From: Thiomicrospira sp. XS5
Lineage (GTDB): Bacteria > Pseudomonadota > Gammaproteobacteria > Thiomicrospirales > Thiomicrospiraceae
Direction of reading: 5' to 3'
DNA: 64,000 nucleotides
Assembly: GCF_001507555.1 (NCBI RefSeq)
Contig: NZ_LQBO01000001.1
Coordinates: 1,364,001 to 1,428,000, forward strand
Below the pieces are notes generated by a model, which was not told the origin of the DNA, did not search any database, and was given only the letters and a program-made list of their open reading frames with translations. Positions 1 through 64,000 of this stretch are shown piece by piece. How positions within the stretch are numbered: position 1 is the first letter of the stretch; each line of letters starts with the position of its first letter. The position numbers and the translations under genes were made by a program.

Positions 1-804
1 GGTCAACTGTCACGTAAGGAAATCGACGATTACACCAAGTTCGTTGGCATTTACGGAGCGAAAGGGTTGGCTTATATCAAAGTCAATGACTTGTCCGCTG
101 GGCTGGACGGTTTGCAATCGCCGATTGTGAAATTCTTCCCGGATCAGGCCATGGAAATCATGGAGCGCGTTGGGGCCGAAGATGGTGATATCGTTTTCTT
201 CGGGGCCGATAAAGCGAAGATTGTGAACGAAGCCTTGGGTGCCTTGCGTTGTAAAATCGGTGAAGACCTCGATATGATCGAGCGCGAATGGGCGCCGGTT
301 TGGGTCGTTGACTTCCCAATGTTTGAAATGGATGAAAAAACCGCTCGAATGACGGCGATTCACCACCCGTTCACGCAGCCGAAAGCCACGACGGAAGAAA
401 TCTTGAATCACGATGCACCGCATCAAATGCTGTCTCGTGCCTATGACTTGGTCATTAACGGTATTGAAGTCGGCGGTGGGTCGGTGCGTATCCACGACAC
501 CCACATGCAAGCGGCGGTGTTGAAAATGTTGGGCATTTCCGACGACGAAGCGGATGAGAAATTCGGCTTCCTGTTGAATGCGTTGAAATACGGTTGTCCA
601 CCGCATGCGGGGATGGCCTTCGGTCTGGATCGACTGGTGATGTTGATGGCGAAACGCGATTCGATTCGCGACGTGATTGCCTTCCCGAAAACTCAGTCGG
701 CCGCGTGTATGTTGACCGATGCGCCAGGCCTGGCCGATAACGCACAAATGGCGGATTTGGAATTGCGTTTCCGTAAATCCTTGACGGAAAAACAGGCCGA
801 CTGA
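1..804 (+). CDS. aspS: Aspartyl-tRNA synthetase, C-terminal part (5' end outside window)
   Basis: The reading frame is open from base 1, so this is the last 267 codons of a gene that begins upstream. The enzyme charges tRNA-Asp (or tRNA-Asp/Asn in non-discriminating types). Class II synthetase signatures are visible: GGGSVRIHD near bases 472-500 and the ATP-binding motif 3, GMAFGLDRL, near 610-640. A CCAGGCCTGG repeat at 724-733 is read as Pro-Gly-Leu near the C-terminus. nadA follows after 22 bases, so co-transcription is likely. The identification is firm; the type of tRNA specificity cannot be judged from this part. Confidence 0.95.
724..733. repeat. CCAGGCCTGG palindrome copy 1 (inside aspS)
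   Basis: Exact 10-bp palindrome, read in frame as Pro-Gly-Leu. One of 20 exact copies in the window. Confidence 0.9.
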
Positions 805-826
805 TTCGGTTTGGTCAGGAGAAAAT

Positions 827-1912
827 ATGTCTTCACTAGCCACCAGTGTTCCGGTTGAATTGCTCAGTCGCATCGACTTACTGGCGCAGTCGGCACCGGT
901 GCCGCCTGCGATGGATGCGGCCGAAAAGCAGGCGTTGAAAGATAAAATCAAACGCCTGCTCAAGGAGAAAAATGCTCAACTGGTCGCGCACTATTATGTG
1001 GATGACGACTTGCAGGCGTTGGCGGAAGAAACCGGCGGCAAGGTCGCGGATTCCCTTGAAATGGCCAATTTCGGCGCGCAATCCGAAGCCGATATGTTAG
1101 TGGTGTGCGGGGTGCGTTTTATGGGCGAGACGGCGAAAATGCTCAGCCCGGAAAAAACCATTCTGATGCCGGATTTGAATGCGACCTGTTCCTTGGACGA
1201 AAGCTGCCCGCCGAAAGAGTTTGCCGAGTTTTGTGCGCAGTACCCCGATTACAAAGTCGTGGTCTACGCCAATACCAGTGTTGAGGTTAAGGCCTTGGCG
1301 GACTGGGTGGTGACGTCGGGCAATGCCTTGGAAATCGTCACCCATTTGAAAGAGCAAGGCGAGAAAATCATCTGGGCGCCGGACCGGCATTTGGGGCATT
1401 GGGTTCAAAAAGAAACCGGTGTGGATATGATTCGCTGGCAAGGGCACTGCATCGTGCACGACGAATTCCAAATGTATGAATTGCAGTCCTTGAAAGAAAA
1501 ACACCCGGACGCAAAAGTCATCGTGCATCCGGAGTCGCCGGCGGAAGTGGTCGATCTGGCCGATGTGGTCGGGTCGACTCGTGTGATGATTGACGCGGTG
1601 CAAACCCTGCCGGACCACAAATTCATTGTGGCGACCGATTACGGTATCTTCTATAAAATGCAGCAATTGGCGCCGGAAAAAGAGTTGATTGTTGCGCCGA
1701 CCGGTGGTAAAAGCGGGCATTGCATCAGCTGCGCGCATTGCCCCTGGATGGCGATGAATGGGTTGCATAATCTGGCCGCTTGTTTGGAAAACGAAACCGG
1801 CGAGATCCTAATCGAAGAGTCCATCCGTCAAAAAGCCTTGCAGTCGGTGAACCGTATGCTGGAATTCTCACGCGCCAAAGGGCTGGTACAAAGCAAAGCA
1901 TCCGGCGACTGA
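827..1912 (+). CDS. nadA: Quinolinate synthase A
   Basis: 361 residues. NadA condenses iminoaspartate with dihydroxyacetone phosphate to quinolinate in NAD biosynthesis, using a [4Fe-4S] cluster. Candidate cluster cysteines are visible in [10 protein letters not shown], in [10 protein letters not shown] and in the C-terminal [11 protein letters not shown] motif. The AHYYVDD and EMANFGA segments near the N-terminus are typical of the family. The start ATG has a GGAG ribosome site 6 bases upstream. It sits between aspS and yebC; no nadB or nadC is in the window. Length and motifs match the family well. Confidence 0.96.
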
Positions 1913-2012
1913 TGTCGGGTGCCGCCCTGTCGTTACTTGGGTTTCTTCAAGACCATCATCGTTTGACAGAACCGACACACATCAAAACAGACCAATAATC
2001 ACGGGAGAAAGA

Positions 2013-2765
2013 ATGGCTGGTCACAGTAAGTGGGCAAATATCAAACACCGTAAAGCCGCACAGGATGCCAAGCGCGGCAAGATTTTCACCAAACTGATTA
2101 AAGAATTGGTTGTCGCTGCAAAACAAGGCGGCCCGAATCCGGATGACAACCCGACGTTGCGGGCCTGCATCGATAAGGCGCTTCGCGCCAATATGAAAAA
2201 AGACACCGTCGATAAAGCGATTGCTCGCGGTGCGGGTGGTGGCGAAGGCGACGATTATGAAGATATTCGCTATGAAGGCTATGGCCCGAATGGCGTCGCC
2301 TTAATTGTGGACTGCTTGACCGACAATAAAAACCGTTCGGTTATGGAGGTGCGCAATGCCTTCAATAAACGCGGCGGCAATATGGGAACCTCCGGTTCCG
2401 TGGCGTACATGTTCAAAAAACAGGGCACATTGAGTTTTCCGACCTCGGTGGATGAGGACGCATTAATGGAAGTGGCCTTAGACGCCGGTGCGGAAGATAT
2501 TGTGACCGAAGAGAATGGTGTGGATGTCATTACCGCGCCGGAAGATTACATGGATGTCAAAACCGCTTTGGTGGACGCCGGCTTCGAGCCGGAATCGGCC
2601 GAGGTGTCGATGGAAGCGGAGGTCAAAGTTCCGTTGGAATTGGACGATGCGCAAAAAGCCTTGGATTTGATTGATGCTTTGGAAGATCTGGACGATGTTC
2701 AGAATGTGTATTCCAATATCGACGTGTCCGATGAGGTGATGGCGCAGTTGATGGATGCGAATTAG
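2013..2765 (+). CDS. yebC: YebC/PmpR family protein
   Basis: 250 residues beginning [14 protein letters not shown], the hallmark of the YebC/TACO1 family. Members have been described as DNA-binding regulators and, more recently, as factors that help ribosomes through difficult sequences. The three-domain layout and length are standard. GGGAGAAAGA precedes the ATG. Its position directly upstream of ruvC is the widely conserved yebC-ruvC-ruvA-ruvB order. Family assignment is certain; the exact role here cannot be told from sequence. Confidence 0.95.
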
Positions 2766-2783
2766 GTCAAGGTGTAAAAACTG

Positions 2784-2793
2784 CCAGGCCTGG
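2784..2793. repeat. CCAGGCCTGG palindrome copy 2 (yebC-ruvC gap)
   Basis: Exact copy, flanked by AACTG and TGGTTTT. It lies 19 bases after yebC and about 30 bases before the ruvC start. The short T-run suggests a weak or partial terminator inside the operon. Confidence 0.85.
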
Positions 2794-2822
2794 TGGTTTT
2801 AATTGAATTTTCAGGATGTTAT

Positions 2823-3341
2823 GTGGCAGAGTTACAACGCATTTTAGGCATTGACCCCGGGTCTCGTAAAGCCGGTTTCGGTTTGATTGAGTCGGGGCGT
2901 TACCATCCGAGTTATTTGCTGAGCGGAGTCATTCGGGTGGAAAAACTGTCCGGTGCCGAACGGTTGAAAACCATCTTCGAATCCGTCTGCCAAATCATCG
3001 ATCAATATCAGCCGCAAGTCATGGCGATTGAAAAGGTGTTTGTTTACAAAAACCCCAATTCGGCGATTAAGTTGGGCCAGGCGCGTGGTGTCATTTTGTG
3101 TGCGGCCGCCCTGAAAGAAGTGCCGATTATGGAGTACACGCCGACGCAAATTAAAAGCACGATTGTCGGGCAAGGCCATGCCTCTAAAGATCAGGTGCAG
3201 TTTATGGTGCAAAACCTTTTAAAACTGACCGAAAGCCCGCAGGAAGATGCCGCCGATGCCTTGGCCGCCGCTTTGTGCCATGATCGTTATTTAACCCTGG
3301 GCATTGACCCGGAAAAAATTTCCAAAGGTTCCAAGTTTTAA
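2823..3341 (+). CDS. ruvC: Crossover junction endodeoxyribonuclease RuvC
   Basis: RuvC resolves Holliday junctions delivered by RuvAB. The catalytic acidic residues of the RNase H fold are visible: GIDPG near the N-terminus, AIEKVF, and [10 protein letters not shown] near the C-terminus. I chose the GTG at 2823 ([13 protein letters not shown]) because AGGA at 2812-2815 is well spaced and the 172-residue product matches the usual ~173. A longer GTG start at 2793 would overlap the CCAGGCCTGG repeat and add ten non-conserved residues. ruvA follows after 8 bases. Confidence 0.94.
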
Positions 3342-3349
3342 GGATTGTT

Positions 3350-3955
3350 ATGATTGGTTTTTTATCGGGAAAATTACACGCCAAGCGCCCACCGCAGATT
3401 TTGATTGACGTGAATGGCGTCGGTTACGAAGTTGAAGCGCCGATGTCCACTTTTTACGCCATCGGCGAAGCTGGTGCCGACGTGACGTTGCTGACACATA
3501 TGCATGTGCGGGAAGACGCCATGTTGTTGTTTGGTTTCGCCACCGAACAAGAACGCAATTTGTTCAAAGAGCTGATTAAGGTCAACGGAATCGGCGCGAA
3601 AATGGCCATCGGCATTCTGTCGGCCATGTCGGTCAACGATTTTGTCGGGCTGGTGGATGTGGGCGACGCCCCGGCCTTGACCAAAATTCCGGGCGTGGGC
3701 AAAAAAACCGCCGAACGTCTCGTGATCGAAATGCGCGATCGTTTGAAGGGTTGGGGGGCCGTGGACGGGGTGACATCTTCTGCGGGCACCGCGAGTCCGA
3801 AACTCGAAACGGTTGGCAGCATGGCGCCAGCCATCGAAGCGCTGGTCTCATTAGGGTATAAACCGGCGCAGGCCGAAAAAATGGTCAATGCGGTGGAAAA
3901 GGGCTTGAGCTTGGAAGAAACCATCAAACAGGCCTTGATGACCATCAAGTTATGA
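3350..3955 (+). CDS. ruvA: Holliday junction DNA helicase subunit RuvA
   Basis: 201 residues. RuvA binds four-way junctions as a tetramer and loads RuvB. It starts MIGFLSGKL, typical of RuvA. The helix-hairpin-helix segments [13 protein letters not shown] and [16 protein letters not shown] are visible, followed by a flexible linker and the C-terminal RuvB-binding domain ([16 protein letters not shown]). ruvA is normally followed closely by ruvB; here 508 bases intervene, holding a structured element (4164-4429). Confidence 0.96.
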
Positions 3956-3959
3956 GAAT

Positions 3960-3990
3960 CGAAAGCCGACATTCTTCGGCTTCAAACTTT
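3960..3990 (+). terminator. Possible weak terminator after ruvA
   Basis: AAGCCGA and TCGGCTT form a 7-bp stem with a CATTC loop, followed by CAAACTTTTT. It could attenuate transcription into the structured element and ruvB. The T-run is offset, so this is tentative. Confidence 0.45.
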
Positions 3991-4163
3991 TTCAATGGTG
4001 TCTGACGAAGGCACCGTTAGAATATCGATAACCAATCCAATAATCATCCGGCATGTATCGGATGAAAACGATACCCTGAAGCACTTGACCGGTGGAGGCA
4101 ATAACGAAATTCAACTCAAAAAAGATAAGAGAAAGATTATAATGAGTTGCGTTATTCGATAAG

Positions 4164-4429
4164 TAGTCGACACTGAATAACACATTTGAATTTTGGCACA
4201 GCCAGACTTTTCTCAACAAGGCAGAATTTTGAAATGCTATCTCGATAACATGAGAAATTCTAACGATGTTGAGGCAAGTCTGGTGAAGCCCTTTCAGGTG
4301 GGCGTTTAAGCGTGCATCCTCGTTGTTGCGAATCTTGATAAAGGAATGACCTTTATCTGCAATTCGCGCCTAGAGGCTACTCGCTTAAACGTCCCACAAA
4401 ATTTTAAATGCGTTATTCAGTGTCGACTA
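4164..4429 (+). ncRNA. Structured element A (unrecognised RNA family, copy 1)
   Basis: A ~266-nt segment that folds end to end. An 18-bp perfect outer helix (4164-4181 with 4412-4429) continues with interruptions to 4194/4398. Inside are CCAGACTT (4202-4209) with AAGTCTGG (4276-4283), CTCAACA (4212-4218) with TGTTGAG (4267-4273), GCCC (4288-4291) with GGGC (4300-4303), GTTTAAGCG (4304-4312) with CGCTTAAAC (4382-4390), GCGAAT (4328-4333) with ATTCGC (4362-4367), and GATAAAGG/CCTTTATC around an AATGA loop (4337-4357). Element B (18551-18819, opposite strand) has the same architecture and short shared blocks but different stem sequences. The + strand is proposed as RNA sense from a G-U pair (4188-4405) and from homology with B. 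No protein of note is encoded. ruvB starts 35 bases downstream. Confidence 0.75.
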
Positions 4430-4463
4430 AGTAATGGCACTGAGCTAAGGTGACGGGTTTAAG

Positions 4464-5483
4464 ATGATTGAAACGGATCGTATTGTCGGTGGACAGGCGT
4501 TAGAAGAAGACATGTATGTTCAGCCATCTGTTCGCCCACAGATGATTACGGACTACATTGGACAGCAGGCGGTTCGTGAGCAGCTTCAATTGTCGATTCA
4601 TGCGGCGAAAATGCGTAACGAACATTTAGATCACGTTTTGTTATATGGCCCGCCAGGCCTGGGTAAAACCACGCTTTCCAATATCATCGCCCAGGAAATG
4701 GGCGTCACCTTACGCCAGACATCCGGACCGGTCATTGAAAAACCGGGCGATCTGGCCGCCATCTTGACGCGTTTGGAACCGAACGACGTTCTGTTTGTCG
4801 ATGAAATTCACCGTCTCAGCCCGATTGTGGAAGAGATTCTGTATCCGGCGATGGAAGATTTCCAGATCGATATCATTATCGGTGAAGGGCCGGCTGCCCA
4901 GACCGTGAAAATCGATATTCCACCCTTTACCTTGGTGGGCGCGACCACGCGCGCCGGGCTGTTGACGTCGCCGTTGCGCGATCGTTTCGGTATCGTCCAG
5001 CGCCTGGAGTTTTATTCGGAAGATGAGTTGGCTCAGATTGTCAGTCGTTCCGCCAATATTCTCGGCATGGATACCCAGTTGGACGGCGCCTTGGAAATTG
5101 CACGCCGTTCACGCGGCACGCCACGTATCGCCAACCGTTTATTGCGGCGGGTGCGAGATTATGCTCAGGTAAAAGGCAACGGCATTATTACCGCGGAGAT
5201 TGCCGATGCCGCGTTGAATTTGTTGGAAGTGGATCCGCTCGGTCTGGATAAGATGGACCGGCGCCTGCTGGAACTGTTGATTGAAAAATTTGAAAGCCGC
5301 CCTGTGGGCATCGACAGCATTGCTGCGGCCTTAGGCGAAGAAAGAGGGACGATTGAAGACGTCATCGAACCGTTTCTTGTGCAGCAGGGCTTTTTAGTTC
5401 GTACTCCCCGGGGACGTGTGGTGACGCAAACCGCGTACCGACACCTAGGGTTAGCACTACCGGAGAAATTTGAAGATGAATGA
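4464..5483 (+). CDS. ruvB: Holliday junction DNA helicase motor RuvB
   Basis: 339 residues. RuvB is the AAA+ ring ATPase that drives branch migration with RuvA. Walker A is GPPGLGKTT, Walker B is FVDEIHRL, and sensor/arginine-finger segments ([17 protein letters not shown]) are visible, followed by the C-terminal winged helix ([27 protein letters not shown]). The Walker A codons for Pro-Gly-Leu contain a CCAGGCCTGG repeat. The end overlaps tolQ by 8 bases, so the two are probably translationally coupled. Confidence 0.97.
4653..4662. repeat. CCAGGCCTGG palindrome copy 3 (in ruvB Walker A)
   Basis: Exact copy, read in frame as Pro-Gly-Leu within the nucleotide-binding loop. Confidence 0.9.
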
Positions 5484-6174
5484 ACATTCCTTGATGGAGT
5501 TGATTTTAGATGCCAGTCCCGTCGTTCAAGGCGTGATGTTAATTCTGTTGCTGATGTCGATTATGGCTTGGGCCATTACTTTCGCGAAATCCTATCAAAT
5601 CCGTAAGGCTGCCGCCGAAGCCAAAGCATTTGATGCAGAATTTTGGCAAACTTCTGAGTTAACTCAGTTATATAACCAAGTGGCCAACGACGAAAATAAT
5701 CGGGGCAGCGCGTCAATCTTTGAAGCCGGTTTTAAGGAATTTGTGAACCTGAAAAAACAAGGCGTGCTGGATGCATCGGATTTGATGAACGGTACTCAAC
5801 GGGCCATGCGCGTGGCCTTTTCCCGTCAAGTGGAAAACCTGGAGAATCAAACCCCTTTGTTGGCGACGGTCGGTTCGTCCGCACCTTACATTGGCCTGTT
5901 CGGCACGGTCTGGGGCGTCATGCACGCTTTTTCATCCTTGGGCGATATTCAGAACGCGACCTTGGCCGCCGTGGCGCCGGGGATTTCCGAAGCCTTGATA
6001 GCCACTGCGATGGGGCTGTTTGCAGCGATTCCCGCAGTAATTGCCTATAACCGTTTGTCGGTCAAAGCCGATCGTGTGGTGGGGTTGTATGAAAATTTTG
6101 CCGAAGGGTTCCTGACCATTATTCAGCGTCAAGCGCACGCTCTTGAGAAAAAAATGGAAGCTGAGCAGGGGTGA
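5476..6174 (+). CDS. tolQ: Tol-Pal system proton channel subunit TolQ
   Basis: About 232 residues. TolQ forms the inner-membrane proton-driven motor with TolR that energises TolA and outer-membrane constriction at division. Three hydrophobic segments are visible (near residues 16-38, 135-160 and 170-195), with the conserved [25 protein letters not shown] motor region split across the second. The ATG at 5476 is chosen because GGAG lies 10 bases upstream; a TTG six bases earlier is possible. It overlaps the ruvB stop. ybgC, often found before tolQ, is absent. Confidence 0.95.
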
Positions 6175-6179
6175 ATTCA

Positions 6180-6629
6180 ATGCGCAATTCTTTTCGCTCG
6201 CAGTCTCGAAAACGTCTGATGTCGGAAATCAATGTGGTGCCGTATATCGACGTCACTTTGATTTTGTTGATTATTTTTATGATTACCGCCCCGATTGTTC
6301 AACAGGCCGTCACCGTGGATTTGCCGCAGACACCGGTCGTGAAAAATCAAAAGCAAGCGGATGCCAAGCCGGTTGAACCCTTCGTTATTACGGTCACTGC
6401 TGAAGGCTTATATAAAACGTCCGAAGCCCCGGACATTGTGTTGGGGCAGAAAGATCTGGCGAACTTGGTGGCGGAAGTTGTCGCGCGCGCTCAGCTTAAG
6501 CCGAACCAGCCTTTTTATATTCAAGGGGATCGGCAGACGCCTTACGGTAAAGTGGTTAATCTGTTTGTGCTGTTGAAAGCCAATGGGGTTCAGCAGGTCT
6601 CTCTTATGACTGAGCCGGAAGAGAAGTAA
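6180..6629 (+). CDS. tolR: Tol-Pal system protein TolR
   Basis: 149 residues from the ATG at 6180; a GTG at 6171 that overlaps the tolQ stop would add three residues. GCAGGGG lies 8 bases before the ATG. TolR is the ExbD-like partner of TolQ. One N-terminal transmembrane helix contains the essential aspartate (VPYIDVTLILLIIF), followed by a periplasmic domain ending in a YGKVVNLFVLLKANGVQQVSL strand-helix region. Tightly packed between tolQ and tolA. Confidence 0.94.
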   Translation: MRNSFRSQSRKRLMSEINVVPYIDVTLILLIIFMITAPIVQQAVTVDLPQTPVVKNQKQADAKPVEPFVITVTAEGLYKTSEAPDIVLGQKDLANLVAEVVARAQLKPNQPFYIQGDRQTPYGKVVNLFVLLKANGVQQVSLMTEPEEK

Positions 6630-6634
6630 GTAGT

Positions 6635-7660
6635 ATGTTTGCATTTATTATTCGTCACCCTTTGGCCTTATCGGCCGCCGTCTTGTTGCATGTGGTCATT
6701 GCCATCGGTTTGGTTTTCGGTTCCTTTGACGATGAACCCATATTGAAAGTCAGCTTACAAAGCGATTCGGAAGAGGCTGAAATTACCCAGGTTAAGCAGA
6801 TTGAGCCGATGAAAACCTTTGCGGTTGATTCCGCACTGGTCAAAGAACAGTTGGCAAAAATCAAACAACAAGACGCCGCTAAACGAAAAGAGCAGGAAGA
6901 ACTGAAGAAACGTTCCGAAGCGGAAAAACGACGTTTGGCGGCCTTAAAACAACAGCAGGTGGAAGAAAAACGTAAGGCCGAATTGGCTCAAAAACAGGCT
7001 TTAGCTGAGAAACGCCGTGCTGAAGAAGCCAAGCGCCAAGCACAAATTGAGAAGCAACGGGTTGAAGCGGAACAGAAACGCGCGGCGGAAGCCAAACGTT
7101 TGGCCGAGCAAGCCAAAAAAGAAGCGCAGCTAGCCGAGAAAAAACGTGAAGAGGCCAAAAAGCGCGTTGCTGAGGCTGAGAAAAAACGTCAGGCGGAAGA
7201 GGCTAAGAAATTGGCTCTACAAGAACAGATCAAACAGCAAAATGCTGAGAAAAAGCGTCTGGAAGAAGCGGCTTTGCAAGCACGTTTGCAAAAAGAACAG
7301 CAAGAAGCTGAAAGCGCACTACAGCAGCAGATAGCCGCCGAAGAAGCCAGACGGCGCCAGACCGCTAAAGAAAAAGAATTGAAAAGTTTGCGTGACACCT
7401 ATATTTCGTCGATTGCCGCCAGCGTGAAAGATAATTGGCGTACCGCGGCCAAAGTCTCAGATGACGCTCAGTGTGTCTTGTCGATTACTCAAACGCCGAA
7501 AGGGATGATCAGTGGCGTAAAGGTCGAAGAATGTAATAAGTTTGCGAACGAACAATTCAAAAAGGATGCGGTCAAAGCGGTGTACCGTGCTGAGCCGCTT
7601 CCAGCGCCACCGGTCAAAGAATTGTTTGAACGAAATATTAAATTTATTTTTAATCCTTAA
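6635..7660 (+). CDS. tolA: Tol-Pal system spanning protein TolA
   Basis: 341 residues. TolA links the inner-membrane TolQR motor to TolB-Pal. The layout is one N-terminal membrane helix (about residues 8-30), a long Lys/Glu/Ala/Gln-rich helical domain (about 65-245), and a C-terminal globular domain (YISSIAASVKDNWR to the end) with two cysteines, CVLSITQ and EECNKF. The low-complexity helix is the usual TolA domain II. Its repetitive codons produce long false reading frames in other phases. Confidence 0.94.
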   Translation: MFAFIIRHPLALSAAVLLHVVIAIGLVFGSFDDEPILKVSLQSDSEEAEITQVKQIEPMKTFAVDSALVKEQLAKIKQQDAAKRKEQEELKKRSEAEKRRLAALKQQQVEEKRKAELAQKQALAEKRRAEEAKRQAQIEKQRVEAEQKRAAEAKRLAEQAKKEAQLAEKKREEAKKRVAEAEKKRQAEEAKKLALQEQIKQQNAEKKRLEEAALQARLQKEQQEAESALQQQIAAEEARRRQTAKEKELKSLRDTYISSIAASVKDNWRTAAKVSDDAQCVLSITQTPKGMISGVKVEECNKFANEQFKKDAVKAVYRAEPLPAPPVKELFERNIKFIFNP

Positions 7661-7689
7661 ATACAAAAAAGTTGCAGAGCTGAATCACA

Positions 7690-9000
7690 ATGATGTCGAA
7701 TATGAAGAAAATGTCCCAATATTTCATGGCCCTTCTATGGTTGTGGGTTGGAGCAGCACAAGCTGATTTGACCATTCAAATTGACCAGAGTTCCGACTCG
7801 GCGTTGCCGATTGCGATTTTACCGTTTGACTGGCAGGGTAAGACGGTGACGCCGCCGGTGAATATGAGCGACATCGTGGGAAATGATCTGTTACGAAGTG
7901 GCAAGTTTCGACCGGTTGAAGAGAGCCGTTTGCCTGGTCGCCCGAAGACCTTGGAAGATGTGGATTTTTCCAAATGGAAGCAGTTGGGGACCGATAATCT
8001 GCTCATTGGGCGAGTGACGGAAGAGGCTAATGGCCACTACGAAATTGAAATGCGCTTTATTGATTTATTGCGTAAGCAACAGGTGATTGGTAAGCGCTGG
8101 GTCAATATTCCGAAAAGTGCTTTGCGCCAGGTGGCGCATAAAATGAGTGACCTAATCTATGAAGAGCTGACGGGAATTCGTGGTGCGTTTAATACTCGTA
8201 TTGCGTATGTCACGGTTAAAAACGTCGATGGTAAAAAACAATACAGCTTGGAAGTGGCCGACTCGGATGGTCATAATTCTCAGCCAATCTTACGTTCTCG
8301 TAAGCCGATTATGTCACCAAGCTGGTCGCCGGACGGCAAGAAACTGGCGTACGTCACGTTTGAAAACGGTCGTTCGGAAATTGTCATTCAAAGTTTAGAT
8401 GGCAAAACCCGCCACATTGTGGCCAGTTATAAAGGGATTAACAGTGCGCCAAGCTGGTCTCCAGACGGTAAAAACCTGGCATTGACCTTATCGAAAGACG
8501 GCTCGGCCGATGTGTATATCATGAATATGAAAACCAAGAAACTGCGCCGTTTGACGCGTAATTGGGCGATTGAAACCGAAGCGGTTTGGGCGCCGAATGG
8601 GCATTCTTTGTTTTTTAACTCGGATCGTCGCGGTCAGCCACAAATTTTCCAGGTGTTTCTCGATACCGGTGAGATGCGTCGTATTTCGTTTGTAGGGCGT
8701 TACAATGCTAATCCTGCCGTGTCTCCGGATGGTCGCTATGTCGCGATGGTCCACGCCAATAGCGGTTTTCATATCGGGTTGCTGGATTTGTATAATGATG
8801 AATTTAATATTCTGACCAAAACGTATTTAGACGAATCGCCAAGCTTTTCGCCGAATGGTGAAATGATTTTATATGCCATGAATCAAGGTGGGCAGGGCAA
8901 GCTGGCGGTGGTGTCTCCGAATAACAATACGACGCAAATATTGAGCGTTCAAAAAGGTGAAGTCCGTTCACCGTCCTGGGGACCTTTTCAGTCAAACTGA
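7690..9000 (+). CDS. tolB: Tol-Pal system periplasmic protein TolB
   Basis: 436 residues with a signal peptide ending around AAQA (residue 25). TolB shuttles between Pal and TolA. The N-terminal domain (ALPIAILPFDW, MSDIVGNDLLRSGKF) is followed by a six-bladed beta-propeller whose blades show the repeated SPSWSPDGKKLAYVTF, APSWSPDGKNLALTL and NPAVSPDGRYVAMV motifs. The first ATG of three near the start is used; the ribosome site is weak. Confidence 0.96.
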   Translation: MMSNMKKMSQYFMALLWLWVGAAQADLTIQIDQSSDSALPIAILPFDWQGKTVTPPVNMSDIVGNDLLRSGKFRPVEESRLPGRPKTLEDVDFSKWKQLGTDNLLIGRVTEEANGHYEIEMRFIDLLRKQQVIGKRWVNIPKSALRQVAHKMSDLIYEELTGIRGAFNTRIAYVTVKNVDGKKQYSLEVADSDGHNSQPILRSRKPIMSPSWSPDGKKLAYVTFENGRSEIVIQSLDGKTRHIVASYKGINSAPSWSPDGKNLALTLSKDGSADVYIMNMKTKKLRRLTRNWAIETEAVWAPNGHSLFFNSDRRGQPQIFQVFLDTGEMRRISFVGRYNANPAVSPDGRYVAMVHANSGFHIGLLDLYNDEFNILTKTYLDESPSFSPNGEMILYAMNQGGQGKLAVVSPNNNTTQILSVQKGEVRSPSWGPFQSN

Positions 9001-9040
9001 ACAGTCGGGCATCAAATAAATCACATTTAAGGAGTTGGGT

Positions 9041-9667
9041 ATGTACGATCAATTGAAACTGGGGTTGGGAATTGCCTTAATTGCATCGTTGGCGGCTTGT
9101 AGTAGCACGCCTAAAACGGGCGAAAACGCCGATATGAATATCGAACCTGCGACGGACGATTCCGGCGTGGATTATGAGGAAAGAGCACGTCTTGAGTTGG
9201 AAAAAGCCGATACGGGCGAAGTCAATGAAGTTGAAGTGATCGGAGCCGGTGGTGCCACGGGCGAGGCGGTCAGTAGCGAAGAATTGGCCAGTCAGGATTT
9301 GAATGCCGCGAATCAGCCTGTGACCGATATGGGGCAAACATTCGAACCCGTCATCTATTTCGGTTATGATCAATTCATCGTTGATGATACTTCTCTGGAA
9401 ACGGTTAAACATTATGCTGCGATTTTAGTCGATAACCCCGACGAGAAGATTCAATTGGTGGGCCACACAGACGAACGTGGTTCGCCAGAGTACAACCTGG
9501 CATTGGGTGAACGCCGAGCCAAAGCGGTGGCCGAAGCGTTTATGCTGTATGGCGTCAGTGATGATCGAATTGATGTGATCACGATGGGTGAAGAAATGCC
9601 GGCCAATGAAGGTCATGACGAAGATGCCTGGGCGAAAAACCGCCGGGTGGAAATTAAAGCGCAATAA
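9041..9667 (+). CDS. pal: Peptidoglycan-associated lipoprotein Pal
   Basis: 208 residues. Pal anchors the outer membrane to peptidoglycan. The signal peptide ends in the lipobox SLAAC (Cys about residue 21), with no Asp at +2, consistent with outer-membrane sorting. The C-terminal OmpA-like domain contains GYDQFIVDD and the peptidoglycan-binding HTDERGSPEYNLALGERRA motif. The ATG at 9041 has AAGGAG upstream. The linker between lipobox and OmpA domain is long and acidic. Confidence 0.96.
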   Translation: MYDQLKLGLGIALIASLAACSSTPKTGENADMNIEPATDDSGVDYEERARLELEKADTGEVNEVEVIGAGGATGEAVSSEELASQDLNAANQPVTDMGQTFEPVIYFGYDQFIVDDTSLETVKHYAAILVDNPDEKIQLVGHTDERGSPEYNLALGERRAKAVAEAFMLYGVSDDRIDVITMGEEMPANEGHDEDAWAKNRRVEIKAQ

Positions 9668-9685
9668 ACTTCGGGATTAATCACG

Positions 9686-10510
9686 ATGGTAAAAGCTCTG
9701 ACATCTGCAATGGCCGCACTTTTGGTTGTGGTTGGTTTTAGTACAACGGTTCAAGCGGCGGCACAGTCTTTGGAGCAACGGGTTGATCGGTTGGAACGTC
9801 GGGCCGACAATCCGGTGTTGATTCAGTTGAGTCGTCGTTTGGCCGAGCAGCAGCGCCAAATTCAAGAGCTTTACGGCGAAATGGATCGTTTGAAATATCA
9901 GCTGTCGCAAGCACGCGATAAGATGGCAAAGCAATATCAAGAAACCGATGAGCGCATCAGTCAGTTAGAATCGCAACCGGTTGAGCCCATTGAACCCGTT
10001 GCGGCGGTTCCGGTGGTGAGTTCGGAATCGGTTGCTTCGGCAGGCACGAAAGCCGAAGCCGCTTCCAAGGGTAGGTCGGCTGATGCTAAAGCGGCGACCA
10101 ATGTGATTCATGCGCCGACAGCGGAAGAGCAAAAGGCTTATGAAGCCGCCTTTGCACTGATTAAAAAGTCGGATTATAAATCCGCCAGTAAAGCGTTTTC
10201 GTCATTTAAAAAACAACACCCTCAGAGTGCCTTGGCCAGCAACGCTTCTTACTGGGAAGGGGAATCCGAGGTGATCCTCGGGCACGATCAAAACGCTTTG
10301 AAGGCCTTTAAAATGGTGTATGAAAAATACCCGGATTCAAGTAAAGCGCCGGATGCCATGTTACGGTCGGCGGATATGCTCCGAGAAATGGGGCAGACCA
10401 AAGAGGCCAAAGGGCTATACCAGAAACTTCTGAAAGCATTTCCAAAAGATAAAGCTTCCGGCAAAGCAGAGCAGCGTCTGAAGGATTTGAAGAGCAAATC
10501 GGGACAATAG
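9686..10510 (+). CDS. cpoB: Cell division coordinator CpoB (YbgF)
   Basis: 274 residues. CpoB links Tol-Pal function to peptidoglycan synthesis at the septum. Signal peptide (to about QAA, residue 26), then a trimerising coiled coil (LEQRVDRLERR...MDRLKYQLSQ), a Pro/Glu/Ala-rich linker, and C-terminal TPR repeats (AYEAAFALIKKSDYKSA; SNASYWEGESEVILG; APDAMLRSADML). It is the last gene of the tol-pal cluster, ten bases before queC. Confidence 0.93.
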   Translation: MVKALTSAMAALLVVVGFSTTVQAAAQSLEQRVDRLERRADNPVLIQLSRRLAEQQRQIQELYGEMDRLKYQLSQARDKMAKQYQETDERISQLESQPVEPIEPVAAVPVVSSESVASAGTKAEAASKGRSADAKAATNVIHAPTAEEQKAYEAAFALIKKSDYKSASKAFSSFKKQHPQSALASNASYWEGESEVILGHDQNALKAFKMVYEKYPDSSKAPDAMLRSADMLREMGQTKEAKGLYQKLLKAFPKDKASGKAEQRLKDLKSKSGQ

Positions 10511-10519
10511 GAAAAGATA

Positions 10520-11203
10520 GTGAAGAAAGCCATTGTATTGCTCTCCGGCGGATTGGATTCCGCCACCGTTTTGGCCATTGCACAAGCGGAAGGCTATGAA
10601 TGCCATACCATGAGTTTTGATTATGGGCAGCGGCACCGCGCCGAGTTGTTGGCGGCAGAGCGGGTGTCAAAAACCTTTGGTGCCAAAACGCATCGGTTAA
10701 TGTCGATGAACATGCGTGCCATTGGCGGGTCGGCTTTGACTGATGATGCGATTGACGTGCCGACGACCGGTGTGGAGGAAAACCAAATTCCGGTGACCTA
10801 TGTGCCGGCGCGAAACACCATTTTTCTGTCCTATGCATTAGGGTTGGCCGAAGTGGTGGATGCGGATGATATTTTTATCGGTGTTAATGCCGTGGACTAT
10901 TCCGGATACCCGGATTGCCGCCCTGAATTCATTCAAGCATTTGAAGTCATGGCGAACCTGGCCACCAAGGCTGGCGTGGAAGGCCATAAGATGCATATTC
11001 GTACTCCTTTGATTGATTTGACTAAAAGTCAGATCATCCAAGAGGGCATTCGTTTGGGCGTGGATTACAGTCAAACGGTGTCTTGTTATCAGGCGGATGA
11101 ATCGGGTGCCGCCTGTGGGGTTTGCGATTCTTGTCGTTTGCGAAAACAAGGCTTTGAAGCCGCCGGTGTCGAGGACCCGACCATCTACGTCGGTAGGGGC
11201 TAA
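10520..11203 (+). CDS. queC: 7-cyano-7-deazaguanine synthase QueC
   Basis: 227 residues, GTG start with AGGAAAAGAT upstream. QueC converts 7-carboxy-7-deazaguanine to preQ0 with ATP and ammonia in queuosine synthesis. The N-terminal PP-loop ([13 protein letters not shown]) and the C-terminal zinc-binding cysteines ([22 protein letters not shown]) are complete. It often follows the tol-pal cluster in gammaproteobacteria, as here. Confidence 0.96.
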
Positions 11204-11231
11204 AAAAGTTCGAAAAAAGCCTAAAAACAAC

Positions 11232-11259
11232 TTGCCAAACATCTCTCACCTTGTATAAT
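11232..11259 (+). promoter_or_regulatory. Sigma-70-like promoter of the tRNA-Lys pair
   Basis: TTGCCA (11232-11237) and TATAAT (11254-11259) are separated by 16 bases and lie 17 bases before the first tRNA. A very good match to the consensus. Confidence 0.75.
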
Positions 11260-11276
11260 ACGCCCCATTCCAGAGA

Positions 11277-11352
11277 GGGTCGTTAGCTCAGCTGGTAGAG
11301 CAGTTGGCTTTTAACCAATTGGTCGCGCGTTCGAATCGCGCACGACCCACCA
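11277..11352 (+). tRNA. tRNA-Lys (anticodon TTT), copy 1
   Basis: 76 nt with an encoded CCA. The acceptor stem GGGTCGT/ACGACCC, D-loop AGCTCAGCTGGTAGAGCA, anticodon stem-loop TTGGCTTTTAACCAA with TTT anticodon, and T-arm with GTTCGAATC are all intact. Confidence 0.97.
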
Positions 11353-11400
11353 TTTATTCAAAATGGTCTTATCTAGTTTGGAATCTTTTCATATATTTAT

Positions 11401-11476
11401 GGGTCGTTAGCTCAGCTGGTAGAGCAGTTGGCTTTTAACCAATTGGTCGCGCGTTCGAATCGCGCACGACCCACCA
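11401..11476 (+). tRNA. tRNA-Lys (anticodon TTT), copy 2
   Basis: Identical over all 76 nt to the copy 48 bases upstream, including CCA. Probably co-transcribed from the same promoter. Confidence 0.97.
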
Positions 11477-11613
11477 TTTACTTCCATATTCTTAAATCTT
11501 ATTGTCTTTTAACCTAGACGATTTTCTCGTTATCTTTTTCTATTTGTTTTGTCCGGACAGGGGTTCTTGCTAAGCTTCTATTTGCAGAAACCTGGCCTGA
11601 AAGCGTGTGATGC

Positions 11614-11623
11614 CCAGGCCTGG
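11614..11623. terminator. CCAGGCCTGG copy 4, downstream of the PanE-like gene (- strand) and the tRNAs (+)
   Basis: Exact palindrome followed on + by TGGTTTTT. It sits 30 bases after the end of the - strand oxidoreductase gene and between convergent units, so it may act on the + side. Confidence 0.6.
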
Positions 11624-11653
11624 TGGTTTTTGAAAGATATGAATAGGAGCGGG

Positions 11654-12421
11654 TTATAGGTGGTCTGCGGCAATCTGACGCAGGGTTGGGACCGCCAAGT
11701 CGAATTGGTCGGCAAAGCTCAGTGCGCGGGTCAATCGCGCTGGAGCCGAGCGGCCCATGCACTTATGCTCCAAGTCTCCGTGGATGGCTTCGTCCAAGCC
11801 GCTCATCAGCTTTTCCCGGTCTTGTTGCGAGTCCGTTAAAGCGTCCTGAATGTCCAAGACGTCTTGTGCTACAGCGTTCATGACATCGGCATGCTGATGT
11901 TTTAGTTGATCCACATTACCACCGACTTCCAAACCGGCAATATTGGTGGTCAAGATATAAAGGTTTTTGCGAACCAGCTCGTACAGCAGTTCGCGCTCGC
12001 TGTCGAGTTGAACGCAGGGTAAGTCCACTTGCGAGAGCGCATTGAAAACCAGTTTGCTGTTAGGCCCGAAAACCGGTGATGGCAACACGACTTTACTGTC
12101 CATGCCTTTTTTCTTCTCAAACCAAACAGAGATAACGGTCGGATTTTGGAGGGCCGATTCCGCCCAGTCTCGTGGGAGCAGTTCGTTTTGCAGTAAAATC
12201 ACCTTGTCGGCCCACTTGGCCGGACAGTCTTGAATGGCTTGGTGAATGTCGGCTTCGCCAACGGCGATTAAAACGGCTTCCGGTTCCGGGATCTCCTCAG
12301 CCATTTCGTGCATATTTTGATTGCGCATGACGCCTTGAACGGGGTATCCGAGCCTTAAAAAGCCACGAGCGAAGACACTGCCCAGCTCGCCTAGGCCGAC
12401 GACAACAATGGTTTTTTTCAT
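11654..12421 (-). CDS. PanE/ApbA-like NAD(P)-binding oxidoreductase of unknown substrate
   Basis: 255 residues. The N-terminus is a Rossmann dinucleotide site, IVVVGLGELGSVFARGFLRLGY, and the next strand ends AVLIAVGEAD. The overall layout resembles ketopantoate reductase-like proteins (Rossmann domain to about residue 140, then a helical C-terminal domain). The usual ketopantoate reductase catalytic Lys/Glu pair cannot be assigned with confidence, so the substrate is unknown. AGGAAACCTA precedes the ATG. It stands alone, convergent with the tRNA genes and divergent from the gene at 12598. Confidence 0.65.
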   Translation of the reverse strand: MKKTIVVVGLGELGSVFARGFLRLGYPVQGVMRNQNMHEMAEEIPEPEAVLIAVGEADIHQAIQDCPAKWADKVILLQNELLPRDWAESALQNPTVISVWFEKKKGMDSKVVLPSPVFGPNSKLVFNALSQVDLPCVQLDSERELLYELVRKNLYILTTNIAGLEVGGNVDQLKHQHADVMNAVAQDVLDIQDALTDSQQDREKLMSGLDEAIHGDLEHKCMGRSAPARLTRALSFADQFDLAVPTLRQIAADHL

Positions 12422-12597
12422 TAGGTTTCCTTTATTTTACTAACGTTTTCAATCTTTTCCATTGCTCTGAAAAGAGACGGTTTGAATGGGGTAGATTGTA
12501 ACTGAAAAACTTTTCGGATTCATATCGTAAAGTTTTTAAAATATGGGGCAGAATGCATTAAAATAGTGCAAAGTAAATGGTACCTTGAGGAATGGAA

Positions 12598-12861
12598 ATG
12601 CAATCGCAAAAAGCAAAATTTACCTGGCACTATTACGCGATGGCCTTTGGGGTTTTGATGGCGTTGCTCGGGATGACCTTGTCGGCTTGGGGCGCGGTAG
12701 CGAGTGCGTTGGGATTCAGTATCATTTCGCATCCGGCCTTGCCGTTTAAAGGGCTGACGCGTTTTATTTTTCTGATGTTGTTCGTCGTGTTTTATATTTT
12801 GGGATTTCCGGATGCCTCTGTGGTGCAGGAAATGATGGCAACGGACATTTCAAAGGCGTAA
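12598..12861 (+). CDS. Small hypothetical membrane protein next to a DtxR-type regulator
   Basis: 87 residues from the ATG at 12598 (GAGG seven bases upstream; an ATG two codons earlier is less well spaced). Two to three hydrophobic stretches are visible, around residues 12-40 and 52-72. No family recognised. It ends four bases before the DtxR-family gene, so the two probably form one operon, which hints at a metal-linked role; that is inference only. Confidence 0.6.
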   Translation: MQSQKAKFTWHYYAMAFGVLMALLGMTLSAWGAVASALGFSIISHPALPFKGLTRFIFLMLFVVFYILGFPDASVVQEMMATDISKA

Positions 12862-12864
12862 ACA

Positions 12865-13521
12865 ATGGCCAGCAAGGCACTTGAAGATTACCTGAAAATC
12901 ATCTACAAGCTTGAAGAGGCGAATGAGACCGATAAAGGGGTGAGCACCTCGGCGATTGCGGAGCGTTTGGCGATTTCACAAGCTTCGGTTTCCAATATGC
13001 TCAAAAAGCTGGCGGATAAGCAACTGATTCGTTACGAGCCTTATTATGGGGTGAGTTTATCCGCAGCGGGGCGTAAAGTCGCGTTAAGCATGATTCGCAA
13101 ACATCGCATTTTGGAATTATTTCTGGTGGAGCGTCTGGGCTACCAATGGGATGAAGTGGATGAAGAGGCGGAAGTCCTGGAGCACGCCATTTCCGATAAA
13201 CTAACCAATCGCATGTGGGAAGAACTCGGCCGCCCGACGGAAGACCCGCACGGTTCGCCGATTCCAGACGAATCCGGTGAAATGGTGGAGCAAACTGCAA
13301 CGCGTCTGGCGGACTGCGAAGTCGAAACAAACCTGGAAGTGGTTCGTATCCAGAACCGTTCGCCGGAAGAGCTGCGTTATTTGTTTTCAATCGGGCTGGT
13401 GAAAGGCGCAAAGGTGCGCATCCAGCAAAAAGCACCATTCAACGGCCCCATCTCCATCGATGTGGCTGGGGCACAACACCCGCTGGACTATCGTCTGGCC
13501 GAATCTATTTTTGTCGCTTAA
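12865..13521 (+). CDS. DtxR/MntR-family metal-dependent transcriptional regulator
   Basis: 218 residues. The N-terminal winged helix (EDYLKIIYKLEE; STSAIAERLAISQASVSNMLKKL) is typical of DtxR/IdeR/MntR repressors. A dimerisation/metal-binding region follows (RKHRILELFLVERLGYQWDEVDEEAEVLEHAIS; GRPTEDPHGSPIPD), and the C-terminus is an SH3/FeoA-like domain (VKGAKVRIQQKAPFNGPISI). Such proteins sense Fe(II) or Mn(II). The metal cannot be decided here. Located between a small membrane protein and ntrB. Confidence 0.88.
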   Translation: MASKALEDYLKIIYKLEEANETDKGVSTSAIAERLAISQASVSNMLKKLADKQLIRYEPYYGVSLSAAGRKVALSMIRKHRILELFLVERLGYQWDEVDEEAEVLEHAISDKLTNRMWEELGRPTEDPHGSPIPDESGEMVEQTATRLADCEVETNLEVVRIQNRSPEELRYLFSIGLVKGAKVRIQQKAPFNGPISIDVAGAQHPLDYRLAESIFVA

Positions 13522-13542
13522 TGCGATGAGGAGCCATAAATC

Positions 13543-14640
13543 ATGACGCAGCCGATTAAGCAAAACGTTAACCAGGTTGAAATTCTGGCGGGTTTGACCA
13601 CGGCCGTGGTCTGGATCGATAAGAACGAAAACATTGGCTTTATTAATCTGGCCGGAGCCGAGTTGTTGCAGCTTAGTGCCCAGCGGGTCATTGGCATGAA
13701 CTGGCGGTATATTTTGCCACGCTTACTGGATGATATCCATGCCTGTGGTACGGGGCGTTTGACGATCCATGAATACACGATTCGTTTGCCGGACGCTCAA
13801 AAAATTCACGTGACCTGCACCATTTCTTATTACGAAATGGATGGCGAAGACGGCTGGCTAATCGAACTTTATAACACCGAGCGTCATCACCGAATTGCTG
13901 AAGAAGACGAACGTTGGCACCAGTATGAAGCCGGAAATTTGTTGGTACGAACCCTGGCGCATGAAATCAAAAATCCGCTGGCCGGTATCTACGGCTCGAC
14001 TCAATTGTTGCAAAAACGTTTTCCGGACAATGATAAAGCGGATCAGTTTTTGGAAGTGATTCTGCGTGAGGTGAAGCGACTGCAAAACCTGGTGGATCGT
14101 ATGCTGGGCCCGCGTGGCGATTCGGATAAAGAGCCGCACAATATTCATGAGTTGATTGGCTACGTTGTTGATGTGGTACGGGGCGAAAAGCCGGATAACG
14201 TTTTTATTAAGTTGGATTATGACCCGAGTATCCCGGAAATTTCAATGGATTTTGAAGCGATGGTGCAGGCTTTGTTGAACTTGGTGAAAAATGCCATTCA
14301 AGCGATGGAAAAACATGGCGGCATTATAACGTTGAAAACCCGCGTTGAATCCAAGTTCACGCTGGGCACCAAAACCTACCCGCTGGTGGCGGTCATCAGT
14401 GTGATGGACGAGGGGGAGGGGATTGCGCCGGATGTGTTTGATTCCATCTTCTACCCGATGGTGAGCAGCAAAAAAAGCGGTTCCGGCCTCGGTTTGTCGG
14501 TGTCGCAGAACATTGTGCGTAAGCACGGCGGTTTGATTGTGGCGCAAAGTGAGCCGGGCAATACCGTGTTTAATATTTATTTACCGTTCGACCATAACCG
14601 AAATGAAACTCAACGGTTACTGCGCAAAGAACGGTCTTAA
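13543..14640 (+). CDS. ntrB: Nitrogen regulation sensor histidine kinase NtrB
   Basis: 365 residues without transmembrane segments, as expected for NtrB/GlnL. An N-terminal PAS domain (about 10-125) precedes the phosphoacceptor motif RTLAHEIKNPLAGI (His near residue 140) and an ATPase domain with N-box LLNLVKNAIQAM and G-boxes DEGEGIAPDV and GSGLGLSVS. It controls NtrC phosphorylation in response to PII. ntrC lies 75 bases downstream and a PII gene 2.8 kb away. Confidence 0.92.
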   Translation: MTQPIKQNVNQVEILAGLTTAVVWIDKNENIGFINLAGAELLQLSAQRVIGMNWRYILPRLLDDIHACGTGRLTIHEYTIRLPDAQKIHVTCTISYYEMDGEDGWLIELYNTERHHRIAEEDERWHQYEAGNLLVRTLAHEIKNPLAGIYGSTQLLQKRFPDNDKADQFLEVILREVKRLQNLVDRMLGPRGDSDKEPHNIHELIGYVVDVVRGEKPDNVFIKLDYDPSIPEISMDFEAMVQALLNLVKNAIQAMEKHGGIITLKTRVESKFTLGTKTYPLVAVISVMDEGEGIAPDVFDSIFYPMVSSKKSGSGLGLSVSQNIVRKHGGLIVAQSEPGNTVFNIYLPFDHNRNETQRLLRKERS

Positions 14641-14715
14641 CACTTTTAACAGAATTTAAGCAAAGCGGCTTGAGTGAATCATAAACAAGCAAGCATGAGT
14701 TGATAGGAAAACGGC

Positions 14716-16167
14716 ATGGAACAAGAAACAAACGGAAATCATTCGGACCCAGTTGTTTGGATCGTGGATGACGATGCCTCCATTCGATGGGTTTTAACGG
14801 AGTCCCTTGAAGACAGGCCTTATATCATTCGAGCATTCGATTCGGCATTTGAAGCCCTTCGACACTTGCATGATGAACGCCCGACCGTGGTGATTTCGGA
14901 TGTGCGTATGCCGGGGATGGATGGCTTGGAATTCATGGAAGCCATTCACGAACAGGATAAAGACATTCCGGTCATTATCATGACGGCGCACGCCGACTTG
15001 GATACCGCAGTGAAATCCTTCCAAAGTCGCGCTTTCGAATACCTGCCGAAACCATTTGATATTGATGATGCCTTGATGATTATCGACCGGGCGGTGAAGC
15101 GCCAGATGTCGGGCGGGAAGCGGGTTCGCAAATCCAAGCAAGCGAAGCAGCCGCTGAATATTATCGGTTCGGCTCCGTCCATGCAGGAAGTGTTCCGAAT
15201 TTTGGGGCGTGTGTCACAGTTGGATGTGACGGTCTTGATTACCGGGGAAACCGGGACGGGGAAAGAGCTGGTCGCACGCGCGCTGTATGAATTGAGCGGC
15301 CGTTCCAATCGCCCGTTTGTGGCGATCAACACCGCGGCGATTCCACGTGATTTGTTGGAATCGGAGTTGTTCGGGCATGAAAAAGGGGCTTTTACCGGCG
15401 CCCACACGCAGCGCATGGGGCGCTTTGAAGAAGCCAATGGCGGTACGCTGTTTCTAGATGAAATCGGTGATATGCCGGTGGATTTGCAGACCCGTTTATT
15501 GCGGGTTCTGAATGACGGCACCTTTTATCGCGTTGGCGGGAAAACCCCGATCAAAACCGATGTGCGCATTGTCGCCGCCACCCACCAAAACATGCAGGAG
15601 CTGGTCAAACAAGGGCGGTTCCGTGAAGATTTGCTGTATCGTTTGAACGTGATTCGAATCAAGGTGCCGGCCCTGCGCGAACGCCGCGAAGATATTTTGC
15701 CGATTGTGCGTTATTACTTGACCGAGGAAGCCAAAACCTATGGCCTGGAAGAAAAACGTTTAAGCAAGCCCGTCGAGAAGTATCTGGCGGAACTGCCTTG
15801 GCCGGGGAACGTGCGCCAAATCCGCAGTTTGTGTACCTGGCTGACCATTATGGCGCCGGATAAAACCGTGTATATGGAAGACTTGCCATTGGAACTGCAA
15901 AACGACTCCGAGCCGATGAGTGGCGTGGAAGGCGGGTCCGGTGATGTTTCGGAAGACTGGGAAACGCCGTTGCGTCTCTGGGCGAAAAACTTCCTCAATG
16001 CCGGTCAGACCGAATTGCACACCGAAGCGGAGAAGATTTTCGAGAAAGCGTTGATTGAAGTGGCGATGAAGCACAGTATGAATCACCGCCAGAAAGCCGC
16101 GCAGTTGCTTGGCTGGGGGCGGAACACCTTGACGCGTAAAACCCAGGCATTGGGCCTGGATGAGTAA
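14716..16167 (+). CDS. ntrC: Nitrogen regulation response regulator NtrC
   Basis: 483 residues. Receiver domain with phosphoacceptor Asp in VVISDVRMPGMDG, a sigma-54 AAA+ domain with Walker A GETGTGKE, the sigma-54 contact loop GAFTGA, Walker B LFLDEIGDMP, and a Fis-type C-terminal helix-turn-helix (HRQKAAQLLGWGRNTLTRK). It activates sigma-54 promoters of nitrogen-assimilation genes. Pairs with the adjacent ntrB. Confidence 0.94.
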   Translation: MEQETNGNHSDPVVWIVDDDASIRWVLTESLEDRPYIIRAFDSAFEALRHLHDERPTVVISDVRMPGMDGLEFMEAIHEQDKDIPVIIMTAHADLDTAVKSFQSRAFEYLPKPFDIDDALMIIDRAVKRQMSGGKRVRKSKQAKQPLNIIGSAPSMQEVFRILGRVSQLDVTVLITGETGTGKELVARALYELSGRSNRPFVAINTAAIPRDLLESELFGHEKGAFTGAHTQRMGRFEEANGGTLFLDEIGDMPVDLQTRLLRVLNDGTFYRVGGKTPIKTDVRIVAATHQNMQELVKQGRFREDLLYRLNVIRIKVPALRERREDILPIVRYYLTEEAKTYGLEEKRLSKPVEKYLAELPWPGNVRQIRSLCTWLTIMAPDKTVYMEDLPLELQNDSEPMSGVEGGSGDVSEDWETPLRLWAKNFLNAGQTELHTEAEKIFEKALIEVAMKHSMNHRQKAAQLLGWGRNTLTRKTQALGLDE

Positions 16168-16203
16168 GCCGAACGGCGACTATTCATTTGGGGGACACCC
16201 CGG

Positions 16204-17001
16204 ATGCTGAAAGAGTTTTTCCAGTTTTACACCTCGCCGTCGTCGCGCTTGGCGCGCAAAATGGGTTTTTTGCATGAAGCCATTGCCATGTCGGCGCGTC
16301 ATCAACGCTGTCAGTCGACCTGGCAACCGCATTTCGAGCAATGTCAGGCCGCCATCCGTCAAGCGGTGGCGGAATGCACTTCCTTTCGGCACATCGTCGT
16401 CCTCGGCGCCGGTTCGTTGAATGACATCCCATTATCCTTTTTAAGCCAAACATTCGATTCCGTGACCTTGGTGGACATGGTGTTTTTGAAGCCAGCCCGT
16501 CGCCAGGCGGCCGAGTACGATAATGTGACCTTATTGGACGCCGATGTCAGTGGTTGTTTGGAAAAGGTCGAACAGGGTGATAGCGCTGCGGAGCCGCCGA
16601 GTTTGCCGGGCATAGAACCGGAAAAGGTCGATTGCGTGGTGTCGTTAAATCTGGCCACGCAATTACCGTTGATTCCGGTCCGTTGGCTGATGGATCGGTT
16701 TGGTTTATCGGAAAACAAGGCCGATGCGTTTGGTAAGGCGCTGATTCAGGCCCATTTGACGTATTTGAACCGGTTTGGCGGTGTGAAGTGTTTGATTGCC
16801 GATCGGGAAATGCGGGAATATGACCGCAGCGGTCGTTTAACCGATCAGTTGGATCCGGCCTGGGATGTGCCGTTACCGGCGTATGAGCTCGCTTGGGACT
16901 GGGAGGTCATTCCGTTTGGTGAATCCAGTGAGAATGCCGCGCGTTGCCAAACAAACCGAGTGGGCGTATCCATTTGGTCGTCGAGCGTGGAAGGGGTTTA
17001 G
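16204..17001 (+). CDS. Conserved-looking protein with a methyltransferase-like fold, ntr-linked
   Basis: 265 residues, start after GGGGGACACCCC. The segment HIVVLGAGSLNDIPLSFLSQTFDSV followed by LVDMVF resembles the glycine-rich loop and acidic strand end of a Rossmann SAM-binding site, and CVVSLNLATQLPLIP would be the following strand. Full methyltransferase signatures are not evident. It is 36 bases after ntrC and ends in its own strong terminator, so it is probably the last gene of the ntrBC operon. Function unknown. Confidence 0.6.
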   Translation: MLKEFFQFYTSPSSRLARKMGFLHEAIAMSARHQRCQSTWQPHFEQCQAAIRQAVAECTSFRHIVVLGAGSLNDIPLSFLSQTFDSVTLVDMVFLKPARRQAAEYDNVTLLDADVSGCLEKVEQGDSAAEPPSLPGIEPEKVDCVVSLNLATQLPLIPVRWLMDRFGLSENKADAFGKALIQAHLTYLNRFGGVKCLIADREMREYDRSGRLTDQLDPAWDVPLPAYELAWDWEVIPFGESSENAARCQTNRVGVSIWSSSVEGV

Positions 17002-17013
17002 AAGGTGCGGATA

Positions 17014-17042
17014 CAAAAAAACGACCAGGCCTGGTCGTTTTT
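17014..17042. terminator. Bidirectional terminator built on CCAGGCCTGG (copy 5)
   Basis: ACGACCAGGCCTGGTCGT (17021-17038) is flanked by A7 on the left and T6 on the right, so it can terminate both the ntrC operon on + and the PII gene on -. The exact palindrome is at 17025-17034. Confidence 0.9.
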
Positions 17043-17065
17043 TGAAAGGCGAGAGGGAGAAGCGT

Positions 17066-17434
<369 letters not shown>

Positions 17435-17533
17435 TTATTTATTATTGCAGAGCAAAAGCGTGAGCCTTGTCCTAATGTATGTAACGCATTGAACGTTTTC
17501 ACGATTTGAGTCTTCTCAGGACGGCCGTTAGGC

Positions 17534-18424
17534 CTAAGGCGTATTTTCCTGCGCTGAAAAATTATCTTCTGCATATTGTGCCAGCATTTGGCCCATTTGA
17601 ATAGGGGTATTTTCCGCTATTTGTCCCAGGCCTGGCATTTTGCCTTCCGGGGCCAGCAGAATAACCGTGGAACCCATATTGAAACGACCAATCTCCTGGC
17701 CTTTGCTAAAGTGTTGTTCGTCGTTTTGGTAGTCCCAATGTTGCAGGGTCGGCAAATAATCCGGGGTGATTTTGCCCTGCCAGACGGTTTCCATGCTGCC
17801 GACGAAAATGGCGCCGACCATGATCAGGCAGAAGGGGCCCTGTTCGTTTTCGAAGCGGATCACCAAACGTTCGTTACGGGCGAAGAGGCCGTCGACATTG
17901 CGCACCGTTGCCGGGTTGACGGCAAACAGGTCACCGGGCACGTACGTCATGGACAGCAGTTTGCCGTTGGCCGGCATGTGAATGCGGTGGTAATCCTGTG
18001 GGGACAGGTAGATGACACAGCTGTCGCCATTGGTGTAGGTTTTGGCGTATTCGATGTCGCCGCCCAGTAAAGCTTCCAAAGAGTAGTCATGGCATTTGGC
18101 TTGAATTAGATTATGGCCCCGGATGGCTTGTGACTGGCTGACAACGCCGTCCACCGGGCTACACCAGGCCTGGTCGTTTCCGTCAATCGGGCGCAATTCG
18201 GGTTTCAAGGCGCGGGTGAAAAAGGCGTTGAAATGCGGGTAGTTCTCGAAGTCCTCGTCTTCCGCTTCGGAGACGTCGATTTTATAGGCTTTGGTCATCA
18301 ATTTGATGGTGGTGCTCTTAACCCAAGGCTGGCGGATGTGCATAAACCAGTGCATGCCCTTCGACAGCAGTTTCTGGGGCAGAACGTATTGGGGGACGAC
18401 CTTAAAAAAATCGGTAAATCGCAT
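17534..18424 (-). CDS. psd: Phosphatidylserine decarboxylase proenzyme
   Basis: 296 residues. Psd makes phosphatidylethanolamine and cleaves itself at a conserved Gly-Ser bond to form a pyruvoyl group. The processing motif GST is seen in [11 protein letters not shown] near residue 254. Other family motifs are [27 protein letters not shown] and [13 protein letters not shown]. The gene contains two CCAGGCCTGG repeats. The start ATG has only a distant AGG. Structured element B lies just upstream in the same orientation. Confidence 0.95.
17626..17635. repeat. CCAGGCCTGG palindrome copy 6 (inside psd)
   Basis: Exact copy, read on the - strand as Pro-Gly-Leu in MPGLGQ. Confidence 0.9.
18164..18173. 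repeat. CCAGGCCTGG palindrome copy 7 (inside psd)
   Basis: Exact copy in a different phase from most intragenic copies; read on - as Gln-Ala-Trp in NDQAWCS. Confidence 0.9.
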
Positions 18425-18550
18425 TCGGGGAAACCTGTCTCGTATTCAAAATGGTGAACGGCTGCTTGCGGTGCCCAGCCTTTGACGGAAGCCAGCAGCG
18501 GAGCGGGTTTGCCTGTGAAAATAAATTCGCTGACAAATGCAAAGAGCATT

Positions 18551-18819
18551 AAGGAACCTCCTGATGGAATCGGTATGAGATTCTGCGGGACTTCAAGCCC
18601 ATCCTATTCTAGGCATGGCTCGCCGACCTTAGTCATTCTAAGGTCAAGAGCCATAACAACGAAGAGATGGGCTTTCGGCCCGCCCGAAGGGGCTTAGCCA
18701 AGTTTCCGACTTCTGCGTTACCCTTTTTCGTGGTATCCAGATAGCACTTCAAAATGCTGCCTTGAAGACGAAAACTTGGCGTTGCCAGAATCCAAACGGA
18801 TTCAATCAGGAGGTTCCTT
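18551..18819 (-). ncRNA. Structured element B (unrecognised RNA family, copy 2)
   Basis: A ~269-nt segment homologous to element A (4164-4429) when read on the - strand. A 15-bp perfect outer helix (18551-18565 with 18805-18819) continues with mismatches through 18585/18786. Inner helices are 18772-18780 with 18697-18705, 18666-18674 with 18595-18603, 18648-18654 with 18615-18621, and 18638-18645 with 18625-18632 around the same AATGA loop as A. Nearly every stem differs in sequence from A yet stays paired. Shared blocks include TTTTGAA-TGCTATCT, CGTTGTT, AAGCCC and GCCTAGA. The 3' arm of the outer helix holds AGGAGG. It fills most of the psd-argG gap. Confidence 0.75.
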
Positions 18820-18841
18820 TAAAAAACAGTTGATTTTAATG

Positions 18842-18847
18842 TATAAT
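18842..18847 (+). promoter_or_regulatory. Probable -10 element of argG
   Basis: TATAAT lies 40 bases before the argG start. No convincing -35 is seen at normal spacing. Confidence 0.5.
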
Positions 18848-18887
18848 TCGCGCGATTAACAGAATTACTTTTTAACAAGGAAATCGC

Positions 18888-20099
18888 ATGTCGGAAATTA
18901 AAAAAGTCGTTTTGGCCTACTCCGGTGGTCTGGATACGTCAATTATCGCCAAATGGTTGCAAGAAGAATATCAGTGCGAGGTGGTGACCTTCACCGCCGA
19001 TATCGGGCAGGGCGAAGAAGTGGAGCCGGCTCGCGCCAAAGCGCAGGCCATGGGCATCAAAGAAATTTACATTGAAGACCTGCGAGAAGAGTTTGCTCGC
19101 GATTTCGTTTTTCCGATGATGCGTGCCAATGCGATTTACGAAGGCGAGTACCGTTTGGGGACGTCCATTGCGCGTCCGTTGATTTCAAAACGCTTGGTGG
19201 AAATCGCTCAGGAAACCGGTGCCGACGCCATTTCTCACGGTGCGACCGGGAAAGGGAACGACCAGGTCCGTTTCGAGTTGAACGCTTATGCGTTGATGCC
19301 GGACGTTAAAGTCATCGCGCCTTGGCGTGAGTGGGATTTGCTGTCACGTGAAAAACTGATGGCCTATGCCGAAGAGCACAATATCAGCATCGAGAAAAAA
19401 CAAGGCAAGAAATCGCCGTATTCGATGGACGCCAACCTGCTGCACATTTCCTATGAAGGCGGCATTATCGAAGATCCGGCCAACGAACCGGAAGAAGATA
19501 TGTGGTTGTGGTCGGTTTCACCGGAAAATGCGCCGGACAAACCAACCTATTTGACCATCGGTTATGAAAAAGGTGACATCGTTTCCATCAATGGTGACGC
19601 GATGTCTCCGGCGACGGTCATGGAATACCTGAATAAGGTGGGCGGTGAAAACGGCATCGGTCGTGACGACTTGGTGGAAAACCGTTTTGTGGGCATGAAA
19701 GCGCGCGGATGTTACGAAACACCGGCCGGAACCATCATGCTGAAAGCACACCGTGCGATGGAATCCTTGACTCTAGACCGTAATGCGGCGCACTTGAAAG
19801 ACGAGTTGATGCCGAAATACGCGGAAATGATTTACAACGGTTTCTGGTTCAGTCCGGAGCGTGAAATGTTGCAGGCATTGATCGATCAGTCGCAACAGAA
19901 TGTTTCCGGTGACGTTCGCCTGAAACTGTATAAAGGAAATGTGATTGTGGTGGGACGTACGTCCGACAACAGTCTGTTTGATGAAGACATCGCCACTTTC
20001 GAAGATGATGGCGGCGCTTATAACCACAAGGATGCGGAAGGTTTCATCAAGTTGAACGCTTTGCGTTTGAGAACGGCTGCCAAGAAACGCGGCAAGTAA
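18888..20099 (+). CDS. argG: Argininosuccinate synthase
   Basis: 403 residues. ArgG joins citrulline and aspartate with ATP in arginine synthesis. The PP-loop [16 protein letters not shown], the [15 protein letters not shown]-type motif ([15 protein letters not shown]) and the [17 protein letters not shown] segment are intact. AAGGAAATCGC precedes the ATG. pgpA follows after 18 bases. Confidence 0.97.
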
Positions 20100-20117
20100 C
20101 GTTCAGGCCGACTTGTC

Positions 20118-20615
20118 ATGAAGACGCAACAGCCTAAACCGGTTCGCTGGACGGACTTGAACCGTCATCCGGTGATGTGGCTGGGCTTCGGTTTCGGCTC
20201 CGGTTTGGTGCCGAAAGGGCCGGGAACGGCCGGCACGCTGTTGGGATTGCTGTTATTTTTGCCCATTTTATTATGGAGCGAAGCGGCGGCCTGGGGCGTG
20301 TTGGCGTTGGCCTTGGTGTTCGGCAGTTATATTTGTGGTGAATCGGCGCGCCAAATCGGTGTGCATGACCACGGCGGGATTGTTTGGGACGAGTTTGCGG
20401 GCATCTGGTTGGTGCTGTTGGCTCTGCCGGAGCAATCTTGGCTCTATTGGACAATGGCGTTCATTTTTTTCAGAATTTTCGATATCGTTAAGCCTTGGCC
20501 GATTCGTTGGGCCGACCAAAAGGTGTCCGGCGGCTTTGGGATTATGCTCGATGACATAATGGCAGCTTGTTACGCCATAATTATTATTTGGGCCCTGCAA
20601 ACTGGCTTTTTATAA
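20118..20615 (+). CDS. pgpA: Phosphatidylglycerophosphatase A
   Basis: 165 residues. PgpA dephosphorylates phosphatidylglycerol phosphate at the inner membrane. Typical motifs are FGSGLVPKGPGTAGTLLGL near the N-terminus, GIVWDEFAGIW in the middle and FRIFDIVKPWPIRWADQKVSGGFGIMLDD near the end, with three to four hydrophobic helices between. The gene start lies close behind argG, so it may be co-transcribed, although the functions are unrelated. Confidence 0.94.
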   Translation: MKTQQPKPVRWTDLNRHPVMWLGFGFGSGLVPKGPGTAGTLLGLLLFLPILLWSEAAAWGVLALALVFGSYICGESARQIGVHDHGGIVWDEFAGIWLVLLALPEQSWLYWTMAFIFFRIFDIVKPWPIRWADQKVSGGFGIMLDDIMAACYAIIIIWALQTGFL

Positions 20616-20715
20616 GGCATTAAGGTATATTTCGAGAAAAATTAGATTTCATTAAATGAGAGCTTTGTACGAGTGGGGCGCGAAGAAAAAAAGAGAAAAA
20701 ATCTGTTCGATTAAG

Positions 20716-20755
20716 GCGGAAACCGCAGCCAATGGCTAGCCATTGGCAAGTTTTT
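20716..20755. terminator. Hairpin plus 20-bp perfect palindrome followed by T-run
   Basis: A short GCGG-AAA-CCGC hairpin (20716-20726) is followed directly by the perfect palindrome GCCAATGGCTAGCCATTGGC (20728-20747) and then AAGTTTTT. It may end the argG-pgpA transcript about 110 bases after pgpA. The palindrome differs from the CCAGGCCTGG family. The rest of the 20616-20839 gap is featureless. Confidence 0.55.
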
Positions 20756-20839
20756 CAACGTAAATCGGGCGGGTTTTAGCCTTTTTTACTCGTGCATCCA
20801 TCTCGTGCAACGCTCTCTAAAATAACGGGTTAAAGAAGA

Positions 20840-21136
20840 ATGTTTACAGCATGTGAAGATGTAAAACGACTGATTAAAGAAAAAAACGCGCAGTTTGTGG
20901 ATGTGAGAACGCCAGAAGAATATGCGATGAACAAATTGCCGGGTGCGGTTAATATTCCCCTTCAGGATATCGACCGAGTGGGTGACAGCATGTTGAGCAA
21001 AGATTTGCCGGTGATTGTGTTCTGTCGTTCCGGTCAACGTTCACATATGGCGATGCAAATTTTGTTGTCTCTGGGCTTCGATGAAGTCTATAACATGGGA
21101 CCATCTCAAGCCTGGACACAGTGTCCAGACATTTAA
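20840..21136 (+). CDS. Rhodanese-like sulfurtransferase domain protein
   Basis: 98 residues, a single rhodanese domain. The active-site cysteine sits in VIVFCRSGQRSHMA, preceded by FVDVRTPEEYAMNKLPGAVNIPL. The first in-frame ATG at 20840 gives a complete domain. No signal peptide. It could carry sulfane sulfur in the cytoplasm. Single-gene unit ended by a strong terminator. Confidence 0.9.
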   Translation: MFTACEDVKRLIKEKNAQFVDVRTPEEYAMNKLPGAVNIPLQDIDRVGDSMLSKDLPVIVFCRSGQRSHMAMQILLSLGFDEVYNMGPSQAWTQCPDI

Positions 21137-21177
21137 TGGCTTGCGCGTTCATCGCGCGGACATTATGTATCCAAGAT

Positions 21178-21207
21178 AAAAAAGCACCAGGCCTGGTGCT
21201 TTTTTTA
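21178..21207. terminator. Terminator built on CCAGGCCTGG (copy 8)
   Basis: AAAAAAGCACCAGGCCTGGTGCTTTTTTT spans this site; the exact palindrome is at 21187-21196. It follows the rhodanese gene. Confidence 0.9.
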
Positions 21208-21254
21208 TAACTGGGTGTCTGTTTGATCGGACAACAACAAAAATCAAAGGGAAG

Positions 21255-22520
21255 ATGATGAGACTTGCTTTGCATTGGCAGATATTAATCGCACTGGCCT
21301 TGGCAGTGGTGATGGGGGTGTGGACCGGCACCGAAGCACAGATTTTCGGGGTGCACTGGTTGGCGATTTACACCTTTATCGGCACCTTGTTTTTGAACGC
21401 CTTGAAAATGATTGTGGTGCCGTTGGTGGTGTCCGCCATTATTACCGGGGTGGCGAATGTCGGCCAGCATGGCGGTTTCGGGCGCTTGGGCGGTAAAACA
21501 CTGGGCTATTATGTCCTGACCAGTTTCTTGGCGATTCTCATCGGTTTGGCCCTGGTCAACTTATTGCAACCCGGCGTGTCCGAAAACGGTGTGCCGGTGA
21601 TGGAAACCAATGACCAGATCATGAGCGCGATTTCCGGTAAGTCGGCCGGGGACGTGGTGGATGTTTTCCTGCGAATGATTCCAGTCAATGTGGTGGATGC
21701 CGCGGCGGAAGGTCAAATGCTCGGTTTGATTTTCTTCAGTTTGCTGTTCGGTTATTTCATGACCACACTGAAAGGGGCGCACAAAGACACTTTGACGAAC
21801 TTCTGGCAAGGGATTTTCGAAGTCATGATGATGATCACCGCTTGGGTCATGAAGTTCGCGCCTTTAGGGGTTTTTGGCTTGGTGGCGGCCTCGGTGGCGA
21901 AAACCGGCTTTGACCAATTTGGCCATTTGGCGTTGTTCTTTTTGACGGTGTCCTTGGCCTTGGGCGTGCACTTTCTGGTGGTGATGCCGATTCTGTTGCG
22001 TGTTGTAGGCGGCGTGAAAAATCCGTGGTTGCATTATCAGGCCATGGCGCCGGCGATTTTGACGGCCTTTTCCACCAGTTCGTCTTCATCGACTTTGCCG
22101 ATTACCATGAATGCGGTGGAAACCCGTGCCGGGGTGTCCAACCGCGTGTCGAGTTTTGTGTTGCCGCTGGGCGCCACGGTGAATATGGATGGCACCGCGC
22201 TGTATGAATGTGTGGCAGCGGTGTTCATTGCGCAGTTGTTTGGTGTGCCACTGGATTGGAGCACGCAATTGTTGATTGTGGTGATTGCCTTGACGACATC
22301 CATTGGCGTGGCAGGGATTCCGTCCGCGAGTTTGGTGGCCATCAGCATTATTTTGGTGGCGGTCGGTTTACCGGCGGAAGCCATTGGGTTGTTGCTGGTG
22401 GTGGATCGGTTATTGGATATGATGCGCACTGTGGTGAATGTGTTCAGTGATTCGGTTGGGGCTGTGGTCATTGCACGTTCCGAAGGCGAAGACCAGGTGT
22501 TGGTCTCCAAGCATTTTTAA
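21255..22520 (+). CDS. Dicarboxylate/amino acid:cation symporter (DAACS family)
   Basis: 421 residues with eight or so hydrophobic helices. The second ATG, at 21258, is equally possible. Family motifs are the serine-rich hairpin (AFSTSSSSSTLPITM), the GATVNMDGTALYE helix, and AGIPSASLVAISIIL with DRLLDMMRTVVNVFSD. These form the substrate and sodium/proton sites in GltPh-like carriers. The substrate (glutamate, aspartate or C4-dicarboxylate) cannot be fixed. The next gene starts 9 bases later. Confidence 0.93.
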   Translation: MMRLALHWQILIALALAVVMGVWTGTEAQIFGVHWLAIYTFIGTLFLNALKMIVVPLVVSAIITGVANVGQHGGFGRLGGKTLGYYVLTSFLAILIGLALVNLLQPGVSENGVPVMETNDQIMSAISGKSAGDVVDVFLRMIPVNVVDAAAEGQMLGLIFFSLLFGYFMTTLKGAHKDTLTNFWQGIFEVMMMITAWVMKFAPLGVFGLVAASVAKTGFDQFGHLALFFLTVSLALGVHFLVVMPILLRVVGGVKNPWLHYQAMAPAILTAFSTSSSSSTLPITMNAVETRAGVSNRVSSFVLPLGATVNMDGTALYECVAAVFIAQLFGVPLDWSTQLLIVVIALTTSIGVAGIPSASLVAISIILVAVGLPAEAIGLLLVVDRLLDMMRTVVNVFSDSVGAVVIARSEGEDQVLVSKHF

Positions 22521-22529
22521 GGTGGATTT

Positions 22530-22865
22530 GTGAAGATTATCATCACGGAATTGGCCGGGCTGACGCCCGGCGAGGAACACAATGAAACCATTCTCGCCCG
22601 TTTGTCGGAGCGTTTGCCGGAACTGGAGCACGACCTGGTTCAGGACTTATCGCACATCAGTCATTTCGCCAATTACATGGGCGGCATGGCGTTGGATGCC
22701 GTCATCTATCAGAAAGATAACTTGTACCGTTTGGATTACCATTATCCGTGGGAAATCAACTGGAGTTGTGCCGACCAGATGGAGCAGGGCGTCATGAACG
22801 ACAAAGTGCGTTTTACTTTGGCCGAAGACGGCGAAGTACACTTCAAACTGCTGAAATTAGATTAG
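22530..22865 (+). CDS. Hypothetical protein coupled to the symporter gene
   Basis: 111 residues, GTG start with AAGGTGG seven bases upstream and only 9 bases from the preceding stop, so co-translation with the symporter is likely. Acidic, soluble, rich in aromatic residues in LYRLDYHYPWEINWSC. No family recognised. Confidence 0.65.
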   Translation: MKIIITELAGLTPGEEHNETILARLSERLPELEHDLVQDLSHISHFANYMGGMALDAVIYQKDNLYRLDYHYPWEINWSCADQMEQGVMNDKVRFTLAEDGEVHFKLLKLD

Positions 22866-22886
22866 TTTAGAATGCGACGCTAGGCC

Positions 22887-23624
22887 TTAGCGCGCGACCA
22901 GTTCGAGGGTTTGGTTGGACCAGACTTTGAGGACTTCGGTTTCCGGGCGCCAGTCGCCCAACACCCAGCGGTGTTTGAGTTGGCCACCCTGTTCGATTTG
23001 GTGTAAGTAGGGGCGGTGGGTGTGTCCGTGCACCAGGTGACGGCATTGTGGGTGACGTTGCAACAGCTTTCTGACCGCCGCTTCGTTCACATCCATAATG
23101 TTTTCCGCTTTATTGAGACTGTATTTTTGAGAGTTGGCACGCATGTTTTCGCCAATGGCGACACGTTTGTGCTCCGGCAGTTTCAGAAACAACCAAGTCA
23201 CCAGGCGATTGCGCAACAGAAGACGCATCCGCTGAAACGCTTTGTCGTCGGTGCAGAGCGAATCCCCATGCAACATTAAGATCGGTAAACCGTAGAGGTT
23301 CACCAACGCCGGTTCTTTCAAAAACTGAATGCCGGTGGCGTCGAAAAAAGCACGCCGCATCAGAAAATCCCGATTCCCGTACATAAGATAAATCGGCAGG
23401 CCGTGTTCGGTGAGGTGTTTGAACTTACGAATCACTGTAGCGTAATGCTCAAGGCCGTGGTCGTCGCCGACCCACATTTCGAACAAATCGCCGATAATGT
23501 AAAGCGCATCGGCTTTCGGCGCATCCTGATCCAGGAAGCGGTAGAAAGCCTGGTTGATCGGATGAGTGTCATCCGGCTGCAGGTGCACGTCGGCCGTAAT
23601 TAAGGTATGCGGCATATCAGCCAT
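22887..23624 (-). CDS. lpxH: UDP-2,3-diacylglucosamine diphosphatase LpxH
   Basis: 245 residues. LpxH hydrolyses UDP-2,3-diacylglucosamine to lipid X in lipid A synthesis. Calcineurin-like metal motifs are visible: ITADVHL (the usual DxH is here ADVH), GDLFEMWVGDD, GNRDFL, LHGD and HGHTHRP. The ATG at 23624 is used; a GTG one codon earlier and an ATG at 23615 are alternatives. Directly downstream of ppiB, as in many relatives. Confidence 0.93.
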   Translation of the reverse strand: MADMPHTLITADVHLQPDDTHPINQAFYRFLDQDAPKADALYIIGDLFEMWVGDDHGLEHYATVIRKFKHLTEHGLPIYLMYGNRDFLMRRAFFDATGIQFLKEPALVNLYGLPILMLHGDSLCTDDKAFQRMRLLLRNRLVTWLFLKLPEHKRVAIGENMRANSQKYSLNKAENIMDVNEAAVRKLLQRHPQCRHLVHGHTHRPYLHQIEQGGQLKHRWVLGDWRPETEVLKVWSNQTLELVAR

Positions 23625-23636
23625 CACTCAATCTAA

Positions 23637-24143
23637 TCAGTCGGTTTCTTTGACGAGGGTTTTTTCGATGATGATGTCTTCAACCGGGACGTCCTGGTGG
23701 CCACGACGAGTGGTGGTTTCGACTTTGGCCATTTCATCGATGACGTCCAAACCTTCCACGATGTTTCCGAATACCGCATACCCCCAGCCGTGCATGTCTT
23801 TCGATTTATGGTCCAGGAAGTCGTTGTCCACCAGGTTCATGAAAAATTGCGTGGTGGCGGAATGCGGGTCCATGGTGCGGGCATAAGACAATGAACCGCG
23901 GACGTTTTTCAAACCGTTGTCGGCTTCGTTCTCAATTGGTTCACCGGACGGTTTTTCTTCCATACCCGGTAACATGCCGCCGCCCTGAACCATGAAGCCA
24001 GGAATAATGCGGTGGAAAATGGTGCCGTTGTAAAAGCCTTCCATGGCGTAATGCACAAAATTCTCGGCACCGACCGGTGCGTTTTCGTGGTCGACTTCGA
24101 CGGTGATGTTACCCATATTGGTTTGAAAAGTGACTTGTGTCAT
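23637..24143 (-). CDS. ppiB: Cytoplasmic cyclophilin-type peptidyl-prolyl isomerase
   Basis: 168 residues without a signal peptide. The cyclophilin core is intact: FHRIIPGFMVQGGG, SYARTMDPHSATTQFFMN and GYAVFGNIVEGLDVI. It is paralogous to the exported copy at 24290-24877; both run on the minus strand with a CCAGGCCTGG terminator between them. Confidence 0.95.
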   Translation of the reverse strand: MTQVTFQTNMGNITVEVDHENAPVGAENFVHYAMEGFYNGTIFHRIIPGFMVQGGGMLPGMEEKPSGEPIENEADNGLKNVRGSLSYARTMDPHSATTQFFMNLVDNDFLDHKSKDMHGWGYAVFGNIVEGLDVIDEMAKVETTTRRGHQDVPVEDIIIEKTLVKETD

Positions 24144-24239
24144 GCGATTTCCTTTGATGATATTTTTTGAATTCGGGTGTTTGTGTGTTGTTTGGATTGT
24201 TTAATGGGGACGTAATGTGCCCATTCAAGCATGCAATCG

Positions 24240-24267
24240 ATAAAACCGCCAGGCCTGGTGGTTTTAT
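24240..24267. terminator. Terminator built on CCAGGCCTGG (copy 9)
   Basis: AAAACCGCCAGGCCTGGTGGTTTT forms a long stem around the exact palindrome (24249-24258). It lies after the exported cyclophilin gene and before ppiB on the - strand. Confidence 0.8.
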
Positions 24268-24289
24268 CGATTTGGCAAGTCATGCAAGC

Positions 24290-24877
24290 TTATTGGATTT
24301 GCGTGACCTTAATGATTTCCACCGTTTGCAAGGGAACGTCACCCATGCCGTTTTTAAAGCCGGTTTGCACCTGGCGGATCTGATTGACGACACGCATGCC
24401 TTTGATGACGCGCCCGAACACTGCATAACCGTAAGCGCGTGGGGTTTTCTCACGGAAGTCCAGGAAGGTGTTTTGCGCGACATTGATGAAGAATTGCGAT
24501 GTTGCGGAATGCGGGTCGTTGGTGCGCGCCATCGCTAAGGTGCCGATGCGGTTGCGTAAGCCGTTGTCCGCTTCGTTTTGAATCGGTGCATGGGTCGGCT
24601 TTTTCTGCATGTCCGGCGTGAAGCCGCCGCCTTGAATCATGAAGTTAGGGATAACACGGTGGAAAATGGTACCGTTGTAGAAGCCTTCGTGGACATAACG
24701 CAAAAAGTTTTTGACGGTTTCCGGCGCTTTCTCGGGATACAGTTCCGCTTCAATGTCGCCCATGCTGGTTTGGATCAAAACCACCGGGTTTTTCGTGCTT
24801 TTGTCCGTGTCGGCGGCACAGGATTGAACGCTGAACAGACTGAAAAAGAGGGTGAAGATAAAAGCGCGTTTTGTCAT
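24290..24877 (-). CDS. ppiA: Exported cyclophilin-type peptidyl-prolyl isomerase
   Basis: 195 residues from the ATG at 24877, where GGAG is well placed. A signal peptide (KRAFIFTLFFSLFSVQSCA) precedes a full cyclophilin domain with FHRVIPNFMIQGGG, AMARTNDPHSATSQFFIN and GYAVFGRVIKGM. A Cys at the end of the hydrophobic stretch could suggest lipidation, but the context VQSC is not a good lipobox. A periplasmic proline isomerase is likely. Confidence 0.9.
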   Translation of the reverse strand: MTKRAFIFTLFFSLFSVQSCAADTDKSTKNPVVLIQTSMGDIEAELYPEKAPETVKNFLRYVHEGFYNGTIFHRVIPNFMIQGGGFTPDMQKKPTHAPIQNEADNGLRNRIGTLAMARTNDPHSATSQFFINVAQNTFLDFREKTPRAYGYAVFGRVIKGMRVVNQIRQVQTGFKNGMGDVPLQTVEIIKVTQIQ

Positions 24878-25133
24878 GATGTTCTCCAAGATTGTCACGG
24901 CTTAACGTCCGTTTGAGATCGGACCGGGTGTCATTGCATGTTAGATTCATTTGTGGGTTAGCATTCTAACACGATGGCTCTTTTTGATGGTGCAAATCGG
25001 TTCCGCAAGTGTTGAAATAGGCGTAATTCACCTATGAAAAAGGCGTACGAATTTTAGCTGCCCAATTCCGGGATTGGCCATCAGCCAAATTGGGAAATTC
25101 GTTTGCAGTTGCGGGAATCCGGCACTTTTTTAA

Positions 25134-25142
25134 TGCTATAAT
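25134..25142 (+). promoter_or_regulatory. Extended -10 promoter of glnS
   Basis: TGCTATAAT is a perfect extended -10 motif 114 bases before the glnS start. No consensus -35 is needed for this class. Confidence 0.65.
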
Positions 25143-25255
25143 ATTTCGTTATTCTAAACGTATGCGTTGGCGCAGCGAGTCCGATTCAGTTGGTTTCGCG
25201 ATCGCGACAGCAATTGCACGCAATTTTCTGATATTTTCGATAGGTTTTTTTGAAC

Positions 25256-26935
25256 ATGAGTCAAAACACGAACGCCGCTGTTGATAAACCCACCAACTTC
25301 ATTCGCAACATCATCGACGACGATTTAGCGAATCATAAATACGAAACGGTTATTACGCGTTTCCCGCCGGAACCGAATGGTTACCTGCATATCGGTCATG
25401 CGAAATCAATCTGTTTGAATTTTGGGTTGGCGGAAGATTATCAGGGTGGCTGTCACCTGCGTTTTGACGACACCAATCCGGCCAAAGAAGACGTTGAATA
25501 TGTGGACGCCATTAAAGAAGACGTGACCTGGTTGGGCTTCAAATGGGCCGGTGAACCGCGCTATTCGTCTAATTATTTTCAAAAATTCCATGATTATGCG
25601 GTGGAGCTGATTGAAAAAGGCTTGGCGTATGTGTGTTTTTTGAATGCCGAGCAAACCCGTGAATACCGAGGTACTTTGACCGAACCGGGGAAAGACAGCC
25701 CGTATCGTGATACGTCGGTGGCGGAAAACCTGGAACTGTTCGCCAAGATGAAAAACGGTGGTTTCCAGGAAGGGGAGTGCGTGTTGCGTGCCAAAATCGA
25801 TATGGCCTCGTCGTTTATGTGTATGCGTGACCCGACGCTGTACCGCATCCGTTTCGCACACCACCACCAAACCGGCGATCAATGGTGTATCTACCCGATG
25901 TACGATTTCGCGCATTGTATTTCCGATGGCATTGAAGGCGTGACGCATTCCTTGTGCACCTTGGAGTTCCAGGATAACCGCCGAATTTACGATTGGTTGC
26001 TGGAGCATCTGGACGATTTCAATAAGCCAGACCGCCCGTTCCAGTACGAGTTCTCGCGTTTGAACTTGGAATACACCGTGATGTCCAAGCGTAAATTGAT
26101 GCAGTTGGTGGAAGACGGGCTGGTGTCGGGCTGGGATGACCCGCGTATGCCGACCTTGTCCGGGTTGCGACGTCGTGGCGTCACGCCGGCGGCCATTCGT
26201 GACTTCGCAGAGCGTATCGGCATTTCCAAAGTGGACAGTATGACGGAAATGGGCATTCTGGAAGCGGCGATTCGTGACGATTTGAATGTGGTGGCGCCGC
26301 GTACCATGGGCGTCATTGACCCGATCAAACTGGTCATTGAAAACTATCCGGACGACCAGGTGGAAACTCTGCAAGCGCCTATCCATCCGCAAAATGAAGA
26401 GATGGGAACTCGTGAAATCTTCTTTAGTCGTGAGTTGTACATTGACCGGGCCGATTTCATTGAAGAAGCACCAAACAAAAAATGGAAACGTTTGGCTCTG
26501 GATAAGGAAGTGCGCTTGCGAAATGCTTACGTCGTAAAAGGGGTGCGTGCCGACACGGATGCGGATGGCAATATTACGACGGTTTATTGCTCTTACGACC
26601 CGGAAACACTGGGGCAAAACCCAGCAGACGGGCGTAAAGTGAAAGGCGTAATCCACTTTGTTGAAGCGTCGAAAGCGTTACCGGCCGAGTTCCGTTTGTA
26701 TGATCGTTTGTTCTCGGTGGCCAATCCGGCGAAAGAAGCCGATTTCGAAGCCGTTATCAATCCCGAGTCCTTGGCGGTGAAAACCGGCTTCGTCGAACCG
26801 GGCATGAAAGACGCCCAGCCGGAGCAAGCCTATCAATTTGAGCGTGAAGGGTATTTCTGCCGCGACAACCAAGCGGAAGACGCGCTGGTGTTCAATAAAA
26901 CCGTTGGCCTAAGAGATACATGGAGTCAAAAATAG
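25256..26935 (+). CDS. glnS: Glutaminyl-tRNA synthetase
   Basis: 559 residues from the ATG at 25256. Class I signatures: [18 protein letters not shown] contains the HIGH motif, and VMSKRKL is the KMSKS-type loop. The C-terminal anticodon-binding beta-barrels cover about residues 340-550. The product is typical of gammaproteobacterial GlnS. The stop TAG overlaps the cysS start by one base. Confidence 0.97.
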
Positions 26936-28305
26936 TGGCATTATACATTTACAATACCGAAACCCGACAAAAAGAAGTCTTTAAACCCATCCATGAAAAT
27001 CAAGTGGGCTTGTATGTCTGCGGGGTCACTGTGTACGACTACTGTCACGTTGGCCATGCACGGGTGATGGTGGTGTTCGATACAGTGGTGCGCCACTTAC
27101 GCGCTTTAGGTTATGACGTCACTTATGTTCGCAACATCACCGACATCGACGACAAAATTATCCAACGTGCGTTGGAAAACAAAGAGCCGATTCAAGAGCT
27201 GACGGCGCGTTTCATCGACGCCATGCACGACGACGAAAAGGCGTTGAATGTGCTGCGTCCGGATATGGAACCGAAAGCCACCGAACACATGCAGGACATC
27301 GAGCAGATGATTACCAGCCTGGTCGATAAAGGCTACGCTTATCCGGCGGAGAATGGCGATGTGTATTTCCATGTGAAAGCCGACGATGATTATGGTCGTT
27401 TGTCCGGTAAACACATTGAAGAACTGGATTCCGGTGCACGAATTGAAGTGAATTCCTTTAAAAAAGACCCATTGGATTTCGTGTTGTGGAAAGCCTCGAA
27501 AGAAAACGAACCGGCTTGGCAATCACCGTGGGGTGACGGCCGTCCCGGTTGGCATATCGAGTGCTCGGCCATGTCCACCAAATGTCTGGGGAACCATTTC
27601 GACATTCACGGTGGCGGACTGGACTTAAGCTTTCCGCACCATGAAAACGAAATCGCCCAGTCGGAATGTGCGACCGGTGAGCATTATGTGAATACCTGGA
27701 TGCATTGCGGTTTCGTGCGCATCGATGATGAAAAAATGTCGAAGTCACTGGGCAACTTTTTCACCATTCGCGAAGTCTTGAAACAATACCACCCGGAAGT
27801 GATTCGTTACTTTCTGTTGGCAAGCCATTATCGCAGCCCGGTGAATTATTCCGAAGAGAATCTCAATGTGGCCAAAGCCAGCGTCGGGCGTTTGTACTCG
27901 GCATTGGAAGCGGTGGAATTGGCCGGCGAAGCGGAAGCGTCCACGAGTTTCACTGACGAGTTTGTCGACGCCATGAATGATGATTTCAATACGCCGCAAG
28001 CCTTAGCCGTGCTGTTTGAATTGGCGAAAGAAGTGAATAAACAAAAATCGCCAGGCCTGGCCGTTTTGTTGAAACAATTGGCGAATCGTTTGGGCTTATT
28101 GGAAATGACACCGGAAGCGTTTTTTAAATCGCAGCCGTCCGATTCCGAATTGACGGATGAGGTCATCGAACAATTAATTCAAGAACGTGCCGAGGCGCGA
28201 CAAGCAAAAAATTTCGCGCGGTCCGATGAGATTCGTGATCAGCTATTGGAACACGGCATCGAGTTGCTGGACAGCCCGCAGGGCACCAGCTGGCGAAGAG
28301 TTTAA
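26935..28305 (+). CDS. cysS: Cysteinyl-tRNA synthetase
   Basis: 456 residues. I place the start at GTG 26935 ([13 protein letters not shown]), since family members begin just before IYNT and GGAG at 26922 is suitably spaced; an ATG at 26920 would overlap glnS further. Zinc ligands and catalytic motifs are visible: YVCGVTVYDYCHVGHARV (HIGH-like HVGH), WHIECSAMS, HHENEIAQSE, and DEKMSKSLGN. A CCAGGCCTGG repeat encodes Pro-Gly-Leu near the C-terminus. Confidence 0.96.
   Translation: MALYIYNTETRQKEVFKPIHENQVGLYVCGVTVYDYCHVGHARVMVVFDTVVRHLRALGYDVTYVRNITDIDDKIIQRALENKEPIQELTARFIDAMHDDEKALNVLRPDMEPKATEHMQDIEQMITSLVDKGYAYPAENGDVYFHVKADDDYGRLSGKHIEELDSGARIEVNSFKKDPLDFVLWKASKENEPAWQSPWGDGRPGWHIECSAMSTKCLGNHFDIHGGGLDLSFPHHENEIAQSECATGEHYVNTWMHCGFVRIDDEKMSKSLGNFFTIREVLKQYHPEVIRYFLLASHYRSPVNYSEENLNVAKASVGRLYSALEAVELAGEAEASTSFTDEFVDAMNDDFNTPQALAVLFELAKEVNKQKSPGLAVLLKQLANRLGLLEMTPEAFFKSQPSDSELTDEVIEQLIQERAEARQAKNFARSDEIRDQLLEHGIELLDSPQGTSWRRV
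28051..28060. repeat. CCAGGCCTGG palindrome copy 10 (inside cysS)
   Basis: Exact copy read in frame as Pro-Gly-Leu (SPGLA). Confidence 0.9.
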
Positions 28306-28460
28306 CGGAATCAAACGCTTAGCGTTTATTGATAACCATTTTAAAAATATGGAAATAAGTCGCTGTTATTTTTAAACTTTTTTCATATTAGGGTTTGACA
28401 ATATAAGTTTTTTCTAATAAGATGCATCTATTCATGTTTCTTCATGAGTATCCTCCTCTG

Positions 28461-28527
28461 ATTATTTCTTGTTATTAAAAAGAAATAATGTATTTAAAGC
28501 CTCAGTTTGTCCCTGAGGCTTTTTTTT
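28461..28527 (+). terminator. Twin hairpin terminator after cysS
   Basis: A perfect 10-bp AT stem (ATTATTTCTT 28461-28470 with AAGAAATAAT 28480-28489) is followed by AGCCTCAG (28498-28505) / CTGAGGCT (28513-28520) and T8. The second is a textbook intrinsic terminator. The rest of 28306-28460 is AT-rich without a gene. Confidence 0.88.
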
Positions 28528-28556
28528 ATCTCGAATTTCTCATTTGTTATTTAGAA

Positions 28557-30551
28557 TCAAGAGTTTGGCGCGTTGCGGCCATCGGTTTGCGACAGGGTTT
28601 TGTGGTGTCCGATCGGATGCATGAAATTTTCCAGACGGTCATATTTCTTGTTGAGCATCGATTTGAATATGGTGGTGTATTCCAACACGGCTTTGACATA
28701 AGCGCGGGTTTCGGAAAACGGAATGGTCTCGATCCATTGATCGGCGGAAAGCACCTTGTCCTGAGGAATCCAGCGATCCACCCGTGCAGGCCCGGCATTG
28801 TAAGCGGCCGTGGCTAAAACGCGGCTACCATTATATTTTTCACTCAAATAACTTAAGTAAGCGCTGCCCAGTTCAATATTGGATTCCGGAATGGTTAGGC
28901 GGGTGTATTGACGTTTTTTCAGCCCGATTTTTCGACCGATGTAACGAGCGGTTTTCGGCATAAGCTGCATTAAGCCAACAGCGCCGACCGGCGAACTGAT
29001 GGTCGGCGAAAAGGCACTTTCGCGGCGCATGACGCCGTAGACCCAGGCGGGGTCAATGGTGTTCTTGTTGGCGGCTTGCATCACCGGCTCACGATAAGGC
29101 GTTGGGAAGCGTAACGATAAGTCGTCCCATTTTTTGACGCGGGAGACGGTTTGAATGGCTAAGTTATGCTGATCCCAATCCGCCATAAAGTTGGCGATGG
29201 CTTCGAAATCATCTTCATCAATGTGTTTAAGCAGGTGATACCATTCGCGTTTCAAGCTGAGTTTCCATTGAATGTCGATCAGTTCTTGAATAACGGCCAG
29301 TTGCGGGTATTTTTTGACCATCTTGGCAAAGTCTTTTTTCTGGCTGGGCGTTGGGTTGAAACGGTAAGGCTGGTTCAGACGGTCGGCTGACAGGAAACCG
29401 TAAAAGCTGCGTTGTTTGGCCAGAGTTTGGAAAATCGGGCGGGCATCCGCTTGCTGGTTCAGTTCCGCCAAAGCGCGGGCTTTCCAGTACAGCCAGCGTG
29501 ATTTTGCCTGTTCCTCTGGCGGTAACAGGGCGTAAAGGTCCAGGTAATTGACCCAGTTGGATTCCCGGATGGTGACTTGTAACTCCCATTCCAGCGTGCG
29601 CTCGTCTTTACCGGCGCGGTCGATTTGGGCCAGGTATTCACTGGCTTTCGGGTGGTATTGGTAAGCGAAACGCAGACTGACGCGGCTTTGTAGGTGGTTT
29701 TCTTCCTGGCGGCTCAGGCCGTACTGCTCGGCACGTTGCTCGAGGGTTTTCAGGGCCAGTTCCGGTTCGGAATACGACAGACGCTGAATGCCTTGTTTGA
29801 AAATCGCTTTGCGAATCACCGGTGAGAGATAGGAGGGCATGTCTTGTGTGATATTTTTCGGGTGTCGGAAAGTCTTAACCCAGTAACTCAATGCTTTGCG
29901 ATCATGCGCAGATAGGTCGCGCCCAATTCTCTTGGCCGATTTGAGTTTTCCTTTTTTCATCGCCAGCTGGGCTTTAGTCCAGACCATGGAGCCGGTAATT
30001 TTTTTGTGCTTGCGTAAATATTTTTCGACCGGTTTGCAGGTGCTGGGTAAACTGAGATGGCTTTGCCATAACGCTTGCATTTCTTGATCGGTTTTTTCGG
30101 TATGTTGTACCTGCATTTGCGCGCGTAAGTCATAGCACTTCAGGGTGGTGGAGCTGTATTCGCCGGGTTCGTATTGTTTTAAATACTGTGACCACTGGTG
30201 GGTTTTACCAAGGTAGTGCAGCCACTTCCGTTTTAAGAAAAAGGGTAAAGGGCTGTTTGGATGGCTGTCGAGAAATTGTTGGATTAACGCCGGCGGTGTG
30301 TCCTTAATATGGTATTTATAGTCCAGATAGACCACATAAGGGTAGAGAGGGTAGTTTTTTAATTCAGCCTGGTATTTCGCAATCAGTGGCCGGTCATTGG
30401 CTTTGATGGCTTCATACGCATCGAGAAAGGTGCGTTGGTTTTGAGTCAGTTGCGCGGAATTGGGCGCCGCGACCGCCTGTTGTAAGCCGAAGGCAACGAA
30501 GATCAGTTGTATGAGGATGTGGTGAAAGCGTCGTTGCTTAGTTCCTTGCAT
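28557..30551 (-). CDS. slt: Soluble lytic murein transglycosylase (Slt70 type)
   Basis: 664 residues. Signal peptide ending near AVAA (about residue 28), a long superhelical U/L domain (to about 480), then the catalytic SLT domain. The catalytic glutamate is in GVMRRESAFSPTISSPVGAVGLMQLMP, and AYNAGPARVDRW and ETRAYVKAVL follow. It cleaves glycan strands to 1,6-anhydromuropeptides in the periplasm. Directly downstream of mltD. Confidence 0.94.
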   Translation of the reverse strand: MQGTKQRRFHHILIQLIFVAFGLQQAVAAPNSAQLTQNQRTFLDAYEAIKANDRPLIAKYQAELKNYPLYPYVVYLDYKYHIKDTPPALIQQFLDSHPNSPLPFFLKRKWLHYLGKTHQWSQYLKQYEPGEYSSTTLKCYDLRAQMQVQHTEKTDQEMQALWQSHLSLPSTCKPVEKYLRKHKKITGSMVWTKAQLAMKKGKLKSAKRIGRDLSAHDRKALSYWVKTFRHPKNITQDMPSYLSPVIRKAIFKQGIQRLSYSEPELALKTLEQRAEQYGLSRQEENHLQSRVSLRFAYQYHPKASEYLAQIDRAGKDERTLEWELQVTIRESNWVNYLDLYALLPPEEQAKSRWLYWKARALAELNQQADARPIFQTLAKQRSFYGFLSADRLNQPYRFNPTPSQKKDFAKMVKKYPQLAVIQELIDIQWKLSLKREWYHLLKHIDEDDFEAIANFMADWDQHNLAIQTVSRVKKWDDLSLRFPTPYREPVMQAANKNTIDPAWVYGVMRRESAFSPTISSPVGAVGLMQLMPKTARYIGRKIGLKKRQYTRLTIPESNIELGSAYLSYLSEKYNGSRVLATAAYNAGPARVDRWIPQDKVLSADQWIETIPFSETRAYVKAVLEYTTIFKSMLNKKYDRLENFMHPIGHHKTLSQTDGRNAPNS

Positions 30552-30556
30552 AACGT

Positions 30557-32209
30557 TTAACTCTTAACCCAGACCTTGAGTTTGGTTCCCGGTTGTAAAA
30601 CGGCCGTTTTCTTGATGCCGTTCCAGTTGCACAGTTCTTGGGTGGTGACGCGGTATTTTTGCGCCACGACCCATAGGCTTTCCCCTTCTTTCAGGGTATA
30701 AGAGACTTTTCGACCGTACCGGTTGGAGCGAATCACCAGTTGTTGGCCTTTGTATATCGGCTTACGAATGCTGATGCCGTTCCATTCGCACAGTTTACGC
30801 GGTGAGGTGTTGTAATACTTGGCAATGGTCCAGAGGCTTTCGCCGGAGCGAACGGTATGGGTGTGTTTGTTGCCGGTGTATTTTTTCGGCTTATCCGTGG
30901 AGCGTAAAGCCATTTGGTGGTTTTGCGGTAATGGAATCAACAGGGTTTTGCCGGCCCGCAGGAAGCTGCCTTTCATATGGTTCAGTTTTTGAATTTCGCG
31001 GCTGGAGGTGCGGTAGCGGTAAGCGATGACGCTGAGGCTTTCCCCCGAGCGAATTTTATGGCGCACCCAGGTAACTTCGTAGTCGTCAGGCCTGGCGGAA
31101 TATTCCGCTTCGAAAGCGTCGGCCACATCAATCGGTAAGAGCAAAGGGTGTTTGCCTTTCGGTGGGGTGGCCAAACGCAAGTAACCGGGGTTGAGCACTT
31201 TCAGCATGTCTTGCGGGGTTTGGGTCGCCTGTGCGACTTTCGGCAGGCTGATTTGATCGGAAATCTGCACCTTCTTGAAATAAGGCTCATTGGGCACCGG
31301 TTCAAGTTCAAGCTCATAGGTTTTCTTGTGGCTGACAAGATTGGAAATCGCCAGCAGTTGTGGCACATAGTGCTGGGTTTCTTTCGGTAGATAAGGGCGG
31401 ATGTTCCAGAAATTCGGATCGCCGTTCGGGTGCTTTTTCAGAAAGCGGCGTTGCGCTTTTAAAACATTGCCGTAGCCGCTGTTGTAGGACGCCAGCGCCA
31501 ACAGCCAGTCATAGTCGTTCTGGGCATACAGGGCTTGCAGGTAGTCCAATGCGGCAAGGGTGCTGCGATAGACATCCTGGCGTCCGTCGTACCACCAGTT
31601 TTGGTTCAGTCCGTACATGTGCCCGGTCGCCGGCATGAACTGCCAGAGGCCGGCCGCACTCATGTAGGAGCGTGCATAAGGGTAATAGCCGCTTTCCACT
31701 ACCGGCAGCAAGGCGATTTCATACGGCATTTGGCGCTTTTTGACTTCTTGCAGAATGAAATACAAATAGGGTTTGGCACGAACCGATACGCGCTTCAGGT
31801 AACGCTTTTTATTGATGTAATAGCTCATGTAGTCCTGGTAGTTTTCGCTGTTGGCGGGGGCCAGGAATAAATGTTCGCTGATTTCTTGCCACAAGTCGTC
31901 GTAAACCGGTGCTTCCTGTGAAAACACTAAGGCGCGATCTAACTGATTGGACAGGTTCTGATTGGATTTTAGCGCGGTAAAGCGTTCGGTGGACTCTTGA
32001 ATCGAGCTTTCGAACGCATCGGTTTCACGATTTTCGGTCAGAATCGGGTCGGTAACGGGCAGCTTGGTTTGGCTTTGTTGGGGTGTTTGTTGAGCCGTTG
32101 TGTCGATGTCTTGGTAAGGAAGGTGGCTACAAGCGCTCAGCACCAATAAACTGCTGAAGAGGGTTGATTTTATTAAAGGGGTGAACAGGTTGCGAAGCGT
32201 CTTAGTCAT
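30557..32209 (-). CDS. mltD: Membrane-bound lytic murein transglycosylase D
   Basis: 550 residues. The lipobox LVLSAC indicates an outer-membrane lipoprotein. The SLT domain (about 130-300) has the catalytic Glu in LLPVVESGYYPYARSYMSAAGLWQFMPATG, and AYNSGYGN-type ASYNSGYGNV. Three LysM repeats follow (about 375-420, 440-485, 498-545), each with a SGESL/EGESLW turn. Overlaps gloB by 8 bases. A one-mismatch relative of the palindrome (TCAGGCCTGG) lies at 31086. Confidence 0.95.
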   Translation of the reverse strand: MTKTLRNLFTPLIKSTLFSSLLVLSACSHLPYQDIDTTAQQTPQQSQTKLPVTDPILTENRETDAFESSIQESTERFTALKSNQNLSNQLDRALVFSQEAPVYDDLWQEISEHLFLAPANSENYQDYMSYYINKKRYLKRVSVRAKPYLYFILQEVKKRQMPYEIALLPVVESGYYPYARSYMSAAGLWQFMPATGHMYGLNQNWWYDGRQDVYRSTLAALDYLQALYAQNDYDWLLALASYNSGYGNVLKAQRRFLKKHPNGDPNFWNIRPYLPKETQHYVPQLLAISNLVSHKKTYELELEPVPNEPYFKKVQISDQISLPKVAQATQTPQDMLKVLNPGYLRLATPPKGKHPLLLPIDVADAFEAEYSARPDDYEVTWVRHKIRSGESLSVIAYRYRTSSREIQKLNHMKGSFLRAGKTLLIPLPQNHQMALRSTDKPKKYTGNKHTHTVRSGESLWTIAKYYNTSPRKLCEWNGISIRKPIYKGQQLVIRSNRYGRKVSYTLKEGESLWVVAQKYRVTTQELCNWNGIKKTAVLQPGTKLKVWVKS

Positions 32210-33008
32210 TCAGGCCGGCCTCAAGGGTTCCAGTTTTATCAAGTTCGTCTTTCCAGGCTCTTAAGCTTGCATAAGCCTGTTCGTTCGTCAGTTCTGCTTT
32301 TCCGGCACGGTTGGCCAGGGTTTCTTTCAGCGGTGACTGGTCGAAGCGCAGAAACGGGTTGGTTTTCTTTTCGATGCCCAGTGAGGCTGGCACACAGGGT
32401 TCGCCACGTTGCGTTTTGCGCTTTACCTCGGCTTGTCGTGCGGCCATATCAAGGTTATCCGGTTCGGCCAACATGGCGAAGTTGAGATTAGCGTAAGTGT
32501 ACTCATGGCCGCAGTAAACAGCACAGGTATCCGGCAGTTCGCGAATTTTCAATAGCGATTGGGCCATGACGCCTGGGGCTTGCGTCCAAGTTTTGCCACA
32601 GCCAGCGGTAAACATCGCATCCCCGCACAATAGAGCTTTGGGGTGGTAAAAGCTGATGTGTTCGTGAGTGTGCCCAGGCGTGGACATGACTTTGAAGGTT
32701 TCACCATGCACAATAATCTCGTCGCCGTCCGTGACCGGGTAGGTCACGGGTTTATAGGGCCCATGTGCATTGCTGACAATGGGAACGTCTCCAAGTTCTG
32801 CTCTCACGGCTGTAATTCCGGCGGTATGATCATAATGATGATGGGTTAGCAAAATACCGACCAGTTCGAGTTGGTTTTGATGAAAATAGTCAATGACTTT
32901 TCGGCTTTCGCCCGGGTCAACGATCCAGGCGGTCTTGTCTTGTGGATTGTCGGAGAGAATGATCCAAGTGTAATTGTCCGAAAGAGTCGGTAAGCCAACG
33001 ATTTTCAT
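32202..33008 (-). CDS. gloB: Hydroxyacylglutathione hydrolase (glyoxalase II)
   Basis: 268 residues. GloB hydrolyses S-lactoylglutathione in methylglyoxal detoxification. The binuclear metal motif THHHYDHTAG, then TPGHTHEHISF, CGDAMFTAGCG and CGHEYTYANLNFA are intact. The C-terminal helical glutathione-binding domain is present (NPFLRFD). It shares the E. coli-like order mltD-gloB-methyltransferase-rnhA-dnaQ. Confidence 0.95.
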   Translation of the reverse strand: MKIVGLPTLSDNYTWIILSDNPQDKTAWIVDPGESRKVIDYFHQNQLELVGILLTHHHYDHTAGITAVRAELGDVPIVSNAHGPYKPVTYPVTDGDEIIVHGETFKVMSTPGHTHEHISFYHPKALLCGDAMFTAGCGKTWTQAPGVMAQSLLKIRELPDTCAVYCGHEYTYANLNFAMLAEPDNLDMAARQAEVKRKTQRGEPCVPASLGIEKKTNPFLRFDQSPLKETLANRAGKAELTNEQAYASLRAWKDELDKTGTLEAGLND

Positions 33009-33062
33009 GTCTCACTCGTTAATTGTTATAATGGCGATATTCTAACAAATCCGCCGGTTAAA

Positions 33063-33848
33063 ATGATGACGAATCCTTCATTTCAATCCTTTTTACATCG
33101 GTTTTATCAGACGTCCAAAGGGCAGTCGTTATTCCGGCAGGAAAAACCTTTAATCGATCATGCATTAGCCCATGTTTTTGGCCTCTATTTGGTGCAATTG
33201 GGGCGGGTATCACCGGACAGTTTGCTGGACAACAGCCGGGTCAATTGTAAAGTCTTGTTGGACGACAAACCTTTAACGAAAGGTGACGGCTTGCACATTC
33301 AGGCGGATATGGACTATTTACCGATTCGAAACGATGCGGTGGATGTGTTTGTCTTGCCGCATTCGTTGGAATCCGTAACCGATCCTTATCATTTATTGCG
33401 ACAGGTGGATTCGGCGTTGGTGGCGGAAGGCCATGTGCTGATTACCGGCTTTAACCCCTTGGGGTGTCGAACCATGCGCAATCGCTTCGGCGAACATCGG
33501 CGTCACTTCAAAGGGGCCAACCTGATTCGCGCTCACCGGGTGGTGGATTGGTTAAGTGTGTTGGGCTACGATATCGAACAGGTGACTTACAGTTCCATCA
33601 GCTGCCTGACGCGGCACGACTCGGAACAAGGCACTTGGCGCTGGGTGGAGGCGTTAGAGAAAACATTGGGGCGCATGGGGTTGGATTTAGGGAATGTGTA
33701 TTGCATTCTCGCGAAGAAACGCATTGCGTCACCGACGCCGGTTGGCTTGAATTGGCGGCTTTCCAATTGGTTGATCGCGGCCAAGGGAGGGCGGGCCGTG
33801 GTTTCGAACCGCGTTAACCGGCATCATCGAATGGATAAGGACTCTTAA
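33063..33848 (+). CDS. SAM-dependent methyltransferase-like protein (YafS type)
   Basis: 261 residues, divergent from gloB. The middle part, LPIRNDAVDVFVLPHSLESVTDPYHLLRQVDSALVAEGHVLITGFNP, is the post-motif II region of class I methyltransferases. The N-terminal glycine-rich loop is weak, as in the E. coli neighbour YafS. Position between gloB and rnhA supports that assignment. The substrate is unknown. The second ATG at 33066 is an equally good start. Confidence 0.75.
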   Translation: MMTNPSFQSFLHRFYQTSKGQSLFRQEKPLIDHALAHVFGLYLVQLGRVSPDSLLDNSRVNCKVLLDDKPLTKGDGLHIQADMDYLPIRNDAVDVFVLPHSLESVTDPYHLLRQVDSALVAEGHVLITGFNPLGCRTMRNRFGEHRRHFKGANLIRAHRVVDWLSVLGYDIEQVTYSSISCLTRHDSEQGTWRWVEALEKTLGRMGLDLGNVYCILAKKRIASPTPVGLNWRLSNWLIAAKGGRAVVSNRVNRHHRMDKDS

Positions 33849-33854
33849 AACAGA

Positions 33855-34298
33855 ATGCAGGAAGTTGAAATTTTTACCGACGGCGGCTGCCGCGGCAACC
33901 CCGGCCCGGGCGGATGGGGCGCATTATTACGCTTTGGCGAATTTGAAAAAGAACTGAAAGGGGCGGAGCCGGACACCACCAACAATCGTATGGAGTTGAC
34001 CGCCGCGATAGAAGCGCTGAAAGCGCTGAAACGACCTTGCAAAGTGACTTTGACCACCGATTCGCAGTACGTTAAAAATGGCGTGACCCAATGGATGGCA
34101 AATTGGAAACGTAATAACTGGCGAACGGCGGCCAAAAAGCCGGTTAAGAATCAAGATTTGTGGCAAGCCTTGGATGAAGCGCTCAAACCGCATGACGTCT
34201 CCTGGGCCTGGGTCAAAGGCCATGCCGGTCACGATGAAAATGAGCGCGTCGATGAATTGGCGAATTTGGCCATGGACGAATTGATGGCCGCGAACTAG
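33855..34298 (+). CDS. rnhA: Ribonuclease HI
   Basis: 147 residues. RNase HI degrades RNA in RNA-DNA hybrids. Catalytic carboxylates are seen in [17 protein letters not shown] (Asp), [13 protein letters not shown] (Glu), LTTDSQYV (Asp) and [11 protein letters not shown] (His/Asp). It begins 6 bases after the methyltransferase gene; dnaQ is nearby on the opposite strand, a conserved association. Confidence 0.97.
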
Positions 34299-34318
34299 GG
34301 CGGCCACCGCAGGCTGGA

Positions 34319-34900
34319 TTACAGTTGAATGTGGCTGAAATCCGGTTCGAAGAAATCCACCGATTTTAAAATCTTATCTTTGCGGTAAGCTTTGCCGTCA
34401 CGCCCCGTCTGATCAGACGCACAACGAATCACGAAAAAGTCGCCCACTTGATCATAGGTAACGTCGACATCCAATGTGTCGGCGTAATGCTGAACGGTTT
34501 GCCGGGCCTTTTCTTCCGTCGGACAGAACTTGGAAAAGTTCGAGCGCACCACTTCTTCAAACACCGCTTGGCTGATCGCCAGCGGGTCTTGCGGTTGCAG
34601 TTTGTCCAGAACATAGAGAATGGACATTTGCGAGGCCGCCATCGGTTCCGGCAAGTCAAGGTGATGGGTGATGCCCCAGGCGACGAACAGCATATCGCCC
34701 AATGCATCCAGTTGTTCGGTCAGGTCGTTGTCCTGAAACGCATCGAAAAATTCTTTGGCTTCTTCATCGTAAAAAAACAAGTGATTGACGCCATGTTGGT
34801 GTGAGGCGTCGTTGCCGGCGACTTGGTGCCACTGCGCGGTGGGTTCCAAGAAAATGCTTTTGGCGGAATCGTCACGAAAAAGTTGCTGTCTCAGTTGCAT
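34319..34900 (-). CDS. MazG/PRA-PH-like nucleotide pyrophosphohydrolase-type protein
   Basis: 193 residues from the ATG at 34900, where AGAGGTAACC gives a good ribosome site; the frame stays open further upstream across the dnaQ terminator but without conserved sequence. LTEQLDALGDMLFVAWG resembles the Asp/Glu helix of all-alpha NTP pyrophosphohydrolases, and the C-terminal GRDGKAYRKDKILKSVDFFEPDF resembles the tail of phage-type MazG-like/phosphoribosyl-ATP pyrophosphohydrolase proteins. Substrate unknown. Located between rnhA and dnaQ, which is not part of the E. coli arrangement. Confidence 0.55.
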   Translation of the reverse strand: MQLRQQLFRDDSAKSIFLEPTAQWHQVAGNDASHQHGVNHLFFYDEEAKEFFDAFQDNDLTEQLDALGDMLFVAWGITHHLDLPEPMAASQMSILYVLDKLQPQDPLAISQAVFEEVVRSNFSKFCPTEEKARQTVQHYADTLDVDVTYDQVGDFFVIRCASDQTGRDGKAYRKDKILKSVDFFEPDFSHIQL

Positions 34901-34956
34901 GGTTACCTCTACTATGTCTTTTGGTGTGTCTTTTTTTGTATTGGATGCGCCGGTGG

Positions 34957-34980
34957 GAAAACGGCCAGGCCTGGCCGTTC
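34957..34980 (-). terminator. Terminator built on CCAGGCCTGG (copy 11), downstream of dnaQ
   Basis: ACGGCCAGGCCTGGCCGT around the exact palindrome (34965-34974). On the - strand the stem is followed by TTTTCCC, so it can end dnaQ transcription before the MazG-like gene. Confidence 0.75.
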
Positions 34981-35014
34981 TGGCCATTTTAGGCAGACGG
35001 GTGAGGGCTGTTGG

Positions 35015-35710
35015 TTACCATCGAATGGTGCGCTCACACGCTTCGCTGATGGCCGCCAGCTTGCCGGCATGGGCTTCAAGCTCGGTGTCGGACGCGCGCA
35101 GTATTTTGAGTGGTGCGCGCTGCTGGCTCAAATTGGCTGCTTGGTCCTGATTGGCGTTGGCGTCTTCATTCATCAGCATTAAATCGGTCTGTCCGCCGGT
35201 CATGGCCAGGTAAACGTCGGCCAGGATTTCGGAGTCGAGTAAGGCGCCGTGCAAGGTTCGGTTGGAGTTGTCGATGTCGAAGCGTTTGCAGAGTGCATCC
35301 AATGAATTACGCTGTCCCGGGTAGGCTTTTCGAGCCATTTTCAAGGAGTCGGTGATTTGACAATGCGCTTCGATGGTGCCCCATTTGTTATCCGGCAACA
35401 TCGACAATTCGTGGTTGATAAAGCCCACGTCGAAGGGCGCGTTGTGAATGATGAGTTCAGCTCCGGCCACGAAATTCATAAAGTCGTCGACCACTTGTGC
35501 GAATACCGGTTTATCCGTCAAGAATTCGTTGGTGATACCGTGCACTTCAATGGCGTCTTGTGGGACATCGCGTTCCGGTTGAATGTATTGATGATAGTTA
35601 TTGTGGGTGAGTTTTCGTTTGACCAGTTCCACGGCCCCGATTTCGATGATTCGGTCGCCGGTTTTCGGGTCGAAGCCCGTGGTTTCCGTATCCAGTAGTA
35701 TTTGACGCAT
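35015..35710 (-). CDS. dnaQ: DNA polymerase III epsilon subunit (3'-5' proofreading exonuclease)
   Basis: 231 residues. Exonuclease motifs: LDTETTGFDPKTGDRIIEIGAVE (Exo I), IHNAPFDVGFINHEL (Exo II) and HGALLDSEILADVYLAMTGGQ (Exo III). A C-terminal tail (after about residue 185) would bind the alpha subunit. The product proofreads replication. Located convergent-divergent with rnhA as in E. coli, apart from the inserted MazG-like gene. Confidence 0.96.
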   Translation of the reverse strand: MRQILLDTETTGFDPKTGDRIIEIGAVELVKRKLTHNNYHQYIQPERDVPQDAIEVHGITNEFLTDKPVFAQVVDDFMNFVAGAELIIHNAPFDVGFINHELSMLPDNKWGTIEAHCQITDSLKMARKAYPGQRNSLDALCKRFDIDNSNRTLHGALLDSEILADVYLAMTGGQTDLMLMNEDANANQDQAANLSQQRAPLKILRASDTELEAHAGKLAAISEACERTIRW

Positions 35711-35799
35711 GGTTAAATTGTTTCTCTTAATCTCTGAGAGTTCTTCGGTTAGAATACGCTAAATGGTTTCTATTTTAATGCAATTTTGAGAGTCTGAGT

Positions 35800-36225
35800 A
35801 TGAGAATTAAAAAAGGGAGTGAAGTCACGTTTCATTACGAGTTGAAAAATGAAAAGGGTGACTTGCTCGACAGTACTTTCGGCGGTGAGCCGGTTCATTA
35901 CGTTCATGGTGACGGTGAAATTGTCGAAGGGCTGGAAGAGTTTTTGGAAGGCGAAGAACCGGGGTTTGAAGCCAAGGTTTCCATTCCGCCGGAAAAAGGG
36001 TATGGCGTCACGCGTGAAGATTTGATTGTGTATGCGTCACCTGAAAATTTCGATGACCAAGTGGAAATTGCGGTTGGTGAAGTGGTGGAAACCGAAGACC
36101 CGGAAGGCAATATGATTCAATTCCGCATTGTGGAAGTGGATGAAGACAAAGTGTATTTGGATGGAAATCACCCATTGGCGAACCAAACGCTGGAATACCG
36201 TGTTGAGGTGGTTGAAGTCGCTTGA
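35800..36225 (+). CDS. FKBP-type peptidyl-prolyl isomerase, SlyD-like without His-rich tail
   Basis: 141 residues. The fold is split by an insert-in-flap domain (VSIPPEKGYGVTREDLIVYAS) between the FKBP halves VHYVHGDGEIVEGLEEFLEG and DGNHPLANQTLEYRVEVVEV, as in SlyD. It lacks the Cys/His-rich metal-binding tail of E. coli SlyD, so a role in nickel delivery is not supported. Folding helper in the cytoplasm. Confidence 0.88.
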   Translation: MRIKKGSEVTFHYELKNEKGDLLDSTFGGEPVHYVHGDGEIVEGLEEFLEGEEPGFEAKVSIPPEKGYGVTREDLIVYASPENFDDQVEIAVGEVVETEDPEGNMIQFRIVEVDEDKVYLDGNHPLANQTLEYRVEVVEVA

Positions 36226-36260
36226 TTCAAGCGGCGCTTAACGGCCGATAAACCGGATAT

Positions 36261-36289
36261 AAAAAAGCCCCGATAACGGGGCTTTTTTT
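36261..36289 (+). terminator. Intrinsic terminator
   Basis: AAAAAAGCCCCG-ATAA-CGGGGCTTTTTTT: GC stem, tetraloop and T7, after the SlyD-like gene and convergent with the ETHE1-like gene, so it can act both ways. Confidence 0.92.
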
Positions 36290-36314
36290 ATGGGTGCGTG
36301 TTATCCGAAACGAA

Positions 36315-37007
36315 TCAGTCGTCCAGATTACCGCACTTCAAGTTGCCTGGTACCGCGATGTCGATGCGTTTCGGGTTTGGCAGATTTAAGTTGTCCATAA
36401 TGGTTGAGAAGTCTTCAAAAGACTTGTTACTGCCGGCACGGACATTGAAGGATTTTTCCTCACCGATGGTGGATTGGCTGAAGCCTTTGTAGTCATGCGC
36501 CGGGAAGACCATGGTGTCTTCTGGTAGCTTGAACAGGATTTCCGTGAGTGAGTGGTACATGGATTCATTGTCACCCAATTGGAAGTCGGTACGGCCGCAG
36601 TCGCGAACCAGCAACGTATCACCGGTGAAAACGGCACCGTCGATTTTATAGGTGATGTCGTTATTGGTGTGGCCAGGGGTGTGAAGTACATGAATTTCCT
36701 GGTTGCCCAGTTTGAAGACGTCACCGTCCACCGCCAGAATATCCGCACATTCGGAGCCGGAGTTCTTGTGCACCACCAGTTGGCCGCCGATGCGTTTTCT
36801 TAACGGCCCTGCGCCAGTGATGTGGTCGGCGTGGATGTGTGTTTCCAATAGGTATTTAACGTTCAATCCCAATTCTTTGATGTGCTGTTCGTCACGATCA
36901 ACTTTTTCGAGTACTGAATCGATTACGGCGGCTTCTTTGGTTTCTTCATCCCAAACCAAGTAAGTGTAAGTCCAAGTGTCGTAATCAAAAAGTTGTCGAA
37001 TGTTCAT
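36315..37007 (-). CDS. ETHE1-like persulfide dioxygenase (MBL fold)
   Basis: 230 residues. The metallo-beta-lactamase fold shows THIHADHITGAG, TPGHTNNDITY, TGDTLLVRDCGRTDFQ and FPAHDYKGF. The iron-binding His/Asp set and the RDCGRTDFQ motif are typical of ETHE1-type glutathione persulfide dioxygenases, which oxidise sulfane sulfur to sulfite. This fits a sulfur-oxidising host. AAGGAGAC precedes the ATG. Confidence 0.88.
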   Translation of the reverse strand: MNIRQLFDYDTWTYTYLVWDEETKEAAVIDSVLEKVDRDEQHIKELGLNVKYLLETHIHADHITGAGPLRKRIGGQLVVHKNSGSECADILAVDGDVFKLGNQEIHVLHTPGHTNNDITYKIDGAVFTGDTLLVRDCGRTDFQLGDNESMYHSLTEILFKLPEDTMVFPAHDYKGFSQSTIGEEKSFNVRAGSNKSFEDFSTIMDNLNLPNPKRIDIAVPGNLKCGNLDD

Positions 37008-37419
37008 GTAAGTCTCCTTTGTCTTCGTTTTCGTTCGCGTGTCGAACTTAACGATTCGCGGGTCTGATTATCGCTTTTTTTAACCGGATAAACAAACGCT
37101 AATATGCAGTTGGGGCTAAAAAAAGTTTAATGATAAAAACAACTTATAACCTTTTATAAAATTAGATTTTAAGTTCTCAATACTCCGTTAAAACAAGCGT
37201 CGTTCGCCCGGACGTCCTTATCGAATTGCGAGCCATTATGGCATGTGGCGACCTGATATGCATATAGAAATAATTAATGGTTTTAATAGTATTTTGCCAG
37301 TCAGGGGGCGTTTTTATGCGTTTATGGCGAAGCATTCGAGAGTCATTTTTTATTCATGATTAATCGAAAGATTCAGGGGTATTATAAAGTAAATAGCTTT
37401 GGTTAATAGGGGTATAAAC
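37008..37419. other. AT-rich intergenic region without a recognisable gene
   Basis: Divergent promoter region between the ETHE1-like gene and the SLAC1-like gene. I see no tRNA, repeat copy or good hairpin. Several TATAAT-like strings (for example near 37380) are not specific enough to assign. Confidence 0.5.
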
Positions 37420-38382
37420 ATGATTAATAATGAGTTCAGATTACCGTATTTTCCGGCCAGTTTCTTCGGGATGGTGATGGGCGTGACCGGTTTGTCGATT
37501 GCGCTTTTGGCCGTGAAAACCTCGGCGACCTTAATGGCCGGACAGGCGGTATTGGCGGTCGCCACCCTGTTGTTTATTGGCTTGTTGGTTTCCTATTTAT
37601 TGAAAGTGGTACGCTTTCCGGATGCGGTGCAGGCGGAAGTACGCCATCCCGTCAAAATGAATTTTGTCCCTGCTATCAGCATCAGTCTGATTTTGTTGAG
37701 TATTGCTTTCTATGCCATTGGTGAAACGCAGCTTTCGTTTTGGTTATGGTCCGTGGGCGTCGTGGCGCATCTGATATTGACCTTGTGGGTGCTGTACCAC
37801 TGGATTCATCATGATTTTTTCAAAATCGAACATTCCAATCCGGCTTGGTTCATTCCGATTGTCGGGAATATTCTGGTGCCGATTGTCGGGGTGCATCACG
37901 CGCCGGTTGAAATCAGTTGGTTCTTCTTTTCAATCGGTATTGTGTTTTGGCCGGTGATTATGGCGATTTTGTTCAATCGCATCATCTTTCACCCTCCGAT
38001 TGTCGATAAGCTGATTCCGACCTTGTTTATTTTTATTGCGCCACCGGCGGTTGGTTTTCTGTCTTACGAAGCCTTGAACGGCGGCGTATTGGATGCTTTT
38101 GCGCGGATATTGTATTTCTTTGCGGCTTTCATGACGTTGTTGATGGTGGTGTCGGCCGGTAAGTTTCTGCAAGTGAAGTTTGCGTTATCCTGCTGGGCTT
38201 ATACGTTTCCGCTGGCGGCCATCAGTATTGCATCCTTCAAGCTGTTTGATCTGACGAATCAAGTGGTGTTTCAATGGGTGGGAATCGTTTTGCTGGCGCT
38301 GCTGAGCTTGATGATTTTGGTGTTCGCTTGGAAAACGATTCAAGCGGTTCGCAATCGTCATATCTGTACACCGGAGCACTAA
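37420..38382 (+). CDS. SLAC1/TehA-family transporter or anion channel
   Basis: 320 residues from the ATG at 37420; the frame is open seven codons further upstream without a better start. About ten hydrophobic helices, with motifs PYFPASFFGMVMGVTGLSIA at the N-terminus and NPAWFIPIVGNILVPIVGV in the middle, typical of the TehA/SLAC1 (tellurite resistance/dicarboxylate) family. The substrate cannot be inferred; family members move anions such as malate or chloride, or gate in response to signals. Confidence 0.85.
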   Translation: MINNEFRLPYFPASFFGMVMGVTGLSIALLAVKTSATLMAGQAVLAVATLLFIGLLVSYLLKVVRFPDAVQAEVRHPVKMNFVPAISISLILLSIAFYAIGETQLSFWLWSVGVVAHLILTLWVLYHWIHHDFFKIEHSNPAWFIPIVGNILVPIVGVHHAPVEISWFFFSIGIVFWPVIMAILFNRIIFHPPIVDKLIPTLFIFIAPPAVGFLSYEALNGGVLDAFARILYFFAAFMTLLMVVSAGKFLQVKFALSCWAYTFPLAAISIASFKLFDLTNQVVFQWVGIVLLALLSLMILVFAWKTIQAVRNRHICTPEH

Positions 38383-38402
38383 ACGGCTGCAGCGTGTCTT
38401 GT

Positions 38403-39143
38403 TTATAGGGTGAAGACCACTTCCAGCGGGTTGTGGTCGGAAATCTCTTCGACATGAAAGGCGCGGGCGGATTGGACGGTGAGGCCACGATAGAAAACAT
38501 AATCCAATATCTGCCGATTGAGAGTGCGGATGGGGCGGGTATCTGGGTAGGCCACTTCCGACAGGCCGAGCTGCTGCGCGGCTTTTTCCAGCATGGCGAC
38601 CCGGGTTTTATTCCAAGTGTTGAAATCGCCGCTGACAATCATCGGTCCCGATTTTTCGGCAATCAAATGCCACAATAAATTCAATTCCTGCTGGAACAGT
38701 CGGTTCGGCACAAAGTTGATGGCGTGAATGTTGATGTGGGTCAGCGTTTCGCCGTTTTGCAAACAGTGCTCGGTCACCAAAGCGGTTTTATGTGTGGTCC
38801 AGCCCAGTTCTCGGCTACGAGTCAGACACTGATGCTGTGCCGTCATACCGAATTCGGTGGCGGTCAGCACGCCGAAATGTTTCTGGCGGGTTTCAATATT
38901 GGGCGCCATTACAAACGGTAAGTTGAAAAAACGGTTTTGCATCGGGCGGGTGGCCGCTTCCTGAAATGACAACAAGTGTGGCGGTTCCATGCTCAACAAT
39001 TGTTCGATGGGGCGGTGGATGTAATGCGCGAAGTCGGTTTTGTGCAGGTTCCAGGTTAGGAGCCGGAAGGGGTTCGGCAAGGCTTGGCCGAGCTGTGTCG
39101 ACGACAAGTCATGTGAAATGGGGGTCAGCTTGGGTTTGTACAT
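38403..39143 (-). CDS. Endonuclease/exonuclease/phosphatase family protein (YafD-like)
   Basis: 246 residues. EEP-fold motifs: LLTWNLHKT, LLSFQEAAT (catalytic Glu), HINIHAINF, VSGDFNTWN (Asp-Asn) and EISDHNPLEVVF (Asp-His). No signal peptide is evident. It may be a DNA repair-type nuclease or a phosphodiesterase. Two CCAGGCCTGG copies lie just upstream. Confidence 0.82.
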   Translation of the reverse strand: MYKPKLTPISHDLSSTQLGQALPNPFRLLTWNLHKTDFAHYIHRPIEQLLSMEPPHLLSFQEAATRPMQNRFFNLPFVMAPNIETRQKHFGVLTATEFGMTAQHQCLTRSRELGWTTHKTALVTEHCLQNGETLTHINIHAINFVPNRLFQQELNLLWHLIAEKSGPMIVSGDFNTWNKTRVAMLEKAAQQLGLSEVAYPDTRPIRTLNRQILDYVFYRGLTVQSARAFHVEEISDHNPLEVVFTL

Positions 39144-39199
39144 GCGTTGGAAGCCTGCCGGGAAATCGAAGAATCTTGTGTCCGATTATAGAATAGTGA

Positions 39200-39209
39200 C
39201 CAGGCCTGG
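39200..39209. repeat. CCAGGCCTGG palindrome copy 12
   Basis: Exact copy with short arms (ACCAGGCCTGGT) and no T-run. Only 31 bases separate it from copy 13, the closest pair in the window. Confidence 0.88.
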
Positions 39210-39236
39210 TGAAAACTTTTATCGCCATTGCATGAT

Positions 39237-39256
39237 TTCGCCAGGCCTGGGCGTTT
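39237..39256 (-). repeat. CCAGGCCTGG palindrome copy 13
   Basis: Exact palindrome at 39241-39250, between the MFS gene stop and the EEP gene start. Right arm GGGCGTTT, left arm TTTCG, so only a partial terminator stem. Confidence 0.85.
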
Positions 39257-39274
39257 CTCGGATATTGTCAGGTT

Positions 39275-40750
39275 TTAACCCATTCGGTCGAGATTCACGC
39301 CTCGGGTTTCAATGCGGTAATGCCAGGTAACCCAAGCGCCGAGCAAAGACGTTCCCGCCAGAATGTAAAGCAGGGTCGCGGTGCCGATGTCGGCCAGTAG
39401 AATCGGGAATAAAAACGCCGTGCTGACCGCGCCGATTTTGGCAAAGGAGGCCGCAAAACCGGCACCCATTCCACGAATGCGGGTCGGAAAGACTTCACCG
39501 GCAATCAAATAGGTCTGTGCATTCGGGCCGAGGTTGGTCATGAAATTGAACAGCATGAAACCGACGAATATCAGTAGCAGTTTCGAATCGCCCGATAAGC
39601 TTTGTGAGAAGGCGACCAGAATCAGGCCGATGGCGCAGCCGATGAAGCCGATAATCTGCAACTTGATGCGCCCGACGACATCGGTCAGGAAAATGGCAAA
39701 CAGCATGCCGATAATCAAGAGCACATCCAAAAAGGCCGCATGTTTGGCGCTTTGCAGGGTGTTTTCCACCAAATCGGCGATATTGCGGTCATCTCCGACG
39801 GTGTTGTGACCGAAGGTGGCGGTGAGGATAATCGGGGTGAAAATGCCGATGCCATAGGTCCCCAAATCCTGCAAGAACCACGGCACCGACGCGAAAATGG
39901 TGGCGCGGCGGTGTTTTTTCTTAAACAGTTTGGAAAAAGGCGATTTGCTTTTGACGCCTTCTTCTTTCGGTTCCGCAGACGGGTGGCGGCTTAAGGTGAT
40001 GCTATGCGGGTATTGCGGTGTGCGTTGCAACAGACGCCCGAGTTCATGTTCGGCTTGCGCCATATGACCTTGTTCCAACAGCCAGTGGGGCGATTCATTG
40101 ATAAAGAAACGCCCGACGATGACCAGCAGCGCAGGAATGATGGCCGCGGCATACATCCAACGCCAGGCTTCGACTTCCGGGTTGAGGTAAAGCACCAGAA
40201 AACCGATGATGGTGCCGACCAGCGCGCCGACGGCCTGAAACCCGAAGGCACCCAACACCAAGCGGCCGCGCGTTCGGCTGGGAATGCTTTCGGAAATCAC
40301 CAAATGCGCGGTGGGGTAATCGCAGCCCAGTGCCAGCCCGGCCCCGAACAGCGCAATGGCTAGGAAAATAAAGCTGGGGCTGATGGTGAGGGCCGCTAGA
40401 AAGAACACGAACAACATCAGTTCGATAATAAACAGTTTTTTACGCCCATATTTATCCGACAAACCGCCCAAAGTCGTCGCACCGACCAGAATGCCAAACA
40501 GAATCGCAGCGCCGATAACGCCTTTTTCTAAGGCACCCAAATCGAATTCTTGAACAATTAACGGTAAGGCGACGCCGGTCATGAACACCACCATGCCTTC
40601 GAAAAACTTGCCGGCGGTGGCGAGCATCCAAATGCGCCATTGCATTTGTGTCATAGGCGACATGCGGACTTGGGTGCCGTCCGCCCAAATCGGCGACTCG
40701 TCAATGTAATCTTGCGGTGTGCGTTGCGGCTTGTTGGTTGAATGTGTCAT
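39275..40750 (-). CDS. Major facilitator superfamily transporter
   Basis: 491 residues, about twelve transmembrane helices. Motif A is GGLSDKYGRKKLF and the repeat in the second half is FLTDVVGRIKLQ. Features such as CDYPTAHLVISESIPSRTRGRLVLGAFGFQAVGAL resemble the sugar-porter and aromatic-acid:proton symporter branches. A cytoplasmic loop (about 235-285) is basic. Substrate unknown. Single-gene unit. Confidence 0.86.
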   Translation of the reverse strand: MTHSTNKPQRTPQDYIDESPIWADGTQVRMSPMTQMQWRIWMLATAGKFFEGMVVFMTGVALPLIVQEFDLGALEKGVIGAAILFGILVGATTLGGLSDKYGRKKLFIIELMLFVFFLAALTISPSFIFLAIALFGAGLALGCDYPTAHLVISESIPSRTRGRLVLGAFGFQAVGALVGTIIGFLVLYLNPEVEAWRWMYAAAIIPALLVIVGRFFINESPHWLLEQGHMAQAEHELGRLLQRTPQYPHSITLSRHPSAEPKEEGVKSKSPFSKLFKKKHRRATIFASVPWFLQDLGTYGIGIFTPIILTATFGHNTVGDDRNIADLVENTLQSAKHAAFLDVLLIIGMLFAIFLTDVVGRIKLQIIGFIGCAIGLILVAFSQSLSGDSKLLLIFVGFMLFNFMTNLGPNAQTYLIAGEVFPTRIRGMGAGFAASFAKIGAVSTAFLFPILLADIGTATLLYILAGTSLLGAWVTWHYRIETRGVNLDRMG

Positions 40751-41040
40751 CGGTATCGTCTTTTAGAGATAAAGGATAGAGTTCATGATGGGTTTCATGA
40801 TAGGTGAATTGAAGCCGAGCAATATAACGGTTTCCTTACGTTTTTTTGACGTTCTGTGTTTCCGGTTTTGGGGCGTTTATCGGTGGCTGGAATTTAAAAC
40901 ACAGAATTTATGGGGTTTGGTATACTGCGAACAAGGCTAAGTGAAACCTCGTACTCACCATAAGCCGCGTTTACGTTGCTCTTTAGTGCTCCTTTGAATC
41001 GGGCGTTGTCGCTCATAACGAACCCACAAAATTTTTCGGC

Positions 41041-42750
41041 ATGAAACCAGACGAACATTCTCAAAGTCTTCTCACCCTGAGCTTATTGGCGATTTTGATC
41101 GGCATTATGGGGGGTATTGCGTCCTGGGGCTTTCGCATGTTGATCGGCTTGATTCACAACTTTCTGTTCCTGGGTGAATTCTTACCGTATTACGACGCGA
41201 ATGTGCATACTGCGGCCAGCCCGTGGGGGGCTTGGATTATTCTTGCACCGATGTTGGGTGCATTGGTGGTGGCCTGGTTGGTGAAAAATTTCGCGCCGGA
41301 AGCCAAAGGTCACGGCGTGCCCGAGGTGATTTACAGCATTCATTATGAAGGCGGCAAAATCCGACCGGTGGTGGCGATTGTCAAATCGCTTGCGTCGTCC
41401 ATTTCCATCGGAAGCGGTGGTTCCGTCGGGCGCGAGGGGCCGATTATTCAAATCGGGGCGGCGTTTGCCTCGGCCGTCGCGCAATGGGTGACCTTGCCGG
41501 TGCATCAACGCGTCACCTTGGTGGCGGCGGGTGCGGCCGCCGGGATTGCCGCCACCTTTAACGCGCCTTTGGGCGGCATTGTCTTTGCCGTGGAATTATT
41601 GCTGGTGTCGATCAGTGCCACGACCTTATTGCCCGTCGCGTTGGCGGTGGTGGTGGCGACGCACACCGGGCGATTCCTGCTGGGCATGACTCCGGCGTTT
41701 GATATTCCGGCGCTGCAAATGCCGACATTCGAGCAGGTGCCGTTTGGCGAGTTGATGATTTTCATTCCGTTCGGTTTGCTGATGGGCGTGGTGTCGGCGT
41801 TTTTCGTGCGAGGCATCTATTGGGCGGAAGACCGCTTCGACAGTATGCCGGGCAATTATTACACCCGTCATGTCACCGGGATGTTTTTCGTCGGGGTGAT
41901 TTTCTATCTGTTCCAGCATTTCAGCGGTCATTACTATGTGCAAGGCGTGGGGTATGCGACCATTACCGATCTTCTGAACGGCACGCTCGGAAACCCTTGG
42001 TTTTTGTTATTGCTGTTTGCCGCCAAGATGCTGGCGACGTTTTTAACGCTGGGGTCGGGCGCATCGGGTGGGGTGTTTTCACCGGCGTTCTTTCTCGGCG
42101 GCACGCTGGGCGCGGCCATTGGCCAGTTTGCGCAAATGCTGTTCCCGGAACTGTCGATTGAACCGGCGGCGTTTGCGCTGGCGGGCATGGTGGCGATGGT
42201 CGGCAGTGCGACCGGCGCGGTGATTACCGCAACGGTCATGACGTTTGAAATGACGCGAGATTACAATGCCATTTTGCCGATTATCCTCAGTGCCGTTACG
42301 GCCTATGCCGTGCGTAAACGTTTGTCGGCGGAAAGTATTTATACCTTGAAGTTGATTCGACGTGGCCAGCCGGTGCCGGAAGGGTTACAAGCTGCCATTG
42401 ATGTGGCGCGGCAGGTTCGGGACGTGATGACGCCACAATTTCGGGTGGTGTCCGACGGCGACACGGCTCAAGCCTCGCCGCAAATCGGATTACTGTTTCA
42501 AGACAATCGTATTCAAGGGGTGATTCCACCACAAGTCACTTTGCCGACGGACGCGTCTCCGCAACCTTATGTCGTCGTGTCACCGAATGAAGGGCTGGTG
42601 GAAGCCATGCACCGTATGAATCTGGCGGAAGTGGATTATGCTTTGGTCAGCGATAATGCCGAACCCGACAGCGTGGAAAGTATCATCGGCATTCTCAGTG
42701 CCGATGACATCGCCCGTGCCTCACGGAAGACCGCGGATTTATTGCGCTGA
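41041..42750 (+). CDS. ClC-family chloride channel/antiporter with CBS domains
   Basis: 569 residues. ClC core (about 10-440) with the gating-glutamate motif GREGP, the second anion-site motif GSGASGGVFSPAFF, and a C-terminal CBS pair (about 460-569; RDVMTPQFRVV and VESIIGILSADDIAR). The first anion motif reads GHGVPEV instead of the GSGIPE of E. coli ClcA. The start ATG has no clear ribosome site. Confidence 0.9.
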   Translation: MKPDEHSQSLLTLSLLAILIGIMGGIASWGFRMLIGLIHNFLFLGEFLPYYDANVHTAASPWGAWIILAPMLGALVVAWLVKNFAPEAKGHGVPEVIYSIHYEGGKIRPVVAIVKSLASSISIGSGGSVGREGPIIQIGAAFASAVAQWVTLPVHQRVTLVAAGAAAGIAATFNAPLGGIVFAVELLLVSISATTLLPVALAVVVATHTGRFLLGMTPAFDIPALQMPTFEQVPFGELMIFIPFGLLMGVVSAFFVRGIYWAEDRFDSMPGNYYTRHVTGMFFVGVIFYLFQHFSGHYYVQGVGYATITDLLNGTLGNPWFLLLLFAAKMLATFLTLGSGASGGVFSPAFFLGGTLGAAIGQFAQMLFPELSIEPAAFALAGMVAMVGSATGAVITATVMTFEMTRDYNAILPIILSAVTAYAVRKRLSAESIYTLKLIRRGQPVPEGLQAAIDVARQVRDVMTPQFRVVSDGDTAQASPQIGLLFQDNRIQGVIPPQVTLPTDASPQPYVVVSPNEGLVEAMHRMNLAEVDYALVSDNAEPDSVESIIGILSADDIARASRKTADLLR

Positions 42751-42773
42751 CAGGCTTTGTCTAGGATTCCACA

Positions 42774-44189
42774 TTAGAGAATCGGTGCGAAAATGCGGGT
42801 GAAGTTTTCAAACAAGCGCCGTCCGCGGTTGGCGGACAGTCGGTAAGGCTGGCTGTTCTCGATTAATTCCGCAACCCATTGCCAGGTTTGCTCAATCAAG
42901 TCTTCGCCGTAAACCCAGTTGGCCAGTTCGTGGTTGATAAACAATGATCGATAATCCAAATTGGCGGTGCCGAACATCAGCGCTTTTCGGTCCACCAGCA
43001 CCAGCTTGGCGTGCAGCATCTTTCCTTTGTAGAAATGCAGCGTCCCACCGGCCTCGCAGAGTTCGCGCATATATGAGCTGCGGCCGAGGTCGAAAATCAA
43101 ATGGTCGGATTTCTCCGGCGTCACCAGCGTCACCCGCACACCGCGTTTAATCGCAATCATCAAGGCATTCATCACCGAGCTGTCCGGGATGAAATAGGGC
43201 GAGACGATGAGAATGTCGTCTTCCGCGGCATACAGCCCTTGCAGCAAGGATTCGAACAACGCATCTTTGTGGATGTCCGGCCCGGAGGGGATGGCTTGCA
43301 CCAGTTCGCCTTGCGCCTCGTGTTTCGGCCATTGATTCGGCAGCGGCAGTTTTTCTTCGGTGGTGTAGAACCAGTCTTCATTGAAAACGATGTGATAGTG
43401 CGCCAGCACCGGGCCTTCCATGCGGAACAGCAAATCCTTCCAGCGGTCATTGGCCGGTTTGTCGGCTTCGGTGCCGAGATAGTCGTTGGACAGATTCATG
43501 CCGCCGGTAAACCCGATGTGGTGATCGAACAGATAGATTTTACGGTGGTTGCGTAAGTTCACTTGGCTGTTGAACAGGTTTTTGAACACCGGCTGAAAGA
43601 ACGCATAGTGGCCGCCGGCATCGGTCAGGGCTTGAAGCGCTTTGGGGTTGCGGTAGAGCGCAAAGGAACCGATGGAATCCATCAGCAAGCGTACTTCCAC
43701 GCCTTGCCGGGCCTTTTCGACCAGGGCGTCGAGAATGCGCTGGCCGGTGGCGTCCAGTTCGAGAATGTAAGTTTCGATGTGAATGCATTGTTGCGCGTTT
43801 TGCAAAGCGTGCATAAAGCGTTCGAAGGTCCGGCAGGAATCGTCGAAAAACTCGACCCGGTTATGGCGGGTGGTGCTGGCGATTTGGTCGGCAATCAACA
43901 AACGGTCGATTTGACGGGCCAGGCGGTTATCGCCGGGCAGAATGGTGTCATTATCGGTGTTGGCCGGGATGATGATGTTCGGTTTATTGCGCTTGTAAAG
44001 GACTTTTCGGGAACCGAAAATCAGGTAAAGGAACACGCCAAGATAGGGCAACAGCAATAACGTCAGCAGCCAGACGGTGAGGTTTTGCGGGGAACGCCGT
44101 TGGTAAAGCATGTGCACCACGGCCGACAGCACCAGAAAGATGTAGACAAAATAGAAGAGCACCCAAAACTGTTGTAATTCAATTTGCAT
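42774..44189 (-). CDS. cls: Cardiolipin synthase (phospholipase D type)
   Basis: 471 residues from the ATG at 44189, which begins directly before the membrane helices; upstream codons are open but unlike the family. Two N-terminal transmembrane helices are followed by two HKD catalytic motifs, HRKIYLFDHHIGFTGG and HAKLVLVDRKALMFGTANLD. It makes cardiolipin from phosphatidylglycerol. Divergent from the molybdopterin-fold gene at 44372. Confidence 0.92.
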   Translation of the reverse strand: MQIELQQFWVLFYFVYIFLVLSAVVHMLYQRRSPQNLTVWLLTLLLLPYLGVFLYLIFGSRKVLYKRNKPNIIIPANTDNDTILPGDNRLARQIDRLLIADQIASTTRHNRVEFFDDSCRTFERFMHALQNAQQCIHIETYILELDATGQRILDALVEKARQGVEVRLLMDSIGSFALYRNPKALQALTDAGGHYAFFQPVFKNLFNSQVNLRNHRKIYLFDHHIGFTGGMNLSNDYLGTEADKPANDRWKDLLFRMEGPVLAHYHIVFNEDWFYTTEEKLPLPNQWPKHEAQGELVQAIPSGPDIHKDALFESLLQGLYAAEDDILIVSPYFIPDSSVMNALMIAIKRGVRVTLVTPEKSDHLIFDLGRSSYMRELCEAGGTLHFYKGKMLHAKLVLVDRKALMFGTANLDYRSLFINHELANWVYGEDLIEQTWQWVAELIENSQPYRLSANRGRRLFENFTRIFAPIL

Positions 44190-44371
44190 AGTCGGACGGC
44201 ATTCGTTGCGATGTCGGTTAGCATACCGTCTTATCACCCGGATGAAAAGCTTTTCGGCGGTGTTGCAAAATTCGATATGTATTAAAGTATATTTTGATAA
44301 ACTGTGCCGATGTCGCAAGGTTGGTTTGCGCAGGAGCAAGTGGCTTTAGGCCACACAATGAACGAGGAGAA

Positions 44372-44929
44372 ATGAAAACGATGTTGTTTCAAAAAAGTAT
44401 GAAAATGGCGGGTGTCGCCGTGTTATTGATGGGCATGATGGCGGTGAACACTGTATCGGCCGCTGATGAAAAAGGCGAGATGAGCACGGTGCTGACCGTG
44501 AGCGGTGCGGTGAAAAAAACGTTGACGCTCAGCTTGAAGGATTTGCAGGCCATGAAGCAATCCAAACAGGTGAACGATATCGCCATCGTCTGTCAAAGCG
44601 GAGCCAATAAAGGGCAAATGGAAAGCCTGACCGGCGTGCCGTTGAAAACGATTTTGCTGGAAGCCGGGTTGAATGTGAGCCATCCGAAAGACTTCCGTAA
44701 ACTCGCCATTATCGCCAAGGCCACCGACCCTTATTGGGTGACCTATTCCTGGGGCGAAATCTTCAACCGTCAGGACGGCGATGGCGTGATGGTGTATTAC
44801 GCTCGAGACGGAAAGTTGTTGGACGAAAAAGAAGGCCAGTTCGCACTGATGCCCACCGGCGATGCACGCACCGGCGCACGTCAGGTGAAATGGCTAACTC
44901 ATATTGAAGTAAGAAAGTTGGAACCTTAA
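44372..44929 (+). CDS. Periplasmic protein with a sulfite-oxidase-like molybdopterin-binding fold
   Basis: 185 residues after GAGGAGAA, with a signal peptide ending VSAA (about residue 30). LTLSLKDLQAMKQ, VCQSGANKGQMESLTGVPLKTILLEAG and DGVMVYYARDGKLL, with ARQVKWLTHIEV at the end, match the small oxidoreductase molybdopterin-binding domain family. It is too short to be a full sulfite oxidase and has no heme domain. Function unknown; a link to redox chemistry is inference. Confidence 0.75.
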   Translation: MKTMLFQKSMKMAGVAVLLMGMMAVNTVSAADEKGEMSTVLTVSGAVKKTLTLSLKDLQAMKQSKQVNDIAIVCQSGANKGQMESLTGVPLKTILLEAGLNVSHPKDFRKLAIIAKATDPYWVTYSWGEIFNRQDGDGVMVYYARDGKLLDEKEGQFALMPTGDARTGARQVKWLTHIEVRKLEP

Positions 44930-44941
44930 AAGCACAACTCT

Positions 44942-44968
44942 CGGACAGCTAATAAAGTAAGCTGTTCG
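44942..44968 (+). terminator. Stem-loop after the molybdopterin-fold gene
   Basis: CGGACAGCT (44942-44950) pairs with AGCTGTTCG (44960-44968) around a 9-base loop, without a T-run. It precedes a half-complete CCAGGCCTGG terminator. Confidence 0.5.
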
Positions 44969-44976
44969 AAAGTGTC

Positions 44977-44994
44977 AAAAACGCCCAGGCCTGG
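44977..44994. repeat. CCAGGCCTGG copy 14, left boundary of the accessory island
   Basis: AAAAACGCC leads into the exact palindrome at 44985-44994, but the right arm expected of a terminator (GCGTTTTT) is missing; TTAAATC follows instead. The 16 bases AAACGCCCAGGCCTGG recur at 47154-47169 on the other side of the island. Confidence 0.75.
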
Positions 44995-45273
44995 TTAAAT
45001 CTTTAGGAAAAGAAAAATAGCAGGATTGATGGCTATCTAACAGGCTGCCAGACGTATTCGTCATACAGGGTGGGTTGCTATATTTTTTGTTTAATTATTA
45101 AGACAAGTTCGGTTAGTATAATTACATAAATAACGAAACTATGGTCTTGATAGGAACAATAGCTCAATACCAATATAAACGGTCAATTTGACTGGTTTAA
45201 ACAATAGCCTGGCAAAAGACTTGGTAACGCCTTTCAATATCCAGTAACTTGGCAAATTTTCCTTATACTAAAT
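44995..45273. other. AT-rich leader of the cassette island, no gene seen
   Basis: About 280 bases with clearly lower G+C content than the flanks. No complete attC or convincing attI site is recognisable. It ends at the GTTATGA core (45274-45280), which overlaps the start codon of the first cassette gene. Confidence 0.5.
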
Positions 45274-45276
45274 GTT

Positions 45277-45663
45277 ATGAATAATACACCAACAGAATAC
45301 GAATTATCTGTCAGAAAAGAGCATCGGAATAACTGCCGTGCGTTTGCCGGTTTCCTTTTTGTTATTGTGCTGGCAATAATAGCTAAACCACCTAATAGTG
45401 AGTACATGTGGATAATCCTTACCTTATTGTCTATTAGCATTCCAACATCAATTGCATCAGTCAACATTGAGCGCAATACAATCTTTGGTCAACAACAAAA
45501 CTCAAAGCCTTTGCATGTGTTTAGCATGGTGTTCATGTATATACCTGCAATACTCGCAATATCTATGCTTATCAGTACCGTATCTGCAGCAGCAGGTGCA
45601 ACATTTGCAATTACAAGTTTTATCTGGCTCTGGGTAGTCATCGCGCAAAGGAGAAATGCATGA
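45277..45663 (+). CDS. Cassette gene 1: small unknown membrane protein
   Basis: 128 residues with about four hydrophobic helices (near residues 21-38, 43-62, 80-100 and 104-122) and a charged N-terminus. No family recognised. The ATG sits inside a GTTATGA sequence that looks like an attC/attI core site, and an attC-like site follows 47 bases after the stop. Codon use is AT-rich compared with both flanks, consistent with a captured cassette. Confidence 0.6.
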   Translation: MNNTPTEYELSVRKEHRNNCRAFAGFLFVIVLAIIAKPPNSEYMWIILTLLSISIPTSIASVNIERNTIFGQQQNSKPLHVFSMVFMYIPAILAISMLISTVSAAAGATFAITSFIWLWVVIAQRRNA

Positions 45664-45709
45664 GCCATTCTTTTCTTTACCTTATCCATCATTGAATATC
45701 TATTGTATT

Positions 45710-45760
45710 CATAACAATGCACTCAACCCGACCGCGCGGCGGGTTAGCTTAAACATTATG
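45710..45760 (+). other. attC-like recombination site 1
   Basis: R'' CATAAC (45710-45715), L'' AACCCGACCG (45725-45734), L' CGGCGGGTT (45737-45745), R' end ATTATG (45755-45760). L'' and L' pair perfectly if one A in L'' is extrahelical, as in genuine attC sites. The R' core has ATT instead of the expected GTT, so it may be decayed. Confidence 0.65.
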
Positions 45761-45786
45761 TTTTATATCACCATTGAGCAAACTTC

Positions 45787-46515
45787 ATGAATTCAGAGCT
45801 AAAACAACTATATGAATCAAAATGGAACAATTTATTAAATGGGGCTTTGAGTTTAAAAGTGGACGCTGCAAATCCATTACTCATTAAAGTTGATGAAGAT
45901 TATATTAATTCAGATATTAAAATCATGATTGTTGGTCAAGAAACAGATGGCTGGCATGGTCAACTAAAGTCTTCTTCTCATAATGTAGATTCGTTAATGA
46001 ATGGTTATTATGACTATTTTCATAAAAAAACAAAAAATGGAAAGGAGCGAGGAAAAAGAGCTTTTTGGAATTTCAAAAATTTCAGCTACTTTGAACATGA
46101 ATTAACGAAGCATTTTAAAGATAAGAGTGTGTCCTTTCTTTGGAATAATATTTCCAAAATAGGTAATAATGGTAGAGGTAAACCTCATAAAAGTATCAGA
46201 AGTTTAGAGAGAACACACTTCAATATTGTGAAAGAAGAATTCAGAATATTAAAGCCTGATATTGTAATCTTTACAACAGGAAGTAGTAGAGACCCGTATA
46301 TCAGACATCACTTTGGCGAAGGGGTGAAGTTTATACCAAAACTACAGTTAGAAGGCGGAAAACTAGCTAATGAAACACTGAATTTATTAGCTGAGGTAAT
46401 TGTTCCTGATTTTAGCTCGATGTTGGCAGTAAGAATTGAGCATCCAAATAGAAGAACTCTAAGCAACAAAGTAACATTGCACCTAATAAAAGAGTTAGTG
46501 AAAAATAAAACATAA
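45787..46515 (+). CDS. Cassette gene 2: unknown soluble protein
   Basis: 242 residues, lysine- and asparagine-rich, AT-rich codons. The segment IKIMIVGQETDGWHGQ and the later ILKPDIVIFTTGSSRDPYIRHHFG are faintly reminiscent of the uracil-DNA glycosylase fold (GQDP-like first motif, late strand), but catalytic residues cannot be assigned. The stop codon lies within the R'' core of the following attC site, which is the compact gene-attC arrangement of integron cassettes. Function unknown. Confidence 0.65.
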   Translation: MNSELKQLYESKWNNLLNGALSLKVDAANPLLIKVDEDYINSDIKIMIVGQETDGWHGQLKSSSHNVDSLMNGYYDYFHKKTKNGKERGKRAFWNFKNFSYFEHELTKHFKDKSVSFLWNNISKIGNNGRGKPHKSIRSLERTHFNIVKEEFRILKPDIVIFTTGSSRDPYIRHHFGEGVKFIPKLQLEGGKLANETLNLLAEVIVPDFSSMLAVRIEHPNRRTLSNKVTLHLIKELVKNKT

Positions 46516-46604
46516 CAAGCCAATCAACCTGACGTGTTTTAACGTCCAAAAAGTTAAAATTTTCGTGCGCGAAGCCACGCAGGTTATCGCCATCCCCGTT
46601 ATAT
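46511..46604 (+). other. attC-like recombination site 2
   Basis: R'' ATAAC, L'' AACCTGACGTG (46526-46536), an inner stem TTTTAAC (46537-46543) / GTTAAAA (46553-46559), L' CACGCAGGTT (46576-46585) and R' GTTATAT (46598-46604). L'' and L' are perfectly complementary except for one extrahelical A in L''. This is the best attC in the island. Confidence 0.8.
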
Positions 46605-46623
46605 TTTTAGGAGAATTTACACT

Positions 46624-46932
46624 ATGTCAGCTGAAACCATCATATCAATTATTGCTGTTTTAGTTGCAAGCTTATCAGCTTTGTATGCTCGCTGGGCTGT
46701 TAAGGAAGCTAAAAAGGCAAATGAGCTGAATCGCTTCAAAGCTCTCCTGGATTTAAAAAGTGGATACTTAGCTGAGATGGATAATCAAATGAGAGCCGCT
46801 AAAGATTGGGGCAAAGATGATGGCTTTGTCAAAGCTTGCCGCGATAAATTTACTCAAGCTGATACCAAGCATAGAGAAGTGTGTAAAGAACTTGATGTCT
46901 ACCACTCACGTTTAGTGAAAAACGAAATATAA
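46624..46932 (+). CDS. Cassette gene 3: small membrane-anchored coiled-coil protein
   Basis: 102 residues. One N-terminal transmembrane helix (about residues 5-24) followed by a charged helical region (WAVKEAKKANELNRFKALLDLKSGYLAEM). AGGAG lies about ten bases before the ATG. Its 5' end begins 20 bases after the attC core. No family recognised. Topology suggests a tail facing the cytoplasm or a role in a membrane complex; this is inference. Confidence 0.6.
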   Translation: MSAETIISIIAVLVASLSALYARWAVKEAKKANELNRFKALLDLKSGYLAEMDNQMRAAKDWGKDDGFVKACRDKFTQADTKHREVCKELDVYHSRLVKNEI

Positions 46933-47059
46933 CAATCAGTTAAAGTGAGAGTTTTTATAGTTTTCTCGGTTCCGATTCGCTACACAACTTTAGCAAACTA
47001 ATAAAAGCCCCTTAATTGGGTGGTGATAATAGATTGGCTTATGAAGCCGCCTGCGGCAA
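46933..47059. other. Cassette 3 tail, possible decayed attC
   Basis: ATATAACAATC overlaps the gene 3 stop like an R'' core, but a matching L'/R' half is not clear. A GCCGC-CT-GCGGC hairpin lies at about 47045-47056. Confidence 0.35.
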
Positions 47060-47060
47060 C

Positions 47061-47135
47061 CTAACAAGTCAATCAACCTGACGTGTTCCACGCCCCAAAA
47101 CTTAAAATTTTTCGTGCGCGAAGCCTCTCAGGAAT
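47061..47135 (+). other. attC-like site 3, degenerate on the right
   Basis: TAACAAGTCAATCAACCTGACGTG and the CGTGCGCGAAGCC segment closely match attC site 2, but L' has become CTCTCAGGAA and no R' GTT core follows. It looks like the broken last site of the array. Confidence 0.6.
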
Positions 47136-47147
47136 ACTTAAACGGCT

Positions 47148-47181
47148 ACTCATAAACGCCCAGGCCTGGGCGTTTTTTTAT
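47148..47181 (-). terminator. Terminator built on CCAGGCCTGG (copy 15), right boundary of island
   Basis: AAACGCCCAGGCCTGGGCGTTTTTTT; exact palindrome at 47160-47169. It lies 13 bases past the end of the chemoreceptor gene, but its T-run is on the + strand, so it terminates + transcription leaving the island at least as well as the - gene. Confidence 0.8.
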
Positions 47182-47193
47182 GTCTGAAAATTG

Positions 47194-49260
47194 TTACAAC
47201 TTAATGGCCGAAATGGTGTGTTGCAGTTCATTGGCGCGTTGCGACATGGCTTGGCTTAACTGTGCGGATTGGTCGGAGAGGGCGGCGTTTTCCTGAGTGA
47301 ACTGGTCCAGTTGCGACACGGCTTGGTTGACTTGTTCGACGCTGCTCATTTCCTGAGAAGCGGCCAGGCTGATTTGCGCGACGATGGTCACCAACTCCAT
47401 AATGGTTTCGTTGATTTCCTGGAAGGAACCGGAGGATTCGTCAGTGAGGTCCTGGCCTTGTTTGACCATTGATAGATTTTGCTCCACCAGTTCTTTGATT
47501 TCACTGGACGCATTGGCGGCTCTTTGTGCCAGCCCGCGCACTTCGCCGGCCACGACGGCGAAGCCGCGACCGTGTTCACCGGCGCGGGCCGATTCCACCG
47601 AGGCGTTCAATGCCAAGAGGTTGGTTTGAAACGAAATGCTTTCGATTAATTGCACAATGTCGGCGATTTTCTGACTGGCGCCGCTGATTTGATTCATGGC
47701 TTCCAACGTCTGTTGCACGATTTGCGAACCGTGGGTGACGTGCGTTTTGGCTTTTTCGCCCAAGTCGGTGGCGGTTTTAGCTTCGTCGGCGGTGTTGCGG
47801 ATGGTGTGCATCAATTGTTCCATGCTGGCGGCGGTTTCTTCAATGGAAGCCGCTTGCTGCTGGGTGCGGGCGTTTAAGGTTTGGTTGTCCTGCTCCATGG
47901 TTTGGATGCTGTCGACCACGGCGTGACTGGTGCCGGCGGTCTGGGTCACAATGTGATGCAGATTGGTCATGGCTTGGTTGATGTCCTGTTTGAGTGTTTC
48001 CAGGTCGCCTTGGTAATCGCCGCTGATTTGTTTGGTTAAATCGCCGTTAGAAAAGGCATTCATGGTGCGATTTATTTCCGACAAGGCCACATGCAAGGCG
48101 GAAACCGACTGGTTTACTACGTCCTTCAAATCGTTTAAATCGCCCGGAAGGTCGCGTTCGATGCGGTGCGAGAATTGGCCGTTGGCCATGTAAAACATCA
48201 CCCGGGTGACCTCGGCCAGCGCGCCTTTTAACGTCAGCATGGCGTGCACGCTTTTTTGGACGGTTCGCGTGCCTTGCGGCGTCAGACCGTCGGACAGTTC
48301 GTCGAGGTGATCCAACAGGGAAATGTCCACGCCGACCACACCGATGAATTGGTTGTTGTCGATAATGGGCACCGCGAAAGTGGTAAGCAAGAGTTCTTTG
48401 CCATCGATTTCGTAGACATAAGGTGCGATGGTCTGGTCGGTGCGATGTTGTTTCGGTAAAAGATAAAAATCGCCCAGGCCTGGGACGTCGTAGTCCATCA
48501 GCGCTTCGACAATCACGTCGTTATTGTCGGAAAACGCACACACCGGCATGAATCGTCCGGCGGCATCGTGCCAGTCGCGGTTACGGTGATTGGCGTCTTG
48601 CCCGTCAAAGGCATTCGGCTCCCAGGCGCACCAGACGGTGACGTAATTGGGATGGTTTTTTAGGTGGTTTTTCAATAGGTTGATGGCGGTGTCGCGGGAA
48701 GCGGATTGCCGTTTCAAGGCCAGCAATTCCTGGGCGATTTGGTGCACGAGGCCTTTGGCGTCATCCAAATCCTGGCGGGCGCGTTTGAGGGTCAGTTGGC
48801 CTCCGAAGTCGGCGGTTTGAATGGATTCAATGACCTCGGACATCACGTCGGTGGCGCGGGTGTTCTGGTCCAGGTAGTGTTGTACTTTTTGTTTGACGTC
48901 TTCGGGAAGGCGTGCCCATTTGCCGTCATCGAGATTGGACGAACCGGAGGCGAGTTTTTCTATGAAGTCGTCAAACGCGGCGACTGGGCTGTGTTGTTGC
49001 CGAAAGGTTTCCAAGTGGCTGTGCCATTCCGGATGGTGTTTGGCCAGGTTGTCATTGTCATCGGTCCATTGTTGGAACACCTGTTTTTGTTGGGCTTTTA
49101 TTCGGCCTTGGAAATACAGTAAAGACAGTCCCGAAGCCAGCAGCATGACGGGAATGATGCTCCAAGTCAATGGCATATCCGACTGAGTATGGAACAGCGC
49201 GGTAAGGCCTGCACCGAACAGCAGGTTAATCATCAGGGCGGCGATGAGGAAAGATGACAT
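47194..49260 (-). CDS. Methyl-accepting chemotaxis protein with a Cache-type domain after a TM hairpin
   Basis: 688 residues. Two hydrophobic helices come first (about 3-22 and 31-50), separated by only ~8 residues. A Cache-like sensory region follows (about 200-330: [27 protein letters not shown], then [27 protein letters not shown]), then HAMP-like linkers and the signalling hairpin tip ([24 protein letters not shown]). No transmembrane helix is seen after the Cache region, so it is predicted to be cytoplasmic. Contains CCAGGCCTGG copy 16 coding Pro-Gly-Leu. Confidence 0.9.
48474..48483. repeat. CCAGGCCTGG palindrome copy 16 (inside the chemoreceptor gene)
   Basis: Exact copy, read on - as Pro-Gly-Leu in VPGLGD, within the Cache-like region. 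Confidence 0.9.
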
Positions 49261-49454
49261 GATTTTTCCTTTTAATATAAAAATATTCTTTAAAGGAAAA
49301 AAGCAAAAAGTGTTCTTAATGCTGAAAAAGACTTAAAAATAAGGATGATAGCAATAATAACACTATGATTTATATTGAAATATCGGGTTTGTTTTCGCCC
49401 GTAAACAGCGCATTTGCACCAAAATAACCGTTTCTATTGATGACTGGAAACCTG

Positions 49455-49478
49455 GAAACGCCCAGGCCTGGGTGTTTT
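49455..49478. terminator. Terminator built on CCAGGCCTGG (copy 17), downstream of zntB
   Basis: AAACGCCCAGGCCTGGGTGTTTT; exact palindrome at 49462-49471. It is 13 bases past the zntB stop on the - strand. Confidence 0.75.
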
Positions 49479-49490
49479 GGTTGTTTGCGC

Positions 49491-50474
49491 TTACAGCCAC
49501 TTGCGGCGTTTGAAAAGCCAGAATTGCACCGCGACCACCAGGATCAGCGCGGCGGTGAACACGATAAACGCATAGGGGCTTTCGCTGCCGGGAATGCCGT
49601 TGAGGTTGACGCCGAGCAAACCGGTGAAAAAGCCCAAGGGTAGAAAAATGGCGGCGATAATCGACAGTACGTACATACGTTCGTTCAATTGTTCGGAAAT
49701 GCGGCTGAGCACTTCTTCGTGCGCAACGGCTGTGCGTTCGCGGACGGCATCGATGTCTTCAATATGGCGAATCAAACGGTCGTTCACTTCGCGCAGTTGC
49801 ATGCGGTGATCCGGCGTCAACCAACTGACTTTTTCCACCAGCAAGCGGTTCATGGCTTCTCGTTTCGGGGCGAGATAGCGTTTGATGGCGATGGTTTGGC
49901 GTCGCAAAGCGGCCAGTTCGGATTTCAGTGTCGGGTTTTCGGACGTCAGTGTCTGGGTTTCCAGTTCGGCAATCTGGTCTTCAAAGTCGTCAACGGTGTC
50001 GCTCATCATCAGAATGAGTTGGTCGGTCAGGCTGATGAGCAAATCGGCGCTATCGTGCGGGCCTTTGCCTTTTTCCAGACGGGTGGCGAGAGTGTTGACC
50101 GAGACCAGGTTGCGTTTGAGTGTGGTGATGACAAGGTTGTCGTCCGCCCAGATACGGATGGAAACCATGTCTTCCGGGTCGGCGCCCGGGTTCTTGTTGA
50201 CGCCTCGTAAAGCCATTAACAGGCCGGCGCCGACGCCAACGGTGCGGGGGCGGCTTTCTTCACTCAGGAGCGCGTCGGTAATCAAGTGGTCTAACTGGCT
50301 GTGATGGCGCAACCAATACCGGGTGAGGGGCGCGGAATAGTCCATGTGCAACCATAAACAGCCATCCGATGGTTGCCAGCTTTGCACTTCCGGCCAGGTT
50401 AAGCGGCGGCCGCCGCCGTGACCGTCCAGTAAAAAGGCATGTAAAAAACCGGCGTCTTGCGATGAATCGGACAT
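49491..50474 (-). CDS. zntB: CorA-family zinc transporter ZntB
   Basis: 327 residues. A large N-terminal cytoplasmic domain and long stalk helix are followed by two C-terminal transmembrane helices. The first ends in the CorA-family signature, here GLLGVNLNGIPG (GVN rather than the GMN of magnesium CorA), which is characteristic of ZntB. The second helix ends in basic WLFKRRKWL. Transports zinc or related divalent cations. Confidence 0.9.
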   Translation of the reverse strand: MSDSSQDAGFLHAFLLDGHGGGRRLTWPEVQSWQPSDGCLWLHMDYSAPLTRYWLRHHSQLDHLITDALLSEESRPRTVGVGAGLLMALRGVNKNPGADPEDMVSIRIWADDNLVITTLKRNLVSVNTLATRLEKGKGPHDSADLLISLTDQLILMMSDTVDDFEDQIAELETQTLTSENPTLKSELAALRRQTIAIKRYLAPKREAMNRLLVEKVSWLTPDHRMQLREVNDRLIRHIEDIDAVRERTAVAHEEVLSRISEQLNERMYVLSIIAAIFLPLGFFTGLLGVNLNGIPGSESPYAFIVFTAALILVVAVQFWLFKRRKWL

Positions 50475-50594
50475 AAGCGATTTCCTTGCGTTATGAAGGT
50501 GTTTGAAGCACTGTCATAGTGGAAGCATGAGAAGCATTGTTTTAGATAGATTGTACGAAATTGCGCAGGAAAGGCTAAGAAAATACGAGAGGGG

Positions 50595-50621
50595 GAATAC
50601 GGCGTTTGAGACGCCGTATTC
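50595..50621 (-). terminator. 11-bp perfect hairpin between two minus-strand genes
   Basis: GAATACGGCGT and ACGCCGTATTC with a 5-base loop, 18 bases after the stop of the gene at 50640. No T-run follows on -, so it may be an mRNA-protecting stem rather than a terminator. Confidence 0.5.
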
Positions 50622-50639
50622 AGTGCGAAGGATGTGGGA

Positions 50640-50957
50640 TTATCGGTTGTTTCCGTCGCTCATACCTTGGCGGTAGCCCATGCCAGCGCCACCGACCGGT
50701 GGGGAGTCTGGCAAGGTAACGCCTTGTTCTTTGGCACGTTCCTGCATTCGGGCGTGGTTTTCAGTACGGATTTGGTTACGTTCTTCTTCCGTTTTGGCAT
50801 TACGCATTTTTTCACGGTGTTCCGCTCTTTCCTGCGGCGTCATGAGTTGACTGCCGTACATTTGTTGTGGGCCGTCTTGTGCGGCGACGGAAATGGCTGG
50901 CAAACCGGATAAGGCCAAAACGCTGGCCAGTGTGGATGCGATAAGTAACTGTTTCAT
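50640..50957 (-). CDS. Small exported hypothetical protein
   Basis: 105 residues with a signal peptide ending near SVAA (about residue 25). The mature part is highly charged, with LMTPQERAEHREKMRNAKTEEERNQIR, a helical motif seen in many short exported proteobacterial proteins and reminiscent of, but not clearly homologous to, CpxP/Spy-type chaperones. Gly-rich C-terminus. AAGGAGT precedes the ATG. Role unknown. Confidence 0.7.
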   Translation of the reverse strand: MKQLLIASTLASVLALSGLPAISVAAQDGPQQMYGSQLMTPQERAEHREKMRNAKTEEERNQIRTENHARMQERAKEQGVTLPDSPPVGGAGMGYRQGMSDGNNR

Positions 50958-51180
50958 GTGATTGACTCCTTACTGAATAATGAAATGATCTGTATTTCAG
51001 CAGAAGGTGTCGTACTTAAGGGGGAGAATCAGTTCAGCAGGATCTGCATAAAATACTTATGAATCATAAAACGTTTTGAAATTTCGGGTCAATCGAAATG
51101 CAAGGCGATGGCTAAAAATTACGATGTGTCGCATTTTTACCACGGTGGGTTTCTTTTTTGAACAGGGTGAGGTTGTGGGT

Positions 51181-51774
51181 TTAGCGGTCTGAGTCTGGGA
51201 AATGAGGCCCCCAGGTGGTTTCAATCAAGTGTCGGATAACGGCGGCATCGTTTGGAAAAAGTTCGGGTTGTTCGCAGCTGTCGGTGCATTTGCGTAATGA
51301 GAGCATGGCGTAGCCGTGTACTTGCGACCAGGTAGCGGCAATCAACCATTCGGCCTGGGTTTCATCGGGCATCAGTTCCCGGCAGGTTGAGGCTAATGAT
51401 TCAAAGGTGGCGTTGCCGAGCTCGGTGAGTTCATCAAAGGTTTCCGAATGCCAGTCGAAACGACTGAACATGATGTGAAAGTGTTCCGGGTGGTTTAACG
51501 CAAAATGGATATAGGCTTCACCGATACGAAAAAGACGTTCTTTGGCGGTTGGTGCCTTGATGTCGGAAAAAGCCTGGTGCATTTTTTTGAAGCCTTCCTC
51601 TGCCAATTGGGCCAGAAGGGCTTCTTTATTGGTGAAGTGCCGATATACGGCCGCGGGGGTGACGTCTACGGTTTTGGCCAGGCCTCGAATGGTCAGCGGC
51701 TTGCCCTCTTTAATAAAATGGAGTCCTGCTTTTAACAGGGCTTGTTTGAGGTTGCCATGGTGGTAATGCGCCAC
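51181..51774 (-). CDS. TetR-family transcriptional regulator
   Basis: 197 residues from the GTG at 51774, where AAAGGAG is well placed; a TTG 18 bases upstream precedes that site and is less likely. N-terminal helix-turn-helix: HGNLKQALLKAGLHFI, LTIRGLAKTVDVTPAAVYRHFTNKEALLAQLAEEGF. The C-terminal half (WHSETFDELTELGNATF, HGYAMLSLR) is of the TetR C-terminal 'WHG' type. Divergent from the flavodoxin-fold gene, which it probably represses. Confidence 0.9.
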   Translation of the reverse strand: MAHYHHGNLKQALLKAGLHFIKEGKPLTIRGLAKTVDVTPAAVYRHFTNKEALLAQLAEEGFKKMHQAFSDIKAPTAKERLFRIGEAYIHFALNHPEHFHIMFSRFDWHSETFDELTELGNATFESLASTCRELMPDETQAEWLIAATWSQVHGYAMLSLRKCTDSCEQPELFPNDAAVIRHLIETTWGPHFPDSDR

Positions 51775-51808
51775 AGAGGCTCCTTTGAGCAAGGTTGAAA
51801 AAACTAAA

Positions 51809-51868
51809 GTTAACGATGTTTACATTTTAGTTGTTGTGTTTATAATGTCAATTGTTAACAGTGTTTAC
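51809..51868. promoter_or_regulatory. Paired operator sites in the TetR/flavodoxin-fold divergent promoter
   Basis: Two 15-bp imperfect palindromes of form GTTAACnntGTTTAC: GTTAACGATGTTTAC (51809-51823) and GTTAACAGTGTTTAC (51854-51868), both extended by ATT. Direct repetition 45 bases apart in the short intergenic region marks them as likely binding sites of the adjacent regulator. Confidence 0.7.
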
Positions 51869-51908
51869 ATTAGATTGGATTAGATCTCAGCCAGTTTTGG
51901 AGTAACGG

Positions 51909-52478
51909 ATGTCAAAGAAGATTCTCATGCTTTATGGTCACCCGAAAGAGGATAGCTTATGCTGTGCCTTGGCCGAAGCTTATGCGGATGCCGCGGAAAT
52001 GCAAGGGTATGATGTGAATTGGCTGAACCTGTTTGAATTGGATTTCGACAGCACTCCTAATGGCCTGGAAAATCCAGAAGGCCTTGAGCCTGATATTCGT
52101 CAGGCGCAGGCGCTGTTACAAAGCAGCGATCATTTCGTATTGGTGTACCCGATCTGGTGGGGCGGGATGCCGGCCAAGGTAAAAGGTTTTCTGGACCGGA
52201 CGTTTTCCAGCGGCGTGGCGTTTCGTTATACCGAGAAAGGACGTTTGTTGCCGTTGTTGAAAGGCAAAACCGCAGATATTCTTAATACGTGCGATACGCC
52301 GAAAATCGCTCAGTGGTATTTTTTGGCCGGAGACCGCTTACAGATGAAACGGGCCGTGATGGGGTTTTGCGGGGTCAAAGTGCGCCATCACCGCCGTTTT
52401 GGCGCGGTGATTGGCAGTGATGCGGCACAACGCTCACGCTGGATTAAACAGGCCGGGCAACTGGCAAAATCCTTATAG
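51909..52478 (+). CDS. Flavodoxin-fold NAD(P)H:quinone oxidoreductase-like protein
   Basis: 189 residues. The N-terminal KILMLYGHPKEDSLCCALAEAY is the FMN-binding loop of the NQO1/MdaB/KefF family. FVLVYPIWWGGMPAKVKGFLDRTFSSGVAF is the second conserved segment and FCGVKVRHHRRFG the third. Probably a cytoplasmic two-electron reductase for quinones or electrophiles, inducible through the divergent TetR regulator. Confidence 0.88.
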   Translation: MSKKILMLYGHPKEDSLCCALAEAYADAAEMQGYDVNWLNLFELDFDSTPNGLENPEGLEPDIRQAQALLQSSDHFVLVYPIWWGGMPAKVKGFLDRTFSSGVAFRYTEKGRLLPLLKGKTADILNTCDTPKIAQWYFLAGDRLQMKRAVMGFCGVKVRHHRRFGAVIGSDAAQRSRWIKQAGQLAKSL

Positions 52479-52483
52479 ACCGG

Positions 52484-52813
52484 TCAATCGTTTTGCAGGC
52501 GCTTGCCGTTCGGATTCGGGCGCATGGTCAGCAGGTTTTCCACCGCGTGTTGGTCGTAGCCCTGACGTAAAGCGTATTGCGCCAGTTGATTGGCGCGCTG
52601 TTGCAACTCGACTGGGTCGACGCCGTTTTCAATGGCTTCTTCCAAACACCCGGACAGCATTTCCAACGTATCGACTTCTTCTTCGTCCTCTCGTAACCCC
52701 GTGTCGTTTAATCGGGCTAGATTGAGGTCGAAGCAGTCCAAAAGCTGGCGGGCTTTTAGGGTTTGTTTGATGTCAATGACGTCGTGATCATTAGGAGAAT
52801 TCATCGATTCCAT
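52484..52813 (-). CDS. Hypothetical small acidic protein
   Basis: 109 residues from the ATG at 52813, with GGAGGA upstream; ten more codons are open before it. Helical and acidic (LNDTGLREDEEEVDTLEMLSGCLEEAIENGVDP). No signal peptide, membrane segment or recognisable domain. Convergent with the flavodoxin-fold gene, 5 bases apart. Confidence 0.6.
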   Translation of the reverse strand: MESMNSPNDHDVIDIKQTLKARQLLDCFDLNLARLNDTGLREDEEEVDTLEMLSGCLEEAIENGVDPVELQQRANQLAQYALRQGYDQHAVENLLTMRPNPNGKRLQND

Positions 52814-52974
52814 CTGGTTCCTCCGCGGGTTTTGAACCGGCACCGTTTTATATTAGCGGTTTTTGGCAGAGTGGTAAATGCAATCGTCTCTTGAAAAGGC
52901 GTGTGAATGGCCTTATCTTACCTTTCAAAGAGAGTGGAATCGAATTCCACTGGATAAGAATCTGAGTGAATGTT

Positions 52975-53496
52975 ATGGCGCGTTTTTTGAAATGGTTGGG
53001 CTTGATAATGGTGGTGGTCGGTGTGGTGGCCGTTATTTGGGCATTGCGTGAGACATTCCGTGAAACGGGCGTGCCTGTCGTGCCTGACAAGCCAGACACG
53101 GTTGAAGCCGTCGCGCCGGTGAAAGCGCCGGACAGCATGGGTGACGCGCCGACGCAAGAGGAAACGGATGCGCGGTTGAACTTAAGATTGCCGGCAAAAA
53201 ATACCGTGCCCTCGCATGAGGGGCCGCAAATGAAAGCCGCCGATATTCCGTTGAAAGAGCCGGAGAAAGCACCGTCCATCAACGATTTATTGCCGGATAA
53301 CCCCATCGAAAAACGGGTGTTTAATTACAGCTATGAAGGCGAGGATAAGGACAACGAAGATAAATATAACGTTAAACTCGGCGTTCAGGATGAGGATGTG
53401 AAGGTCAATGTCGGTGTTGGGGTGCAAACCGGTGAAAAGCGCACAGATTTGAATTCCATCGATATTGAAATGAAACTACCGGAATCATCCAAATAA
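52975..53496 (+). CDS. Hypothetical single-pass membrane protein
   Basis: 173 residues from the ATG at 52975. One N-terminal transmembrane helix (FLKWLGLIMVVVGVVAVIWAL), a Pro-rich low-complexity linker, and a C-terminal region of alternating charged strands (YNVKLGVQDEDVKVNVGVGVQTGEKRTDLNSI). No family recognised. Confidence 0.6.
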   Translation: MARFLKWLGLIMVVVGVVAVIWALRETFRETGVPVVPDKPDTVEAVAPVKAPDSMGDAPTQEETDARLNLRLPAKNTVPSHEGPQMKAADIPLKEPEKAPSINDLLPDNPIEKRVFNYSYEGEDKDNEDKYNVKLGVQDEDVKVNVGVGVQTGEKRTDLNSIDIEMKLPESSK

Positions 53497-53497
53497 A

Positions 53498-53507
53498 CCA
53501 GGCCTGG
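53498..53507. repeat. CCAGGCCTGG palindrome copy 18
   Basis: Exact copy two bases after the preceding stop codon, followed by CTATTTTGGG. Arms are too short for a strong terminator. Confidence 0.85.
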
Positions 53508-53645
53508 CTATTTTGGGAATGACGGTTTTTGCGCGGCACTTAATCTGACAAAATCCTGAATCCGACTCGCGCCGGTTTCTTTTTGCCTTATGCTATGCTA
53601 GGGTGCTCATCTGTACTTCTGAAAATACTCGACTAAGGACACACT

Positions 53646-54254
53646 ATGCGATTGACTTTCTCCCTTTCCAGATTTGCTTCGGTCATGGCCCTGGCGGCTT
53701 CCATCTCGCTTGGCGGCCAGGCGATGGCTCAGCCGCCGATGCCGCATAGTGGTGGCGGAGCCATGCCGCAACTGACTGAAGAACAAAAGCAATTGATGAT
53801 GGAAGTCCAGCAAACCCAACAGCAATTGCAGAAAACTCAGCAGCAATTGCGAGCGATTCAAGATCAGGTTTATCAATCCAGCCCGGAGTTGGTCAAACAA
53901 AAAGAAGCATTGCAACAAGCGATTTCGAAAAAAATGTCTTCCGGCGGTTATGACGCGGATAAAGAGCTGAAAGAATTGAAGGCGATGGTCGCGAAATACA
54001 ATAATGGCCAGGAAAAACCGACGCAAGCCGAAATTCAAGATTTCCAAAAACGTCAACAAGACTTTCAAATGCGTCAGCAGCAAGCATTCCAAGACCCGGA
54101 TATCCGCGCGAAAGCCGAAGCCTTGCAACAAAACCTGAAATCAAAGATTGAAGCTTCTGGTCCAAAGGGCAAAGCTTTGATTGAAAGCTTGGAAAAACAA
54201 ATCAAAAAATTGGAATCATTACGTGCCAAGGCGGCAACAATGATGAAGAAATAA
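53646..54254 (+). CDS. Exported coiled-coil protein upstream of an RND pump
   Basis: 202 residues. A signal peptide ending AMA (about residue 28) is followed by Gln/Lys-rich coiled coil (LMMEVQQTQQQLQKTQQQLRAIQDQVY and a later KRQQDFQMRQQQAF region). No catalytic motif. It stands before the membrane-fusion protein gene and may be a periplasmic helper or chaperone; this is inference from location. Confidence 0.65.
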   Translation: MRLTFSLSRFASVMALAASISLGGQAMAQPPMPHSGGGAMPQLTEEQKQLMMEVQQTQQQLQKTQQQLRAIQDQVYQSSPELVKQKEALQQAISKKMSSGGYDADKELKELKAMVAKYNNGQEKPTQAEIQDFQKRQQDFQMRQQQAFQDPDIRAKAEALQQNLKSKIEASGPKGKALIESLEKQIKKLESLRAKAATMMKK

Positions 54255-54330
54255 GTTTCTTCGTATTGAAACGTAATGTTTTAGCAATCCTCTGCAAATT
54301 TCCGTTAAACTAACGCATATTAAAACGTGC

Positions 54331-54394
54331 GTTACCGGCATGTATCAGACATTCAAATAGCGACTGACTATTAAGCGTGGCATGCCGGTGTAAC
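54331..54394 (+). other. Long leader hairpin before the RND fusion-protein gene
   Basis: GTTACCGGCATG (54331-54342) pairs with CATGCCGGTGTAAC (54381-54394), with a 2-base bulge, enclosing a small AATAG/CTATT hairpin. It ends 27 bases before the start codon. Confidence 0.6.
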
Positions 54395-54421
54395 TCCCTG
54401 AAGTTCAAACGGAAATTCTCT

Positions 54422-55552
54422 ATGTCTAAAAAAACATTGTTTCTGGCGATTTGTTGCATCTCTGCAAGTTTTCTCTCCACGGCCCAGGCGGCCGACACCA
54501 ACGCCAAACCGAAACGTCCTTTGCCCAGTGTGGTGGTGCAAACGGTCGACACCAAAAATGTTTCCCCTGAAATCAAACAGTCCGGCCGAGTCGAAGCGAT
54601 TCAAACCGTGGATTTGCGTGCCCGTGTGGAAGGTTTTTTGTTAAAGCGTAATTTCGTGGAAGGCTCGATGGTGAAGGAGGGAGACGTGCTTTTCAATATC
54701 GAAAAAGACACTTACCAAATTGCTTTGAAAGAACGTGAAGCCGATTTGATGAGCGCGAAAGCAACGTTGAAAAACAACGCGGCCGATTTGGAACGTAAAA
54801 AAGACATGTTGAGAAAGGATTTGATTTCACAGTCGGACGTGGATGCGGCCGAAGCGGCACGCGATACCGCCAAAGCGCAGGTGAAATTGTCGCAAGCGGC
54901 GCTGGAACAGGCCAAGTTGAATTTGAGTTATACCGATGTGGTCAGCCCGATTGACGGGATTATCGGCATTGCCAACTACACCAAAGGCAATTTGGTTAAA
55001 ACCACCAGTGATCCATTGGCCACCATTACCAGCGTTGATCCGATTTACGTATCGGTGGAAATCGGCGAAAAGAAGCTGCTTCAAACCCGCAATTTGCAAA
55101 TGCAAAACGGTGATGAAAACCTCAAAGCCGTGCCGACGCTGGTGTTGTCGGATGGAACGGCCTATGCCCACAAAGGCGAGTTTACCTATATGGGACCCGA
55201 AGTGGATATGACCTCCAATACGGTCAAGGTGCGTGCCACTTTCCCGAATCCGAAACATACTTTACGCCCGGGGCAATACGTGACGGTTTCCATTGGTTTG
55301 AACAAGCAAAATATTCTGCCTGTGGTGCCGCAGGAGTCGGTTCAAAAAGATAAAAAAGGTTATTTTTTATTGGTGGTCGACGACAAAAATACGGTTGAAG
55401 AGCGGCGTGTTGAGGTCGGTCGTCAAATCGACGGCGATTGGGCCATCAAATCTGGTTTGAAAAAAGGCGAGCGGGTTGTGGTGCAAGGCCTGCAAAAGGT
55501 TCGCCCGGATATGAAAGTGAATGTTGTCGAGGCGAAGGGAGCAACGAAATAA
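54422..55552 (+). CDS. RND efflux periplasmic adaptor (membrane fusion protein)
   Basis: 376 residues from the ATG at 54422. Signal peptide (to about AQAA, residue 25), then the barrel-sandwich/lipoyl halves (VDLRARVEGFLLKRNFVEGSMVKEGDVLFNIE and LSYTDVVSPIDGIIG), an alpha-hairpin between them, a beta-barrel and membrane-proximal domain (VVPQESVQKDKKGYFLLVV). It bridges the RND pump to an outer-membrane channel. No cysteine for lipidation. The pump gene starts on the next base after the stop. Confidence 0.93.
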   Translation: MSKKTLFLAICCISASFLSTAQAADTNAKPKRPLPSVVVQTVDTKNVSPEIKQSGRVEAIQTVDLRARVEGFLLKRNFVEGSMVKEGDVLFNIEKDTYQIALKEREADLMSAKATLKNNAADLERKKDMLRKDLISQSDVDAAEAARDTAKAQVKLSQAALEQAKLNLSYTDVVSPIDGIIGIANYTKGNLVKTTSDPLATITSVDPIYVSVEIGEKKLLQTRNLQMQNGDENLKAVPTLVLSDGTAYAHKGEFTYMGPEVDMTSNTVKVRATFPNPKHTLRPGQYVTVSIGLNKQNILPVVPQESVQKDKKGYFLLVVDDKNTVEERRVEVGRQIDGDWAIKSGLKKGERVVVQGLQKVRPDMKVNVVEAKGATK

Positions 55553-58500
55553 ATGTTTTCAGCTTTCTTTATCGACCGTCCTAAGTTCGCGCTCGTCATT
55601 TCCATTGTCATCACCTTAGTCGGTTTCATTACCATGAAGTTGATGCCGGTGGCCGAGTTTCCTGATATTACGCCGCCGGTGGTGAGCGTTAGCACCACTT
55701 ATCCAGGGGCCAGTGCCGAGGTGGTGGAAGAGTCCGTCGCCATTCCGATTGAAACCCAGGTCAACGGTGTGGAAAACATGCTCTACATGTCTTCCAACAG
55801 CAGTAACAGTGGTTATTATTCCCTGAATGTTTCCTTCGATGTCGGTACCGATCCGGACATTGCCGCCGTAAACGTCCAGAACCGGGTCGCTTTGGCCCAG
55901 CCGCAATTACCGGCCGACGTGACACGTCAGGGTGTTTCGGTGAAAAAACAATCCAGCAGTATGTTGATGATTATCAACCTGTCCACCAAAGAAGGGGACA
56001 AAGACGGTATTTGGTTGAGTAACTATTCTTCCATAAACATGGAAGATTCGCTGGCCCGCTTGCCGGGGGTGGGGAATGTGTCTCAGTTCATTACCCTGGA
56101 TTACGGGATGCGGATTTGGCTGGACTCGCTAAAAATGCAAGCCTTGGGCATCACGCCGCAAGACATTTCCAATGCCATTGAATCGCAGAATATTCAAGCG
56201 TCGGTCGGGCAGATCGGTGCGCCGCCTTATGGCGAGAAAAAGCCCGCATTCCAATATACCTTGCAAGCCAAGGGGCGTTTGGCGGAAGTCTCCGAATTTG
56301 AAAACATCATTGTCCGCGCTAATGACAACGGTTCCGTGGTGTACATGAAAGACGTCGCACGCGTGGAACTGGGGACTCAGGAATATGACGGTTCGACCTA
56401 TCTGAACAATAAGCCGACGGCGTCCATTGCGATTTACCAGTTGCCGGGCGCCAACTCCATGGCGGTGGCCGATGAGGTGTACAGCGAATTGGATCGTTTG
56501 TCCAAACGCTTCCCGGAAGGGCTTATGTATGAAGTGCTTTACGATACGACAGCCTCCGTCAGGGCCTCCGTCGAAGAAGTCGTCAAAACACTCTTTATCA
56601 CCTTTACACTGGTGGTCATCATCACTTTCCTGTTCCTGGGCGATTGGCGCGCGACCTTGATTCCGTCGATTGCGGTGCCAGTGTCCTTGATCGGGGTCAT
56701 GGCGTTGCTTTATGTGTTCGGCTTCTCCATCAATATGATTACCTTATTCGCGTTGATTCTCGCCATCGGGGTGGTGGTGGACGACGGCATCATTGTCGTC
56801 GAAAACGTCAAACGGATTCTGGCGGAAGGCGAAACCGATGTCCGTCGCGCCACCCGTGAAGCCATGCGTCAGGTGACCGGTCCAGTGGTGGCGACGACCT
56901 TGGTGTTGTTGTCGGTCTTCTTGCCGGTATCCTTTATGCCGGGGATCACCGGGGAGTTCTATCGACAGTTTGCATTGACGATTGCGATGGCCGTGGTGAT
57001 TTCCTCGATTAACGCCTTGACCTTATCGCCGGCACTGTGTCGTTTGTTGCTGCGTCCGGAAGACGCCGAACCGAAAGGGTTCCTGGGTTTGTTTGCGAAA
57101 GGCGTGGATAAGGCGCGTGACGGTTATGTGGCCGTGGCAAAGCGCATGATTTCTCGTTATAAAATGAGCATGCTGGCGTTTTTGCTGTTTGTGTTCGGGG
57201 CCGGTTATATGTTCCAAAATGTGCCGTCCGGTTTCTTGCCGACCGAAGACCGTGGGGCCTTGATGGCGAATATCCAGTTGCCGGACGGTGCGTCCTTGCA
57301 ACGGACCACCGACTTTACCCGTAAGGTGTCTGACAACTTGGAGCAAATCAAAGGGGTGCGGGACGTCATTGTCATCAATGGTTACAGTATCATGTCCGGT
57401 TCGGCGTCCAATGCGGCCTTTGTGGTCTTGTCATTGGAAGATTGGAGTAAGCGCCCGGACAACCCGGCCAAGAAAATTTTACGTGAAGCCAATATTCGCT
57501 TGAGTACCTTCCCGGAAGCCGATTCGTTCGCCTTCTCACCTCCGGCGATCAGTGGTCTTGGGGTGGCTGACGGTTTGCAAGGGCAAATTCTGGATTTGGC
57601 CAGTGGGCCTTCCAGTGAGTTGGCTTCCGTCACCCGTGGTTTGATGTTCAAGGCCAATCAGGTTGATGGCATTCAGCAGGCGTTTTCGACCTTTTCGGCG
57701 GATGTACCGCAATATTATCTCGATATCGACCGTGAAAAAGCACGGGTGCTCGGGGTGGAAATTTCCGATATTTTCAATACTTTGCAATCGAATCTGGGTT
57801 CCTTGTACATCAATGATTTCAACCTTTATGGCAAAACCTATCGCGTCATTATCCAGTCCGAAGCGGATGAGCGGATGGCGATGTCCGATTTGGATTTGAT
57901 TAAAGTGCGCAACAAAAACGGCAATATGGTGCCGTTGAGTTCCGTGGTCGAATCCAAGCCTATTATGGGGCCTTTGTCGATTCCGCGTTACAACATGTAT
58001 CGTACGGCGTCTTTCTCCGCCCAAACCGGGGATGATTTCAGTTCCGGTCAGGCGATTGACGCCTTTGAAAAACTGGGCAAGCAAGAAATGCCGAAGACCT
58101 ATGAAATTGCCTGGACGGGGATGACATTGCAGGAACTGGAAGCCGGCGACTTGGTGGTGTTCATTTTCGCATTGGCGATTCTGTTTGCCTATCTGTTCCT
58201 GGTGGCCCAGTATGAAAGTTGGTCGGTACCCATGTCGGTCATCACTTCGGTGGCGATTGCGGTCTTCGGCTCCTTGCTGCCGTTGTATTTACTGCCGGGC
58301 ATGGACAATAACCTCTATACCCAGATCAGTATCGTTCTGATGATCGGTTTGGCGAGTAAGAACGCCATCTTGATGGTGGAATTCGCCAAAATGCGGCGTG
58401 AAGAAGGGGAAACCGTTGTCAACGCTGCGATTGATGCGGCTCACCTGCGTTTCCGTCCGTTGATGATGACGGCCTTGGCCTTCCTGTTGGGGGTTCTGCC

Positions 58501-58726
58501 GTTGCTGTTCGCCACCGGTGCCGGTGCGGTGAGCCGTTATTTCGTTGGGGTCACGGTCATCGGCGGCATGTTGTTCGCCGCGGCCATTGCCGTCTTCTTC
58601 ATCCCGGTGTTGTATGTGTTCTTCCAAAGCCTGCGTGAAGGGGTTAAAACCAAGCTGTTCGGAATGGATCCGGACCGTGCCGCGGGTATTCCGGAAGTGC
58701 ATGACGATGATCTGAAAAAAGCCTGA
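55553..58726 (+). CDS. RND multidrug efflux pump, HAE1 (AcrB/MexB) family
   Basis: 1057 residues with twelve transmembrane helices in two repeats and two large periplasmic loops. Motif A follows helix 1 (EFPDITPPVVSVSTTYPGASAEVVEESVA), and helix 4 carries the proton-relay aspartates (LILAIGVVVDDGIIVVENVKR). The homologous segment in the second half is GLASKNAILMVEFAKMRREEG. It exports drugs, detergents or similar compounds with the adaptor encoded upstream. No outer-membrane factor or adjacent regulator is present. Confidence 0.95.
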   Translation: MFSAFFIDRPKFALVISIVITLVGFITMKLMPVAEFPDITPPVVSVSTTYPGASAEVVEESVAIPIETQVNGVENMLYMSSNSSNSGYYSLNVSFDVGTDPDIAAVNVQNRVALAQPQLPADVTRQGVSVKKQSSSMLMIINLSTKEGDKDGIWLSNYSSINMEDSLARLPGVGNVSQFITLDYGMRIWLDSLKMQALGITPQDISNAIESQNIQASVGQIGAPPYGEKKPAFQYTLQAKGRLAEVSEFENIIVRANDNGSVVYMKDVARVELGTQEYDGSTYLNNKPTASIAIYQLPGANSMAVADEVYSELDRLSKRFPEGLMYEVLYDTTASVRASVEEVVKTLFITFTLVVIITFLFLGDWRATLIPSIAVPVSLIGVMALLYVFGFSINMITLFALILAIGVVVDDGIIVVENVKRILAEGETDVRRATREAMRQVTGPVVATTLVLLSVFLPVSFMPGITGEFYRQFALTIAMAVVISSINALTLSPALCRLLLRPEDAEPKGFLGLFAKGVDKARDGYVAVAKRMISRYKMSMLAFLLFVFGAGYMFQNVPSGFLPTEDRGALMANIQLPDGASLQRTTDFTRKVSDNLEQIKGVRDVIVINGYSIMSGSASNAAFVVLSLEDWSKRPDNPAKKILREANIRLSTFPEADSFAFSPPAISGLGVADGLQGQILDLASGPSSELASVTRGLMFKANQVDGIQQAFSTFSADVPQYYLDIDREKARVLGVEISDIFNTLQSNLGSLYINDFNLYGKTYRVIIQSEADERMAMSDLDLIKVRNKNGNMVPLSSVVESKPIMGPLSIPRYNMYRTASFSAQTGDDFSSGQAIDAFEKLGKQEMPKTYEIAWTGMTLQELEAGDLVVFIFALAILFAYLFLVAQYESWSVPMSVITSVAIAVFGSLLPLYLLPGMDNNLYTQISIVLMIGLASKNAILMVEFAKMRREEGETVVNAAIDAAHLRFRPLMMTALAFLLGVLPLLFATGAGAVSRYFVGVTVIGGMLFAAAIAVFFIPVLYVFFQSLREGVKTKLFGMDPDRAAGIPEVHDDDLKKA

Positions 58727-58772
58727 CGATTTGGTCAAAGGGGCATGGAATCCATGCCTCGCTTGAATTGAA

Positions 58773-58798
58773 AAAACGCCCAGGCCTGGGCGTTTTTG
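58773..58798. terminator. Bidirectional terminator built on CCAGGCCTGG (copy 19)
   Basis: AAAAAACGCCCAGGCCTGGGCGTTTTT; exact palindrome at 58780-58789. It separates the convergent RND and SDR genes. Confidence 0.9.
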
Positions 58799-58816
58799 CT
58801 ATTTGGGGAAACCGTT

Positions 58817-59533
58817 CTAGCGGGGGAAGGCGCCGTTGTTGATGTCGATGCAGACGCCGTTGATGTACTCCGGCGAGTCGGTGCCGAGCCAGCCAATGGT
58901 GTCGGCGACCTCTTTGGCGGTGGCGAAACGGCCGGAAATGGTGTTTTGTTTGAAGGCCGCCCGGCGCGCTTCGGGAATGACATCCAGCATATCGGTTTCC
59001 GCCGGGCTGGGCGCGACGGCATTAATCAGCACGCCTTGCGGCCCGAAAATTTTCGAGAAGCTTTTGGTGGCGTTGATCAGGCCCGCTTTACTGATGCCGT
59101 ACCAGACGTCCGGATGGCCGATTTGCCCGGCAATGGAAGCGTTATTGACAATGCGGCCGTGGCCACGTTCGGCCATGCGCGCGCCAATGATTTCCATCAG
59201 GCGGACCGGCGCTTCCAGGTTCAAGCGCATTAATTGATCGATTTTCGCTTGCGGGTAGTCGTGATAAGGCAGGGAGTGCATGACCCCGGCATTGTTGACC
59301 AATACATCAATCTGACCGAGATGGTCGATTAATTCAGGCAAACTTTCCAGGTTCTGCAAGTCGTAAGCCAGCGTGGTGACGTGGTCCGAACCGGAAAGTG
59401 GAAAATCGTCGAAATCACGTGCCAGTACAATCACACGATGTTGCTTACCCAGAAAATAACGACTGGTTTCCAGCCCGATGCCTTTATTGCCACCGGTAAT
59501 CAAAACGGAAGGGCGTTTCATATCAGCGCTCAC
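58817..59533 (-). CDS. Short-chain dehydrogenase/reductase
   Basis: 238 residues (GTG 59533, overlapping the upstream stop as GTGA; ATG 59521 is an alternative). Classical SDR motifs: cofactor loop TGGNKGIGLE, VNNAGVM, catalytic Ser in NNASIAGQ and YxxxK in WYGISKAG. A 3-oxoacyl-ACP-reductase-like type; substrate unknown. Coupled to the OB-fold gene upstream. Confidence 0.9.
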   Translation of the reverse strand: MSADMKRPSVLITGGNKGIGLETSRYFLGKQHRVIVLARDFDDFPLSGSDHVTTLAYDLQNLESLPELIDHLGQIDVLVNNAGVMHSLPYHDYPQAKIDQLMRLNLEAPVRLMEIIGARMAERGHGRIVNNASIAGQIGHPDVWYGISKAGLINATKSFSKIFGPQGVLINAVAPSPAETDMLDVIPEARRAAFKQNTISGRFATAKEVADTIGWLGTDSPEYINGVCIDINNGAFPR

Positions 59534-59895
59534 GGTTTGACAATCGACAAATGGTCGACATCGATTTCCGGGGTTTGCAGGAAGTCTTTTTCGACTTCAC
59601 CGCGGATTTCCACCAGCGTGTCGGCGTTAATCGGGTCGGCGGTGAAGAGGTCGTGATCGATTTCGACACGAATCTCGCCGGTGTCGTCCTTGAAAATATA
59701 TTTGTCGCTGGAAACCTGCCGTGTCAGATAGCCTTTCAGGACCACGAATTGGTCATCCTGAGGATTCGCCAGGATCTGTTTGACGCTTCGAGGTTGATTT
59801 TCACTGGAAGGACCGACATAAGCGGCATTGACCGAAAAACTCAAAAGCAAGGCGCCGACAAAACCGGCAGCGCGTGTCATGGAACGAAGTGGCAT
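59530..59895 (-). CDS. Periplasmic BOF/YgiW-type OB-fold protein
   Basis: 121 residues from the ATG at 59895 behind GGAGAA. Signal peptide ending VNAA (about residue 25), then AYVGPSSENQPRSVKQILANPQDDQFVVLKGYLTRQVSSDKYIF split over strands and DDTGEIRVEIDHDL, matching the bacterial OB-fold (BOF, YgiW/YdeI) stress-tolerance family. The stop overlaps the SDR start by 4 bases. Confidence 0.88.
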   Translation of the reverse strand: MPLRSMTRAAGFVGALLLSFSVNAAYVGPSSENQPRSVKQILANPQDDQFVVLKGYLTRQVSSDKYIFKDDTGEIRVEIDHDLFTADPINADTLVEIRGEVEKDFLQTPEIDVDHLSIVKP

Positions 59896-60093
59896 GGCGT
59901 TTCTCCAAGTGCGTGAAAATGAATAATGGCCGTTTATGGAACCAACAGCATACCCGAAACCGGCCGGTCTGCAAAGCGTCTGAGCGAGGGAAACGGGTTC
60001 AACGTCATTATCGTTGCGTGTGACTCGGTTATTGTGCAAACTTAATGCAACCCTAAAAGTGCCCACCCCGTTTAATTCTGTAAGAGGTCGAAT

Positions 60094-60522
60094 ATGCCGC
60101 TGATTCAAATCACTTTTCCCGAAGAGACATTCCGTGCCGAGCAGGAAGCGCAATTGGCCGAAGAGGCGACCGAGGCTTTGCTCAAGCTGGAAGGCATGGC
60201 ACAAAACCCCAAAGCACGGATGCTGACCTGGACCTATCTCAATAAACACCCGAAAACGACTGGATTTGTCGGCGGCAAACCGATGCACAAACCGCATTAC
60301 CGTTTCGATGTGACGGTGTTTGAAAACACCTTGAACGATGACCGCAAAGCCCGTTTGACCCATGAATTGACCGAGTGCGTGTTACGGTTGGAAGGCACCG
60401 ATCATAATGTACTCAACGCCGCGCGTGTCTGGGTGCTGTTTCATGAAGTGGCCGACGGCAACTGGGGTGGCGCCGGGCAAATCTACCATTTGGCCGAACT
60501 CATGAAAATGATGCAGTCGTAA
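60094..60522 (+). CDS. Tautomerase-superfamily-like protein
   Basis: 142 residues, two half-repeats of beta-alpha-beta type. The initiator is followed by Pro (MPLIQITFPEE), the catalytic base in 4-oxalocrotonate tautomerases and MIF-like proteins; the second half begins PHYRFDVTVFENTLNDDRKARLTHELTECVLR. Longer than monomeric 4-OT (~62), close to the double-length group. Substrate unknown. Confidence 0.75.
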   Translation: MPLIQITFPEETFRAEQEAQLAEEATEALLKLEGMAQNPKARMLTWTYLNKHPKTTGFVGGKPMHKPHYRFDVTVFENTLNDDRKARLTHELTECVLRLEGTDHNVLNAARVWVLFHEVADGNWGGAGQIYHLAELMKMMQS

Positions 60523-60549
60523 TCAATCGTCCAATTCGTTCGGTTGCAT

Positions 60550-62559
60550 TCAGAGCGGTTGACGTTTCATCAATTGAGCGTTGATGGCGACAATGACGGT
60601 GCTCATTGACATCAGAATGGCACCGGCGGCCGGTGATAACAGCAGATCCCACTTCATTAAAACGCCGGCAGCCAATGGAATGGCGACGATATTGTAACCG
60701 GCCGCCCACCAAAGATTTTGTACCATCTTGCGATACGTTCGTTGTGACAGACGGGTGATTTTGGGAATATCTCGCGGATCGGAACGCACCAGAACAATGT
60801 GGCCGGCTTCCACGGCGACATCGGTGCCTGCGCCAATGGCGATGCCGACATCGGCGGTGGCGAGCGCCGGTGCATCGTTCACACCGTCGCCCACCATCGC
60901 CACCCGTTGCCCTTTGGCTTGGAGCGCTTCAACTTGTTTGGCTTTATCCTCCGGCCGAACTTCGGCCATCACCGTATCAATGCCAAGCTGTTGGGCCACG
61001 CTGTCGGCCACTGCCTGAGCGTCACCGGTGAGAATGGCGACGTTCAAACCCTGTTGGTGTAGAGATTCAATGGCTTCCTGGCTTTCGGGCCGAATCGCAT
61101 CGGCCGCGACAAAGGTCGCGATGGCTTGGCGGTCACGAATCAGAAAGATGGCGGTTTGCGCGTTTTTTGAAGCCTGGTCGGCGGCGTCTTTCAACGGCTT
61201 CGGCAATTCGATCTTTTCACTTTTCAATAATGCATTGCCGCCCATTTGATACGATTTTCCGTCCAGTTGTGCGCTCACGCCTTGCCCGGAAATGGCTTGG
61301 AAGTGTTCGACCTTCGGCCAGGACAATTCACGTTCTTTGGCGGTGTTCACGATGCCTTGGGCAATGGGGTGCTCGGATTCCGATTCAATCGCGGCGGCGA
61401 TTTTTAAAAGGGATTCATCCGATTCCGTATCCCGTGTGGTGCAATCGACCACGCGAAATTCCCCCAGCGTGAGCGTTCCGGTTTTATCGAAGACCACCGT
61501 GTCGAGTCGACGGGCTTCTTCCAGGCCGCGTCGGTCCCGTATCAGCAGGCCATGTTGTGCGCCCATGGTGGTGGAAATGGCCACGACCAGCGGCACTGCC
61601 AAGCCCAGGGCATGCGGACAGGCGATGACCAGAACCGTCACCACGCGGATAATGGAAAAGTCCAGTGATGCACCGGCCCATTGCCAGGCGATCAGGGTGA
61701 TGACCCCGCTGGCAATCGCAACGGCGGTCAGCCATTGAGCGGCACGGTCGGCAAGATGCTGGGCGCGGGATTTGGATTTTTGCGCTTCGGACACAAAGCG
61801 CATGATGCCGCTGAGTTGGGTGTTGTCGCCGGTGTGGGTCACGCTGATTTCCAAGGAACCGGAGCCATTCACCGTGCCGGCGATAACCGTATCGCCAGGG
61901 CTTTTTTTGACCGGCTGCGATTCGCCGGTAATCATCGATTCGTTGACGTCGCTTTCGCCGTTTTCGATGGTGCCATCCACCGGCAAGCGTTCGCCTGGCC
62001 GGACGCGGACACGGTCATTTTCCGTCAGCTCGGCGACGGGCACGTCCTGCTCGCCCTTGTCGGTCAGTTTGGTTGCAGTGTCCGGTAAGAGTTTCGCCAG
62101 GGCTTGCAGAGCGCCTTGGGCCTGATGGATGGAGCGCATTTCAATCCAGTGGCCCAGCAGCATGATGACAATCAATGAGGCCAGTTCCCACCACAAAGGT
62201 TGGGCGTCCAGCCAGTTCAGTTGTACCACCCAGGAAAACAGGAAGGCGACCAGTATCGCCAGGGAAATCAAGGTCATCATGCCCGGTAATTTGGCCTGCA
62301 GTTCGTGCCAGGCCGACTGCAAAAATACCCGACCGCCGTAAGCAAAAATCAAGGTGGATAATATGGCGGGAATCCAGGTCGAACCCGGAAAATCGGGGGC
62401 TTGGAAACCTAATAAGGACTGGATGTGCGGGGACCAGATGACGACGGGAACCGTCAACCAGAAGCTCCACCAGAATTTTTCGCGGAACATGTCCGGAGAG
62501 TGACCGGCGTGAGCGTCGTGCTCGGAAGAATGGTGGTGGCTGTGGGTTGCGTCCTGCAT
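60550..62559 (-). CDS. Copper-type P1B ATPase (CopB-like, CPH motif)
   Basis: 669 residues. P-type ATPase motifs: phosphatase loop ITGESQPV, membrane metal site CPHALGLAVPL, phosphorylated Asp in FDKTGTLTLG, SEHPIAQG and GDGVNDAPALA. CPH rather than CPC places it in the P1B-3 (CopB-like) group. Instead of a folded metal-binding domain, the first ~20 residues are His-rich (THSHHHSSEHDAHAGH). Exports copper or silver. AGGAGGC precedes the ATG. Confidence 0.92.
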   Translation of the reverse strand: MQDATHSHHHSSEHDAHAGHSPDMFREKFWWSFWLTVPVVIWSPHIQSLLGFQAPDFPGSTWIPAILSTLIFAYGGRVFLQSAWHELQAKLPGMMTLISLAILVAFLFSWVVQLNWLDAQPLWWELASLIVIMLLGHWIEMRSIHQAQGALQALAKLLPDTATKLTDKGEQDVPVAELTENDRVRVRPGERLPVDGTIENGESDVNESMITGESQPVKKSPGDTVIAGTVNGSGSLEISVTHTGDNTQLSGIMRFVSEAQKSKSRAQHLADRAAQWLTAVAIASGVITLIAWQWAGASLDFSIIRVVTVLVIACPHALGLAVPLVVAISTTMGAQHGLLIRDRRGLEEARRLDTVVFDKTGTLTLGEFRVVDCTTRDTESDESLLKIAAAIESESEHPIAQGIVNTAKERELSWPKVEHFQAISGQGVSAQLDGKSYQMGGNALLKSEKIELPKPLKDAADQASKNAQTAIFLIRDRQAIATFVAADAIRPESQEAIESLHQQGLNVAILTGDAQAVADSVAQQLGIDTVMAEVRPEDKAKQVEALQAKGQRVAMVGDGVNDAPALATADVGIAIGAGTDVAVEAGHIVLVRSDPRDIPKITRLSQRTYRKMVQNLWWAAGYNIVAIPLAAGVLMKWDLLLSPAAGAILMSMSTVIVAINAQLMKRQPL

Positions 62560-62695
62560 GGGGCCTCCTTTTCGACCTGATCGAATTCAAAACGGAATTC
62601 AAAACAAAACATAGGGTCGAGCTTCTATGCTAAAACACTTTCTTTGCCGGGTCAAAACGTCCTCAAAAGCTGAATTCAACAAAACCTAAAAATGA

Positions 62696-62705
62696 CCAGG
62701 CCTGG
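62696..62705. repeat. CCAGGCCTGG palindrome copy 20
   Basis: Exact copy in GACCAGGCCTGGTC, between the divergent ATPase and NfeD-type genes. It has no T-run and lies in a promoter region rather than at gene ends. The rest of 62560-62842 shows no gene. Confidence 0.85.
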
Positions 62706-62842
62706 TCGAACGTGTTGTTTTTAAAATAAAAGTATTGAGGTTTACGGTTTCATTAGAAATTTTTACATAAGAAGCGTAAAGTAAAAGTCTCGGCACTTGT
62801 GATGCACTCGACCGCTTTCGGTCATGGGGCAAAGGAGGCGCG

Positions 62843-64000
62843 ATGCAGCGGTTGGCAAAGTTCTATCGGTGGTTTTTACTGATGATGGCGCTGGTTCTGT
62901 TGGTTCAGAGTCCTGCGCTGGCGGAGACGTCGGCAAAGTCCCAATCACCAGAAGTGATTCAACTGACGGTGAACGACGCCATCGGTCCGGCCACGGCGGA
63001 CTACATTGAACGTTCGTTGGCGAAGGCGGAGGCCCGGCGCGCCGAATTGGTGGTGTTGCGACTGGATACGCCCGGCGGTTTGAGTTCGTCGATGCGCGAC
63101 ATCATTAAGCACATTGCCGCGTCCAGCGTGCCGGTGGCGACGTTTGTCGCACCGTCCGGCGCGCGTGCGGCCAGTGCGGGCACCTATATTCTTTTCGCCA
63201 GCCCGGTGGCAGCCATGGCCCCCGGCACCAATCTCGGCGCCGCCACGCCGGTGCAAATCGGCGGCATTTCATTGCCGAAACCATCTCAAGACCCATCGGA
63301 AGAATCTTCAAAATCCAGTCAACCTCAAGACGCTGCCAAACGTAAAGCCGTCAATGATGCGGTGGCCTATATTCGCGGGTTGGCGGAACTACACGGGCGC
63401 AATGTCGACTGGGCGGAAAAAGCCGTTCGGGAGGCCGCCAGCTTGCCCGCACAGGAAGCTTTGGCGTTGAATGTTATCGACTTGATGGCCGACAACACCT
63501 GGGACTTGTTACAGCAACTTGACGGGCGTGAAGTGCAATTGAATCAGCGCCGGTTGGTGCTACGCACCGCCGGTGCGGAAGTAGTGGAGATGCCGCCGGA
63601 TTGGCGCAGTGAGTTGTTGAGTGTGCTCACCAATCCGAATGTGGCCTATATTCTCTTGCTGGTCGGGGTGTACGGCATTATTTTCGAATTTCTCAACCCG
63701 GGTGGCATTGTGCCGGGAACCATCGGCGCCATTGCCATCGTCTTGGCCTTGTATGCCTTTCAACTGCTGCCCATCAGTTATGCCGGCATGGCGCTGATTC
63801 TGCTCGGCATCGGTTTGATGGTGGCGGAAGCCTTTGAACCCAGTTTCGGCATTCTCGGCATCGGCGGGGTGGTGGCGTTTGTCATCGGTTCGATTATCTT
63901 GATGGACACCGATGCGCCGGGGTTCGGCATCGATTTGTCGGTCATCGTGACTTTTGCCGTGCTCAGTGTGTTGGTCGTGGCGGCGGTGGTGCATCTGGCG
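62843..64000 (+). CDS. NfeD-family membrane serine protease, N-terminal part (runs off window)
   Basis: 386 codons without a stop to the last base. AAAGGAGG lies before the ATG. A signal peptide (to about ALA, residue 27) is followed by a ClpP-like protease domain: LVVLRLDTPGGLSSSMRDI, SAGTYI around the catalytic Ser, and the downstream NVDWAEKAVREAASL with the candidate Lys. Four or five hydrophobic helices then begin (YILLLVGVYGIIFEF onward). Such proteins (NfeD1b) cleave membrane stomatin-like partners; the partner gene is not in view. Confidence 0.9.
   Translation, partial: MQRLAKFYRWFLLMMALVLLVQSPALAETSAKSQSPEVIQLTVNDAIGPATADYIERSLAKAEARRAELVVLRLDTPGGLSSSMRDIIKHIAASSVPVATFVAPSGARAASAGTYILFASPVAAMAPGTNLGAATPVQIGGISLPKPSQDPSEESSKSSQPQDAAKRKAVNDAVAYIRGLAELHGRNVDWAEKAVREAASLPAQEALALNVIDLMADNTWDLLQQLDGREVQLNQRRLVLRTAGAEVVEMPPDWRSELLSVLTNPNVAYILLLVGVYGIIFEFLNPGGIVPGTIGAIAIVLALYAFQLLPISYAGMALILLGIGLMVAEAFEPSFGILGIGGVVAFVIGSIILMDTDAPGFGIDLSVIVTFAVLSVLVVAAVVHLA

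Follow-up and report, generated by a model that had tools for sequence, protein, structure and literature searches.

What kind of object occupies the gap between ruvA (3350-3955) and ruvB (4464-5483) in Thiomicrospira sp. XS5, and what is it about this piece of DNA that makes it fold so completely upon itself? The segment, here termed element A, lies in a window of 64,000 nucleotides, the whole stretch of the genome that was analysed. A preliminary description of this DNA had proposed that positions 4164-4429 form a complete fold with a homologue on the opposite strand, and that the pair represents a selected RNA structure of an unrecognised family, possibly a non-autonomous mobile RNA of the HEARO/omega-RNA kind. 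The fold is confirmed, with an end-to-end energy of -122.8 kcal/mol against a mean of -61.0 for 200 shuffles (z -14.23), and the arms 4164-4194 and 4399-4429 are 90% complementary. Within 4164-4429 there is no ORF of 80 aa or more, and no promoter-like site was found in 3900-4500, a weakly informative result as shuffles give just 1.1. The reading favoured here, at a probability of roughly 0.78, is that element A is a non-autonomous MITE moved by the IS5 family, whose inner hairpin unit, H, is selected as a folded single strand.

Element A and its relatives in the window

The proposed limits hold for the fold and are slightly wide for the element. The termini read GTCGAC...GTCGAC and are set between direct repeats TAAGTA, and since these repeats are the target duplication, the outermost TA pairs of the fold are those of the target and element A proper spans 262 bp, without a transposase gene. 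Its parts are collected in Table 1, together with its relatives in the window, as recovered with two covariance models: R1, built from 27 copies, and R2, a model of H built from distant genomes alone, without the family of the window.

Table 1. Coordinates of element A, its parts and its relatives within the window.
Feature	Position	Strand	Evidence
Left target-site duplication, TAAGTA	4160..4165	.	direct repeat of 4428-4433
Element A, two-hairpin MITE, A-type ends GTCGACACTGAATAAC	4166..4427	+	R1 235.5 bits (element A itself in R1's alignment); copies in other genomes
Left terminal inverted repeat, 5' arm of closing helix	4166..4195	+	matching end on IS5-family insertion sequences of G052 and G030
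Domain 1, hairpin unit H, sense on + strand, diverged	4201..4284	+	alignment A1 columns 38-123; polarity
Linker hairpin CCC-NNN-GGG	4288..4299	+	A1 columns 127-139; motif in 64/68 distant copies
Domain 2, inverted copy of H, sense on - strand	4300..4395	-	R2 4315-4380 (-), 58.5 bits, E 8.6e-13
Right terminal inverted repeat, 3' arm of closing helix	4397..4427	+	arm complementarity, alignment A1
Right target-site duplication, TAAGTA	4428..4433	.	direct repeat of 4160-4165
Element B, B-type ends GGAACCTCC..., between psd and argG	18553..18817	-	R1 241.8 bits (element B also part of R1's alignment)
Third member, single-H, 160 bp, ends GAGAGC..GCTCTC	20658..20817	+	R2 20705-20769 (+), 33.1 bits, E 3.5e-6

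The opposite-strand homologue, element B, is likewise real. It is flanked by psd (17534-18424, - strand) and argG (18888-20099), the region 18545-18830 folds at -135.5 kcal/mol (z -10.15), and the stem pairs quoted earlier for the two copies are, by eye, each present in the copy to which they were assigned. A clean target duplication is absent from element B, with TAAA and TTAA beside its ends. The AGGAGG in its right end was considered as the ribosome site of psd and dropped, the psd ORF starting at 18424. The third member, which lies between pgpA-like and rhodanese-like genes and has a fold z of -8.43, was missed by R1.

In keeping with the earlier description, which recognised no known family, element A has no match to Rfam release 15 (4227 families), which at gathering score identifies in the window two tRNAs, both outside the element. 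Permissive runs gave three matches far below gathering scores, one of them in 4000-4500, and none of 20 distant loci was matched. A role as an omega-RNA or HEARO element used by an IsrB, IscB or TnpB nuclease would suit a structured, mobile unit of ~260 nt, and this part of the earlier proposal is scarcely credible, given terminal inverted repeats with target duplications and no match to such RNAs at gathering score in the window or the 20 distant loci, nor at E<=5 within 4000-4500. The tandem tRNA genes at 11277-11349 and 11401-11473 have identical Rfam scores.

Two minor observations concern the surroundings of element A. Terminator-like sites on the + strand occur at 3963-3982, directly after ruvA, and at 4192-4206, within element A, with 0.5 expected by chance, and a 15-nt pairing (87% complementary) between 4012-4026, after ruvA, and 4254-4268, in domain 1, is probably chance.

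Dispersal, target duplications and derivatives

With element A as the BLAST query, copies are found in its own genome (G000) and in relatives, amounting to 13 of the 62 genomes of the family, with 12 dispersed copies scored in G048. The aligned copies end sharply at GTCGAC...GTCGAC and are flanked by direct repeats that mostly follow TANNTA. A second end type taken from the own genome, GGGCACCTCGATTAACC, widened the family to 30/62 genomes. The covariance-model search that had been suggested does return further homologues, R1 matching 35/62 genomes of the family at E<=1e-3, with 21 matches in G000 and at least 32 in G048.

Target duplications accompany 43 of 71 family copies, a set that includes a few orthologous sites; flanks shuffled 500 times give 5.8 on average and never more than 13. 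Such duplications are found with 18/19 copies of end type A (6 bp, one mismatch in six tolerated), 12/27 of type C and 13/25 of types B, D and E, and no scored duplication is present in the other 28, element B among these. In addition, the genome G014 preserves the empty site for the copy at G000:C1:1449094-1449356, which is a clean 263-bp insertion with a 4-bp TATT duplication; a relative of element A has inserted in the own genome since its split from G014. The suggestion that the element is mobile and non-autonomous is borne out by these duplications and the empty site, together with the terminal inverted repeats and the dispersed copies.

Copy length is 261-265 bp in 42 of 49 measured copies. 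In a set of loci scored for gene context with a crude ORF caller, 32/49 are intergenic and the other 17 overlap an ORF of at least 100 aa by more than 100 bp. Shorter derivatives exist: copies without domain 1 in G026 and G038 have intact ends and duplications, as does a 176-bp deletion derivative in G024. By coordinates, G026 also holds five 57-bp end-only A-type copies, and the two that were read (L121 and L122) both have TACTTA duplications. These 57-bp copies have the appearance of a secondary mini-MITE, two ends with little between.

IS5-family partners

Which transposase could move an element that has none of its own? A complete 1487-bp insertion sequence in G052 encodes a 456-aa transposase (518 bits to NCBIfam transpos_IS5_1), its end AGTCGGCCCTGAATAAC is identical in 15 of 17 letters to the A-type end AGTCGACACTGAATAAC, and its flanks are TAAGTA and TAAATA. 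In G030 an interrupted IS5_1 element with an A-type end stands between two TAATTA sequences, so that autonomous insertion sequences with the same ends as element A are represented by the IS5_1 elements of these two genomes. For the B-, C- and D-like ends, similar termini are seen on transpos_IS5_4 insertion sequences in G182 (end GGAACCTCTGATCAATC, flank CTAG), G117 (end GGGCACCTCTATTTAGT, flank ATAA) and G028 (end GGAAACACCGAATAAGTC, flank CTAR). The end type of Vibrio and Pseudoalteromonas agrees just in its first letters with an insertion sequence in G182, the split transposase of which reaches 103.9 bits to transpos_IS5_3, slightly below the cut-off of 110. No matching insertion sequence was found, among those examined, for the distant end types TACTCC.., TGTACTGC.., TAAGACAAACG.. 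and TTAACCCGG.., and two profile searches gave no PF01609 or NF033578 match in G000. PF01609-positive genomes number 5/16 in one set, in which G000 is negative, and 5/12 in another. Also in G182 (L280, ~960-1060 and 2280-2370), the two ends of a different type of MITE (TATTAACCCGGCA) flank an IS5-type insertion sequence (ends CTAGTGTCCGG) that has inserted between them.

From the ends and the targets, and by analogy with MITEPsy1, we infer that an IS5-family transposase acting in trans moved element A, and the copies as a whole look like a superfamily of IS5-mobilised MITEs. Are the ends then exchanged at will between cores? On a tree built from 61 of the 71 cores the end class changes 6 times, with a minimum of 4 and a shuffled value of 31.4, which rules out free swapping of ends between cores. 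Under midpoint rooting, types A and E are each confined to one side of a branch and type C falls among B rows. The ends therefore follow lineage and change rarely.

A stand-alone family of small RNA genes, whose dispersal is incidental, would explain the covariation and the conserved loops, and is nevertheless highly improbable for elements that possess terminal inverted repeats, target duplications, an empty site and matching IS5-family partners. The structure that had been taken for an RNA gene is real, but it is that of a mobile DNA element.

Covariation and strand polarity

A central issue is whether the pairing has been kept by selection and, if so, on which nucleic acid. In alignment A1, which holds 27 of 29 non-redundant sequences (the longer L059 and L115 were left out), 76 of 98 consensus pairs have changed on both sides, the consensus structure having been derived from A1 itself. 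Pairing reaches 94.3% of cells against 74.4% after shuffling, the covariation score is 0.541 against 0.174 with 0/500 shuffles as high, and sliding the partners by 1-3 columns lowers the pairing to 29.7-47.4%. Thus the earlier observation that stems change while pairing is kept stands. Of the conclusion of a selected RNA structure, what survives is that the inner hairpins are polar in the manner of a selected single strand; it does not hold for the closing helix, the covariation of which is explained by the terminal inverted repeats, which covary by nature.

This polarity is seen in the G.U and A.C cells of the paired columns. Across 68 distant copies (68 of 69 candidates, L193 being left out) the G.U:A.C ratio is 142:16 in domain 1, 96:145 in domain 2, where 67 of the 96 represent one invariant U.G pair and some A.C cells may be misaligned loop positions, and 55:50 in the terminal inverted repeats; alignment to the covariance model and the choice of orientation favour G.U on the modelled strand, and domain 2 is opposite regardless. 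Counted by sequence, the wobble cells of domain 1 divide 59 sequences to 1. The corresponding ratios for domain 1, domain 2 and the closing helix are 53:7, 40:30 and 32:22 in the 27-copy alignment, and 37:19, 15:27 and 3:5 among the G048 copies. When the domains are not split, a strand-symmetric test of the interior is near even (59:47). A test on the RNAalifold structure had given GU 100 : AC 39 and was discarded, since the choice of strand for the folding had skewed it. The opposite wobble polarity means that each H has a sense strand, that of domain 1 on one strand and that of domain 2 on the other, and that the terminal inverted repeats have none.

When H units are folded in isolation, the sense strand is the more stable of the two in 55 of 62, a sample drawn from the motif-filtered set A3 (75 found of 136 possible, 62 used), in which the invariance of CAAGGC/CAAC arises by construction. 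The outcome is the same with RNA and DNA parameters, so the polarity indicates a single-stranded hairpin and offers no choice between RNA and single-stranded DNA (ssDNA). H seems, accordingly, to be selected as a folded single strand of one or the other.

Could the covariation instead be mutational, with template switching between the arms (quasi-palindrome correction) keeping palindromes perfect in the absence of selection? For the terminal inverted repeats, which covary without polarity, such an origin may apply. For the element as a whole it is improbable: the inner hairpins have polarity, and among the closely similar G048 copies (mean identity 93.6%) two-sided changes occur in just 4/93 pairs, on which grounds template-switch compensation among close copies was rejected. 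Furthermore, motifs stand at fixed places in the 68 distant copies (AAGGC in 60, CCC-N3-4-GGG in 64, GCGTTG-like in 55 and CGCCT in 49, with mean motif counts in windows over the element of 6.2, 6.1, 9.4 and 8.0, respectively), and conserved unpaired letters of an internal loop, such as AAGGC, would be corrected away.

The hairpin unit H

H comprises ~66 nt (CAAGGCG...CAACGC) and has the layout CAAGGCGC, stem, GCAGGnAATGG loop CCnTTCCCTTGnCAAG, stem, GCAACGCCG. It is present once in ~160-bp forms and twice, inverted, in ~263-bp forms, and in the lineages examined is placed ~47-56 nt from the ends. In distant copies domain 1 and reverse-complemented domain 2 represent one and the same hairpin. 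When the two are cut at fixed positions and compared across the 68 copies, with no motif filter, the mean score is 9.9 against -3.6 for antisense and -4.3 for shuffled sequence, and with the motif letters removed it is 1.3 against -3.7 and -4.9. A motif-filtered comparison (16.3 within elements, 17.0 between elements, -1.7 antisense) overstates the likeness, as the shared motif inflates the score. The motif pair occupies the right strand in 47/68 cases for domain 1, 49/68 for domain 2 and 35 for both, and the wrong strand in 0.

R2 finds matches in 15 of the 16 genomes given to it; G000 holds 23 H and G117 holds 123. Its matches in the window comprise those of domain 2 and the third member in Table 1, together with both H units of element B at 18602-18667 (+) and 18707-18771 (-). 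Domain 2 of element A was recovered at the same place in the genome search, and domain 1 of element A gave no R2 match at E 0.5. Inverted-repeat units enclose 29/30 H loci, with lengths of 157-167 bp (9) or 266-297 bp (20), a line that is soft in that the excluded L322 (score 8.0) is close to the counted L333 (8.5). In nine insertion-sequence loci R2 detects no H, two matches at L282 belonging to a neighbouring element. Together with the target duplications of the 57-bp copies, this makes H apparently dispensable for basic transposition.

Candidate roles of H

If transposition does not need H, what then is it for? The mechanism favoured here, tentatively and at less than even odds, is that H is an orientation-independent hairpin of the nascent RNA that softens insertions in operons. 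With its copies inverted, the first hairpin transcribed would be sense H whichever way RNA polymerase enters, and on the nascent transcript this hairpin might either recruit something or shield it, in an antitermination-like or transcript-protecting fashion, whereby insertions in operons such as ruvA-ruvB would become tolerable. The genes around single-H loci (n=9) go against such a read-through role, albeit in a small sample: three loci lie between convergent genes, and beside tandem genes H is antisense in 5 and sense in 1 (2 with the window copy).

The other possibility, which carries about equal odds and is just as conjectural, is that H acts as a DNA structure, whether as cruciform arms or as single-strand folds at the replication fork, that is bound by a host DNA protein. 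In this form it might conceivably aid transposition, assist the timing of replication or give protection against nucleases that cleave palindromes. The two-fold symmetric layout relative to both ends and the lack of a sense bias of single-H copies towards host transcription are consistent with this, and polarity is expected for ssDNA too, G.T being better than A.C. However, the 9:1 excess of G.U relative to A.C in domain 1 is a high ratio for a DNA structure, and the absence of H from the nine insertion-sequence loci and the 57-bp copies suggests that the transposases do not need it.

Relation to known elements

The usual picture of a MITE is that of a deletion product of a single insertion sequence, short-lived and confined to a species. 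What is new here is the persistence and the symmetry of H. A parallel in architecture is offered by REPINs, which are inverted REP doublets with short REP motifs and RAYT HUH transposases. Like these, the two-H elements carry an inverted doublet of hairpin units in one mobile unit, whereas in the element A family the hairpin is a different one and the terminal inverted repeats are accompanied by target duplication. Elements of the Correia/NEMIS and ERIC types are multi-copy, mostly intergenic folding MITEs bound to a genus or a few families; they fold as the element A family does, but have other ends. We know of no MITE of the Correia, NEMIS or ERIC type in which a single core is combined with varying ends across a phylum.

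In the published record, as represented by the portions of the sources consulted, REPINs are named in PMC3189936 and Correia and ERIC elements are treated in PMC10969869. MITEPsy1 of Pseudomonas syringae is a 100-nt element with ends GGAAGGTCTGAAAAAGCC, a 4-nt duplication CTAG or YTAA and no gene, the mobility of which was trapped by experiment; its probable source is ISPsy2, with the family listed as 'IS5?', and the well conserved copies reported for it come from a restricted number of P. syringae pathovars (PMC3189936). It is like the D-type copies in its similar ends and in having no gene, and unlike element A in its length and in that a two-hairpin core is not described for it in the available portion of that source. 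QMITE1 and QMITE2 of Coxiella burnetii, of 300-400 and 150-190 bp with direct repeats of 2-3 and 7-11 nt, are also gammaproteobacterial MITEs with long folds, QMITE1 having variable ends round a conserved core, and three sRNAs derive from the two; the lengths and direct repeats described set them apart from the element A family (PMC5896051). The open-access literature, in the parts available, offers MITEPsy1, QMITE1/2, MITEs from Thiomargarita, an inventory of stem-loop repeats and a review of general scope, and within these a MITE core common to a phylum with changing ends is not described.

Distribution across genomes

How far does the element extend? Beyond the family, R1 at E<=1e-4 matches 103 of the 369 genomes in the class sample, corresponding to 82/272 genera, the class of the sampled genomes having been inferred from named matches. 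It also matches 58/398 genomes sampled from the phylum at E<=1e-8, with 26 outside the class and 22 of those 26 in one family. The E-thresholds differ between the family, class and phylum searches, and as the scoring in these took in just 32, 5 and 5 candidates from each genome, respectively, the R1 copy numbers should be read as minima. Any palindrome with this geometry is credited by R1, and the opposite strand at these loci reaches 50-147 bits, so matches below ~100 bits are weaker than their E-values imply, and homology rests on the motifs, the unfiltered comparison of domain 1 with domain 2, and R2.

An exact pattern finds 23 stretches in Thiomicrospira, Hydrogenovibrio, Thiomicrorhabdus, Methyloprofundus and Thiotrichales/Piscirickettsiaceae contigs, and 0 matches in viral contigs, for which one such pattern was used. 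DNA similarity leads to plasmid records of Azotobacter, Pseudomonas aeruginosa, Halomonas, Vibrio, Pseudoalteromonas and Catenovulum. Among the plasmid records listed, 15/16 best places have no annotated gene under them, in a PLSDB gene table that is incomplete (one checked record has 2 features in all). As DNA queries, element A had no match in plasmids, L171 none in plasmids or E. coli, and L301 none in phages.

A plan that hardly varies in length, with a conserved inner hairpin, has thus been retained while the ends change, in 103 of the 369 genomes of the class sample and in genomes beyond it, which raises the question of what cargo of a MITE merits conservation for longer than its transposase. 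It may be, although the odds are judged to be below even, that H is a portable RNA or ssDNA module, present through much of the phylum, that outlives many transposase partners, with the ends re-tailored for each transposase. If so, H would be a 'passport' hairpin on a parasite of IS5-family elements, often doubled and inverted such that it works in either direction, and would engage a host factor conserved across Pseudomonadota, which would represent a new kind of function for a MITE. On a practical level, the family can pass for a 'new RNA', and a covariance model would aid its annotation.

The candidate set aside from the distant copies, L193 (G127:C125), is a two-H element with a short palindrome (GGAATCTCTGAATAAA...) nested in its linker.
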